From the NCBI GenBank assembly GCA_902791295.1, contig CADAVI010000033.1, positions 1 to 37,943 on the forward strand: a stretch of DNA of 37,943 nucleotides, in the 5' to 3' direction. The DNA is from an uncultured Bacteroidales bacterium. GTDB lineage: Bacteria; Bacteroidota; Bacteroidia; Bacteroidales; Bacteroidaceae. The notes under the pieces were generated by a model that saw only the letters and a program-made list of their open reading frames with translations, was not told the DNA's origin and did not search any database. The position numbers and the translations under genes are program-made. Shown here in pieces: positions 1 through 37,943 of the stretch. How positions within the stretch are numbered: the stretch's first letter is position 1; each line of letters opens with the position of its first letter.

Positions 1-820
1 AGACGGCCTGCGCCAGTTGGCTGACGGTGTTGGTGACGAGCTGGTGGCCCATGTTGTTCCACATGTTGGCCCGCGTGTAGAATCCCGTGACGGCCTTCGT
101 GAAGATGCGGCCGAAGATGACGGTGAAGAGGTTCTGCGAGAGGGTGTTGACGGCGTTGGTCAGGAAGATGTTCACCCCGAAGCGCATCATGCCCCTGACG
201 GGAGCGAAGTCCCATGAGAGCGAAGGGCGCCAGGGGCAGCAGACGAAGCGCCCGGCGGTGGTGATGCCAATGTAGGAGAGCTGCTGCACGACGAGGGCCC
301 AATGGCGGCCTCCGGCGAAAGCCACCGCGATGCCGGCGAGGCCCGAGAGCGTCAGCGCGGAGATGCCGATGAGAGCGATCTCGCGGTTGCACAGGTTCTT
401 CCTGAGCCACGCGCCGGAAGGGATGCCGAGGGCGGCGATGAAGAAGCCGAGAAAGAGCACGCGCGAGAGGGGCACCAGTTCGCCGGCGCGGTAGAAGGCC
501 GCAATGAGCGGCGCTACGGCGAAGAGCAGCAGATAGAGGGAGAGGCTGACGGCGGCGGAAAACCAGAAGACGCTGTTGTAGTCGCGCGCCTCGGGCCGTC
601 TGAGGTTGATGAGGCTCTGGGTGAAGCCCGCGTCCTGCAGGTTGCCGGCCAAAGCGGAGAAGACGGCCAGCACGCCCACGATGCCGTAGTCGCCCGGCGA
701 GAGCAGACGGGCCAGGAAGACGCCGATGACGAGGTTGAGCAGCTGCGTAGCGGCGCTGTTGACGCCGCTCCAGGCCAGCCCCTGCGCGGTGCGCTTCTTA
801 AGGTCGCGGGACTCGTTCAT
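1..820 (-). CDS. Oligosaccharide flippase, MOP/PST (Wzx-like) family, 3' part missing
   Basis: Read on the minus strand from ATG at 820 with no stop before the window edge, giving about 273 codons. The N-terminus (MNESRDLKKRTAQGLAWSG) and the first membrane segments (LLNLVIGVFLARLLSPGDYG) are typical of the polysaccharide transporter branch of the MOP superfamily. These inner-membrane proteins flip lipid-linked glycan repeat units to the periplasm. Several hydrophobic helices follow in order, interrupted by charged loops. The start overlaps the stop of the upstream licD gene in an ATGA, so the two are translationally coupled. The neighbours (LicD, two acyltransferases, glycosyltransferases) support a role in capsule, O-antigen or similar glycan export. 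The substrate cannot be told from sequence. A full-length protein would be about 480 residues, so roughly 55 percent is visible. Confidence 0.88.
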   Translation of the reverse strand, partial: MNESRDLKKRTAQGLAWSGVNSAATQLLNLVIGVFLARLLSPGDYGIVGVLAVFSALAGNLQDAGFTQSLINLRRPEARDYNSVFWFSAAVSLSLYLLLFAVAPLIAAFYRAGELVPLSRVLFLGFFIAALGIPSGAWLRKNLCNREIALIGISALTLSGLAGIAVAFAGGRHWALVVQQLSYIGITTAGRFVCCPWRPSLSWDFAPVRGMMRFGVNIFLTNAVNTLSQNLFTVIFGRIFTKAVTGFYTRANMWNNMGHQLVTNTVSQLAQAV

Positions 821-1659
821 GCGAAGGAGAGTTGGTCGGGACGGTGGTTTTGCTGCTCCTCCTTGGGGATGACGCGGCGCAGGTTGCGGTAGTGACGGCG
901 GAGATAGGTCTCCAGGTCACTGGGCGCCCACACCGTGAGCGGGCCGAAGGGGCGCTGCTCGGGATGCTCTACGGCGGCGACGGCGATGTGGTCCCGGGGC
1001 ATGAGCACCATATTATAGAAGGTGGCGCTCTTCAGTCCGTTGAACATCGTCTGCGACAGGCGCAGGAGGCGATAGACGGCGCGCTTGGAGAGCGGCGTCT
1101 GCACGAGGCGCTGGAGCAGGCAGGGCCAGAAGCCCCGGTCGGTGGGGCGGTCTATCTCGCAGCGTCCGCAATGCTTCCACTGCCACACCTCCTTGCCCAT
1201 GAAGCAGCAGTTGAAGAAGTTGGCCAAGGTGCGCTGCGCCTTCTGCAGACGCGGTGAATCCGGCACTTTGTCGAAGGGGAAGATGTCGATGTAGATGCCC
1301 TGATGGATGGGCAGATGGCGATAGTTGTGCTCCAGGAAGACGGTGCCGTTGCGGCGCATCTTGGCGAAATAGAAGGGGGTGTGGGGGTCGGTGCCGAGCC
1401 ACTGGAGAAAGTAGCGCTCGCGATCCATCACGGCGGGCGCCTCGCGCAGGAAGCGCTCATAGTTGGCGCGCGTCATGCCGATGTCGATGTCGTCGTCCCA
1501 GGGCAGGATGGCCTGCTCGAAGAAGGCGCCGATGGCGGTGCCGCCCTGGATGAAGTACGGAATATGGAGCACGTCGCACACGCGGATGATTTCCGCCAGA
1601 ATCTCGTAGAGCGTCTCGTGGAGGCGGTGGAGCTCTTCGTCGGTGTATTCGCCTATCAT
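817..1659 (-). CDS. licD: LicD family nucleotidyltransferase-fold protein
   Basis: A 280-residue protein starting at ATG 1659 (MIGEYTDEELHRLHETLYEIL). The open frame extends further upstream only through a TTG inside the preceding gene, so that start is rejected. The family signature is clear: the GGTAIGAFFEQAILPWDDDIDIG region at residues about 39-61, with the DDDID metal-binding acidic cluster, then a W/Y-rich segment ending in IDIFPFDKVPDS. LicD proteins transfer phosphocholine or related phospho-groups onto surface glycans in Haemophilus and Streptococcus; in Bacteroidetes the donor is not established. It lies 7 bases after an acyltransferase and overlaps the flippase start by 4 bases, so it belongs to the same leftward operon. 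The most likely role is decorating the glycan handled by the neighbouring flippase. Confidence 0.85.
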   Translation of the reverse strand: MIGEYTDEELHRLHETLYEILAEIIRVCDVLHIPYFIQGGTAIGAFFEQAILPWDDDIDIGMTRANYERFLREAPAVMDRERYFLQWLGTDPHTPFYFAKMRRNGTVFLEHNYRHLPIHQGIYIDIFPFDKVPDSPRLQKAQRTLANFFNCCFMGKEVWQWKHCGRCEIDRPTDRGFWPCLLQRLVQTPLSKRAVYRLLRLSQTMFNGLKSATFYNMVLMPRDHIAVAAVEHPEQRPFGPLTVWAPSDLETYLRRHYRNLRRVIPKEEQQNHRPDQLSFA

Positions 1660-1666
1660 GATGGGG

Positions 1667-2722
1667 TCAGGATTTGGGTTCGGAGGATGGGGTCTTGCTC
1701 TTGAAGCGTCCGCTGAGCCAGGGCACGCGCTCCACGTAGGGCACAATCCAGAAGCAGAAGACAAACGTCAGGAGCGTGAGGATAATCATGTCGTCCCAAT
1801 GGCCGCGCAGGCTGCGCACGAAGCTGCTGCGCAGCATCTGGTAGAAGGTGAGCAGCGGATAGTGGGCCACAAAGAAGACCATCGAGTGCTCGCCGATGTA
1901 GCCCAGGACGGGAATGCGGGGCACATTGAGCAACAGGCACACGCCCGAGAAGCCGCAGAGGGCGCAGAGCGTCTTGAGCAGCGTGGCGGGATAGTAGCCC
2001 GTCCAAAGGTTGCCGCTCATGGTGTATTCGCCGATGTCGAGGATGTTGAGCACAACGAACACCAGCACCATCACCACGGAGAGCGTCATCATCGGGGCCT
2101 TGCCGTACTGCTCCAGGCACTCGCGCCAAAGGCGCCCCAGGAAGAAAAGGAAGATGCCCCAGAAGACGTTGTTGAAGTTGAACCACAGGGGATTGCCGGC
2201 CACGCAGAGCTTGTAGCTGATGAGGGGGAAGAGGAGCACAATCCACGAGAGCCGCACGTAGGGCGTGCGCCGCTCCAGCCAGAGGTCGGCCTTGCCGATG
2301 AGGTGCATCGCCACGTAAGCCATGAAGAAGCTCATGAGGAACCACACGGGGCCGTTGCCGAAGAAACTGCTCGTGCGCCAGAGGTGCTCCGGGGTGACGC
2401 TCTGCACCATCGTGTTGTTCGAGGGCAACACCAGCCAGGCAAAACCCAGATAGACCACCGCTCCGAGCACGCCCCACACGGTGTAGGGCACGATGAGCTG
2501 TTTGGTCTTCTTGACGAGGAAGGCGCGTGTGTCGCCGCCGACGGTCTTGTTGAAATAACCGGCCTTGAAGAAGAAGAACGACATGAAGAAGTAGGTCCAG
2601 TGCATGACCGCCATCCACCACTCCTGCTGCTGCATCTGGCAAAAGGACATCACGTGGAGCATCATCATGCGCACGATGCAGATGCCACAGAGGAGGTCGA
2701 AGGCGTGGTTGCGCTGTTTCAT
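1667..2722 (-). CDS. Membrane acyltransferase, family 3 (OafA/WecH-like)
   Basis: A 351-residue integral membrane protein with about ten hydrophobic segments. The N-terminus MKQRNHAFDLLCGICIVRMM followed by a histidine (MLHVMSF) matches the acyltransferase-3 pattern, in which an N-terminal Arg/Asp stretch and a His sit in or after the first helix. A second typical feature is a Phe-rich helix (YFFMSFFFFKAGYF). Members move acetyl or other acyl groups from cytoplasmic CoA to sugars on the outer face of the inner membrane. The start overlaps the stop of the second acyltransferase upstream by 4 bases, and LicD follows after 7 bases. Two such genes in a row suggest two acylation sites on one glycan. 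The sugar and acyl group cannot be deduced. Confidence 0.82.
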   Translation of the reverse strand: MKQRNHAFDLLCGICIVRMMMLHVMSFCQMQQQEWWMAVMHWTYFFMSFFFFKAGYFNKTVGGDTRAFLVKKTKQLIVPYTVWGVLGAVVYLGFAWLVLPSNNTMVQSVTPEHLWRTSSFFGNGPVWFLMSFFMAYVAMHLIGKADLWLERRTPYVRLSWIVLLFPLISYKLCVAGNPLWFNFNNVFWGIFLFFLGRLWRECLEQYGKAPMMTLSVVMVLVFVVLNILDIGEYTMSGNLWTGYYPATLLKTLCALCGFSGVCLLLNVPRIPVLGYIGEHSMVFFVAHYPLLTFYQMLRSSFVRSLRGHWDDMIILTLLTFVFCFWIVPYVERVPWLSGRFKSKTPSSEPKS

Positions 2723-3804
2723 GTGGTTTTATCGGTTGGTTTCACCCCGAAGAGATGCTCCTGGAAGAGGGGACTGATGCGCAGCAGGTTGCTCGTGATG
2801 AGGCAGAAAGCGATGACCAGCAGGGCCAGAGCCACACAGAGCGAGGTGCCGACGACAAAGTCGGGCCTGTTCTCGTTGAGCCACACCCCCACGGCGGGGA
2901 TGCAGGGCAGGAAGATGTAGTGGAGGAGATAGATGTCGAGCGTGCGGGTGCCGATATACTGCAGGGCGCGGCCGAGGCGGGTCTCCTTCGTGAACGACGT
3001 CTGATAGCGGCGGAAGAAGAGCATGCAGAGGAGCATCGTCATATACATGGCCAGGGTGCGGGGCAGATTGGCCCAAGCCAGGCGCAGCGTGTGCCAGCGC
3101 AGATAGTCGGAAGCGCAGAAGAAGGCCACGACGACCACCAGGGGCACGAACCACTTCGAGTCGAAGATGCGCTCCGCCGTCTTCCAATAGCGGCGCACGA
3201 TGTTGCCCATCAGGAAGAACTGGAAGAAATAAATCAGCTGAATCAGGCTGCTCACCCGCCAGAAGGGGTCTTTGGGATAGGAGAAGACCTTCGGCATATA
3301 GGCCGTCTCATACCACACCACGCTGCCAATCCACAGCAGCGTGACGGGCACCCAATGCCACGAACGCTCCCGCCAGCGGTAATGCTGCTCGAGAAAGGCA
3401 AAGAGGTAGTAGATGATGAACATGTAGAGCAGCACCAGCGTGAACCAGTAGCCCCCCTTCGTGGAACTCTGCAGCATGCGCTCCATCGCAGGGAGGAACG
3501 ACTTGCAGCGAATCACGGCGAAGGCGCACATGAAAAGCGCTGTGGGCAGGAGCTGCACGCGGAACTTCTTCCAAAGCTGACGGGCGGTGCCCGCCGCCGT
3601 CCAGATGAATTTGGGGCGGAAGGCCAGATAGCCGCTCACAAAGAAAAACAGAGGCATGCGGAAGAGCACCAGCAACGACATCGAAGCCGACTGGCGGGCG
3701 CTCTCGCCAAAGGTAATCAGCCCCACGTGGTAGGCCACCACCATCACCATCGTGAAGCCGCGCATGGCATCGAGCCATTCTATTCTGTTTTTGCTTTTTT
3801 CCAT
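2719..3804 (-). CDS. Membrane acyltransferase, family 3, first gene of the leftward glycan operon
   Basis: A 361-residue protein. Its start (IEWLDAMRGFTMVMVVAYH) is the classic acyltransferase-3 opening, with the Asp-x-x-Arg-Gly pattern followed by the membrane-embedded His. The next helix (LFRMPLFFFVSGYLAF) carries the conserved Phe-rich motif with SGY. About ten membrane helices follow. It probably O-acetylates a surface or envelope glycan. The ATG lies at 3804, with a Bacteroidetes -7 box on the minus strand just upstream (3825 to 3818), which leaves a very short leader. The next gene overlaps it by 4 bases, so this gene heads an operon of two acyltransferases, licD and the flippase. It is only distantly similar to its neighbour, so they are not a recent duplication. 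Confidence 0.85.
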   Translation of the reverse strand: MEKSKNRIEWLDAMRGFTMVMVVAYHVGLITFGESARQSASMSLLVLFRMPLFFFVSGYLAFRPKFIWTAAGTARQLWKKFRVQLLPTALFMCAFAVIRCKSFLPAMERMLQSSTKGGYWFTLVLLYMFIIYYLFAFLEQHYRWRERSWHWVPVTLLWIGSVVWYETAYMPKVFSYPKDPFWRVSSLIQLIYFFQFFLMGNIVRRYWKTAERIFDSKWFVPLVVVVAFFCASDYLRWHTLRLAWANLPRTLAMYMTMLLCMLFFRRYQTSFTKETRLGRALQYIGTRTLDIYLLHYIFLPCIPAVGVWLNENRPDFVVGTSLCVALALLVIAFCLITSNLLRISPLFQEHLFGVKPTDKTT

Positions 3805-3817
3805 GACTTTGCAGGCG

Positions 3818-3825
3818 CAAAAATA
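3818..3825 (-). promoter_or_regulatory. Candidate -7 box for the leftward glycan operon
   Basis: On the minus strand this reads TATTTTTG, fitting the Bacteroidetes TAnnTTTG consensus. The start codon at 3804 is only 14 bases downstream, so the predicted leader is about 7 bases. I see no convincing -33 TTTG at the right distance. Confidence 0.45.
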
Positions 3826-3865
3826 TGAAAAAATGTTGGCACATCACGCTGATACGCGTGCGAAA

Positions 3866-3898
3866 GTTGCCCTATTTGTATTTTTTTTCATACTTTTG
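3866..3898 (+). promoter_or_regulatory. Candidate promoter of the rightward glycosyltransferase
   Basis: TACTTTTG at 3891-3898 fits the Bacteroidetes -7 consensus, and GTTG at 3866-3869 lies 21 bases upstream as a -33-like element. Transcription would begin near 3904-3905, at or just inside the proposed GTG start at 3903. This supports the later start and suggests a nearly leaderless message. Confidence 0.55.
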
Positions 3899-3902
3899 CA
3901 AC

Positions 3903-4991
3903 GTGAAAGTGCTGCTCATCTCCACGGCAGAATGCACCGGCGGCGGCGCCATTGCCGCCAAACGCCTGCTTGCAGCCCTCCACGGAGAGGGCGTCGATGC
4001 ACGTATGCTGGTGCGCGACCGCCAGACAGACGACCCCCTCGTGAGCGCCGTCGGCGGCAAATGGCCGAAGGCGGCGGAACGCCTGCGCCTCATGTGGCGC
4101 CTGCGCCTGCCCCTCTCGCGCACCTGGCCCTACGACCTCATGAGCGACGGGGTGGACATCCTCTCCACCCAAGAATACCGGGAGGCCGACGTCGTCCATC
4201 TGCATTGGGTGAATCAGGGTATGCTCTCTCTCAGCCAGCTCAGGAAGATGGTCTCTTCCGGCAAGAAAATTCTTTGGACGCTCCACGACGAGTGGCCCTA
4301 TCTGGGCTTGGAGCACTACCGCGACGAGGTGCCCGCAGGGACGACGCCCTTCCTCGACCGCATGGGCATTCCCTCCAAAAAGATACATTTCATCGGCTGC
4401 AGCGAGTGGATTGCCCGACGCGCCAAAAAGGCAATGCCCGAGGCCTCCGTGACCCACATCAACAACTGCATCCCCCAGGCGCTCTTCCGCCCCCTGCCCC
4501 GCAGCGAAGCCCGGCGCGCATTGGGATTGGACGAAAACGGAAAGACTGTGCTCTTCTGCGCCCAAAACGTGCGCGACGAGCGCAAGGGCTTCCGCTATCT
4601 GGAAGAAGCCCTGCAGCAACTGCCTGACGTGCGCCCCCTCGTCATCGGACGCGGCGGCCTCACGCTGCCGCCCGAACGGATGCCGCTGGCCTATGCCGCC
4701 GCCGACGTCTTCGTGACGCCCTCGCTGGGCGACAACCTGCCCAACACGGTGGCCGAAGCGCTCTCCTGCGGCACGCCCTGCGTGGGCTTCGCCGTGGGCG
4801 GCATTCCCGAAATGATTGAGCACGGAAAGACGGGGTATCTGGCCCGACCCCGCAGCAGCGAAGATTTGGCCGAGGGCATCCGCCGCGTGCTCTCCCACCC
4901 CGAATACGGCAAAGAGGCCGCGCTGGCGGCCCGGCGTCTGTTTTCACCCGAGAAAGTGGCAAAAGCCCATCTGGCGCTCTACCGCATGTAG
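3903..4991 (+). CDS. Glycosyltransferase family 4 (GT-B fold)
   Basis: I choose GTG at 3903 (MKVLLISTAECTGGGAIAAK), giving 362 residues. An ATG further upstream at 3825 would add 26 residues lying across the promoter, before the normal beta1-loop-helix start. The N-terminal Rossmann half has the glycine-rich loop TGGGAIAA, and residues about 90-110 contain ADVVHLHWVN and LWTLHDEWP, typical of family 4 enzymes acting on wall or capsule glycans. The C-terminal half contains RKGFRYLEEAL, then VTPSLGDNLPNTVAEALSCG, which carries the donor-binding E-x7-E type region, and GFAVGGIPEMI. It transfers a nucleotide-activated sugar to a lipid-linked acceptor in the cytoplasm. It is divergent from the acyltransferases, and its last 13 bases overlap the 3' end of the convergent glycosyltransferase gene. 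Confidence 0.87.
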   Translation: MKVLLISTAECTGGGAIAAKRLLAALHGEGVDARMLVRDRQTDDPLVSAVGGKWPKAAERLRLMWRLRLPLSRTWPYDLMSDGVDILSTQEYREADVVHLHWVNQGMLSLSQLRKMVSSGKKILWTLHDEWPYLGLEHYRDEVPAGTTPFLDRMGIPSKKIHFIGCSEWIARRAKKAMPEASVTHINNCIPQALFRPLPRSEARRALGLDENGKTVLFCAQNVRDERKGFRYLEEALQQLPDVRPLVIGRGGLTLPPERMPLAYAAADVFVTPSLGDNLPNTVAEALSCGTPCVGFAVGGIPEMIEHGKTGYLARPRSSEDLAEGIRRVLSHPEYGKEAALAARRLFSPEKVAKAHLALYRM

Positions 4992-5761
4992 AGTGCCCTG
5001 AGGCAAAACCACAGATGCATCAGGGCCGTCATGCCCCATCCGTAGTGGCGGCACATCACCTGCCAGCGCTCCAGCAGCGAAGCGCGGTGGTTTCTCGTTG
5101 TCATGCCCTCCTGCAGATAGTCCGTGAGGATGGCGTGCGTGTTGGCCACAGACAGACGTCTTCGACCCACATATTTCAGGAGTCGCACACACCAGTCGAA
5201 GTCGGCCGAGTAGCGATACTTCAGGTCGAAAGGGGTGGCCGCCGCTAAATCGCGGCGCACGTAGAAACTCTGATGACACACCCTCATGCCTTCGCGAAAA
5301 CTGCGCCAGGTGAGGCGTTCGGGCGTCGTGAGGCGGCGGTGGCGAACGAAACGCCCCTCAGCGTCCACGATGTCGGTCTCACCATAGGCTATAGCGGTGC
5401 TGCGCAGATCGCCCCGAGCCCAATCCAAAGCGGCGGCCACGCGGCTCAGCGTGTCCGCTTCGTGCAGCGTGTCGCCCGCATTGAGAAAGACGATGTAGTC
5501 GCCCGCGGCCTGGCGGATGCCTTTGTTCATGGCATCGTAAAGACCCTCGTCGGGCTCTCTCACCACACGGATGCTGTAGGGCAGTCCGCGCTCCACATAG
5601 CGTTGAATCCGGGCAAAAGTGCCGTCCGTGCTGCAACCGTCCACCAGCAGGTGCTCCACGCGGGGATAGGTCTGGGAGGCCACACTGTCCAACGTGCGCT
5701 CCACGGTGGCCGCCGCGTTGTAGGTGCAGGTGATGACGGTTATGAGCGGCGACGTTTCCAC
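4979..5761 (-). CDS. Glycosyltransferase family 2 (WcaA/WcaE-like)
   Basis: A 260-residue cytoplasmic GT-A enzyme. The N-terminus ITVITCTYNAAATVERTLDS is the family 2 nucleotide-sugar fold. The sequence DGCSTDGT follows at about residues 41-48, then REPDEGLYDAMNKGI and the metal-site region FLNAGDTL. The C-terminal part has YSADFDWCVRLLK, common in Bacteroidetes glycosyltransferases that resemble colanic-acid WcaE. It transfers one sugar in assembly of a surface glycan; donor and acceptor are unknown. Its ATG at 5761 lies inside the last 22 bases of the yfhO-like gene, so the two are co-transcribed and probably translationally coupled. Its stop overlaps the opposing glycosyltransferase by 13 bases. 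Confidence 0.9.
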   Translation of the reverse strand: METSPLITVITCTYNAAATVERTLDSVASQTYPRVEHLLVDGCSTDGTFARIQRYVERGLPYSIRVVREPDEGLYDAMNKGIRQAAGDYIVFLNAGDTLHEADTLSRVAAALDWARGDLRSTAIAYGETDIVDAEGRFVRHRRLTTPERLTWRSFREGMRVCHQSFYVRRDLAAATPFDLKYRYSADFDWCVRLLKYVGRRRLSVANTHAILTDYLQEGMTTRNHRASLLERWQVMCRHYGWGMTALMHLWFCLRALYMR

Positions 5762-8241
5762 AGGCTGCGGGCTAAGACGGAGACAACAATCAGAAGGAGC
5801 ACCGAAAGCGCGCCGTAGGCCACGGCCTCCGTCACTTTCACGCTGCGGGGGTCGAAACTCAGCACCACCTCATGATGCCCCGCAGGCACGCGTATGGCAC
5901 GCAAAATATAGTTGACGCGGAAGACCTCCGTCTCCTCGCCGTCCACTGTGGCGGTCCAGCCGGGATAGTAAATCTCGGAGAAGACCACCGTGCCGCCCTT
6001 CGGGCTCTCCGCTTCGTAGGTGAGGCGGTTGGCTTCGTAGGCCGTCAGCGTGCAACTGCCCTCGCCGCCGCCCGTGAGTGCGCTCTGCGTCACGGCGGTT
6101 TCGCGGAGGTTGACGCGGGAGAGGGCGGCGAGTTCTTCGTCGGCACTGTTCACCTTTTTCACCTCCCTGACAAACCACGCGTTGCCCATTGCCCAGGGAT
6201 TCTGCACTGCGGCCTTCTGTCCTTCGGCAGCCGGCATGAGGACATACTTCGTATTAAGCATATTGAGCACGGGCCAGAGCGAGTCGCCGCGAACCCCGTC
6301 AAGACGGCCCGCAGTCTTGGCTGCGGCTTCTCCCAAACGGCTCATCTCGCCGTGGAGATGGGCCTCGATGACCTCCTGATAGCGGCGCAACTTGGCGGCG
6401 TGATAACCGCCGACGGATTTGTGCCAGTAGCCGGCATCGTTGCTGTTGAAGGTGGAGCAGGTCAGGTCGAGTGTGCGGTAATAAAGGTCGGGGTCCTGCA
6501 GGATGTATTCGTCGGCCTCAGTCTTGGGGAAGAGGCGCTCGGCGGTGAATTTCCGCTGGAACATGCCGTCGTTGAGGTAACGCTTGTCCACCTGCCAAAG
6601 GTCCACAAGACAGAGGGCGGCAATAAGCAGCACGCCCACCGACTCCTTGAGGCGCCCCTTCATCGTGGCCCACAGCAGCGCGGTGCCGGCGATGATGAAG
6701 CCGAGGGAGCGCAGGCAGTCGGTGCGGAACACGGCACGACGCATGTCGCTGAGGTTCTCCAGGACGTCAGCCGCAGGCCAGCCGTATTGCGCCAGCGAGA
6801 GAATGCCCGTCCTCTCCTGCTCCGAGACATAGGAACCGAAGAACACATCGGGCATCAGCCAGAAGAGGGCGCAGACGCCGGCCGTCAGTCCGAAGGCAAT
6901 CCAGAGCGCCTTCTCGGGCCTGACGTCAAACATCTCGCGACGCCCCTTGTTCTCCAGCAGCGCCCTCAGACCCAGCAGACCCAGGAAGGGGATGGTGAAC
7001 TCGGCGATGACCAGGATGGAGGCCACCGTGCGGAACTTGTCGTACATGGGGAAGTAATCAAGGAAAAAGTCGGTGAAGCCCATCATGTTGCGGCCCCATG
7101 AGAGGGCTATGGAGAGCATCGTCACGAGAAGCAGACACCAGGGCAGCGGCCCCTTCACCAACAGCAGCCCCAGGACGAAGAGCATGCACACGAAGGCACC
7201 CACATATACGGGGCCCGAGGTGCCGGGCTGCTCGCCCCAATACTGGCCCAGTTGCTGATAGAGAGGCATGTAGTCGTTCTTGGCCAGCGACATAGCCTTT
7301 TCGCTGCGGGTCAGCGGCACGGAGGCGCCGCCCTTGGTGTTGGGCACCAACAGCGTCCAGGTCTCCCCGATGCCGTAACTCCACATGGTGATGTAGCTGC
7401 GCTCCAGACCGCCGGAGGTCTGGTCGGCGGGGTCTTTGGTCTGCTGCGTGAGCTCCGACTTGCTGCGCATGCTCTCGCGGGAGTATTCCCAAGTGTGGTA
7501 GAGGTTGCTGATGTTCATCAGGACGCCCAGGAGACAGCCCGCACCGAAGCAGAGCGTCCCTTTGACCCAACGCCCCAAAGCGGCCTTCTCGCCCCGCACG
7601 GCATCCCGCACGGCGTCGATGAGCCAGGCCAGCGCCAGGGCAGCGATGACAAAGCCGAAATAGTAGCTCATCTGCACGTGGTTGCTCAGAATCTGCAGGC
7701 CCATGAAGAGCGCCGTGAGCACCGTGCCCCAGGCGTAGCGTCCGCGGTAGCAGAGTGCCATGCCGCCGATGGTGGGCGGGATGAAGGCCAGCGTGAGCAC
7801 CTTCCAGATGTGGCCGGCCCCGATGATGATGAAGTAGTAACTCGAAAAAGCCCACAGGACAGCCCCCAGCGAGGCCATCCACCAGCGGAAGTCGAAGCAG
7901 CGCATCATGATGTAAAAGCCCAGAAGGAGGATGAACACCCAGGCGGCCACGTCGGGCAGTCCGAGCATATAGACCTGCTTCACGGCGGCCAGCGTGTCGG
8001 TGGAGTCGTAGGAGGGCGCCATCTGATAGGTGGGCATACCAGAGAAGAGCGTGTTGGTCCATCGGGTGCGCGCTCCGTGGTGGGCCTTGCGGTAGAGCTC
8101 CATCTCCTGTCCGGCGCCCACGCCGCCCGTGTGGTCGTGTCCGCCCAGCACGAGACCGTCTCTGAGGGGCACCATGAAGTAGAGTACGCTAATCAACACA
8201 AAAACCGCCACGGCAGCGGCATCGCCCAGATATTTTTTCAT
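5740..8241 (-). CDS. YfhO family large membrane protein
   Basis: An 833-residue protein from ATG 8241 (MKKYLGDAAAVAVFVLISVL). An in-frame start 42 bases upstream is possible, but it would lie upstream of or within the -7 box. It has about twelve membrane helices in the first 520 residues, a soluble stretch, and a last helix before the C-terminus (LLLIVVSVLARSLWKRR). The extracytoplasmic loop after helix 1 has the family pattern GGHDHTGGVGAGQE and TNTLFSGMPTYQ. The late soluble part ends with YYPGWTATVDGEE, a strong YfhO signature. In Firmicutes YfhO proteins are GT-C-like enzymes that glycosylate teichoic acids; in Bacteroidetes, which lack teichoic acids, the target is unknown. Coupling to a family 2 glycosyltransferase by a 22-base overlap suggests that the cytoplasmic enzyme makes the lipid-linked sugar that YfhO transfers outside. 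Confidence 0.88.
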   Translation of the reverse strand: MKKYLGDAAAVAVFVLISVLYFMVPLRDGLVLGGHDHTGGVGAGQEMELYRKAHHGARTRWTNTLFSGMPTYQMAPSYDSTDTLAAVKQVYMLGLPDVAAWVFILLLGFYIMMRCFDFRWWMASLGAVLWAFSSYYFIIIGAGHIWKVLTLAFIPPTIGGMALCYRGRYAWGTVLTALFMGLQILSNHVQMSYYFGFVIAALALAWLIDAVRDAVRGEKAALGRWVKGTLCFGAGCLLGVLMNISNLYHTWEYSRESMRSKSELTQQTKDPADQTSGGLERSYITMWSYGIGETWTLLVPNTKGGASVPLTRSEKAMSLAKNDYMPLYQQLGQYWGEQPGTSGPVYVGAFVCMLFVLGLLLVKGPLPWCLLLVTMLSIALSWGRNMMGFTDFFLDYFPMYDKFRTVASILVIAEFTIPFLGLLGLRALLENKGRREMFDVRPEKALWIAFGLTAGVCALFWLMPDVFFGSYVSEQERTGILSLAQYGWPAADVLENLSDMRRAVFRTDCLRSLGFIIAGTALLWATMKGRLKESVGVLLIAALCLVDLWQVDKRYLNDGMFQRKFTAERLFPKTEADEYILQDPDLYYRTLDLTCSTFNSNDAGYWHKSVGGYHAAKLRRYQEVIEAHLHGEMSRLGEAAAKTAGRLDGVRGDSLWPVLNMLNTKYVLMPAAEGQKAAVQNPWAMGNAWFVREVKKVNSADEELAALSRVNLRETAVTQSALTGGGEGSCTLTAYEANRLTYEAESPKGGTVVFSEIYYPGWTATVDGEETEVFRVNYILRAIRVPAGHHEVVLSFDPRSVKVTEAVAYGALSVLLLIVVSVLARSLWKRRRS

Positions 8242-8261
8242 CGTTCGTCGCTTTTTGGGTG

Positions 8262-8269
8262 CAAAATTA
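8262..8269 (-). promoter_or_regulatory. Candidate -7 box of the yfhO-like gene
   Basis: TAATTTTG on the minus strand, 20 bases before the ATG at 8241. It matches TAnnTTTG. No clear -33 element is visible about 20 bases further upstream. Confidence 0.5.
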
Positions 8270-8343
8270 GCAAAAAAACACACAATTCATGAAAAAAAGG
8301 CCCAACTTTAAACTCTAAACTCCCAACTCTCAACTATTTTTCG

Positions 8344-8351
8344 TACCTTTG
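8344..8351 (+). promoter_or_regulatory. Candidate -7 box of rpsO
   Basis: TACCTTTG matches the Bacteroidetes consensus. Transcription near 8358 would leave a leader of about 75 bases before rpsO, which is long compared with other leaders here and could hold an S15 autoregulatory fold. The upstream stretch 8300-8340 is a low-complexity run of ACTC/AAAC-like words with no clear -33 TTTG. Confidence 0.5.
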
Positions 8352-8432
8352 CACCCGCATTTGTGAGTACAGTGCCGTGAAGCGTGCGGAGGAGCTGCTC
8401 AACAAACAAGTTTACTTTAAACCATTACAACA

Positions 8433-8702
8433 ATGTATTTGGATTCAGCTAAGAAAGAAGAGATCTTTGGCAAATTCGGCCAAGGCGTGAAGGACACCGG
8501 CAGTGCAGAGAGTCAGATTGCACTCTTCAGCTATCGTATCAGTCACCTCACCGAGCACATGAAGCAGAACCGTAAGGACCACAGCACCGAGCGTGCCCTC
8601 ACCGGTCTGGTCGGCAAGCGCCGCGCCCTCCTGAACTACCTCAAGAGCCGCGACATCAACCGCTATCGTGCCATCGTCAAGGCTCTCGGCCTGAGAAAGT
8701 AA
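8433..8702 (+). CDS. rpsO: 30S ribosomal protein S15
   Basis: An 89-residue protein, the standard S15 length. The conserved core is present: DTGSAESQIALFSYRISHL, then the helix with HxxxHSTERAL-like spacing (KDHSTERALTGLVGKRRALL), then NYLKSRDINRYRAIVKALGLRK at the C-terminus. S15 binds the central domain of 16S rRNA at helices 20-22 early in small-subunit assembly. In other bacteria it represses its own translation through its leader. It is a single-gene unit here, with its own -7 box about 85 bases upstream and a strong intrinsic terminator 16 bases after the stop. Confidence 0.98.
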   Translation: MYLDSAKKEEIFGKFGQGVKDTGSAESQIALFSYRISHLTEHMKQNRKDHSTERALTGLVGKRRALLNYLKSRDINRYRAIVKALGLRK

Positions 8703-8717
8703 AGCAAACAAAGCCCC

Positions 8718-8753
8718 GAAGCCTCCGCCTCTCAGTCGGAGGCTTCTTTTTTT
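8718..8753 (+). terminator. Intrinsic terminator of rpsO
   Basis: A perfect 10-bp stem, GAAGCCTCCG (8718-8727) with CGGAGGCTTC (8737-8746), a 9-base loop, then seven T (8747-8753). It lies between rpsO and typA, so typA must have some read-through or a promoter overlapping this region. No clear TAnnTTTG box is visible in the short gap to 8766. Confidence 0.93.
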
Positions 8754-8765
8754 CAATCGCAAGTT

Positions 8766-10574
8766 ATGGATATCAGAAATATCGCCATCATCGCACACGT
8801 GGACCACGGCAAGACCACTTTGGTGGACAAGATGCTGCTGGCCGGCAACCTCTTCCGTGACAACCAACAGACGGGCGAACTCATGCTCGACAACAACGAA
8901 TTGGAGCGTGAACGCGGCATCACCATCCTCTCCAAGAACGTGTCCATTCAGTATAAGGGCACCAAAATCAACATTATCGACACTCCGGGCCACAGCGACT
9001 TCGGCGGCGAGGTGGAGCGCGTGCTCAACATGGCCGACGGCTGTCTGCTGCTGGTCGATGCCTTCGAAGGCCCCATGCCCCAGACACGCTTCGTGCTGCA
9101 GAAGGCACTGGAAATCGGCCTCAAGCCCGTCGTGGTGGTCAACAAGGTGGACAAGCCCAACTGCCGCCCCGAGGAGGTCTATGAGATGGTCTTCGACCTC
9201 ATGTGCGACCTCGACGCCACCGAGGAGCAGCTCGACTTCCCCGTCATCTACGGCAGCGCCAAGAACGGATGGATGGGCCCCGACTGGGCCGCCCCCACGG
9301 AAGACATCACCTATCTTCTCGACGCCATCATCGAGCACATCCCCGCCCCCACCGTGCTGGAGGGTACGCCGCAGATGCTCATCACCTCGCTCGACTACAG
9401 CAACTATACGGGACGCATCGCCGTGGGCCGCGTGCACCGCGGCACGCTGCGCGAGGGCATGAACATCACCGTGGCCCATCGCGACGGCTCCATGGAGAAG
9501 ACTAAGATCAAGGAGCTCCACACCTTCACCGGCATGGGGCGCCAAAAGACCGCAGAGGTCTCCTCGGGCGACATCTGCGCCATCGTCGGCCTGGAGCACT
9601 TCGAGATTGGCGACACGATCTGCGACTACGAGCAGCCGGAGGCTCTGCCCCCCATCTCCATCGATGAACCCACCATGTCGATGCTCTTCACCATCAACGA
9701 CTCGCCCTTCTTCGGCAAGGAGGGCAAGTTCTGCACCTCGCGCCACATCAGCGAACGCCTCGACAAGGAGCTGGAGAAGAACCTGGCTCTGCGCGTGTCG
9801 CTCGTTGACGGCTACACCGACCGATGGCTGGTGGCCGGACGCGGCGTGCTCCATCTCTCCGTGCTCATCGAGACCATGCGCCGCGAGGGCTACGAGCTGC
9901 AGGTGGGTCAGCCCCAGGTGATTTACAAGGAAATCGACGGCGAACGCTGCGAACCTATCGAGGAACTCACCATCAACGTGCCTGAGGAGTTCTCCTCCAA
10001 GATGATTGACATGGTCACACGCCGCAAGGGTGAGATGACCTCGATGGAGAGCCAGGGCGACCGCGTCAACATCGAATTCCTGATTCCCTCGCGCGGCATC
10101 ATCGGCCTGCGCACCAACCTGCTCACCGCCTCCCAGGGCGAGGCCATCATGGCCCACCGCTTCAAGGAATACCAGCCCTACAAGGGCGACATACAGCGCC
10201 GCACCAACGGCTCCATGATTTCCATGGAGACGGGCACCGCCTTCGCCTACTCCATCAACAACCTGCAGGACCGCGGCCGCTTCTTCATCGAACCGCAGGA
10301 GCAGGTCTATGCCGGACAGGTGGTGGGCGAGCACGTCCACGACAACGACCTGGTGGTCAACGTCACCAAGGCCAAGCAGCTCACCAACATGCGCGCCTCG
10401 GGCTCCGACGAGAAGGCGCGCATCATCCCCGCCACCATCTTCTCCCTGGAGGAGGCTTTGGAATACATCAAGGAGGATGAATACGTGGAGGTGACGCCCA
10501 AATCGATGCGCATGCGCAAGATCATCCTCGACCACCTGGAGCGCAAACGCTCCGGCCGCTCCAAGGAAGAATAG
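8766..10574 (+). CDS. typA: Ribosome-binding translational GTPase TypA/BipA
   Basis: A 602-residue protein, the normal TypA length. The G1 motif AHVDHGKTT is at residues 10-18, G2 lies in RERGITI, G3 is [13 protein letters not shown]4 is NKVD and G5 is in VIYGSAKNG. Domains II and III (EF-Tu-like and EF-G-like) follow, then the TypA-specific C-terminal domain ([20 protein letters not shown], then [15 protein letters not shown]). TypA binds 70S ribosomes and helps 50S assembly and stress or cold adaptation. ATG 8766 directly precedes the canonical [15 protein letters not shown]. The comM/yifB start is only 12 bases after the stop, so the genes are probably co-transcribed. Confidence 0.98.
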
Positions 10575-10586
10575 TCCTCCGCCCCC

Positions 10587-12158
10587 ATGCTGGTCAAAAC
10601 CTACTCCGCCAGTGTCCAGGGTCTGAATGCCCAAAGGGTCACCATTGAGGTCAATCTGGCCCGGGGCATCCGTTTCTGCATGGTCGGACTGCCCGACAAC
10701 GCCGTCAAGGAAAGTCACGAGCGCATCGTGGCTGCCGTGGAAAACAGCGGCTACAAATTCCCGGCCAAACAAATCACCGTCAATCTCGCTCCCGCCGACG
10801 TCCGCAAGGAAGGCAGCGGCTACGACCTGCCCATCGCCATCGGCATCATGGCGGCAGAGCAGGAAGTGGAGACCGCGCTGCTGGAGCGCACCATGCTGGT
10901 GGGGGAGCTCTCCCTGGACGGCAGTCTGCAACCCGTCAAGGGCGTGCTGCCCATTGCCATCAAGGCCCGTGAGTTGGGATACGAAAATCTCATCGTACCC
11001 AATCAGAACGTCCGCGAAGCCGCTGTTGTGAACCGCGTCAAAGTATATGGCCTCAACCACATCTCTGAGGTGGTGAATTTCCTCAACGGCAAAGACGCAC
11101 CCATACCTTATGATATGGACACGCGTAAAGAGTTCTTTGAGCAACAGTGTGACAACGCCTACGATATGGCCGACGTCAAAGGACAGGAATCCGTGAAGCG
11201 GGCACTCGAAGTGGCAGCAGCCGGCGGACATAACCTCATCATGGTGGGGCCACCGGGCAGTGGCAAGAGTATGATGGCCAAGCGCCTACCCTCCATCCTG
11301 CCGCCTCTCTCACTGTCTGAGAGTCTGGAGACCACGCAGATTCACTCCGTTGCCGGCAAGTTGGGTAAAGACTCCGCCCTTATCGCCACGCGGCCTTTCC
11401 GCTCACCTCACCACACCATATCGCAAGTAGCCCTCGTGGGCGGCGGCACCAATGCCGCTCCCGGAGAAATCAGTCTGGCTCACAACGGGGTGCTTTTTTG
11501 CGATGAATTGCCCGAATTTCAACGCCAGACATTGGAGGTGTTGCGCCAGCCGCTGGAAGACCGCGTTATCAACGTCTCCCGTGCCAAATACACGGTGGAC
11601 TATCCGTGCAGCTTCATGTTTGTTGCCTCGATGAATCCGTGTCCCTGCGGCTATTTCGGCGATCCGCACCACCGCTGCGTGTGCACGCCGGGGCAGATCG
11701 GGCGTTACCTCTCCAAAATCAGCGGGCCCCTGCTCGACCGCATCGACATCCACTGCGAGATACAGGCTGTCCCCTTCGCCCAACTCTCGCAGATGAAGCC
11801 CGGCGAACCCTCATCGGTGATTCGGGAACGCGTAATCAGAGCCCGAGCCATCCAGACCGAACGCTTCAGCTCCCTTCCTTCCGGGAAGGGCGGGGAGATG
11901 GGCCGGCCCCATTGCAACGCCCAAATGACGGAAAAGATGCTTCACCGCTATGCCGAACCCGATGCCCAAGGCCTCGAGATGCTGCGTCTGGCGATGGAGC
12001 GTCTGAAGCTCTCCGCCCGTGCTTACAGCCGCATCCTCAAGGTGGCCCGCACCATTGCCGACCTCGCCGGCAGCGAACAGGTGCAGACCGCTCATATTGC
12101 CGAAGCCATCGGCTATCGCAACCTCGACCGCGGCGACTGGGCTGAGCGGGGACTTTGA
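10587..12158 (+). CDS. comM: YifB/ComM family Mg-chelatase-like AAA+ ATPase
   Basis: A 523-residue protein. The N-terminal Lon-substrate-like ChlI domain begins MLVKTYSASVQGLNAQRVTI. The Mg-chelatase AAA+ core has Walker A MVGPPGSGKSMMAKRLPSIL near residue 218, RPFRSPHHTIS, LAHNGVLFCDELPEF (Walker B), and the Cys cluster CPCGYFGDPHHRCVCTPGQI. The C-terminal ChlI domain has LSARAYSRILKVARTIADL. ComM of gammaproteobacteria is a hexameric helicase driving branch migration during integration of transformed DNA; the role in Bacteroidetes is not tested. Odd feature: between residues ERF and HCNAQM the protein has an extra SSLPSGKGGEMGRP segment encoded by a G-rich hairpin sequence (11870-11903) that ordinary family members lack. 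Confidence 0.95.
   Translation: MLVKTYSASVQGLNAQRVTIEVNLARGIRFCMVGLPDNAVKESHERIVAAVENSGYKFPAKQITVNLAPADVRKEGSGYDLPIAIGIMAAEQEVETALLERTMLVGELSLDGSLQPVKGVLPIAIKARELGYENLIVPNQNVREAAVVNRVKVYGLNHISEVVNFLNGKDAPIPYDMDTRKEFFEQQCDNAYDMADVKGQESVKRALEVAAAGGHNLIMVGPPGSGKSMMAKRLPSILPPLSLSESLETTQIHSVAGKLGKDSALIATRPFRSPHHTISQVALVGGGTNAAPGEISLAHNGVLFCDELPEFQRQTLEVLRQPLEDRVINVSRAKYTVDYPCSFMFVASMNPCPCGYFGDPHHRCVCTPGQIGRYLSKISGPLLDRIDIHCEIQAVPFAQLSQMKPGEPSSVIRERVIRARAIQTERFSSLPSGKGGEMGRPHCNAQMTEKMLHRYAEPDAQGLEMLRLAMERLKLSARAYSRILKVARTIADLAGSEQVQTAHIAEAIGYRNLDRGDWAERGL
11870..11903 (+). repeat. G-rich hairpin element inserted in frame in comM
   Basis: A perfect 7-bp stem CCCTTCC (11872-11878) with GGAAGGG (11884-11890) and a 5-base loop is followed by CGGGGAGATGGGCC. 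It adds about 12 residues to the protein. A similar arrangement (hairpin, then CGGGGAGGGGGC) lies on the minus strand inside the AAA+ gene at about 14073-14102. The shared layout suggests a small dispersed palindromic element. Confidence 0.5.
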
Positions 12159-12168
12159 TTATTCTACC

Positions 12169-13089
12169 ATGAAAAAGGTACTCTGCATCACCGGCGGTAT
12201 CGTCTTCGCATTGTTTGTCCTTCTCGCTACCGCCAGCACCTACATGCTCCATTTCGCCCTGGCTTCTGACCCCAACAGGGCCGACACCGACTCCTGCTAC
12301 CGGCAGCTCTTCGCTGCCTATCCCGAGACACGCGAATGGGTGGACAGCCTCCGCGCCGCCGGCGCCCTCAGAGATAGCTTCGTCACCATGCCCACGGGGG
12401 AACGCCACCATGCCCTCTATATCGACCGGGGCGCAGGGAAGACCGCCGTCCTCATCCACGGATGGCGCGACTGCGCCGTGAAGTTCCTCTGGCTGGGACG
12501 ACTCTACGAGAGGGAGCTGGGCTACAACGTGGTGATGCCCGAGCTGCACGCCTGCGGCGAGAGCGAGGGACGATGGATCCGGATGGGCTGGCGGGACCGC
12601 CTCGACGTGAAGCACTGGGTAGAAGCCTTCCGGACGGACACGATGGCGGTACACGGCGTGTCGATGGGCGCCGCCACCGCGATGATGCTCTCGGGCGAAG
12701 ATATGCCCGAAGGGATTCGTGAGCTGCGCTTCGTGGAGGACTGCGGCTACACGAGCGTGTGGGACGAGTTTGCCTGCCAGCTGAAGGCGCAGTTCGGCCT
12801 GCCGCCCTTCCCCCTGATGCACACCACGAGCCTGCTGTGCAAGGCGCTCTGCGGCTGGAGCTTCGGGGAAGCCTCGGCGCTGAACGGGGTGGCGCGCTGC
12901 CCCTACCCCATGCTCTTCATCCACGGCGGGAGCGACACCTTCGTGCCCACACGGATGGTTTACAAGCTCTACGGGGCGAAGCCGGAGCCCAAGGCGCTCT
13001 GGGTGGCGCCGGGCTCGGGCCATGCCGCCTCCTATCGCGACCATAAGGAGGAATATGCGCGCCGCGTGCGCGAATTCCTCGCCCGCTGA
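12169..13089 (+). CDS. Membrane-anchored alpha/beta hydrolase
   Basis: I choose ATG 12169 (MKKVLCITGGIVFALFVLLA), giving 306 residues; a longer frame would run back into comM. Residues about 5-28 form one signal-anchor helix, so the domain should face the periplasm. The hydrolase motifs are oxyanion-loop HGWRD, nucleophile elbow GVSMGAAT (Ser about 165), acid region HGGSDTFVP and catalytic His in GSGHA. The closest general type is the serine aminopeptidase S33 or prolyl-oligopeptidase-like alpha/beta hydrolases common in Bacteroidales. The substrate (ester or peptide) is not predictable. It starts 10 bases after comM, so it probably ends the typA-comM operon, and it converges on the AAA+ gene with only 11 bases between. 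Confidence 0.85.
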   Translation: MKKVLCITGGIVFALFVLLATASTYMLHFALASDPNRADTDSCYRQLFAAYPETREWVDSLRAAGALRDSFVTMPTGERHHALYIDRGAGKTAVLIHGWRDCAVKFLWLGRLYERELGYNVVMPELHACGESEGRWIRMGWRDRLDVKHWVEAFRTDTMAVHGVSMGAATAMMLSGEDMPEGIRELRFVEDCGYTSVWDEFACQLKAQFGLPPFPLMHTTSLLCKALCGWSFGEASALNGVARCPYPMLFIHGGSDTFVPTRMVYKLYGAKPEPKALWVAPGSGHAASYRDHKEEYARRVREFLAR

Positions 13090-13100
13090 CGTCACGCCCC

Positions 13101-14192
13101 TCAGAAGCCGATGCGCCTCTGGGATCGCGGCAGCTCCAGAGGGGGGATGTCGTCCTCGATGATGACCAGGAGCATCTCGGGCTCGTCAAACTCGTCCGGC
13201 AAGCAGCGCTTGGCGTGGCGCACGTAGATGCGCTCCAGCATGTTGGCCACGGCGCGTGCGTTGCCCCAGTTGCGGGGGTCGCGCCGGCGCCAGGCCTCGG
13301 CGAGCTGACGGCGGTATTTCTCCCAGGCCGCCTCGGTGAAGGCGTAGCCGTATTCGTCGACGCGGCTGAGGGTGATCTGCTCCAGCTGCTCGGGCGTGAA
13401 GTCGGGGAAGTCGAAGCGGTTGGGGAAGCGGGAGTCGAGGCCGGGGTTCGTCTCCAGCAGCTTGAGCATCGGCTCGCGGTATCCGCAGAGCACCACGGCG
13501 ATGTCGCGGCGGGACTCGTCGGCCAGCAGCGTCATCAGCTGCGGCAGCACCGAGCGGGCGGGGTCGCGGTCGTCCGTGCCGTGGAGCAGATAGGCCTCGT
13601 CGATCATCAGCACGCCGCCGCGGGCCTGCTCCACGATGCCCTCCACGGCACGCTCGGTGTCGCCCCAGAGGGTGCCGATGAAACTGCCGCGGTCGCACAC
13701 GACGACATGGCCCAGGGAGAGGGCGCCGGCCTCGCGCAAGAGCGCGCCGAAGATCTTGCAGACGGTCGTCTTGCCCGTGCCGGGATTGCCCAGGAAGACG
13801 CTGTGGAGGGAGACGGCGTGGGGCTTGGCGCCGGGCATGAGGCGCATGAGCTTGCGGTTGAAGGCCGTGAGGGCGACGAGCTCGTCGATGCGCGCCTTGA
13901 TGTCGGCGCAGCCCTCCAGACGCTCGAGCGCCCGGCGCGGATGGGGCTCGGGGTACAGGATGCGCAGCTGGATCTTCGCGTGGTCGTTGAGCTCCACCTC
14001 GCCGTCGGGGTAATCGTCCCACTCCCAGTCATCCTCGTCTTCGTCCTGCCCTGAGTCTGTCGAAGGGTCCTCAGCCCCCTCCCCGCTCCCCTTCTGGGGG
14101 AATGCTTCAACGTCCTCAATCGTCTTTCCATCGACAAACTCGTTTAAGAGTTCGTCAAAGGGCTTCTCGTCTTTTTGGAGTATCTTCTTCAT
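13101..14192 (-). CDS. CbbX/SpoVK-type AAA+ ATPase
   Basis: A 363-residue protein from ATG 14192. Residues 1-75 are an acidic, low-complexity N-terminus (DEDEDDWEWDDYPDGE). The AAA+ domain then carries Walker A GNPGTGKTT, an arginine-rich region, Walker B GVLMIDEAYLL, sensor-1 VVLCGY, and a lid with NWGNARAVANMLERI. This is the CbxX/CfqX family, whose members include the Rubisco activase CbbX and SpoVK of sporulating Firmicutes. Neither Rubisco nor sporulation genes are present, so the client is unknown; these enzymes usually remodel a partner by threading a terminal peptide. Two palindromic elements are inserted in frame in the N-terminal region (14049-14067 and 14073-14102). No -7 box lies next to the start; the nearest good leftward promoter is about 410 bases upstream (14604-14635). 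Confidence 0.9.
   Translation of the reverse strand: MKKILQKDEKPFDELLNEFVDGKTIEDVEAFPQKGSGEGAEDPSTDSGQDEDEDDWEWDDYPDGEVELNDHAKIQLRILYPEPHPRRALERLEGCADIKARIDELVALTAFNRKLMRLMPGAKPHAVSLHSVFLGNPGTGKTTVCKIFGALLREAGALSLGHVVVCDRGSFIGTLWGDTERAVEGIVEQARGGVLMIDEAYLLHGTDDRDPARSVLPQLMTLLADESRRDIAVVLCGYREPMLKLLETNPGLDSRFPNRFDFPDFTPEQLEQITLSRVDEYGYAFTEAAWEKYRRQLAEAWRRRDPRNWGNARAVANMLERIYVRHAKRCLPDEFDEPEMLLVIIEDDIPPLELPRSQRRIGF
14049..14067 (+). repeat. REP-like imperfect palindrome inside the AAA+ gene
   Basis: The 19-base word CCCTGAGTCTGTCGAAGGG has CCCT/AGGG arms and closely resembles the CCTGAGCnnGTCGAAGGG palindromes scattered in many bacterial genomes. Read in the gene it encodes DPSTDSGQ within the acidic linker, without breaking the frame. 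Confidence 0.5.
14073..14102 (-). repeat. G-rich hairpin element in the AAA+ gene, related to the one in comM
   Basis: On the minus strand CCCC-loop-GGGG (plus-strand 14088-14099) is followed by AGCGGGGAGGGGGC. The layout of a short stem followed by CGGGGAG-GGGC matches the element at 11870-11903 in comM. It encodes QKGSGEGAED in the acidic linker. Confidence 0.4.
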
Positions 14193-14295
14193 AGTCGTAT
14201 CGTTTTTAGGAAATCACTTATTGTCAAAACACATCTCATGAAACATCTCTCATGCGTCTCCATTCCGAAGAAAAGAGGATGAAGACACACGTCAA

Positions 14296-14317
14296 GCCGC
14301 AGGGGTGCGGCGCCCCT
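14296..14317. repeat. Overlapping inverted repeats (alternative hairpins)
   Basis: GCCGCA-GGGG-TGCGGC (14296-14311) forms a 6-bp stem. AGGGG-TGCGGCG-CCCCT (14301-14317) forms a competing 5-bp stem sharing the middle bases. The two folds exclude each other. It lies between the putative terminator and the AAA+ start, so in a long leader it could act as a switch, or it may be a dispersed palindrome. Confidence 0.45.
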
Positions 14318-14357
14318 ACGCAAAAGGGCACAACAATCCCCTGACGGGAAATAGCAT

Positions 14358-14598
14358 TAAAAAGGGGGAAGGGAGTCTGAGGTCCTTCAGCTCCGCCACA
14401 TCACTTCGTACAATTGTAGCAACAAGTCAAAGAGCGCTGCTCTGCCGGGAAGATACACTGACCCCTGCAACACGGACTGATCGCCTGCGGGCGGTCCGCT
14501 CTGTCGGTTGCGGTCGGGAGGGGTTCAAGTGTTCATACCTGCTTTGCGCTGTGCTAAAATTGTGAAATAAATGATGTGAACGGAATCTTGTGATTTCC
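14358..14598 (-). ncRNA. Candidate structured small RNA or long leader, leftward
   Basis: A near-ideal leftward promoter (14604-14635) predicts a start near 14598. The transcript would open with a small hairpin (GGAAATC/GATTCC, 14582-14598), then a long nested structure at 14459-14527. In plus-strand coordinates this pairs TGACCCCT (14459-14466) with AGGGGTTCA (14519-14527), GCAAC (14467-14471) with GTTGC (14507-14511), CGGAC (14473-14477) with GTCCG (14494-14498), and CGCC (14482-14485) with GGCG (14490-14493). That is about 22 colinear base pairs. A third hairpin with a run of T (14359-14394) could end it, giving about 240 bases. I do not recognise an RNA family: no RNase P, SRP or tmRNA motifs are visible. 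If the end is leaky, this is the 5' leader of the AAA+ gene. Confidence 0.5.
14359..14394 (-). terminator. Possible intrinsic terminator of the leftward RNA
   Basis: On the minus strand GGAGCTGA (14394-14387) pairs with TCAG-A-CTCC (14380-14372) with one bulged base and a 6-base loop. It is followed by CTTCCCCC and then TTTTT (14363-14359). The T run is separated from the stem by about 8 bases, so termination may be weak. Confidence 0.35.
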
Positions 14599-14603
14599 GG
14601 CCG

Positions 14604-14635
14604 CAAAAGTACGACATTTTTTGATAGCCTCCAAA
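14604..14635 (-). promoter_or_regulatory. Strong leftward Bacteroidetes promoter
   Basis: On the minus strand TTTG (14635-14632), exactly 20 bases, then TACTTTTG (14611-14604). This is one of the best consensus matches in the window. It points into the gene-free region ahead of the AAA+ gene. Confidence 0.75.
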
Positions 14636-14735
14636 TGTTTTCATGATTTTAACATTTGAGAATATGTTGTAAAACATGTTTTACGCGGTTTTCTGAAAAA
14701 TTTGAACAAAGTTTAGAAAAATATCGCGGGGGAAA

Positions 14736-14767
14736 TTTGGCTATTCGGGAAAAAGGCCGTACTTTTG
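14736..14767 (+). promoter_or_regulatory. Rightward promoter of the lipoprotein gene
   Basis: TTTG (14736-14739), 20 bases, TACTTTTG (14760-14767). Start near 14774 gives a leader of about 70 bases. The 14 bases around this -7 box (14758-14771) are the exact reverse complement of 14600-14613 at the leftward promoter. Confidence 0.78.
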
Positions 14768-14843
14768 CGGCAAAGATATCAAAGCGTGATATCCGAAACA
14801 TAGAGACACGGCAGAAAACAGTAAAAGAAAAATTAGGAAAGAA

Positions 14844-16343
14844 ATGAGAGGAAAAATCTTTTCAGGACTGCTGGCAGCTGCAGGCCTTTGTTGTTTTTTG
14901 ACGGGCTGTAGCGACAACGATGCCAACGGCCTGGATGGTCAGAAAAAAATGCAGGTGACGATGAATCCCGCTCAGGACGCCGACTTCGAGGTGCACTCGG
15001 GCGGCGTGACAATCGGCTCGACCTTCGCACAGGCCACCAAGGGCGCCAATGTGAACGGCAACCTGTGGTATCAGAAATACGAGCGCCCCGTCAACGTGAC
15101 CGACGAGGAGCGCGCCAAGGTGATTGCAGAGTTCAGCAAGAAGCGCGAAGGCGCCAAGAACACCCTGCAGGTGACCTGGACCAACTTCTGGGTGCAGCAG
15201 GTGTATAAGGGCGAGACCACCTACACCGACGGCTTCGGCCAGAGCACCAGCGCCGGCAGCGACAAGATGAACCATCTGCTGGTGTTCAACAACCTCAAGG
15301 AAGAAGTCATCAGCTGGTGGCCCTACCAGGTGAAGTATTCCTTCTGGGAAGGCGACTACGAGCACATCAACAACTTCAACAGCGGCAACAACACCACCAG
15401 CTACACCGACGACCAGACCCACGAGCAATTCATCGGCACGACGCTGATGGTCAACATGCACAGCGACGGCCGCGACGAGCAGTTCGGCTACCACAACAGC
15501 CAGGACAGCAAGAACCACTTCGAGTACATCATCCTGAAGATTGACGGCGCCTACTACGTGGGCTTCGACTTCTACGCCACGCATCCCGAAGGCCAGGAGG
15601 CCAACAAGAACATGGACGTGGAGCGCGACTGGGTGTTCAACGACTGGATCGTGAAGATCTCGCCCGCACAACTGCTGGGCGCAGCACCCGTGAACCCCAA
15701 CCTGGAGGGCGACGACCCCGAGACGCCTGACGACCCCGAGACGCCCGCCACTCCCGCAACCTCCGGCATCGGCGAGGTGGAAGTGAACCTCTCGCTCAAC
15801 GCCGAGAAGGAAAAGGACGACTACATCGCCACGAAGCTGAGCATTCACGTGCGCGACACCACCGACGTGGAGGTGTTCATCCCCGTCACGGCCGCCTACT
15901 ATTGTGAAGCCGACGACATGGAAATTGTGCTTTCGCACGCCGAAAACGTAGAGCTTCACGGAGCCCAGGCCAACGAGATGACCTACAACGTGAACGGCCA
16001 GGAAATCAAGCTGACCGTGAGCTACGAGATGGAGGGCATCCGCGTGAAGACGAGCGGCATCAACGCCGCCGCGCTGAAATTCCTGCGTGAGGTGTTCGGC
16101 GACGGCATCACCTTCGAGGTGTGGAACTACTACCCCCAGACCGTCACCCGCGACGCCCTCAAGCCCATGCTCGACGCCAGCCGCGTGAGCTTCACCGGGG
16201 ATCCCGACCGCTACGTCAACGCCTTCGGCAAGGTGAACGGCGTGAAGAACCCGATGGACTGCACCGTGACGCCCCCTGCTGCCTACGGCTACAGCACGAC
16301 CGAAGAGAGCGGCTCCGGCAGCAATACGGTGTACACCAAGTAG
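14844..16343 (+). CDS. Secreted lipoprotein with DUF4114-like segment, function unknown
   Basis: A 499-residue protein with a type II signal peptide: lipobox LTGC with Cys22. The next residues are SDND, an acidic stretch like the Bacteroidetes surface-export signal, so it may be displayed outside. Residues about 55-280 form one domain ending in ERDWVFNDWIVKISPA, which resembles the Asp/Asn-rich DFND motif of DUF4114-type calcium-binding domains. A Pro/Thr-rich linker with repeated DDPETP (about 290-307) leads to a second beta-rich domain (about 310-499). No catalytic motif is visible. Acidic, Asn-rich composition and two domains suggest an adhesin or binding protein rather than an enzyme. It has its own promoter (14736-14767) and terminator (16375-16410), so it is a monocistronic unit. 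Confidence 0.8.
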   Translation: MRGKIFSGLLAAAGLCCFLTGCSDNDANGLDGQKKMQVTMNPAQDADFEVHSGGVTIGSTFAQATKGANVNGNLWYQKYERPVNVTDEERAKVIAEFSKKREGAKNTLQVTWTNFWVQQVYKGETTYTDGFGQSTSAGSDKMNHLLVFNNLKEEVISWWPYQVKYSFWEGDYEHINNFNSGNNTTSYTDDQTHEQFIGTTLMVNMHSDGRDEQFGYHNSQDSKNHFEYIILKIDGAYYVGFDFYATHPEGQEANKNMDVERDWVFNDWIVKISPAQLLGAAPVNPNLEGDDPETPDDPETPATPATSGIGEVEVNLSLNAEKEKDDYIATKLSIHVRDTTDVEVFIPVTAAYYCEADDMEIVLSHAENVELHGAQANEMTYNVNGQEIKLTVSYEMEGIRVKTSGINAAALKFLREVFGDGITFEVWNYYPQTVTRDALKPMLDASRVSFTGDPDRYVNAFGKVNGVKNPMDCTVTPPAAYGYSTTEESGSGSNTVYTK

Positions 16344-16374
16344 GAGAAAAATCACAACGCCATAACGGAACGGA

Positions 16375-16410
16375 ACGAGGCGGTCCCGAAGGGGTTGCCT
16401 CGTCCTTTTT
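16375..16410 (+). terminator. Intrinsic terminator of the lipoprotein gene
   Basis: ACGAGGC (16375-16381) pairs with GCCTCGT (16397-16403). An inner CCC-GAA-GGG stem extends it across a symmetric internal loop. TTTTT follows at 16406-16410. Confidence 0.9.
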
Positions 16411-16535
16411 CATGTAAATTCCGTTCCACACATGCTGTTCCCGAAAAAAACAGTCGTAATATACAAAAAAATGAGGGCTAAAAGGCAAGCGCTTTCAAGA
16501 ATTTTACGTAACTTTACGCGGAATATCATGGAAAC

Positions 16536-17867
16536 GTGTGCTCGCATGACGCACACAGACGCGCAGAAAGCAACGACTTGGACGACATTTCGCTCATAAG
16601 CTACTACCTCAATGTGCTGGCGAGCTACGCCAGCTACTACTGGGCGTATTACCGGGACTCGTTCCGCGACGAACCCTATGAGGTGCAGACGGCCATCGTC
16701 ATCATCCAATGGTCGGTGCTGGCCATCCTCTATCTCACCTTCATCATCGAGAAGAAAGGCCACCACCGCCGCCTTAAAGAGCGCACCTTCGCCTTGCTGG
16801 AGAAACACTACGGCGAGGCCATGGATTATGTATTCGACCGCGAACACAACTGGCCCATGTCGCGCGACGAAATCTACGGCCGCTTCAATGTGGACGAGCA
16901 GCAGGTGGCCAAACGCGGACTCCTGCGCAACAAACTGCAGAAGCAGATGATGTGCCACCTCATCTACCACCGTCTGATGGCCAGCGGCAACACCTGGACC
17001 AACCGCAGAAAGAACGTGCACCTGCTGCTGAACATCTTTGGCCTGGCCGTCTTTCTGGAGACGGAAGTGGCCTTCGCCAACCTCTTCATCAAGATGAAAG
17101 CGCTGGCCGTCGTGCGCGCCTTCAAACTGCAGGTGAGTCCCTGGGTCATCAACATGCTGATGGCCTCGAAGAAGACCCGCGTCAAACGCGTGGCGATGTA
17201 TCTCTCCGTGGCAGGCAGCGCCGACAGCGAGTTGGACTACTTCGAGACCGATTTCTTCGACAAGAACTCGTGCATCTACGACGAAATCGAGCTGGGCTAC
17301 ATGCTCAACCGACGCCGCGACGCCGGCATGAAGTTGCCCAATCTGGCCCATTGGGCCCGACTGCAGAAGAGAGACGAGACGAAGTGCATGTTCGTGCGTC
17401 TGATGCGCCGCTTCGACCAAAAGGAATACTGTTACCAGCTGGAAGACCTCTTCAAGACCAGCAAGCACAAAAAACTCATCGAAGAAATCTCACGCACCTG
17501 GGGCTATCTCAACTACACGGCGGGAGAACAGCAACTGATGGACATCATGCTGACACAACCCGACGACACGAAGGTGGCCATCATGCACGCCGTCACCCGT
17601 ATGGCTTCGGGCAAGAGCCTCACCCTGCTGCTCGACGGCTATCGCAACTCGACCAACCCCCACGTGCGTTTTGAGGCTCTGCGCTGCATGTACAACTACA
17701 GCGAAGACGGCAAGATTATGCTTGGCGAACTGGAGGCCGAAGCCACGGAACAGGAGAAGCACTTCTTCGAATTCTTCCACAACCCCATCACCATAGCACG
17801 CCTTGACCTTGACCACGAGCAGGCCTATCATCCCTCCGTGGAAACCGTGTTCAACCTGTCCAACTAA
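16536..17867 (+). CDS. Membrane-anchored HEAT-repeat protein of an exopolysaccharide locus
   Basis: About 443 residues if GTG 16536 is used; TTG 16578 (LDDISLISYYLNVL) is an alternative and no ATG fits the frame nearby. One membrane helix lies at about residues 52-70 (AIVIIQWSVLAILYLTFII), followed by a cytoplasmic or periplasmic helical-repeat region. Pairs of amphipathic helices through residues 170-440 (for example TKVAIMHAVTRMA and HVRFEALRCMYNYS) fit HEAT repeats, which bind proteins. No catalytic motif is seen. It lies 10 bases before the family 2 glycosyltransferase gene and is followed by a TPR/barrel gene. This order suggests that it is an accessory scaffold of a polysaccharide synthase and exporter. 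A TAACTTTA sequence at 16509-16516 is a weak -7 box. Confidence 0.78.
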   Translation: MCSHDAHRRAESNDLDDISLISYYLNVLASYASYYWAYYRDSFRDEPYEVQTAIVIIQWSVLAILYLTFIIEKKGHHRRLKERTFALLEKHYGEAMDYVFDREHNWPMSRDEIYGRFNVDEQQVAKRGLLRNKLQKQMMCHLIYHRLMASGNTWTNRRKNVHLLLNIFGLAVFLETEVAFANLFIKMKALAVVRAFKLQVSPWVINMLMASKKTRVKRVAMYLSVAGSADSELDYFETDFFDKNSCIYDEIELGYMLNRRRDAGMKLPNLAHWARLQKRDETKCMFVRLMRRFDQKEYCYQLEDLFKTSKHKKLIEEISRTWGYLNYTAGEQQLMDIMLTQPDDTKVAIMHAVTRMASGKSLTLLLDGYRNSTNPHVRFEALRCMYNYSEDGKIMLGELEAEATEQEKHFFEFFHNPITIARLDLDHEQAYHPSVETVFNLSN

Positions 17868-17877
17868 AAAGCAAGCA

Positions 17878-19282
17878 ATGTCCACCTGGTTAGCGATATA
17901 CTACTTCTTCAGCTACATCGTGTTCGGCTACACGCTGGCCATCATGGCGAGCTATCTCTTCTTTGTCTTCCTGAGTTGGAGCATGCAGATCAGGGTCAAG
18001 ATCGACGTGCCCGACGACGACATCATCAAGTATCAGCTACAGGGCTCACCCCTGACACCCGCCGTCTCCATCATCGCCCCGGCCTACAACGAGGAAGTCA
18101 CCATCATCGACAACGTCAACTCGCTGATGCAGATTGACTATCCCGACTACGAAATCATCATCGTGAACGACGCCTCGAGCGACCACACGCTGGAGCTGCT
18201 CATCGAGACCTTTGAGCTGGTGGAGGTGCCCTACGACATCACCATGCGTGTGCCCTCGAAGCCCATCAAGCGCGTGCTCAAAAGCCGGCATCAACGTCTG
18301 CTCCAACCGCTACTTCGTCTGCACCGACGTGGACTGCATCATCGAGCCCATGGCGCTCTACCGCATGATGTGGACAGTGATCAACAGCCACGTGCCCGTC
18401 ATCGGCGTGTCGGCCACGATGCTCATGAGCAACGCCTGCGTGGTGGAGGACGGACGCGTGGTGGAGGCTCACGTGCCTTGGAGTTTCTTCCCCATGTTCC
18501 AGCAGCTGGAGTATCTGCGCTCCTTCCTCATCAGCAAACTGGGCTGGAGCCGCATCAACGCCCTGCCCAACATCTCGGGCGGCTTCGGCCTGTTTGACCT
18601 TGACGTGGTGGTCAAATCGGGCGGCTACGACAACACCTCAATGGCCGAGGACGTGGACATGCTGCTGCGTATGGTGACCTATATGCACAACACGGGGCAG
18701 GAGTATCGCGTCGTGCAGGTGCCGAAGGTGTGCTGCTGGACGGAGGGCCCGTCCTCCATGAGGGCGCTCTACCGTCAGCGCATCCGCTGGGCGCGCGGCC
18801 TCTACGAGATTGTGGTCAACCACCGCAAGCTCTTCTTCAACCCCCACTACGGCCCCATCGGCGCCCTCACGCTGCCCTTCATCTTCCTCTTTGAATTCAT
18901 CGCGCCCATGCTGGAGTTCAGCGGCTTCATCTTCATGGTGTGGCTCATCATCGCCGGCGGCGTGAACTGGGGCACGGCAGCGCTGCTCTTCACCATGATT
19001 TATCTCTTCTCGGTGCTCATGTGTTTCACGCTGCTCTTCTACGACTACAATATGGAGGCCGTCAATTGGCACAACAGGCGCCGCAGCTACATGCATCTGG
19101 CTTTCGCCGCCTTCATCGAACCCTTCGTGTATCACCCCATCATCACCTACTGCTCCAACATCGGCTACTTCCAGTATCTCAGCGGACAGGCCGCCATCTG
19201 GAAACCCATTCAGCGCAAGGGCGTGAAGAAAAGGAATCTTGCATCAAAAAACACCGGCAATGACGCAAAACCAACGACATAA
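17878..19282 (+). pseudogene. Membrane family 2 glycosyltransferase (PgaC-like), broken by internal deletion and frameshift
   Basis: Starts at ATG 17878 (MSTWLAIYYFFSYIVFGYTL). The first frame gives two N-terminal membrane segments, then SIIAPAYNEEVTIIDNV and VNDASSDHT of the processive family 2 core, and runs correctly to RVLKS at 18285. The matching downstream part is in the next frame, beginning near 18281 with KAGINVCSNRYFVCTDVDC, and continues to TAA/TAG at 19282 with the DxD motif TDVD, QRIRWARGLYEI (the QxxRW motif of processive synthases) and four C-terminal helices. Relatives have about 25 more residues between these points, including the Gly-Lys-Ala-Asp-Ala-x-Asn substrate motif. 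A deletion of 3n+2 bases (about 77-80) at 18279-18286 explains both facts. The intact enzyme would polymerise a sugar such as GlcNAc across the inner membrane. An assembly error is the main alternative. Confidence 0.82.
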
Positions 19283-22049
19283 ACTGCTGCTCTGCACGCT
19301 CTGCGCCCTGCTCGCTTTCACAGCGGCGGCTCAGGACGAACTGCACACGGCGCGCTACTACGCGGGCCGCATCCGCGACTTCGCCCGCATCAACGCCTGG
19401 AGCGAAGCACGCCACGAACTCGACGAGGCGCTCAACCTCTATCCCGACAACCCCGACCTGCGCTACTACAACGGCCGCTATTACTACGTCGTGGGTGACA
19501 TGAACCGCGCCCGCTACAATCTGGTCAGGGCCGCGCAGGAGGACGAGCTGCACTTCCGAGCCAAACGCCTGCTGGTCGATGTGGAAGACACGCTGCATCA
19601 TCTCTCCAGCGCCATCTGCTACATCAACGAGCTGCTGGAGTTCCAACCCTACGACCGCGATATGTGGCGGCGCAAAATCAGCCTCTACCGCAAGATGGGC
19701 AACGAGGTGGAAGCCGACGCCTCACTCCGGCGTCTGGCACAGATCTACCCCAACGACAGCACCATCGCCGCCGAATTGCGCAAGCGCAACCGCGCCTCGT
19801 GGAACGAAGTGCTCAAGCGCAGCAACACCGCCGAAGCCATTCACAATCTGGAGCAATGGATCGACCTGGATCCGAAGAACGTCGAATACTACCTCGAACT
19901 CATCAACCTCTATGAGCGCATCGGCGAATACGATCACGCCCTGGGCACCGTCAACCGTGCGCTGATACACTTCCCGGGCAGCAGCCTCTTCATCAACAAG
20001 GGCATCGGCATCCTCTCCGGGCAAGGGTTCTACGCACAGGCCGCCGTGTTCGCCCAAAACCACGGACAGAAGCATCTCACCGACGAACTGCTTCAGAATC
20101 TGGCCGCACACGCCCGCATGAACGACCCCTACGAGGCCAACGGACGCCTCTATGCCGCCACCGGCGACCGCGACGCGCTCAACTACCTCATCAACACCGC
20201 TCTCACGCGAGGCTACCACGACGATGCCTACGTCTATCTCCGCGAAGCCATGCGTCTGGAGGGCCGCACGGCACCTTTGCTGCTGAAGCTCTACGGACTC
20301 CACACGAAGACGGGCAATCAGCAGGCAGCCTATCGTGTCTTGGAAGAACTCTACACGGTCAATCCCGACAACGGGGACATTACGGAGGAATACGCCGCGC
20401 TGATGCTCCGCATGGGCACACACGCCATGGAGACGCAGCAGTGGTCTGAAGCCAATATGTATCTGCAACGGGCACTCGACCTGATGACGCCCGACCACGA
20501 ACAGTGGGCCGCCACAGTGTCGAGGAAAATCACCGTGCTGGGCCATCTGGGCCAGTTCACCACCGCACGCGACCTCTATCGGCGCAGCGCCATGGTGGCC
20601 GGTGCGGATGACGCCCGGCGCTTCGCTTCCGCTTATGAAGACATGGCAGCCAACCGGCTGCGTCTGCTCGTGGAGGAGGAACGCTACGAAGAAGCCCTCG
20701 AAGAGGCCCAGGCGCTGCTCGAGGTGGTGCCCAACAGCGAGGCCGCGCTGCGCTGCTGCATCAACATGAGCCAAACGCTCAAGCGCGACGAGCTCTTCCG
20801 GCACTACGCCCGCCGGGGTTACGAAGCCTATCCCGAAAACCCGTATTTCGTCATCAAGCAAGCCGTTGCGCTGCAGCAACAGGGGCGCACCCCGGAGGCG
20901 CTCGCACTGGTACACCCGAATCACGGGCAGAACGAATGGACCAGCCCGCAATACACGGCTGCCTTCTCCGGCATCTCCGCCGAATGGGCTCAGATGCTCC
21001 TCAAAGAGCGCATGGCCGACATCGCCCTCGAAGTGGTAGACACCGCACTGGTCTACGACCCGCTCAACAAGGAGTTGCTCTACACCAAAGGTCTGGCCCA
21101 CGAGCAACTCAAACAATGGCCCCAAGCCTACGAACTGCAGCGCCGCAACTACAATCCCAGCAACGCCGAACAGCAGGAGTGGTATGAACACATGCGCTAC
21201 CTCGGATTCCGCAGTTTCAAGAACCGCGTGGACGTGAACTACACCGCCGCCTTCTACGACACAAAAGCGGCCAACACGGCTTCCATCGGTCACCTCTACT
21301 CCATCGCCTCGGTGGCCTACAGCCGCCTCACCAAGCGCAACACCTACACGGGACAAATCAGTTACAAGGGTATCGACGGATACCACAGCGAAGAGGAGAA
21401 CGAATCGGGCGGTGTGGGTCTGGAATTCATGGCGCAGTGGGAACATCGGTTCAACAGCCGCTGGAGCGGCATGGCCAATGCGGCCGTCTCCACACGCTAC
21501 TTCAACAAAGCGGGCGCCAACATCTCCGCATCCTACGCTGCGGCGCGCGGTTGGACCCCCACGCTGAAACTGGGCTATCGCCGCACGCCGGAGTCGTATC
21601 TCTTCCTGAGCGAAGGCGACGCCGTGACGGCCAACAGGGACGAATACAACCTCTGGCTTATCAACCCCTCGGTGGAAAAGGCCTGGGAGCGCTTCAGAGT
21701 CAGCGGCGGCGCCGACCTGGTGTTTATGGCCTCAAGCCTCTACTACAACGTCATGCTCAAGGGCAAACTCTTCTTCAACGACGACAACATCTCCTCCGTC
21801 GGATTGACGACGGGCTTCGGCTCATTCCCCGAGCTCTCGTTTTTTGACCAAACGGCCTTGCGCAACGTCTCACACACGAACGCGATGGTGGGAATAGACT
21901 TCCAGTATCTCTGCACGCGCCATCTCTACCTCGGGCTGTCGGGCAACTGGAACACCTGCTTCAACCCCTACCGCACTGCCGACGGCACACTGAAGGACTC
22001 CTACCGCAACATCTTCAGCATCACCTTCCAGGTACATACAGCATTCTAA
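19260..22049 (+). CDS. TPR protein with C-terminal YaiO-type outer-membrane beta-barrel
   Basis: A 929-residue protein from ATG 19260, which overlaps the end of the glycosyltransferase gene by 23 bases. A signal peptide (KLLLCTLCALLAFTAAAQ) ends near residue 25. Residues about 26-640 are TPR and TPR-like helical pairs (for example ARYNLVRAAQEDELHFRAKR, IHNLEQWIDLDPKNVEYYLE, LYTKGLAHEQLKQWPQAYEL). The last 280 residues alternate amphipathic beta strands (VDVNYTAAFYDTKAANTAS; HLYLGLSGNWNTCFNPYR) and end in Phe, as expected for insertion by the BAM complex. The arrangement mirrors PgaA, in which periplasmic TPRs feed poly-GlcNAc to a barrel. It is therefore the likely export pore of this locus. 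The polymer itself is not identified. Confidence 0.85.
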   Translation: MTQNQRHKLLLCTLCALLAFTAAAQDELHTARYYAGRIRDFARINAWSEARHELDEALNLYPDNPDLRYYNGRYYYVVGDMNRARYNLVRAAQEDELHFRAKRLLVDVEDTLHHLSSAICYINELLEFQPYDRDMWRRKISLYRKMGNEVEADASLRRLAQIYPNDSTIAAELRKRNRASWNEVLKRSNTAEAIHNLEQWIDLDPKNVEYYLELINLYERIGEYDHALGTVNRALIHFPGSSLFINKGIGILSGQGFYAQAAVFAQNHGQKHLTDELLQNLAAHARMNDPYEANGRLYAATGDRDALNYLINTALTRGYHDDAYVYLREAMRLEGRTAPLLLKLYGLHTKTGNQQAAYRVLEELYTVNPDNGDITEEYAALMLRMGTHAMETQQWSEANMYLQRALDLMTPDHEQWAATVSRKITVLGHLGQFTTARDLYRRSAMVAGADDARRFASAYEDMAANRLRLLVEEERYEEALEEAQALLEVVPNSEAALRCCINMSQTLKRDELFRHYARRGYEAYPENPYFVIKQAVALQQQGRTPEALALVHPNHGQNEWTSPQYTAAFSGISAEWAQMLLKERMADIALEVVDTALVYDPLNKELLYTKGLAHEQLKQWPQAYELQRRNYNPSNAEQQEWYEHMRYLGFRSFKNRVDVNYTAAFYDTKAANTASIGHLYSIASVAYSRLTKRNTYTGQISYKGIDGYHSEEENESGGVGLEFMAQWEHRFNSRWSGMANAAVSTRYFNKAGANISASYAAARGWTPTLKLGYRRTPESYLFLSEGDAVTANRDEYNLWLINPSVEKAWERFRVSGGADLVFMASSLYYNVMLKGKLFFNDDNISSVGLTTGFGSFPELSFFDQTALRNVSHTNAMVGIDFQYLCTRHLYLGLSGNWNTCFNPYRTADGTLKDSYRNIFSITFQVHTAF

Positions 22050-22082
22050 AACACACAATATCAACATCAAGCCATACCGTTT

Positions 22083-23846
22083 ATGAAACGTATCTGCCGT
22101 CCCGTATTATTCCTCCTGACGATGGCCGCCACTTATGCCTGCCACCGGATGCCGGCAACAGCCAACGACGAGACGTTTGACTATCGCGAGATTTATCTGC
22201 CCTACAGCTTCATGTGCGATGAGAAAGAACTGGGGCTCAACAACGTGGAACGCGATTGGGCCATTTGGGGGCACAACCTCTCCAGAGTGGTGCCCGAACG
22301 CCACTCCAACAGCATTTACGCCAACGTCGGCGGGAACACCGTCAAGAAGCAGTTCTGCTTCTCCTCACCGCAACTGCAGATATACATCTCCAAGTTTATC
22401 GACGAGGAATGCGGCAATAACCGGCCGCAGCGCTTCGCCGTTCTGCCCAACGACAACGACATCGTCTGCCAATGTGCACGCTGCCGTGAACTCGGATGCA
22501 CCCCGACCGACGCTACTCCGGCCGTATTTGCCCTCTTGGACAAACTCGCCGCGAACTATCCAAAACACAAGTTCTTCACCTCATACTATCTTACCACGCG
22601 CCAACTGCCAAAAGCACCCCTTCCCGACAACGTCGGCGTGCTTGTCAGCGCGATGGACTATCCGCTCTCTGCCGTCGAGACGCCCCGGGAGCGGAAGTTT
22701 GAACAACTTCTGAAGGACTGGAGCAGCGTGTGCCGTAACGTCTATGTGTGGGACTACATCAACAACTTCGACGACTACTACACACCCTTCCCCATATACG
22801 CAGTGGTGCAGCGCCGCCTGCAGCTCTATGCCCGCACAGGCGTGAAGGGCGTCTTCCTCAACGGCAGCGGGCACGACTACAGCACCTTCAACCGCATCAA
22901 CACCTACGTACTGGCCGCCCTTCTGTCCTCTCCCGATGCCGACTGGCGTGAAGTGCTCACGGAGACCTGCCGCCGCTTTTTCCCCACCGCGGGAGAGACG
23001 CTGGCTCGCTTCAGGATGGAGCAGGAGGACTATGTGGTCGCCACCGGCCGTATCCTGCCCCTTTACGACGGGGTGGCTGCCGCCGTACGCAGCTATCTGC
23101 CCCGAGAGAGTTTCCTGGATTTCTACGCCAAGATGGAGCGGCTGGCCGCCTCGACTTCAGGCAGCGAAGGCGCCGGCATCAACCGGATACTTCGCGCCGT
23201 CACGCTGACACGCCTCGAACTGATGCGCCTCGATGGCATCGCACCGAAGGAAGTTGGCAAGGCACGGGCGCTGCTGGCACGTCTCGACAGCATCGACGAC
23301 GTCTCCGTCGTCAACATGAACGGAAAGAAGTGGGAAACACGCATCTACAGCGAGTCATATTGGACTGTGGACAACTACATCAGCGACTACCGGCAGATGC
23401 TCGACCTCTGTGCCGAACAGAAGGGAAACATCCTGCTTCACCAGCCGCTCACGGCCCTCACCCGCCTGGATGAGGACTACAGCGATCTCTCCGTTCTGAC
23501 CGACGGAATGGCCGGACTGCCGGGCAACTACCATTGCGGCCAGCTGATTTCCTCGGCCAATCCCTCGCTCAACATCGCGCTGCCTGCAGGCCATCGCTAC
23601 CGCCGCGTGCGGGCGGGCCTCACTTCCAACATCCAGTTCCGCATCGCCTTGCCTCTTCGCGTCACCCTCTCCTGCGGTGGACGCGAGATTGGCAGCATTG
23701 TGCCCTCGCCCGTCCTGGCGCCGTCGGGACGCACCACGGTGGAGTTCAATGTGCCCGACTGGGCCAACCAAGGCACGCTGGTCCTGCGCTTCTTCCGCAA
23801 CCCCGAAGTTCACACTATGGCCATCGATGAAATCGAGGCTTATTAA
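22083..23846 (+). CDS. DUF4838 (glycoside-hydrolase-like) lipoprotein
   Basis: A 587-residue protein. The N-terminus MKRICRPVLFLLTMAATYAC is a signal peptide with a lipobox-like TYAC, Cys20. Residues about 100-290 match DUF4838: FAVLPNDNDIVCQCARCREL, where the paired Cys may bind metal, then VYVWDYINNFDDYYTPFP and GVKGVFLNGSGHD, the TIM-barrel-like core. DUF4838 belongs with GH20-type and related hydrolase folds found in Bacteroidetes; no activity has been shown that I can name with confidence. The C-terminal 150 residues form a beta domain (FNVPDWANQGTLVLRFFRNP). It starts 33 bases after the barrel gene, in the position taken by the PgaB deacetylase/hydrolase in the pga operon, so trimming or modifying the exported polymer is a fair guess. 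Confidence 0.82.
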   Translation: MKRICRPVLFLLTMAATYACHRMPATANDETFDYREIYLPYSFMCDEKELGLNNVERDWAIWGHNLSRVVPERHSNSIYANVGGNTVKKQFCFSSPQLQIYISKFIDEECGNNRPQRFAVLPNDNDIVCQCARCRELGCTPTDATPAVFALLDKLAANYPKHKFFTSYYLTTRQLPKAPLPDNVGVLVSAMDYPLSAVETPRERKFEQLLKDWSSVCRNVYVWDYINNFDDYYTPFPIYAVVQRRLQLYARTGVKGVFLNGSGHDYSTFNRINTYVLAALLSSPDADWREVLTETCRRFFPTAGETLARFRMEQEDYVVATGRILPLYDGVAAAVRSYLPRESFLDFYAKMERLAASTSGSEGAGINRILRAVTLTRLELMRLDGIAPKEVGKARALLARLDSIDDVSVVNMNGKKWETRIYSESYWTVDNYISDYRQMLDLCAEQKGNILLHQPLTALTRLDEDYSDLSVLTDGMAGLPGNYHCGQLISSANPSLNIALPAGHRYRRVRAGLTSNIQFRIALPLRVTLSCGGREIGSIVPSPVLAPSGRTTVEFNVPDWANQGTLVLRFFRNPEVHTMAIDEIEAY

Positions 23847-23872
23847 ACCGACTGCTTATCCCTCCGCTCCCC

Positions 23873-24448
23873 ATGACCCGTTTCGTCCGCTTCACCGCCC
23901 TCCTCCTTGCCGCTCTTGCGGGGCTCTCCGCGTGCAAGAAGCAGCTGCATCCCGTCTCCGTCATCGTCGTAGACCCCATTCGCCACTACTATCCTGTGAT
24001 TCAGGGTGAAATGATGGGTGTCACCTATGAGGTAGAAAACATCTCCGGACACCCGCTCTTCATTCAGGAGGTGCAGACCTCCTGTGGCTGTCTGGTGCCC
24101 CGCGACGAGTTGCCTATCGTCATCTTACCCCACAAGAGCGGTTTCGTCCACCTGGAATTCAACACCATCAAGAATACGGGCTACGTCCACCACTACGTCT
24201 ATTGCTACGGCAACTTCGCCGACTCCTCATGCATTGAGATGCAGTTTGACACCAATGTGGTGCCCAGCGCCGACTACAACCACGACTACGAAGAGTTGTG
24301 GCACCACCAGCACGAGAACGGCATCACCCTGCGTGACTACGTTGACGGTCGCTCTTCACAAAAAGGCTACTATACGGAGGATCCGGGGGAGTCGCAGCAA
24401 CAAAAGGCTAAGGACGAGGTTCAGAAGGCAATAGACCAAGCCCTGTGA
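23873..24448 (+). CDS. DUF1573 lipoprotein
   Basis: A 191-residue protein with a type II signal (LAALAGLSAC, Cys21). Residues about 45-130 form the DUF1573 immunoglobulin-like domain, with the diagnostic EVQTSCGCLVP motif and a later VHHYVYCYGNF strand. DUF1573 proteins are very common in the Bacteroidetes periplasm; their function is unknown and the SCGC motif may be redox-active. The C-terminal 50 residues are charged, with a Q/K-rich tail. It starts 26 bases after the DUF4838 gene and is probably the last gene of the exopolysaccharide operon. It converges on the tautomerase gene with a 17-base gap. Confidence 0.85.
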   Translation: MTRFVRFTALLLAALAGLSACKKQLHPVSVIVVDPIRHYYPVIQGEMMGVTYEVENISGHPLFIQEVQTSCGCLVPRDELPIVILPHKSGFVHLEFNTIKNTGYVHHYVYCYGNFADSSCIEMQFDTNVVPSADYNHDYEELWHHQHENGITLRDYVDGRSSQKGYYTEDPGESQQQKAKDEVQKAIDQAL

Positions 24449-24465
24449 GAGACTGCGCGGGCGCC

Positions 24466-24693
24466 TCAGTAGCGTTTCTGGCCGTGCAGCACCATCATCT
24501 TGTCCTTCAGGGGCTCTATCTCGCCCTGCTCCACCTGCTGCTGCCACTCCTCGGGTGCAATCTCCTCAATGGAAATGCTGATGGCTTCGGGTGCGCAGCC
24601 CCAATGTTCGGCAAAGACCCTGTTGACGGCTTCGACAACTTTCTCCTTGGTGGCCTGGTCCTTGGGATAGGCCTTGATTCTGATGTAAGGCAT
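24466..24693 (-). CDS. 4-oxalocrotonate tautomerase-like protein
   Basis: A 75-residue protein from ATG 24693 (MPYIRIKAYPKDQATKEKVVEAV). The longer open frame upstream would bury the Met-Pro start and run into the neighbouring gene. Pro2 directly after Met becomes the N-terminal catalytic proline after Met removal, the hallmark of the tautomerase superfamily. The following beta-alpha-beta pattern fits (helix TKEKVVEAVNRVFAEHWG, then strand AISISIEEI). The usual monomer is 60-75 residues forming a hexamer or dimer. The substrate is unknown. A small CCGGC-AGT-GCCGG hairpin and a poor -7-like TACTTTTTG lie in the 62 bases between it and the AlkZ-like gene upstream. Confidence 0.82.
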   Translation of the reverse strand: MPYIRIKAYPKDQATKEKVVEAVNRVFAEHWGCAPEAISISIEEIAPEEWQQQVEQGEIEPLKDKMMVLHGQKRY

Positions 24694-24755
24694 ATACGAG
24701 TGTTTCTTTAAAGTGAGCACAAAAAGTATGACATCCTGTCCGGCAGTGCCGGCGT

Positions 24756-25472
24756 TCATCCCAGCAACTTGAGCAGCTGACGCTCGGAGGCGTGGGGCAG
24801 CAACGCCGTGAGGTGGGTGTGCATACGCCTGAAAGATTCCTCCGGAGCGCACGACGCCCGGCAGGCCTCCGCGCCGAGCAGCCGCTCAGGCGTGGTGAGC
24901 AGCGACCAGCCGAAACCGTATTCGCGCCCGTGCCTGTCGGTGGGATAGACAAAGTCTTCGGTGACGATGCGGCAGGCCATCTGCAGTCGCGTGACATAGG
25001 CGTCGAACTTGCCGCGCATCTTGGGGCCCGTGAAGCCGCAGGCGGCACGCAGCTCTCGCGTGATGAGGCTGTCGCTGGCGCTCAGGGTGGAGAGAATCAC
25101 GTCCTCCACACTGCCCTCTTCCGGTTCGGGGCTACGGCTACGCCGCCAGTTGTAAAGGTGGGGCCACCACTCACGGCTGACAAACCCCGCCTTGCCGCCG
25201 AAGAACTTGCCATAGACGCACGAGCCATCCGTCACCACAGGGCCCTTCCACTGCCACAGAGGCCACTCCCACGAGCCGTCGTCGAACTGCACGAAACGAC
25301 ACTCCTCGGCCAGCAGCGCCTCAGCGCAGAAGCCCTGCACGCCGCTGTCCAAAAGAGGGAGAAAGCCTACCTGGCGAATGCACTCTATCAGTTCGGGGCA
25401 GGAATGTATCTCCACATCGGGGCCGTTGCTCCTGTCGCTGATGCGACTAAAGTATTCTGTCAGGGATTTCAT
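24756..25472 (-). CDS. AlkZ-related winged-helix protein (YcaQ/AlkZ-like)
   Basis: I choose ATG 25472 (MKSLTEYFSRISDRSNGPDV), giving 238 residues; an earlier start at 25502 would lie in the promoter. The core WEWPLWQWKGPVVTDGSCVY, GKFFGGKAGFVSREWWP, LITRELRAACGFTGPKMRGK and FDAYVTRLQMACRIVTEDF is the pattern of the Bacteroidetes proteins annotated as AlkZ-related. These are distant relatives of AlkZ/YcaQ, DNA glycosylases that unhook bulky or crosslinked bases. It is shorter than true AlkZ (about 360-400 residues), and I cannot locate the catalytic Gln-x-Gln-type motif, so DNA repair activity is uncertain. It has its own -7 box (25507-25500). Confidence 0.7.
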   Translation of the reverse strand: MKSLTEYFSRISDRSNGPDVEIHSCPELIECIRQVGFLPLLDSGVQGFCAEALLAEECRFVQFDDGSWEWPLWQWKGPVVTDGSCVYGKFFGGKAGFVSREWWPHLYNWRRSRSPEPEEGSVEDVILSTLSASDSLITRELRAACGFTGPKMRGKFDAYVTRLQMACRIVTEDFVYPTDRHGREYGFGWSLLTTPERLLGAEACRASCAPEESFRRMHTHLTALLPHASERQLLKLLG

Positions 25473-25499
25473 TGACTGACTGCATTGAATTTTACAACG

Positions 25500-25507
25500 C
25501 AAATATA
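25500..25507 (-). promoter_or_regulatory. Candidate -7 box of the AlkZ-like gene
   Basis: TATATTTG on the minus strand, 28 bases before the ATG at 25472. It matches TAnnTTTG; the -33 is not clear. Confidence 0.5.
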
Positions 25508-25600
25508 TCTATTTTTGGTGACAATGCCTCATCCTGACAGTTTTTTGACCTGTTGGCCCAGTTTTTTTTATTTTTCGCTCTCCTTTTTGCTGATTTTTTC

Positions 25601-25608
25601 TATCTTTG
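25601..25608 (+). promoter_or_regulatory. Candidate -7 box of the peptide synthetase operon
   Basis: TATCTTTG matches the consensus. Start near 25615 gives a leader of about 32 bases to ATG 25647. The upstream 45 bases are T-rich, without a TTTG at the ideal 20-base distance, so strength may depend on an activator. Confidence 0.55.
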
Positions 25609-25646
25609 CGTGCATAAAAAACATAATTTAATGCCCGAAGAGCACC

Positions 25647-28600
25647 ATGTCCGTCATCTCCGCCCCCCTTTCCCAAACCCAAACCGGCATCTTCACCGAA
25701 TGTATGCAGCATCCCGACGGGAAACTTTATCTCATCGCCTTCCTATATAAACTGCATCCGGACACCGACCCCGGGCGCTTGGAGGACGCCCTCAGGCAGA
25801 CGGTAAAAGCCCATCCCTCCATCCTCATGCGCATGAGGGTAAACGAAGAGGGTGTACCCGAGCAATGGCTCGGCACGGAGGCTGTGCCCGACATAGCCAC
25901 CATCCGGGCGGACAGCATTGACGGGATTCGAAAGCATCTGGTGCAACCCATGCCAATGACAGAAGGGCCTCTCGCGCTTTTCCGCTTCATCCTGACGCCT
26001 GAATGCAACTACTTCCTGCTGCAGGTGCACCACGCCATCAGCGACGGCACTTCGCTGAACGTGTTCGTCCGCGACATGGACAGCGCTTATTTGGGCCGGG
26101 AACCGGAAGGGGAGGACCTGACGGCGCAGCAATACGCCCTTTGGGAACAGAAGGAGAGGAGCGGCGAAGCCTGGCTGCAGGACAAAGCCTGGAGCGAGGC
26201 GCACATCCTCAGCGACGAGGCGGAAACCGTGATTCCGGGCGACCTGAGCGGGGATGAGCCCGGAAGCCGCCGCTTCGAAATGGCGCTCAGCGTGAAGGAG
26301 CACGACGTCAGGCAGTTCTGCCAGACACGGGGCGCGAAAAAGAGCACCCTCTTCACTGTGGCCTACGCCCTGCTGATGTCCCGCTACACGGGCAACGACA
26401 ACGTGCTCTTCTCCACCATTTGGCACGGACGCGCCTCCGACCGTCTGGCCAGGACTTTCGGCATGTTTGTCCGCACGCTGCCCGCCGCATTCCGCCTGAG
26501 GGATGACATGAGCGTGGACGAACTGCTGGCCCAGGGCGCCGATGTGCTTAGCGAGGCACGCGCCCACACACTGTATTCCTTCAGCGACTTCTGCCACGAG
26601 CGCGGAGTGCAGCCCGCCACAATGTTCGTATGCCAGGGAAAACTCTTCAACGAGGTGCAGCTGGGCGGCCATTCCGCAAGTTGGGAAGACCTGGACTCCG
26701 CCCCGCTCTCCGAGCCCCTCGTGGCCGAATTGTGTGAAGAGGGAGAGGGCTATTCCATACGTTTTCAATACCACAGCCACCGCTACTCCGAAGCCTTCCT
26801 GCAAGGGCTGGCAGAGAGCTATTCCCAGCTCCTCGGGCAGATGATTCAGAAGGGGGGGCTGCTCCGCGACCTCAGCATCCTCTCCGCCGCGCAGGAAGAG
26901 GTGCTCGACCGCTTCAACGAGACGGACTCGCCCTTTGACGAGCGTCAGACCGTCGTCTCTGCCTTCAGACGCATCGCTGCGGAATATCCGCAAAAGACGG
27001 CGGTGGTGTTCCGCGAGCGGCGGCTGACCTACAGGGACGCGGACGACGTCAGTGACCGCCTGTCCGCCGTGATTACCGCCAGGGGGCTGGGACGGGAAGA
27101 CGTCGTAGCCGTGCTCATCCCACGATCGGAGTGGATGGCCACCGTCTCACTGGGCATTCTCAAGGCCGGATGCGCCTATCTGCCACTTGATGCTTCCTAT
27201 CCCAAAGAGCGCCTGGCCTTCATGCTTGAGGATGCCGGAGCCCGGTTGCTCATTGCAGACCGGTCGCTGGCCGCCCTCACGGACGACTGGCAGGGCGAAC
27301 GCCTGATGCTGGACGAACTTGAGGCGCTACCCGCGGCGACCGCGCTGCCCGAAGGGCCGCTGCCGGAAAGTCTCTTCACCCTGCTCTACACCAGCGGCAC
27401 CACCGGAGTGCCCAAGGGCTGCCAGGTGGAGCACCGTAACGTCACGGCCTTCTGCCACATGCACCGCCACTGCCACGAACTCACCGCCGACGCCCGCGTG
27501 GGCGCCTACGCCAGTTACGGTTTCGACGCCTCGGTGATGGAGCTTTTTGCCACCCTCACCACCGGCGCCGAATTGCACATCATCCCCGAAGAACTCCGTC
27601 TGGACCTGGCCGCGTTGCACGACTACATTGAGGCCAACGGGCTCACCCATATCTTCATGACCACCCAGGTGGCCTATCAGTTTGCCACCAACTTCACCGC
27701 CGCCTCACTCCGCCGCCTCATGACCGGCGGTGAAAAACTGCCCGCCCTGACGCCCCCCGAAGGCTACACGGTAGCCAATGGTTACGGACCTTCAGAAAGC
27801 ATCTGCTACGTGACCAACTTCAATGTGACGCAGCGCATGGAGGACATCCCCATCGGCAGCGCACAGCGCAACGTGAAATGCTACGTCGTGGACCGCCGGG
27901 GCCACCGCCAGCCCGCAGGAGCCGCCGGCGAACTGTGGATAGCCTCTCCCCAGGTGACACGCGGCTATCTGCACCAGCCGGAGCGCACGGCGGAGGCCTT
28001 CACGCCCAACCCCTTCTCTAAGCAAAGGCATTACGAACGCGTGTATCACACCGGCGACATCGTGGCAATGATGCCCGACGGCAACCTGCGCTTCGTGGGG
28101 CGGCGCGACGGACAGGTGAAAATCCGCGGCTTCCGCATCGAGATCAAGGAGGTGGAGGCCGTCATACGCCAATATCCCGGCATCAGCGACGTCACCGTGC
28201 AAGCTTTCGACTATGAGGGCGGAGGGAAATACATCGTCGCCTACGTCGTGAGCGACAGCACCATCGACACCGACGCACTCCACCGCTTCATCGCCGGAGA
28301 GAAACCGCCCTACATGGTGCCCGCCGTAACGATGCAGATCGGGCGCATCCCGCTCAACCAGAATCAGAAGGTGGACCGCAGGGCGCTGCCCCGCCCCGAG
28401 CACACGCCTGACGGGGAGAAGACGCCGACCGCCAACGTGCCGATGAACCTGCTGGAAGAGCAACTGTACAACATCGTGGAGAAACTTGTGGGACACGGAG
28501 ACTTCGACCTCACCACGCCGCTCAACTATGCCGGCGTCACCTCCATCATGGCCATCAAACTGGCCGTGCAACTGAACAGGCGCATCGGCGTGAAACTCAA

Positions 28601-31600
28601 CCCCAAATCGATAATGAAGGGCTGCAGCCTGCACGACATAGAAAACGAGATACTCCGGGCGCTGCTGGAGGGCGGACCCGGTGCCGCTCCCGCGGAGGGC
28701 GACACGACAGCCCGCAAGGCTGCAGGCGCGCCCTTCCCGCTGACCTACGCCCAGACCGGAGTCTATTTCGACTGCATGAAGCATCCGACCTCCATACGCT
28801 ACAACATCCCCACCCTCGTCAGCTTCCCCGAGAGTTTGGACAGCAACGCGCTGGCCGATGCCGTGAAGCGCGCCGTCGCCCTGCACCCCCAATTCTCTGT
28901 GCATTTCGGCAACGAGGGGACGGAGACCGTGCAGATTCCCGACCCCGGACTGGCGCCCGCCGTAAATCTGAAGGAGATGAGCGAGGAGGAACTGACACAG
29001 TACAGGCAAGACTTCGTGCGCCCTTTCAACCTCAAGCAGGGACCGCTCTACCGCATGGAAGTGGTGCGCACCGAGCAGAGGCTTTGCCTCCTGAGCGATA
29101 TGCACCATCTCATCGCCGACGGCATCTCCTTCGACCTCTTTCTACGCCAGGTTTGCACCCTGGTGGACGGTGGCAGCGCAGAACCCGAGGAAGTATCCTA
29201 CGCCGCCTTTGCCGAGGCCGAACGGGACGCCCGCAATCAGTCCGCCTTTGCCGAGGCACATGAGTTTTTCGATAAGCGGCTGAGCGGCATAGAGGGCGTC
29301 ACCGAACTGCCCTCCGATCTGTCCAATCCCACCGAGGGGGGCGAACGCAGGAGAGTGTCGGCCCCCCTGCACTTCGAACGCATCGAAGCCTTCTGCCGCA
29401 GCGAGGGCATCACACCGGCCCACCTCACCTTGGCCGCCGCCTTCTATGCCCTGTCACGCTTCTCGGGCAACGGACAATTGTGCATCACCACCATCAGCAA
29501 CGGACGTTCAGACCTGCGTCTTATGTCCACCGTGGGCATGTTTGTCAACACCCTGGCCCTGACGGCCCGCGTAGAGCATCAAAGCGTGCGCAGCTTCCTG
29601 CACGAGGTGCGCGACGACTTTGAGGCCACACTCGCTCACGAGCAATATCCCTTCGCCCGAATTGCCGCCGACTACGGCCTCACGGCCGACATCCTTTTTG
29701 CCTACCAGATGGGCGTCATAGAGCCCCACAGTTGCATGGGCCAACCCGTAACAGCGGAAAGCATGGAGGCCGCACAGCCCAAATTCCGTATCGCCCTGTA
29801 TATAGAAGAGGAAAACGGGCAGCCCTCGGTGTGCATTGACTACGACGACGGGCGCTACAGCCACTCCCTGATACACCATCTGGCTCGCGCGGTGAGCCTT
29901 GCTGCCGAAGCCTTTGCCAACGACCCTTCGCAGGCGCTCATGGATGTGGAGCTGACCGACGACGAACAACGGCAGGAGCTGAGTGGGTTCAATGCCACCG
30001 ACTCGCCCTACGACGAAAGTCAGACCATCGTGTCGCTTTTCCGCAAGCAGGCTGCCATGACACCCGACCGTCCGGCGGTGGTCTTCGGGGAACGCTGCCT
30101 AAGCTACCGTGAGACGGACGCTGTCTCGGAGCGCATCGCGCTCTATGTACACCGCTTGGGCCTCGGCCCCGAGGACGTGGTTTCCATCCTGATTCCGCGC
30201 TCGGAGTGGATGGCGACAGCCTCTCTGGGCGTGCTCAAGGCCGGCAGCGCCTATCAACCACTCGACCCCTCCTACCCCAAGGAGCGTCTGAATTTCATGA
30301 TGAAGGACGCCGGAGCCAAGCTGCTCATCGCCGACAGGGCGCTACGCCCCCTTGTGGATGAGTACGACGGCGAAGTGCTCTTCACAGACGCCATCAGCAC
30401 ATTGCCCGAAGCCACGGAGCCCCTACCCGACACGGCCACGCCGGAGAACCTTTTCATCCTGCTCTACACCAGCGGCTCCACCGGTGTGCCCAAGGGTTGC
30501 CAGTTGGAGCAACGCAACATCACGGCCTTCTGCCATTGGTACAGGCAACGCCTCTCGCTCACCCCCGATTGCCGTGTGGCCGCCTACGCAAGCTATGGCT
30601 TCGATGCCTGCATGATGGACCTCTGGCCGGCACTCACCTCCGGCGCTTGTGTGGACATCATCTCCGAAGACCTCCGGCTGAACCTTCCCGAACTGAACAC
30701 CTACTTCGAACGGCACGGCGTGACCCACTCGTTCATCACCACACAGGTGGGCTACCAGTTTGCCGTCAACGTGAACAACCATTCGCTCAGACACTTCCTC
30801 GTGGGCGGAGAAAAGCTGTCGTCGCTCAATCCTCCGACAAGCTATCTCATGCACAACGGCTACGGCCCCACGGAATGTACCGTATTCACCACCACCTACA
30901 CCCTGAGCCTGTGCCAGCAGGACATCCCCATCGGACGCCCCCTGGACAACCTTCGCCTCTACGTGGTCGATGCCCAAGGGCACCTGCTGCCTCTGGGCGC
31001 ACTGGGCGAACTGTGGGTGAGCGGCCCCCAGGTGGGGCGCGGCTATCTCAACCGCCCCGACCTCAACGACACCGTCTTCATCGCCAATCCCTTCGACAAC
31101 GACCCGCAACACAGCCGCATCTACCGCACAGGCGACATCGTGCGCTGGATGAGCGACGGCAACATCCAGTTTGTCGGACGCCGCGACGGACAGGTGAAGA
31201 TACGCGGTTTCCGCATTGAGCTCAAGGAGGTGGAGGCTGTCATCCGCCAGTTTCCCGGCATCGGAGATGTCACCGTGCAGGCCTTCGATCACGAGAGCGG
31301 CGGCAAGTTCATCGCTGCCTATATTGTAAGCAACGAGACTGTTGACACCGACGCCCTGCGCGATTTCATCGGACGCCACAAGCCTTCTTATATGGTTCCC
31401 GCTGCGCTGATGCAGATTGAGCGCATCCCGCTCAACCAAAACCAGAAGGTGAACCGCCGCGCCCTCCCGGCGCCGGTACTCCAGAGTGTGGTGAAGGACT
31501 ACACGGCGCCGGCCACGGAGACTGAGAAGATTTTCTGCGACATCTTCGCCGACGTGCTCGCCCTGGAGCGCGTGAGCGCCACCGACAACTTCTTCGACCT

Positions 31601-32939
31601 GGGCGGCACCTCGCTCATGGTGACACGCGTCATCATCGAAGCCGACCGCCACGGCCGCCCAATTGCCTACGGCGACCTCTTCTCCCACCCCACCCCGCGC
31701 CTGCTGGGGGCTTTCCTTTCTGATCTTAACAGCAAGGGGGAGACAGACGGAGGCAACGATGCGGAATACGACTACAGCGCCATCAACGACGTGCTCGCGA
31801 GCAACACGCTGGAGGCCTTCCGTCAAGGGACGCCACAGACACTGGGCCGCGTGCTGCTGACGGGCGCCACGGGCTACCTGGGCATCCACGTGCTGCACGA
31901 ACTCATCGGCAGGGACGATGTGCCCCACATCTTCTGCCTGGTGCGTGGCGAGAGCCGGGAGAAGGCTGAGAGTCGCCTGAAGAACCTGCTCTTCTACTAT
32001 TTCGGCCATAATTTCAAGACGCTCTTCGGCAGTCGCCTCAGCGTGGTGCCCGGCGATGTGACGCAGGAGATAGAGACGGACGAGACGGTGGACACCGTGA
32101 TTAACTGCGCCGCCGTGGTGAAACACTTCTCCAGCGGCACCGAGATTGAGGACGTCAACGTGCGCGGGGCGGCGCACTGCGTCCGCTTTTGCATGAGGAC
32201 GGGCGCCCGTCTCATCCACATATCCACCTACAGCACGGCCGGCCTCTCCGTGAACGGCACACCCGGCCCCGATGCGGTACTCACCGAGCAGCGCCTCTTC
32301 TACGGCCAGTCGCTGGACAACCGCTACGTGCACTCCAAGTTCGTCTCCGAGCGTCTCGTGCTGGAAGCCATTGCGCACAGCGGGCTCAATGCCAAGGTGA
32401 TGCGCGTGGGCAACCTGGCGCCCCGATCCACCGACGGCGAATTCCAAATCAACTTCCAAACCAATGCCGCCCTAGGCCGCGTGAGGGTGTATCGCGTGCT
32501 GGGCTGCTACCCCTACGGGCAAACCGACGACCCGATGGAGTTTTCGCCCATCAACGAAGTGGCCCACGCCATAGTCACCCTGGCCGTCACGCCCCGCGAG
32601 TGCTGCCTCTTTCATCCTTTCAACAACCACTCCGTCCACCTGGGCGACGTGCTCAACGAACTGCGCCTCATCGGCGAAGCCCCGCGCCAGGTGGAGGCCG
32701 CCGACTTCACCTCCGCCCTGGAGCAGAGCAAGCAGCAGCCCGACAAGGCACGCTTCCTGCAGAGCCTCCTGGCCTATCAGGATATGGCGCACGGAGGCGA
32801 GGTACGCCCCATCGCCACGCTGAACAGCTACACCACACAGGTACTCTACCGCTTGGGCTTCCGCTGGTCGCCCACGTCGTGGGACTATGTGGACCGCTTC
32901 CTCACCGCCCTCGACGGACTGGGATATTTTGAACAGTAA
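25647..32939 (+). CDS. Two-module nonribosomal peptide synthetase with terminal reductase (C-A-PCP-C-A-PCP-R)
   Basis: A 2430-residue enzyme. C1 has HHAISDG at residues 128-134. A1 has LLYTSGTTGVPKG at 579-591, NGYGPSES, YHTGD, VKIRGFRIE and the A10 lysine near 908. PCP1 has an odd core, GVTSI, with Ser966. C2 has HHLIADG at 1153-1159. A2 has LLYTSGSTGVPKG at 1605-1617 and Lys near 1934. PCP2 has LGGTSL with Ser1989. The terminal thioester reductase has the NADPH loop TGATGYLG at 2072-2079 and the YxxxK pair Tyr2227/Lys2231. Both A domains keep the Asp of FDAS/FDAC, so both should activate alpha-amino acids. An N-terminal C domain may acylate the first residue. The product should be a dipeptide aldehyde or alcohol. 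It is the first gene of a three-gene operon. No phosphopantetheinyl transferase or exporter is nearby. Confidence 0.95.
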   Translation: MSVISAPLSQTQTGIFTECMQHPDGKLYLIAFLYKLHPDTDPGRLEDALRQTVKAHPSILMRMRVNEEGVPEQWLGTEAVPDIATIRADSIDGIRKHLVQPMPMTEGPLALFRFILTPECNYFLLQVHHAISDGTSLNVFVRDMDSAYLGREPEGEDLTAQQYALWEQKERSGEAWLQDKAWSEAHILSDEAETVIPGDLSGDEPGSRRFEMALSVKEHDVRQFCQTRGAKKSTLFTVAYALLMSRYTGNDNVLFSTIWHGRASDRLARTFGMFVRTLPAAFRLRDDMSVDELLAQGADVLSEARAHTLYSFSDFCHERGVQPATMFVCQGKLFNEVQLGGHSASWEDLDSAPLSEPLVAELCEEGEGYSIRFQYHSHRYSEAFLQGLAESYSQLLGQMIQKGGLLRDLSILSAAQEEVLDRFNETDSPFDERQTVVSAFRRIAAEYPQKTAVVFRERRLTYRDADDVSDRLSAVITARGLGREDVVAVLIPRSEWMATVSLGILKAGCAYLPLDASYPKERLAFMLEDAGARLLIADRSLAALTDDWQGERLMLDELEALPAATALPEGPLPESLFTLLYTSGTTGVPKGCQVEHRNVTAFCHMHRHCHELTADARVGAYASYGFDASVMELFATLTTGAELHIIPEELRLDLAALHDYIEANGLTHIFMTTQVAYQFATNFTAASLRRLMTGGEKLPALTPPEGYTVANGYGPSESICYVTNFNVTQRMEDIPIGSAQRNVKCYVVDRRGHRQPAGAAGELWIASPQVTRGYLHQPERTAEAFTPNPFSKQRHYERVYHTGDIVAMMPDGNLRFVGRRDGQVKIRGFRIEIKEVEAVIRQYPGISDVTVQAFDYEGGGKYIVAYVVSDSTIDTDALHRFIAGEKPPYMVPAVTMQIGRIPLNQNQKVDRRALPRPEHTPDGEKTPTANVPMNLLEEQLYNIVEKLVGHGDFDLTTPLNYAGVTSIMAIKLAVQLNRRIGVKLNPKSIMKGCSLHDIENEILRALLEGGPGAAPAEGDTTARKAAGAPFPLTYAQTGVYFDCMKHPTSIRYNIPTLVSFPESLDSNALADAVKRAVALHPQFSVHFGNEGTETVQIPDPGLAPAVNLKEMSEEELTQYRQDFVRPFNLKQGPLYRMEVVRTEQRLCLLSDMHHLIADGISFDLFLRQVCTLVDGGSAEPEEVSYAAFAEAERDARNQSAFAEAHEFFDKRLSGIEGVTELPSDLSNPTEGGERRRVSAPLHFERIEAFCRSEGITPAHLTLAAAFYALSRFSGNGQLCITTISNGRSDLRLMSTVGMFVNTLALTARVEHQSVRSFLHEVRDDFEATLAHEQYPFARIAADYGLTADILFAYQMGVIEPHSCMGQPVTAESMEAAQPKFRIALYIEEENGQPSVCIDYDDGRYSHSLIHHLARAVSLAAEAFANDPSQALMDVELTDDEQRQELSGFNATDSPYDESQTIVSLFRKQAAMTPDRPAVVFGERCLSYRETDAVSERIALYVHRLGLGPEDVVSILIPRSEWMATASLGVLKAGSAYQPLDPSYPKERLNFMMKDAGAKLLIADRALRPLVDEYDGEVLFTDAISTLPEATEPLPDTATPENLFILLYTSGSTGVPKGCQLEQRNITAFCHWYRQRLSLTPDCRVAAYASYGFDACMMDLWPALTSGACVDIISEDLRLNLPELNTYFERHGVTHSFITTQVGYQFAVNVNNHSLRHFLVGGEKLSSLNPPTSYLMHNGYGPTECTVFTTTYTLSLCQQDIPIGRPLDNLRLYVVDAQGHLLPLGALGELWVSGPQVGRGYLNRPDLNDTVFIANPFDNDPQHSRIYRTGDIVRWMSDGNIQFVGRRDGQVKIRGFRIELKEVEAVIRQFPGIGDVTVQAFDHESGGKFIAAYIVSNETVDTDALRDFIGRHKPSYMVPAALMQIERIPLNQNQKVNRRALPAPVLQSVVKDYTAPATETEKIFCDIFADVLALERVSATDNFFDLGGTSLMVTRVIIEADRHGRPIAYGDLFSHPTPRLLGAFLSDLNSKGETDGGNDAEYDYSAINDVLASNTLEAFRQGTPQTLGRVLLTGATGYLGIHVLHELIGRDDVPHIFCLVRGESREKAESRLKNLLFYYFGHNFKTLFGSRLSVVPGDVTQEIETDETVDTVINCAAVVKHFSSGTEIEDVNVRGAAHCVRFCMRTGARLIHISTYSTAGLSVNGTPGPDAVLTEQRLFYGQSLDNRYVHSKFVSERLVLEAIAHSGLNAKVMRVGNLAPRSTDGEFQINFQTNAALGRVRVYRVLGCYPYGQTDDPMEFSPINEVAHAIVTLAVTPRECCLFHPFNNHSVHLGDVLNELRLIGEAPRQVEAADFTSALEQSKQQPDKARFLQSLLAYQDMAHGGEVRPIATLNSYTTQVLYRLGFRWSPTSWDYVDRFLTALDGLGYFEQ

Positions 32940-32940
32940 T

Positions 32941-34992
32941 ATGAAGAAAATCATACCACATCTGCCGGTCGGTGACAAACTGAGCGTCATCTTCATCATG
33001 GCGGTCATCCTCGCCGTATTGGTGACGCAGTATGCGGTGAACATCCGCAAGGACAAGGACGTGGCACGCGAGCGGATGACCCGTGAGATGGTCATCGTGG
33101 AGCAGCGCCTCATCTTCGAGCTGGCCGATGTCGAATATGCCGTGAGCGTGATGCGCCCCACGGCAGCGCACATGCTCCACCATCCCGACAGCCTGCAGGC
33201 ACTCACCCACCGAATGGTGAGGTTCATTTCCAACCTGCAGGCAGCGGGCATCGCCTTTGAGCCCTACTATTTCCCAGAACACGGCAAATGGTACGAGCCC
33301 AGCAGCTGGCGTAAGGGCAACATGATTTTCGATGAGCAGTCGGGCGGACCCCATCATGACTACTTCAGTATGGACTGGTATCGGGAGGGCCTCACCGCCG
33401 ACCCCGAGCACGGCCACTGGACCCATCCCTATCAGGACAACACTCAGGACGACAAATGGGTGACCACCTTCTCCATGCCGCTCTTCGATGAGAACGACTC
33501 GATCATCGGCGTGATAGCGACCGACGTGGCGCTTGATACACTCCGACGCGTGCTCAAGAAGTCCGAGCCATACAAGGGCAGCGTGTGCCGCCTGACCGAC
33601 CTTAACGGCCACGTCATTGCGAGTTCGGACAGCATCCTGCCCGACCCCGAGAAATGCTTCACGGACAGCATGAGAGTGGGCAACTACGACCTCATGGTGC
33701 ATCTTTCCTGCCCCAAAAAGGCCATCTACGGCAGCACGATACTGATGGAGCTGCTCACCCTCGCGCTGATGAGTGTCTGCATCGCGCTGCTCATCTGGAT
33801 TGGCCGGCACAGCATCCACAGCATCTCGGAGCTTCACGAAGCCCGCGAAAGCCAGCGGGAACTGGAGCGCGAGATGGAGGTGGCCCACAACATCCAGATG
33901 GGCATCCTGCGCACCGACTTTCCCCCTGGCGTGTCCGCCCATCTGCTGCCCATGCAGGAAGTGGGCGGCGACCTCTACGACTTCTGCGAGCGCGACGGCG
34001 CGCTCTGGTTCATCGTGGGCGACGTGTCGGGCAAAGGCGTGCCCGCCGCCATGATGATGGGCGCCACGGTGACGCTGTTCCGCAACGCCGTGCGCCGATG
34101 CGAGGCGCCGGCCGACATCGTGAGCGAAATCAACACCACGCTCTCCGACCACAACCCCAACCTGATGTTTGTCACCGCCTTTGTGGGGCGTCTCGACCTG
34201 CAACACGGACTGCTGACCTACTGCTGTGCGGGCCACAATCCGCCCGTGCTCAACGGCGAAGTCATGAACATCGCGCCCGACATCCCCATAGGTTTCCGTT
34301 CGGACTATTGCTACAGGCAGCACAACTGCCTCTTCCCCAAAGGTACCCGACTGGTGCTCTACACCGACGGCATCACCGAGGCGCGCAACCAGGAGCATGA
34401 GCAGATGGGGCTCGACCGCCTCCGCGACATCATCCGGTCGCAAGACAACGGGACGGCGGAGAAGACGGTCATGTGCGTCATTGAAGCCGTCTGCGACTTC
34501 TGCGAGGACTGCGACCAGACCGACGACATGGCCGTGATGTGCATCGTCAACGACCGGGCCCCTCAACAGCCCGCACTCACGCTCTCCAACACGCTTTCCG
34601 AGGTGACGCGCGCCAAGGAACTGCTGCGCGACTACTGCGATGCGCTCGCCCTCACGGACAAACAGTCGCGCGAGATGTGCCTGGCTCTGGAAGAGGCACT
34701 GGTCAACGTTGTCAACTACGCCTATCCCGAAGGCCACAGCGGAGTCATCCGTCTCGACATCATCGCCTCGGCGGACAACGGCAGACGCCGCCTCGTCCTG
34801 GTCATCAGCGACGAGGGCACCCCCTTCGACCCCACGGCGCAACCGGAGGTGAACGTCGGGGACGCCGTGAACGCACGCCAGGCGGGCGGACTGGGCATCC
34901 TCTTCTACAAGACGTTGATGGACGAAGTCAGCTACCGCCGCAGCGACGACGGTTGCAACATCCTGATCATGACTAAAACATTTGCAAACTGA
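32941..34992 (+). CDS. Membrane sensor with Cache-like domain, SpoIIE (PP2C) phosphatase and HATPase domain
   Basis: A 683-residue protein from ATG 32941, one base after the synthetase stop. Membrane helices at about 12-32 and 265-288 enclose a periplasmic Cache-like sensor (NMIFDEQSGGPHHDYFSMDWY, VTTFSMPLFDENDSIIGVIA). A short coiled coil (ARESQRELEREMEVAHNIQM) leads to the SpoIIE phosphatase with metal Asp in VGGDLYDF (Asp344), GDVSGKGVPAAMM (Asp361), LYTDGITEARN (Asp476) and TDDMAV (Asp528/529). The C-terminal RsbW-like HATPase has the N box EEALVNVVNYAY (Glu584/Asn589), DEGTPF (Asp624) and GGLGI. One chain thus carries both a phosphatase, which would activate a STAS protein, and a kinase-type ATPase, which would oppose it. 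The partner STAS protein follows 15 bases later. No sigma factor or separate anti-sigma factor is next to it. Confidence 0.92.
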   Translation: MKKIIPHLPVGDKLSVIFIMAVILAVLVTQYAVNIRKDKDVARERMTREMVIVEQRLIFELADVEYAVSVMRPTAAHMLHHPDSLQALTHRMVRFISNLQAAGIAFEPYYFPEHGKWYEPSSWRKGNMIFDEQSGGPHHDYFSMDWYREGLTADPEHGHWTHPYQDNTQDDKWVTTFSMPLFDENDSIIGVIATDVALDTLRRVLKKSEPYKGSVCRLTDLNGHVIASSDSILPDPEKCFTDSMRVGNYDLMVHLSCPKKAIYGSTILMELLTLALMSVCIALLIWIGRHSIHSISELHEARESQRELEREMEVAHNIQMGILRTDFPPGVSAHLLPMQEVGGDLYDFCERDGALWFIVGDVSGKGVPAAMMMGATVTLFRNAVRRCEAPADIVSEINTTLSDHNPNLMFVTAFVGRLDLQHGLLTYCCAGHNPPVLNGEVMNIAPDIPIGFRSDYCYRQHNCLFPKGTRLVLYTDGITEARNQEHEQMGLDRLRDIIRSQDNGTAEKTVMCVIEAVCDFCEDCDQTDDMAVMCIVNDRAPQQPALTLSNTLSEVTRAKELLRDYCDALALTDKQSREMCLALEEALVNVVNYAYPEGHSGVIRLDIIASADNGRRRLVLVISDEGTPFDPTAQPEVNVGDAVNARQAGGLGILFYKTLMDEVSYRRSDDGCNILIMTKTFAN

Positions 34993-35007
34993 AAAGAATT
35001 ATATGAT

Positions 35008-35310
35008 ATGAAAATCGACATCCGAACACAAGAGCATGGCGTGACGGTGGCGCTCGCCGGCGAGTTCGACACCATAGCCACCACCGAGATGAGTGACCGT
35101 CTGAACGAAATCCTCGAACTGACCGACCGCCCCGTCACCGTGGATTGCAGCGAACTGGAGTATATCAGTTCCTCGGGCCTGCGCTTCTTCATGCAGCTCA
35201 AGCGCGGCAGCGAGCGGCGCGGCGGCAGTGTGAGCCTCGTCGGCCTCAACGAGGACGTGAAGGAAATCTTCCGCCTGAGCGGCTTCTGCAACCTCTTCGA
35301 CATCCAGTAA
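35008..35310 (+). CDS. STAS domain anti-sigma factor antagonist
   Basis: A 100-residue single STAS domain. The core VTVALAGEFDTIATTEM, PVTVDCSELEYISSSGLRFF and SLVGLNEDVKEIFRLSGFCNLF is typical of SpoIIAA/RsbV-type proteins. The phosphorylation site lies in ISSSG, with Ser55 the best candidate by alignment to Ser58 of SpoIIAA. The Asp usually just before that serine is replaced by Ser54. It should be dephosphorylated by the SpoIIE enzyme encoded immediately upstream and phosphorylated by a HATPase kinase, probably the same protein. Its downstream target is not in the window. It is the last gene of the synthetase operon; the hairpin beyond it (35316-35351) lacks T on this strand. Confidence 0.93.
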   Translation: MKIDIRTQEHGVTVALAGEFDTIATTEMSDRLNEILELTDRPVTVDCSELEYISSSGLRFFMQLKRGSERRGGSVSLVGLNEDVKEIFRLSGFCNLFDIQ

Positions 35311-35315
35311 AAGAA

Positions 35316-35351
35316 GAATGTCTGCAGCGCCTCCCGGCGACACAGACATTC
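35316..35351 (-). terminator. Hairpin between convergent genes; terminator for cysK
   Basis: GAATGTCTG (35316-35324) pairs perfectly with CAGACATTC (35343-35351), with an inner CGCC-TCCC-GGCG stem. On the minus strand it is followed by TTCTTTTACTG, a fair U-rich tract. On the plus strand only CCTGAAAC follows, so it works best for the leftward cysK transcript, though the stem may also protect the synthetase message. Confidence 0.65.
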
Positions 35352-35380
35352 CCTGAAACAAGAGTCAAACAATAGGTCGA

Positions 35381-36328
35381 TCAAAGAGGATAGTCCTCGA
35401 AAGCATAGAGCACGGTGGATAGATAGCGCTCGCCCGTGTCGGGCAGGAGCACAACGACCTTTTTCCCCTTGTTTTCCGGACGCCTGGCGATCTCGGCGGC
35501 AGCAAAAGCCGCTGCACCGGCCGAAATGCCCACCAGCAGACCTTCACTCTTAGCCAGCTGGCGTCCTGTGCGGATGGCGTCGTCATTTTCCACATCAAAC
35601 ACCTCGTCCACCACGTCGGCATTGTAGGTGGCGGGCACGAAGCCGGCACCGATACCCTGTATCTTGTGGGGGCCGCTCTGCCCGCCGTTGAGCACGGGTG
35701 AGGATTTGGGCTCCACGGCAATCACCTTTACGCCGGGCTTCTTCTCCTTGAGATATTTACCCACACCACTGACGGTGCCGCCGGTGCCTACGCCGGCCAC
35801 AAAGATGTCTACCTCGCCGCCTGTCTGCTCCCAGATTTCGGGGCCGGTGGTGGCGTAATGACGTGCGGGATTGGCAGCGTTCTCAAACTGCTGCAGGATG
35901 ATGCTGCCCGGGATGCTCTCCCTGAGCTCCTTGGCCGCACGGATGGCGCCGGGCATACCGTCCTTGCCGGAAGTCAGACGCACCTCTGCGCCATAGGCCT
36001 TCACCAGGTTGCGACGCTCCACGCTCATCGTCTCGGGCATCGTGAGAATCAGTTTGTAACCTTTCACGGCCGACACCAGAGCCAGACCCACGCCGGTGTT
36101 GCCGCTGGTGGGCTCGATGATGGTGGCACCGGGCTTGAGGAGCCCCTTCTTCTCGGCGTCCTCAATCATGGACAGGGCGATGCGGTCTTTCACGCTGCCG
36201 CCGGGATTGAAATACTCTACCTTCGCAATGACGGGCGTCTCAAGACCCTTCTCCTGTGAATACTTGCCAAGCTCCAGCAGCGGCGTGTTGCCGACGAGTT
36301 CGGTCAGTTTTTTTGCAATCTTAGCCAT
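35381..36328 (-). CDS. cysK: Cysteine synthase A (O-acetylserine sulfhydrylase)
   Basis: A 315-residue PLP enzyme of the usual length. It makes cysteine and acetate from O-acetylserine and sulfide. Visible signatures are the start [17 protein letters not shown], the PLP lysine in [10 protein letters not shown] (about residue 47), the substrate loop [12 protein letters not shown], the phosphate-binding loop [10 protein letters not shown], and [11 protein letters not shown] near the C-terminus. It lies 48 bases downstream of metY in the same direction. The gap is AT-rich with no obvious -7 box, so co-transcription from the metY promoter is likely. Confidence 0.97.
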
Positions 36329-36376
36329 AGTCGTTTTCCTGTTATAATTTAATTATTCACTTTTCATTTTTCATTA

Positions 36377-37669
36377 TCAAATGGCCTCCAGCGCCTGCTT
36401 CAGGTCGTCGATGATGTCGTCGATGTGCTCCGTGCCGATGGAGAGGCGCACGGTGGCGGGGGTGATGTGCTGCTCGGCGAGTTCCTCGGGCGAGAGCTGC
36501 GAGTGGGTCGTCGTGTAGGGGTGAATCACCAGGCTCTTCACGTCGGCCACGTTGGCCAGCAGCGAGAAGATTTGCAGCGCGTCGATGAACTTCCAGGCCT
36601 CTTCCTGTCCGCCCTTAATCTCGAAGGTGAAAATGGAGCCGGCGCCGTTAGGGAAGTATTTCGTGTAGAGCGCGTGGTCGCGATGCGATGGCAGGGCGGG
36701 ATGGTTGACACGGGCCACCTTGGGGTGCTTCGAGAGGAAGTCCACCACCTTGAGGGCGTTCTCCACGTGGCGCTCCACGCGCAGGCTCAGCGTCTCCACA
36801 CCCTGCAGGAGGATAAAGGCATTGAAGGGCGAAATGGCAGCACCGGTGTCGCGCAGCAGCACCGCACGGATGCGGGTGACGAAGGCGGCAGCGCCGACGG
36901 CGTCGGCGAACACGATGCCGTGATACGAGGGGTCGGGCTTGGCCAGCGTGGGGAACTTGTCGGCATTGGCCTTCCAGTCAAACTTGCCGCCGTCCACGAC
37001 GACACCGCCCAACGAGGTGCCGTGACCGCCGAGGAATTTGGTGGCGGAGTGCACCACGATGTCGGCGCCGTGCTCCAATGGTCGGATGATGTAGGGCGTG
37101 CCGAAGGTGTTGTCCACGATGAGGGGGATGCCGTGACGGTGGGCCACGGCGGCGACGCCTTCAATGTCGAGCACGTCGCTGTTGGGGTTGCCGAAGGTCT
37201 CGGCGAAGACGGCTTTCGTCTCGGGACGGATAGCGGCTTCGAGGGCCTTGAGGTCGTTCACGTTGACGATGGTGTTGCTCACACCCTGACCGGCGAGCGT
37301 GTGGGTGATGAGGTTGTAGCTGCCGCCGTAGAGGTTGTCGGCAGCCACGAGGTGGTCTCCGGCCTGCAGGATGTTCTGCAGCGCATAGGTGATGGCGGCG
37401 GCACCGCTGGCGACGGCCAGACCGGCCACACCGCCTTCGAGGGCGGCCACGCGGTCTTCGAAGACGCCCTGCGTGGAGTTGGTCAGACGGCCGTAGATGT
37501 TGCCGGCGTCGCGCAGGCCGAAGCGGTCGGCGGCGTGCTGCGAGTTGCGGAACACGTAGCTGGTGGTCTGATAGATGGGCACCGCGCGGGCATCGGAGGG
37601 CAGATCATGGTTGGGTTGCCCCACATGGAGCTGAAGAGTCTCAAATCGGTAGTTGTTTTGTGTGCTCAT
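36377..37669 (-). CDS. metY: O-acetylhomoserine sulfhydrylase
   Basis: A 430-residue PLP enzyme of the Cys/Met metabolism family. MetY-type enzymes convert O-acetylhomoserine plus sulfide (or methanethiol) to homocysteine (or methionine). Signatures are FETLQLHVGQ at the start, RAVPIYQTTSYVF, YGRLTNSTQGVFEDRVAALE, and the PLP lysine in HSATKFLGGHGTSLGG (about residue 209). VRLSIGTEHIDDIIDDL follows near the C-terminus. The length of 430 favours MetY over the shorter cystathionine gamma-lyase or synthase enzymes (about 380-400). It has an ideal promoter (37719-37750) and is divergent from an Lrp/AsnC regulator, which fits control by amino-acid supply. Confidence 0.95.
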   Translation of the reverse strand: MSTQNNYRFETLQLHVGQPNHDLPSDARAVPIYQTTSYVFRNSQHAADRFGLRDAGNIYGRLTNSTQGVFEDRVAALEGGVAGLAVASGAAAITYALQNILQAGDHLVAADNLYGGSYNLITHTLAGQGVSNTIVNVNDLKALEAAIRPETKAVFAETFGNPNSDVLDIEGVAAVAHRHGIPLIVDNTFGTPYIIRPLEHGADIVVHSATKFLGGHGTSLGGVVVDGGKFDWKANADKFPTLAKPDPSYHGIVFADAVGAAAFVTRIRAVLLRDTGAAISPFNAFILLQGVETLSLRVERHVENALKVVDFLSKHPKVARVNHPALPSHRDHALYTKYFPNGAGSIFTFEIKGGQEEAWKFIDALQIFSLLANVADVKSLVIHPYTTTHSQLSPEELAEQHITPATVRLSIGTEHIDDIIDDLKQALEAI

Positions 37670-37718
37670 AGCTTGTCTCCTTTCTTTTTATGAATTAGTT
37701 TTTGTTGTTTTTCGGGTG

Positions 37719-37750
37719 CAAAGGTACGGCGTTTGGAGATTTTTACCAAA
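37719..37750 (-). promoter_or_regulatory. Promoter of metY-cysK
   Basis: On the minus strand TTTG (37750-37747), exactly 20 bases, TACCTTTG (37726-37719). Start near 37712 gives a leader of about 43 bases. Its -33 element lies only 3 bases from the -33 of the opposing regulator promoter. Confidence 0.8.
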
Positions 37751-37753
37751 TTT

Positions 37754-37785
37754 CTTGCGTAATTCGGAATTAATCACTAATTTTG
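37754..37785 (+). promoter_or_regulatory. Promoter of the Lrp/AsnC regulator gene
   Basis: CTTG (37754-37757), 20 bases, TAATTTTG (37778-37785). Start near 37792 gives a leader of about 69 bases to ATG 37861. Confidence 0.72.
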
Positions 37786-37860
37786 CAGCCGAGACAGAAA
37801 ATATTTCCTCCTCAAGGGGCAAAAACGCCCCTCTGACAGAATAACATTCCGAAAAACGCT

Positions 37861-37943
37861 ATGGAAAAACTGGATGAGACTGATTTGCAGATACTCCGCA
37901 CGCTGCAACGCAACGCAAAATTGACCACAAAAGAGCTGGCCGA
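37861..37943 (+). CDS. Lrp/AsnC family transcriptional regulator, N-terminal fragment
   Basis: Only the first 27 codons are in the window, cut by the right edge. They read MEKLDETDLQILRTLQRNAK followed by LTTKELA, which is the standard Lrp/AsnC helix-turn-helix opening (LDxxDxxIL-x-L-x-x-NAK-x-T-x-x-ELA). Lrp/AsnC proteins form octamers that bind amino acids and wrap DNA. It is divergent from metY with promoters back to back, so it probably controls both itself and metY-cysK. The effector (methionine, leucine or another) is unknown. Confidence 0.9.
   Translation, partial: MEKLDETDLQILRTLQRNAKLTTKELA

Follow-up and report, generated by a model that had tools for sequence, protein, structure and literature searches.

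What might a predicted partner switch do in the operon of a nonribosomal peptide synthetase (NRPS)? A 37,943-nucleotide contig of an uncultured Bacteroidales bacterium (hereafter the window, the whole stretch of DNA analysed) poses this question by placing an NRPS, a membrane sensor and a STAS protein side by side. Of 5,346 NRPS clusters counted across rumen genomes, 934 belong to Bacteroidaceae (excerpt of PMC8241843), and dipeptide aldehydes of gut bacteria are described as protease inhibitors acting on host cells (excerpt of PMC8518294). In the literature consulted, we found no description of what triggers such clusters in Bacteroidales. A conserved serine-phosphorylation switch borne by the cluster itself would offer a concrete handle in three parts: the sensor, the phosphorylated serine and the partner domain carried on an exporter.

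The three-gene locus

The original prediction described a two-module synthetase followed, after 1 base, by a phosphatase/HATPase sensor and, after a further 15 bases, by a STAS protein. ORF calling and Pfam searches confirmed the domains, both gaps and the intact catalytic motifs, with all three ORFs head to tail on the + strand:

25601–25608, +, candidate -7-like promoter box TATCTTTG (Bacteroidota type), 38 bases 5' of the NRPS start codon
25647–32939, +, NRPS, 2430 aa, C-A-PCP-C-A-PCP-R (ORF calls, Pfam, NCBIfam)
25662–26906, +, N-terminal condensation domain, HHAISDG; from its position probably an acylating starter (domain borders and motifs)
26964–28406, +, adenylation domain 1, presumed code DAMMMGGCY (borders and motifs)
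28428–28664, +, carrier domain 1, AGVTSI (domain borders and motifs)
28737–29981, +, condensation domain 2, HHLIADG (domain borders and motifs)
30039–31484, +, adenylation domain 2, presumed code DAMILGGVF (borders and motifs)
31497–31733, +, carrier domain 2, LGGTSL (borders; motif read by eye in the translation)
31827–32921, +, terminal thioester reductase domain, TGATGYLG and YVHSK (Pfam, borders and motifs)
32941–34992, +, membrane sensor, 683 aa: helix, periplasmic dCache, helix, PP2C (SpoIIE), RsbW-like HATPase
32953–33675, +, dCache sensing region (HMM extent, which includes the first membrane helix; Pfam, AlphaFold model, fold matches)
33931–34545, +, PP2C/SpoIIE phosphatase domain (Pfam, alignment, motifs)
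34564–34989, +, HATPase_c_2 domain of the anti-sigma serine kinase type (Pfam, alignment, motifs)
35008–35310, +, single-domain STAS protein, 100 aa, Ser55 the predicted phosphosite (Pfam, alignment)

The sensor starts at the ATG at 32941, where the junction with the NRPS reads TAATATG; the mechanical ORF opens earlier, at 32887, within the NRPS. The candidate promoter box was called on the Bacteroidota -7 consensus, which we take to be TAnnTTTG, and by eye no matching -33 box pairs with it. The next TANNTTTG on the + strand lies only at 37778, with none between the promoter box and that point. The box and this long gap were taken as signs of a single operon. A terminator/promoter scan found no terminator-like site at either the NRPS–sensor or the sensor–STAS junction. 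It also returned an E. coli-type promoter-like match at 32972–32999 (+), just within the sensor gene. Both scan totals (3 against 2.0, and 7 against 7.1) are at the level of shuffled sequence, so the scan decides nothing. PADLOC models gave no match to the three proteins, and an anti-phage defence system was rejected on that ground.

Pfam recovered two Condensation, two AMP-binding, two PP-binding and one NAD_binding_4 domain in the NRPS. The adenylation domains carry YTSGTTG and YTSGSTG, and the reductase carries HISTYS beside its two listed motifs. Two modules with an intact NAD(P)-dependent reductase place the enzyme among reductive-release, dipeptide-aldehyde NRPSs, an architecture shared with AusA and the gut dipeptide-aldehyde clusters. 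It has an extra N-terminal condensation domain that AusA is not known to have, and it fell short of the AusA equivalog (best NCBIfam match NF047350, 1308 bits; curated cut-off 2500). The adenylation codes, read at positions that we take to be the specificity-conferring ones in both domains, narrow the substrates no further than "probably hydrophobic". An N-acylated dipeptide aldehyde with two hydrophobic residues is the most likely product. N-acyl dipeptide aldehydes are described from gut NRPS clusters, in an excerpt that mentions no linked partner switch (PMC8518294). No MATE exporter, outer-membrane barrel or PPTase was recognised in the window's operon, nor a dedicated Sfp/AusB-like PPTase beside it. 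The genome encodes one ACPS-domain protein (at C20), which scores 47.4 bits against the AusB model, below the cut-off of 225; in several relatives a PPTase adjoins the NRPS.

The sensor scored 72.0 bits against MCP-like_PDC_1 (cut-off 27), 154.5 against SpoIIE and 94.5 against HATPase_c_2, but only 37.7 against dCache_1, below the cut-off of 45; the STAS protein scored 62.6 against Pfam STAS. In its AlphaFold model (mean pLDDT 80.2, pTM 0.43) two long helices flank the sensing domain, each with hydrophobic stretches that resemble transmembrane segments when judged by eye. The PP2C domain retains the metal-binding motifs GDVSGKG, TDG and TDD, and the HATPase domain retains its N, G1 and G2 boxes (EEALVN, DEGTPF, GGLG). 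Catalytic residues are conserved across the aligned rows, and the STAS serine is kept in 44/44 NRPS-linked and 19/19 other rows of the alignment. In phosphatase, kinase and STAS features the pair matches an RsbU/RsbW/RsbV-type partner-switching module, and the sensor would act as both kinase and phosphatase on the STAS protein.

Recurrent linkage of the switch to synthetases

We surveyed the neighbourhoods of related NRPSs, defining a full-flank locus as one with at least 2.5 kb on both sides of the NRPS and linkage as a partner within 5 kb, with STAS genes counted on all ORFs. An NRPS match occurred in 78 of 399 genomes, and the census covered 60 regions from 57 of these and the window's genome, 20 lying outside it. 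SpoIIE was linked in 23/28 and STAS in 24/28 full-flank multi-module loci of the family (L123 among the linked), compared with neither partner in any of the eight full-flank single-module NRPS-R loci (one-sided Fisher for STAS about 1.6e-5, calculated by hand and uncorrected for kinship). Both partners are missing from four of the 28 (L083, L102, L112 and L113). Homologous synthetases thus do not usually lack the two genes, the outcome that would have refuted the original prediction, and this conserved neighbourhood lends good support to the idea that the synthetase is coupled to a signalling circuit of its own.

Several loci stood outside these counts. Cut loci comprised 16 multi-module (9 linked), seven "mono" (4 linked) and L141, which has no long NRPS ORF. 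The full-flank "mono" rows numbered nine, from which L127 (linked, its NRPS in several frames) was set aside, and the single-module NRPSs of L082 and L099, each in tandem with a multi-module NRPS in a linked locus, were counted together with that NRPS. The named loci L066–L081 were also kept apart. Eight of them have full flanks, of which six are linked, while L070 and L074 lack both partners. L072, L073 and L075, whose contigs equal those of three counted loci in length, look like duplicates.

At the genome level, a hand-made table of 121 genomes placed the sensor family in 24/28 NRPS-positive against 19/93 NRPS-negative genomes, positives being matches at 1e-60, a threshold that takes in NRPSs without a matching reductase domain (e.g. 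G281). At a density of 10 SpoIIE genes in 3 Mb, chance alone would give linkage at about 6% of loci, and the locus census and the genome-level table together reject chance co-location of NRPS and switch.

The pairing of sensor and STAS protein with the NRPS recurs across the order. Linkage is kept in about ten gene orders in four families, spanning 12 genus codes of the Bacteroidaceae and three further families (L179, L180 and L181). Eight genomes of the order outside the family have an NRPS match: three linked, two unlinked (with NRPSs 28% identical) and three cut by contig ends. Outside the order, the phylum sample of 345 genomes yielded one further genome with an NRPS match at 1e-200. The original prediction is not supported in its exact form, since its three-gene order is a minority one, found in the window, L122, L125, L127 and L180, with L119 having a MATE gene and two others in between. 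The commonest order is sensor-STAS-barrel-NRPS-MATE. More complete versions of the cluster in relatives also encode a PPTase, an outer-membrane barrel and a MATE exporter, a pump resembling drug exporters.

Relation to known partner switches

The sensor's best sequence and fold match is Rv1364c of Mycobacterium tuberculosis (PDB 3ke6), which likewise joins a PP2C and an RsbW-like kinase (RsbU-RsbW) in one chain. Rv1364c also carries PAS and STAS domains. The window's system differs in its transmembrane dCache input, its separately encoded STAS protein and the NRPS in its operon. To our knowledge, SypE of Vibrio fischeri has no membrane sensor. As is predicted for the window's sensor, SypE combines kinase and PP2C activity in one protein acting on a single-domain STAS protein, SypA, the more downstream component (excerpts of PMC10120452 and PMC12826045). 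SypE differs in having a central REC domain (excerpt of PMC12826045) and in an output that is biofilm, not a natural product; a REC domain had no match in the window's sensor, where a dCache-type input takes its place.

In SiaABC(D) of Pseudomonas aeruginosa, a PP2C/kinase pair acts on a STAS-like protein linked to a local enzyme (excerpt of PMC7647112), and the PP2C domain of SiaA is a top fold match of the sensor (6k4e, TMt 0.83). There, by contrast, the kinase SiaB is separate, the target is the diguanylate cyclase SiaD and the phosphosite is a threonine. Indigoidine synthase is itself an NRPS. In the TciK-TciR system of Vogesella indigofera an RsbW-like domain affects the output of this NRPS-type product, but that system is a REC-RsbW response regulator, recovered in a transposon screen, with a histidine kinase as sensor, in a genome described as having no RsbV homologue (excerpt of PMC12826045). 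By its domains, the window's system would be a variant of the Rv1364c, SypE-SypA and SiaABC switches joined to an AusA-like NRPS.

Candidate inputs and outputs of the switch

We tentatively favour, at somewhat below an even chance, a dedicated switch that would use HATPase-bearing partners, and not a sigma factor, to gate the making or the export of the acyl-dipeptide aldehyde. The dCache domain would sense a periplasmic small molecule, the HATPase domain would add a phosphate to Ser55 and the PP2C domain would remove it, and the phosphorylation state of the STAS protein would set its binding partner. Its output would be local, by docking on pathway-tied RsbW-like HATPase domains, chiefly those fused to the C-terminus of MATE exporters, so that how much product is made or exported would track the outside signal.

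Exporters of this kind exist. MATE exporters fused to an RsbW-like kinase domain, beside several such NRPSs, are a new observation: ten MATE-HATPase_c_2 proteins exceed the Pfam cut-off, including one in the window's genome (C51, 2.7e-14), and fusions adjoin an NRPS in L180, L107, L210, L211 and L213. Of the 11 genomes of the family that encode a fusion, 10 are NRPS-positive, against 61/301 overall (counted by hand, the sample taken to be G000–G300), the 11 including two, G106 and G263, whose fusion is in pieces or has a stop. The fusion of the window's genome lies at a contig end, unlinked to the NRPS operon. Other system-bearing genomes, such as G038 and G152, gave no match among the at most four candidates scored per genome, and the linked genomes G651 and G751 of other families, both assumed to have been sampled, are not among the matches listed for the fusion. 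In most relatives that have a local MATE it is unfused, so the fusion cannot be a general docking site. The GGLG box is intact in none of the 12 fused domains that were aligned, which may therefore not be active kinases.

The same sensor and STAS protein also flank a CitMHS symporter in nine loci. Together with the fusions, these symporter-linked copies point to membrane transport as the output. A broader reading, which we hold with less confidence than the gating of this one pathway, is that partner switching in Bacteroidales has been rewired from sigma factors to transport, with the STAS protein acting on MATE-borne RsbW-like domains and, in a sister class, on CitMHS; in NRPS clusters it would gate export and perhaps synthesis, and the exporter's kinase domain would possibly report transport state to the STAS protein. 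Were transport and not transcription the output, partner switching would gain a kind of target new to it, and the idea could be put to the test in a tractable Bacteroides host.

Alternatively, and in our view less likely, the switch could control how far the NRPS operon is transcribed, by an anti-sigma-type step acting on the primary or a second sigma-70 protein or on another regulator, as in Rsb systems. Sigma control is the canonical output of STAS proteins, and the target could even be the primary sigma factor, as reported for Chlamydia (excerpt of PMC8256260). The window's genome (85% complete) encodes two Sigma70_r3 proteins, with classification covering the second, and also a stand-alone RsbW-like protein (C23). 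However, that second sigma factor (288 aa, RpoS/RpoD-like) falls below the RpoS and RpoD cut-offs and scores 99.3 bits against the SigB/F/G model (cut-off 234.35). In a survey of 33 genomes (among them G112, with a linked STAS gene and no linked sensor), 15 system-bearing genomes were at least 90% complete; six have two Sigma70_r3 proteins, but eight have one and one has none, and the eight with a single such protein count against a sigma output, as do the transport-linked copies described above.

A different input, compatible with gated production or export, would have the dCache domain bind the peptide that the cluster itself exports, or the pyrazinone form of that peptide, with the switch adjusting output by feedback or quorum. 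Relatives co-encode periplasmic sensor, synthetase and export genes, receptors for amino acids and amines and CqsR are among the sensor's dCache matches in the PDB, and pyrazinone autoinducers are known elsewhere (excerpt of PMC11480411). Against this stands the same sensor family beside CitMHS in loci without an NRPS, so inputs may be nutrients, and we regard product sensing as improbable. By eye the dCache amino-acid motif, as we assume it to read, is only partly kept in the sensor, and we gave it no weight. That sensor and STAS protein are a general stress module, a passenger with no function for the NRPS, would fit the 19 sampled "other" sensors that lie away from an NRPS and the four full-flank loci missing both partners, but is very improbable given linkage across so many gene orders, genera and families at so low a chance expectation.

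A separate question was whether the window's switch had been replaced by one of an unrelated lineage. In a quick tree the window's sensor fell outside the main clade of NRPS-linked sensors, while its NRPS lies in a clade (99*) shared with six loci whose sensors are of that main clade. The sensor tree implied seven label changes, at least three of them forced by starred branches, a result weakened by long branches. AU tests did not reject grouping with the main sensor clade for the window (p 0.342), L086 (0.428) or L066 (0.188), and non-orthologous replacement of the window's switch was therefore dropped; its sensor may simply be fast-evolving.

A peptide synthetase operon with a putative partner-switching module

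Three co-oriented genes, identified by ORF and domain searches, lie head to tail in the window, with gaps of 1 base between synthetase and sensor and 15 bases between sensor and STAS gene, followed by a convergent gene.

25647-32939, + strand: nonribosomal peptide synthetase (NRPS), 2430 aa, C-A-PCP-C-A-PCP-R
32941 (ATG) to 34992, + strand: membrane sensor, 683 aa
35008-35310, + strand: STAS protein, 100 aa
35381-36328, convergent, downstream of the operon: cysteine synthase-like gene (read by eye)

A -7-like box lies at 25601-25608 (+), with the next TANNTTTG on that strand at 37778, and a site scan, whose totals were at shuffled level, found no terminator-like site at either gene junction. 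Upstream is a divergent, AlkZ-related gene (Pfam). The window's genome comprises 2.26 Mb in 145 contigs and is 85% complete.

Judged by their conserved motifs, the NRPS, sensor and STAS proteins look functional. A motif check found the core motifs of the C, A, PCP and R domains all intact; the sensor contains GDVSGKG, TDG and TDD as PP2C motifs and, in its HATPase part, the boxes EEALVN, DEGTPF and GGLG; and STAS Ser55, which we take to be equivalent to the RsbV/SpoIIAA phosphorylation site, is kept in 44/44 NRPS-linked and 19/19 other aligned STAS rows. From an AlphaFold model and its matches, we read the sensor as helix-dCache-helix-PP2C-HATPase; its top PDB match, by sequence and fold alike, is the RsbU-RsbW part of Rv1364c.

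The closest NCBIfam model for the NRPS is AusA, whose equivalog cut-off was not reached. The NRPS has an additional C domain at its N-terminus, which points to an acylated start, and two-electron release would yield an N-acyl dipeptide aldehyde, a class known from gut NRPS clusters (PMC8518294). The adenylation codes, DAMMMGGCY and DAMILGGVF, are weak indicators that the A domains probably take hydrophobic residues. Separately, across many operons with outer-membrane barrel and MATE exporter genes, the second code is constant (DAQGRGCVA; L088, L098-L100, L103-L106, L109-L111, L117 and other compared loci) and the first varies.

Linkage and gene order across Bacteroidaceae

Linkage between NRPS and switch (sensor plus STAS protein) is real and widespread in the family, and the window is a compact version of this arrangement; the mechanism beyond linkage we infer. 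NRPS matches occurred in 78/399 family-sample genomes, and 60 regions from 57 of these were mapped with HMMs made from the window's proteins and relatives. In the 28 multi-module loci with at least 2.5 kb on each side (window included), a SpoIIE protein lay within 5 kb in 23 and a STAS protein in 24, with neither at L083, L102, L112 and L113. Truncation by contig ends affected a further 16 multi-module loci, 9 of them linked. No SpoIIE or STAS gene was found near any of eight single-module NRPS-R loci; a linked ninth row, L127, whose NRPS is spread over several frames, was left out. Of the first 121 genomes, 28 were NRPS-positive and 93 NRPS-negative, and the sensor family occurred in 24 and 19 of these, respectively (Fisher 5e-10, uncorrected for kinship).

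Named relatives are mostly ruminant Bacteroidales or Bacteroidia MAGs; the rest are Phocaeicola barnesiae and three further MAGs, two of Atopobiaceae and one of Clostridia. These relatives suggest that the window belongs to Bacteroidales. Neither a SpoIIE nor a STAS partner was found at two fully flanked named loci, L070 and L074. L074 and L076, related NRPS loci that lack the switch, sit on contigs binned as Atopobiaceae (Actinomycetota) and may reflect transfer or binning error.

Gene order varies among loci while linkage is mostly constant (gene orders from maps).

Sensor-STAS-barrel-NRPS-MATE, ligase or PPTase optional: 14 loci, e.g. L088, L110, L117
Sensor-STAS-NRPS: L082, L090, L092, L095, L118 (L118 sensor without HATPase)
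NRPS-sensor-STAS: window, L122, L125, L127, L180; also L119, but with MATE and two other genes intervening
NRPS-STAS-sensor-PPTase: L179
Sensor-NRPS-STAS: L086
STAS-NRPS-PPTase with convergent sensor: L066
Divergent: L069, L080
STAS-MATE-NRPS: L210; with opposite-strand Cache-SpoIIE gene, L107, L108
STAS-NRPS-Cache-SpoIIE: L116, L123
STAS-NRPS-MATE-PPTase, no sensor: L072/L089 (P. barnesiae)

Accessory genes, named from single examples via Pfam and NCBIfam, are the barrel (Alginate_exp), MATE, an AusB-like PPTase and a PaaK/F390-like ligase. In P. barnesiae DSM 18169 an internal stop divides the NRPS (L072:9992-17248, equal to L089), a PreA-like gene precedes the upstream STAS gene, and no sensor lies within the stretch examined, about 10 kb either side. 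Outside the family, eight order-sample genomes had NRPS matches at 1e-150: three, in three other families, are linked (L179, L180, L181), two are unlinked (L184, L185; NRPS 28% identical) and three are truncated by contig ends (L172, L182, L183).

An earlier count of rumen Bacteroidaceae NRPS clusters exists (PMC8241843), and an RsbW-like response regulator affects indigoidine (PMC12826045). Among the literature matches listed, with preprints and most subscription papers outside scope, none described a Bacteroidales NRPS cluster with a SpoIIE/STAS switch, and none a MATE-HATPase fusion.

Possible outputs of the switch: transporters and sigma factors

Three lines of evidence point to transporters as a possible target: MATE exporters fused to a C-terminal RsbW-like HATPase_c_2 domain exist, the window's genome has one, and a symporter is flanked by sensor and STAS genes elsewhere.

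G000:C51:14622-16352 (L205:8611-10362), - strand, at contig end: MATE-HATPase_c_2 fusion of the window's genome

This fusion is 36% identical, nearly full length, to that of L180; similar ones occur at L107, L206-L208 and L210-L213. The domain exceeds the Pfam cut-off at L107, L180 and 8/8 further candidates tested, falls slightly under it at L108, and at L160 is a degenerate extension only. Several fusions adjoin an NRPS (L107, L180, L210, L211 and L213; the L213 synthetase differs from the others and is longer). Fusions occur in 11/301 family-sample genomes (the G106 and G263 copies are broken), of which 10/11 are NRPS-positive versus 61/301 overall (p 6e-7, uncorrected for kinship); order-sample matches at 1e-45 were confined to 2/344 genomes, G661 and the window's own. 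The fused domains retain the N-box and G1 box in 11/12 and the GGLG box in 0/12, and therefore may bind STAS proteins yet not be strong kinases.

A symporter of about 595 aa, CitMHS/TrkA_C-type (Pfam run on two of the nine), accompanies sensor and STAS genes in 9/20 other-sensor regions, ordered sensor-symporter-STAS at L147-L150, L152, L153, L155 and L156 and sensor-STAS-symporter at L143 (maps); no NRPS was mapped in these nine stretches. Non-sigma outputs are known for the STAS/PP2C/kinase systems SypE-SypA (PMC10120452) and SiaABC (PMC7647112).

Output through a sigma factor is less likely. Among 15 system-bearing genomes at least 90% complete, eight encode one Sigma70_r3 protein, six two and one none; the window's genome encodes two, the second RpoS/RpoD-like, under both of those cut-offs and far under the SigB/F/G cut-off. 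By analogy with Chlamydia, where the primary sigma factor is reported to be a target (PMC8256260), that factor may be a target here.

Two other STAS contexts were seen. At L142:7207-8400 an APH/choline-kinase-like domain is fused to a STAS domain beside a sensor-STAS pair; the genome concerned, G082, gave no NRPS match when the family sample was searched. In the window's genome, another STAS gene adjoins a RelA/SpoT-domain gene (L164:1852-2888).
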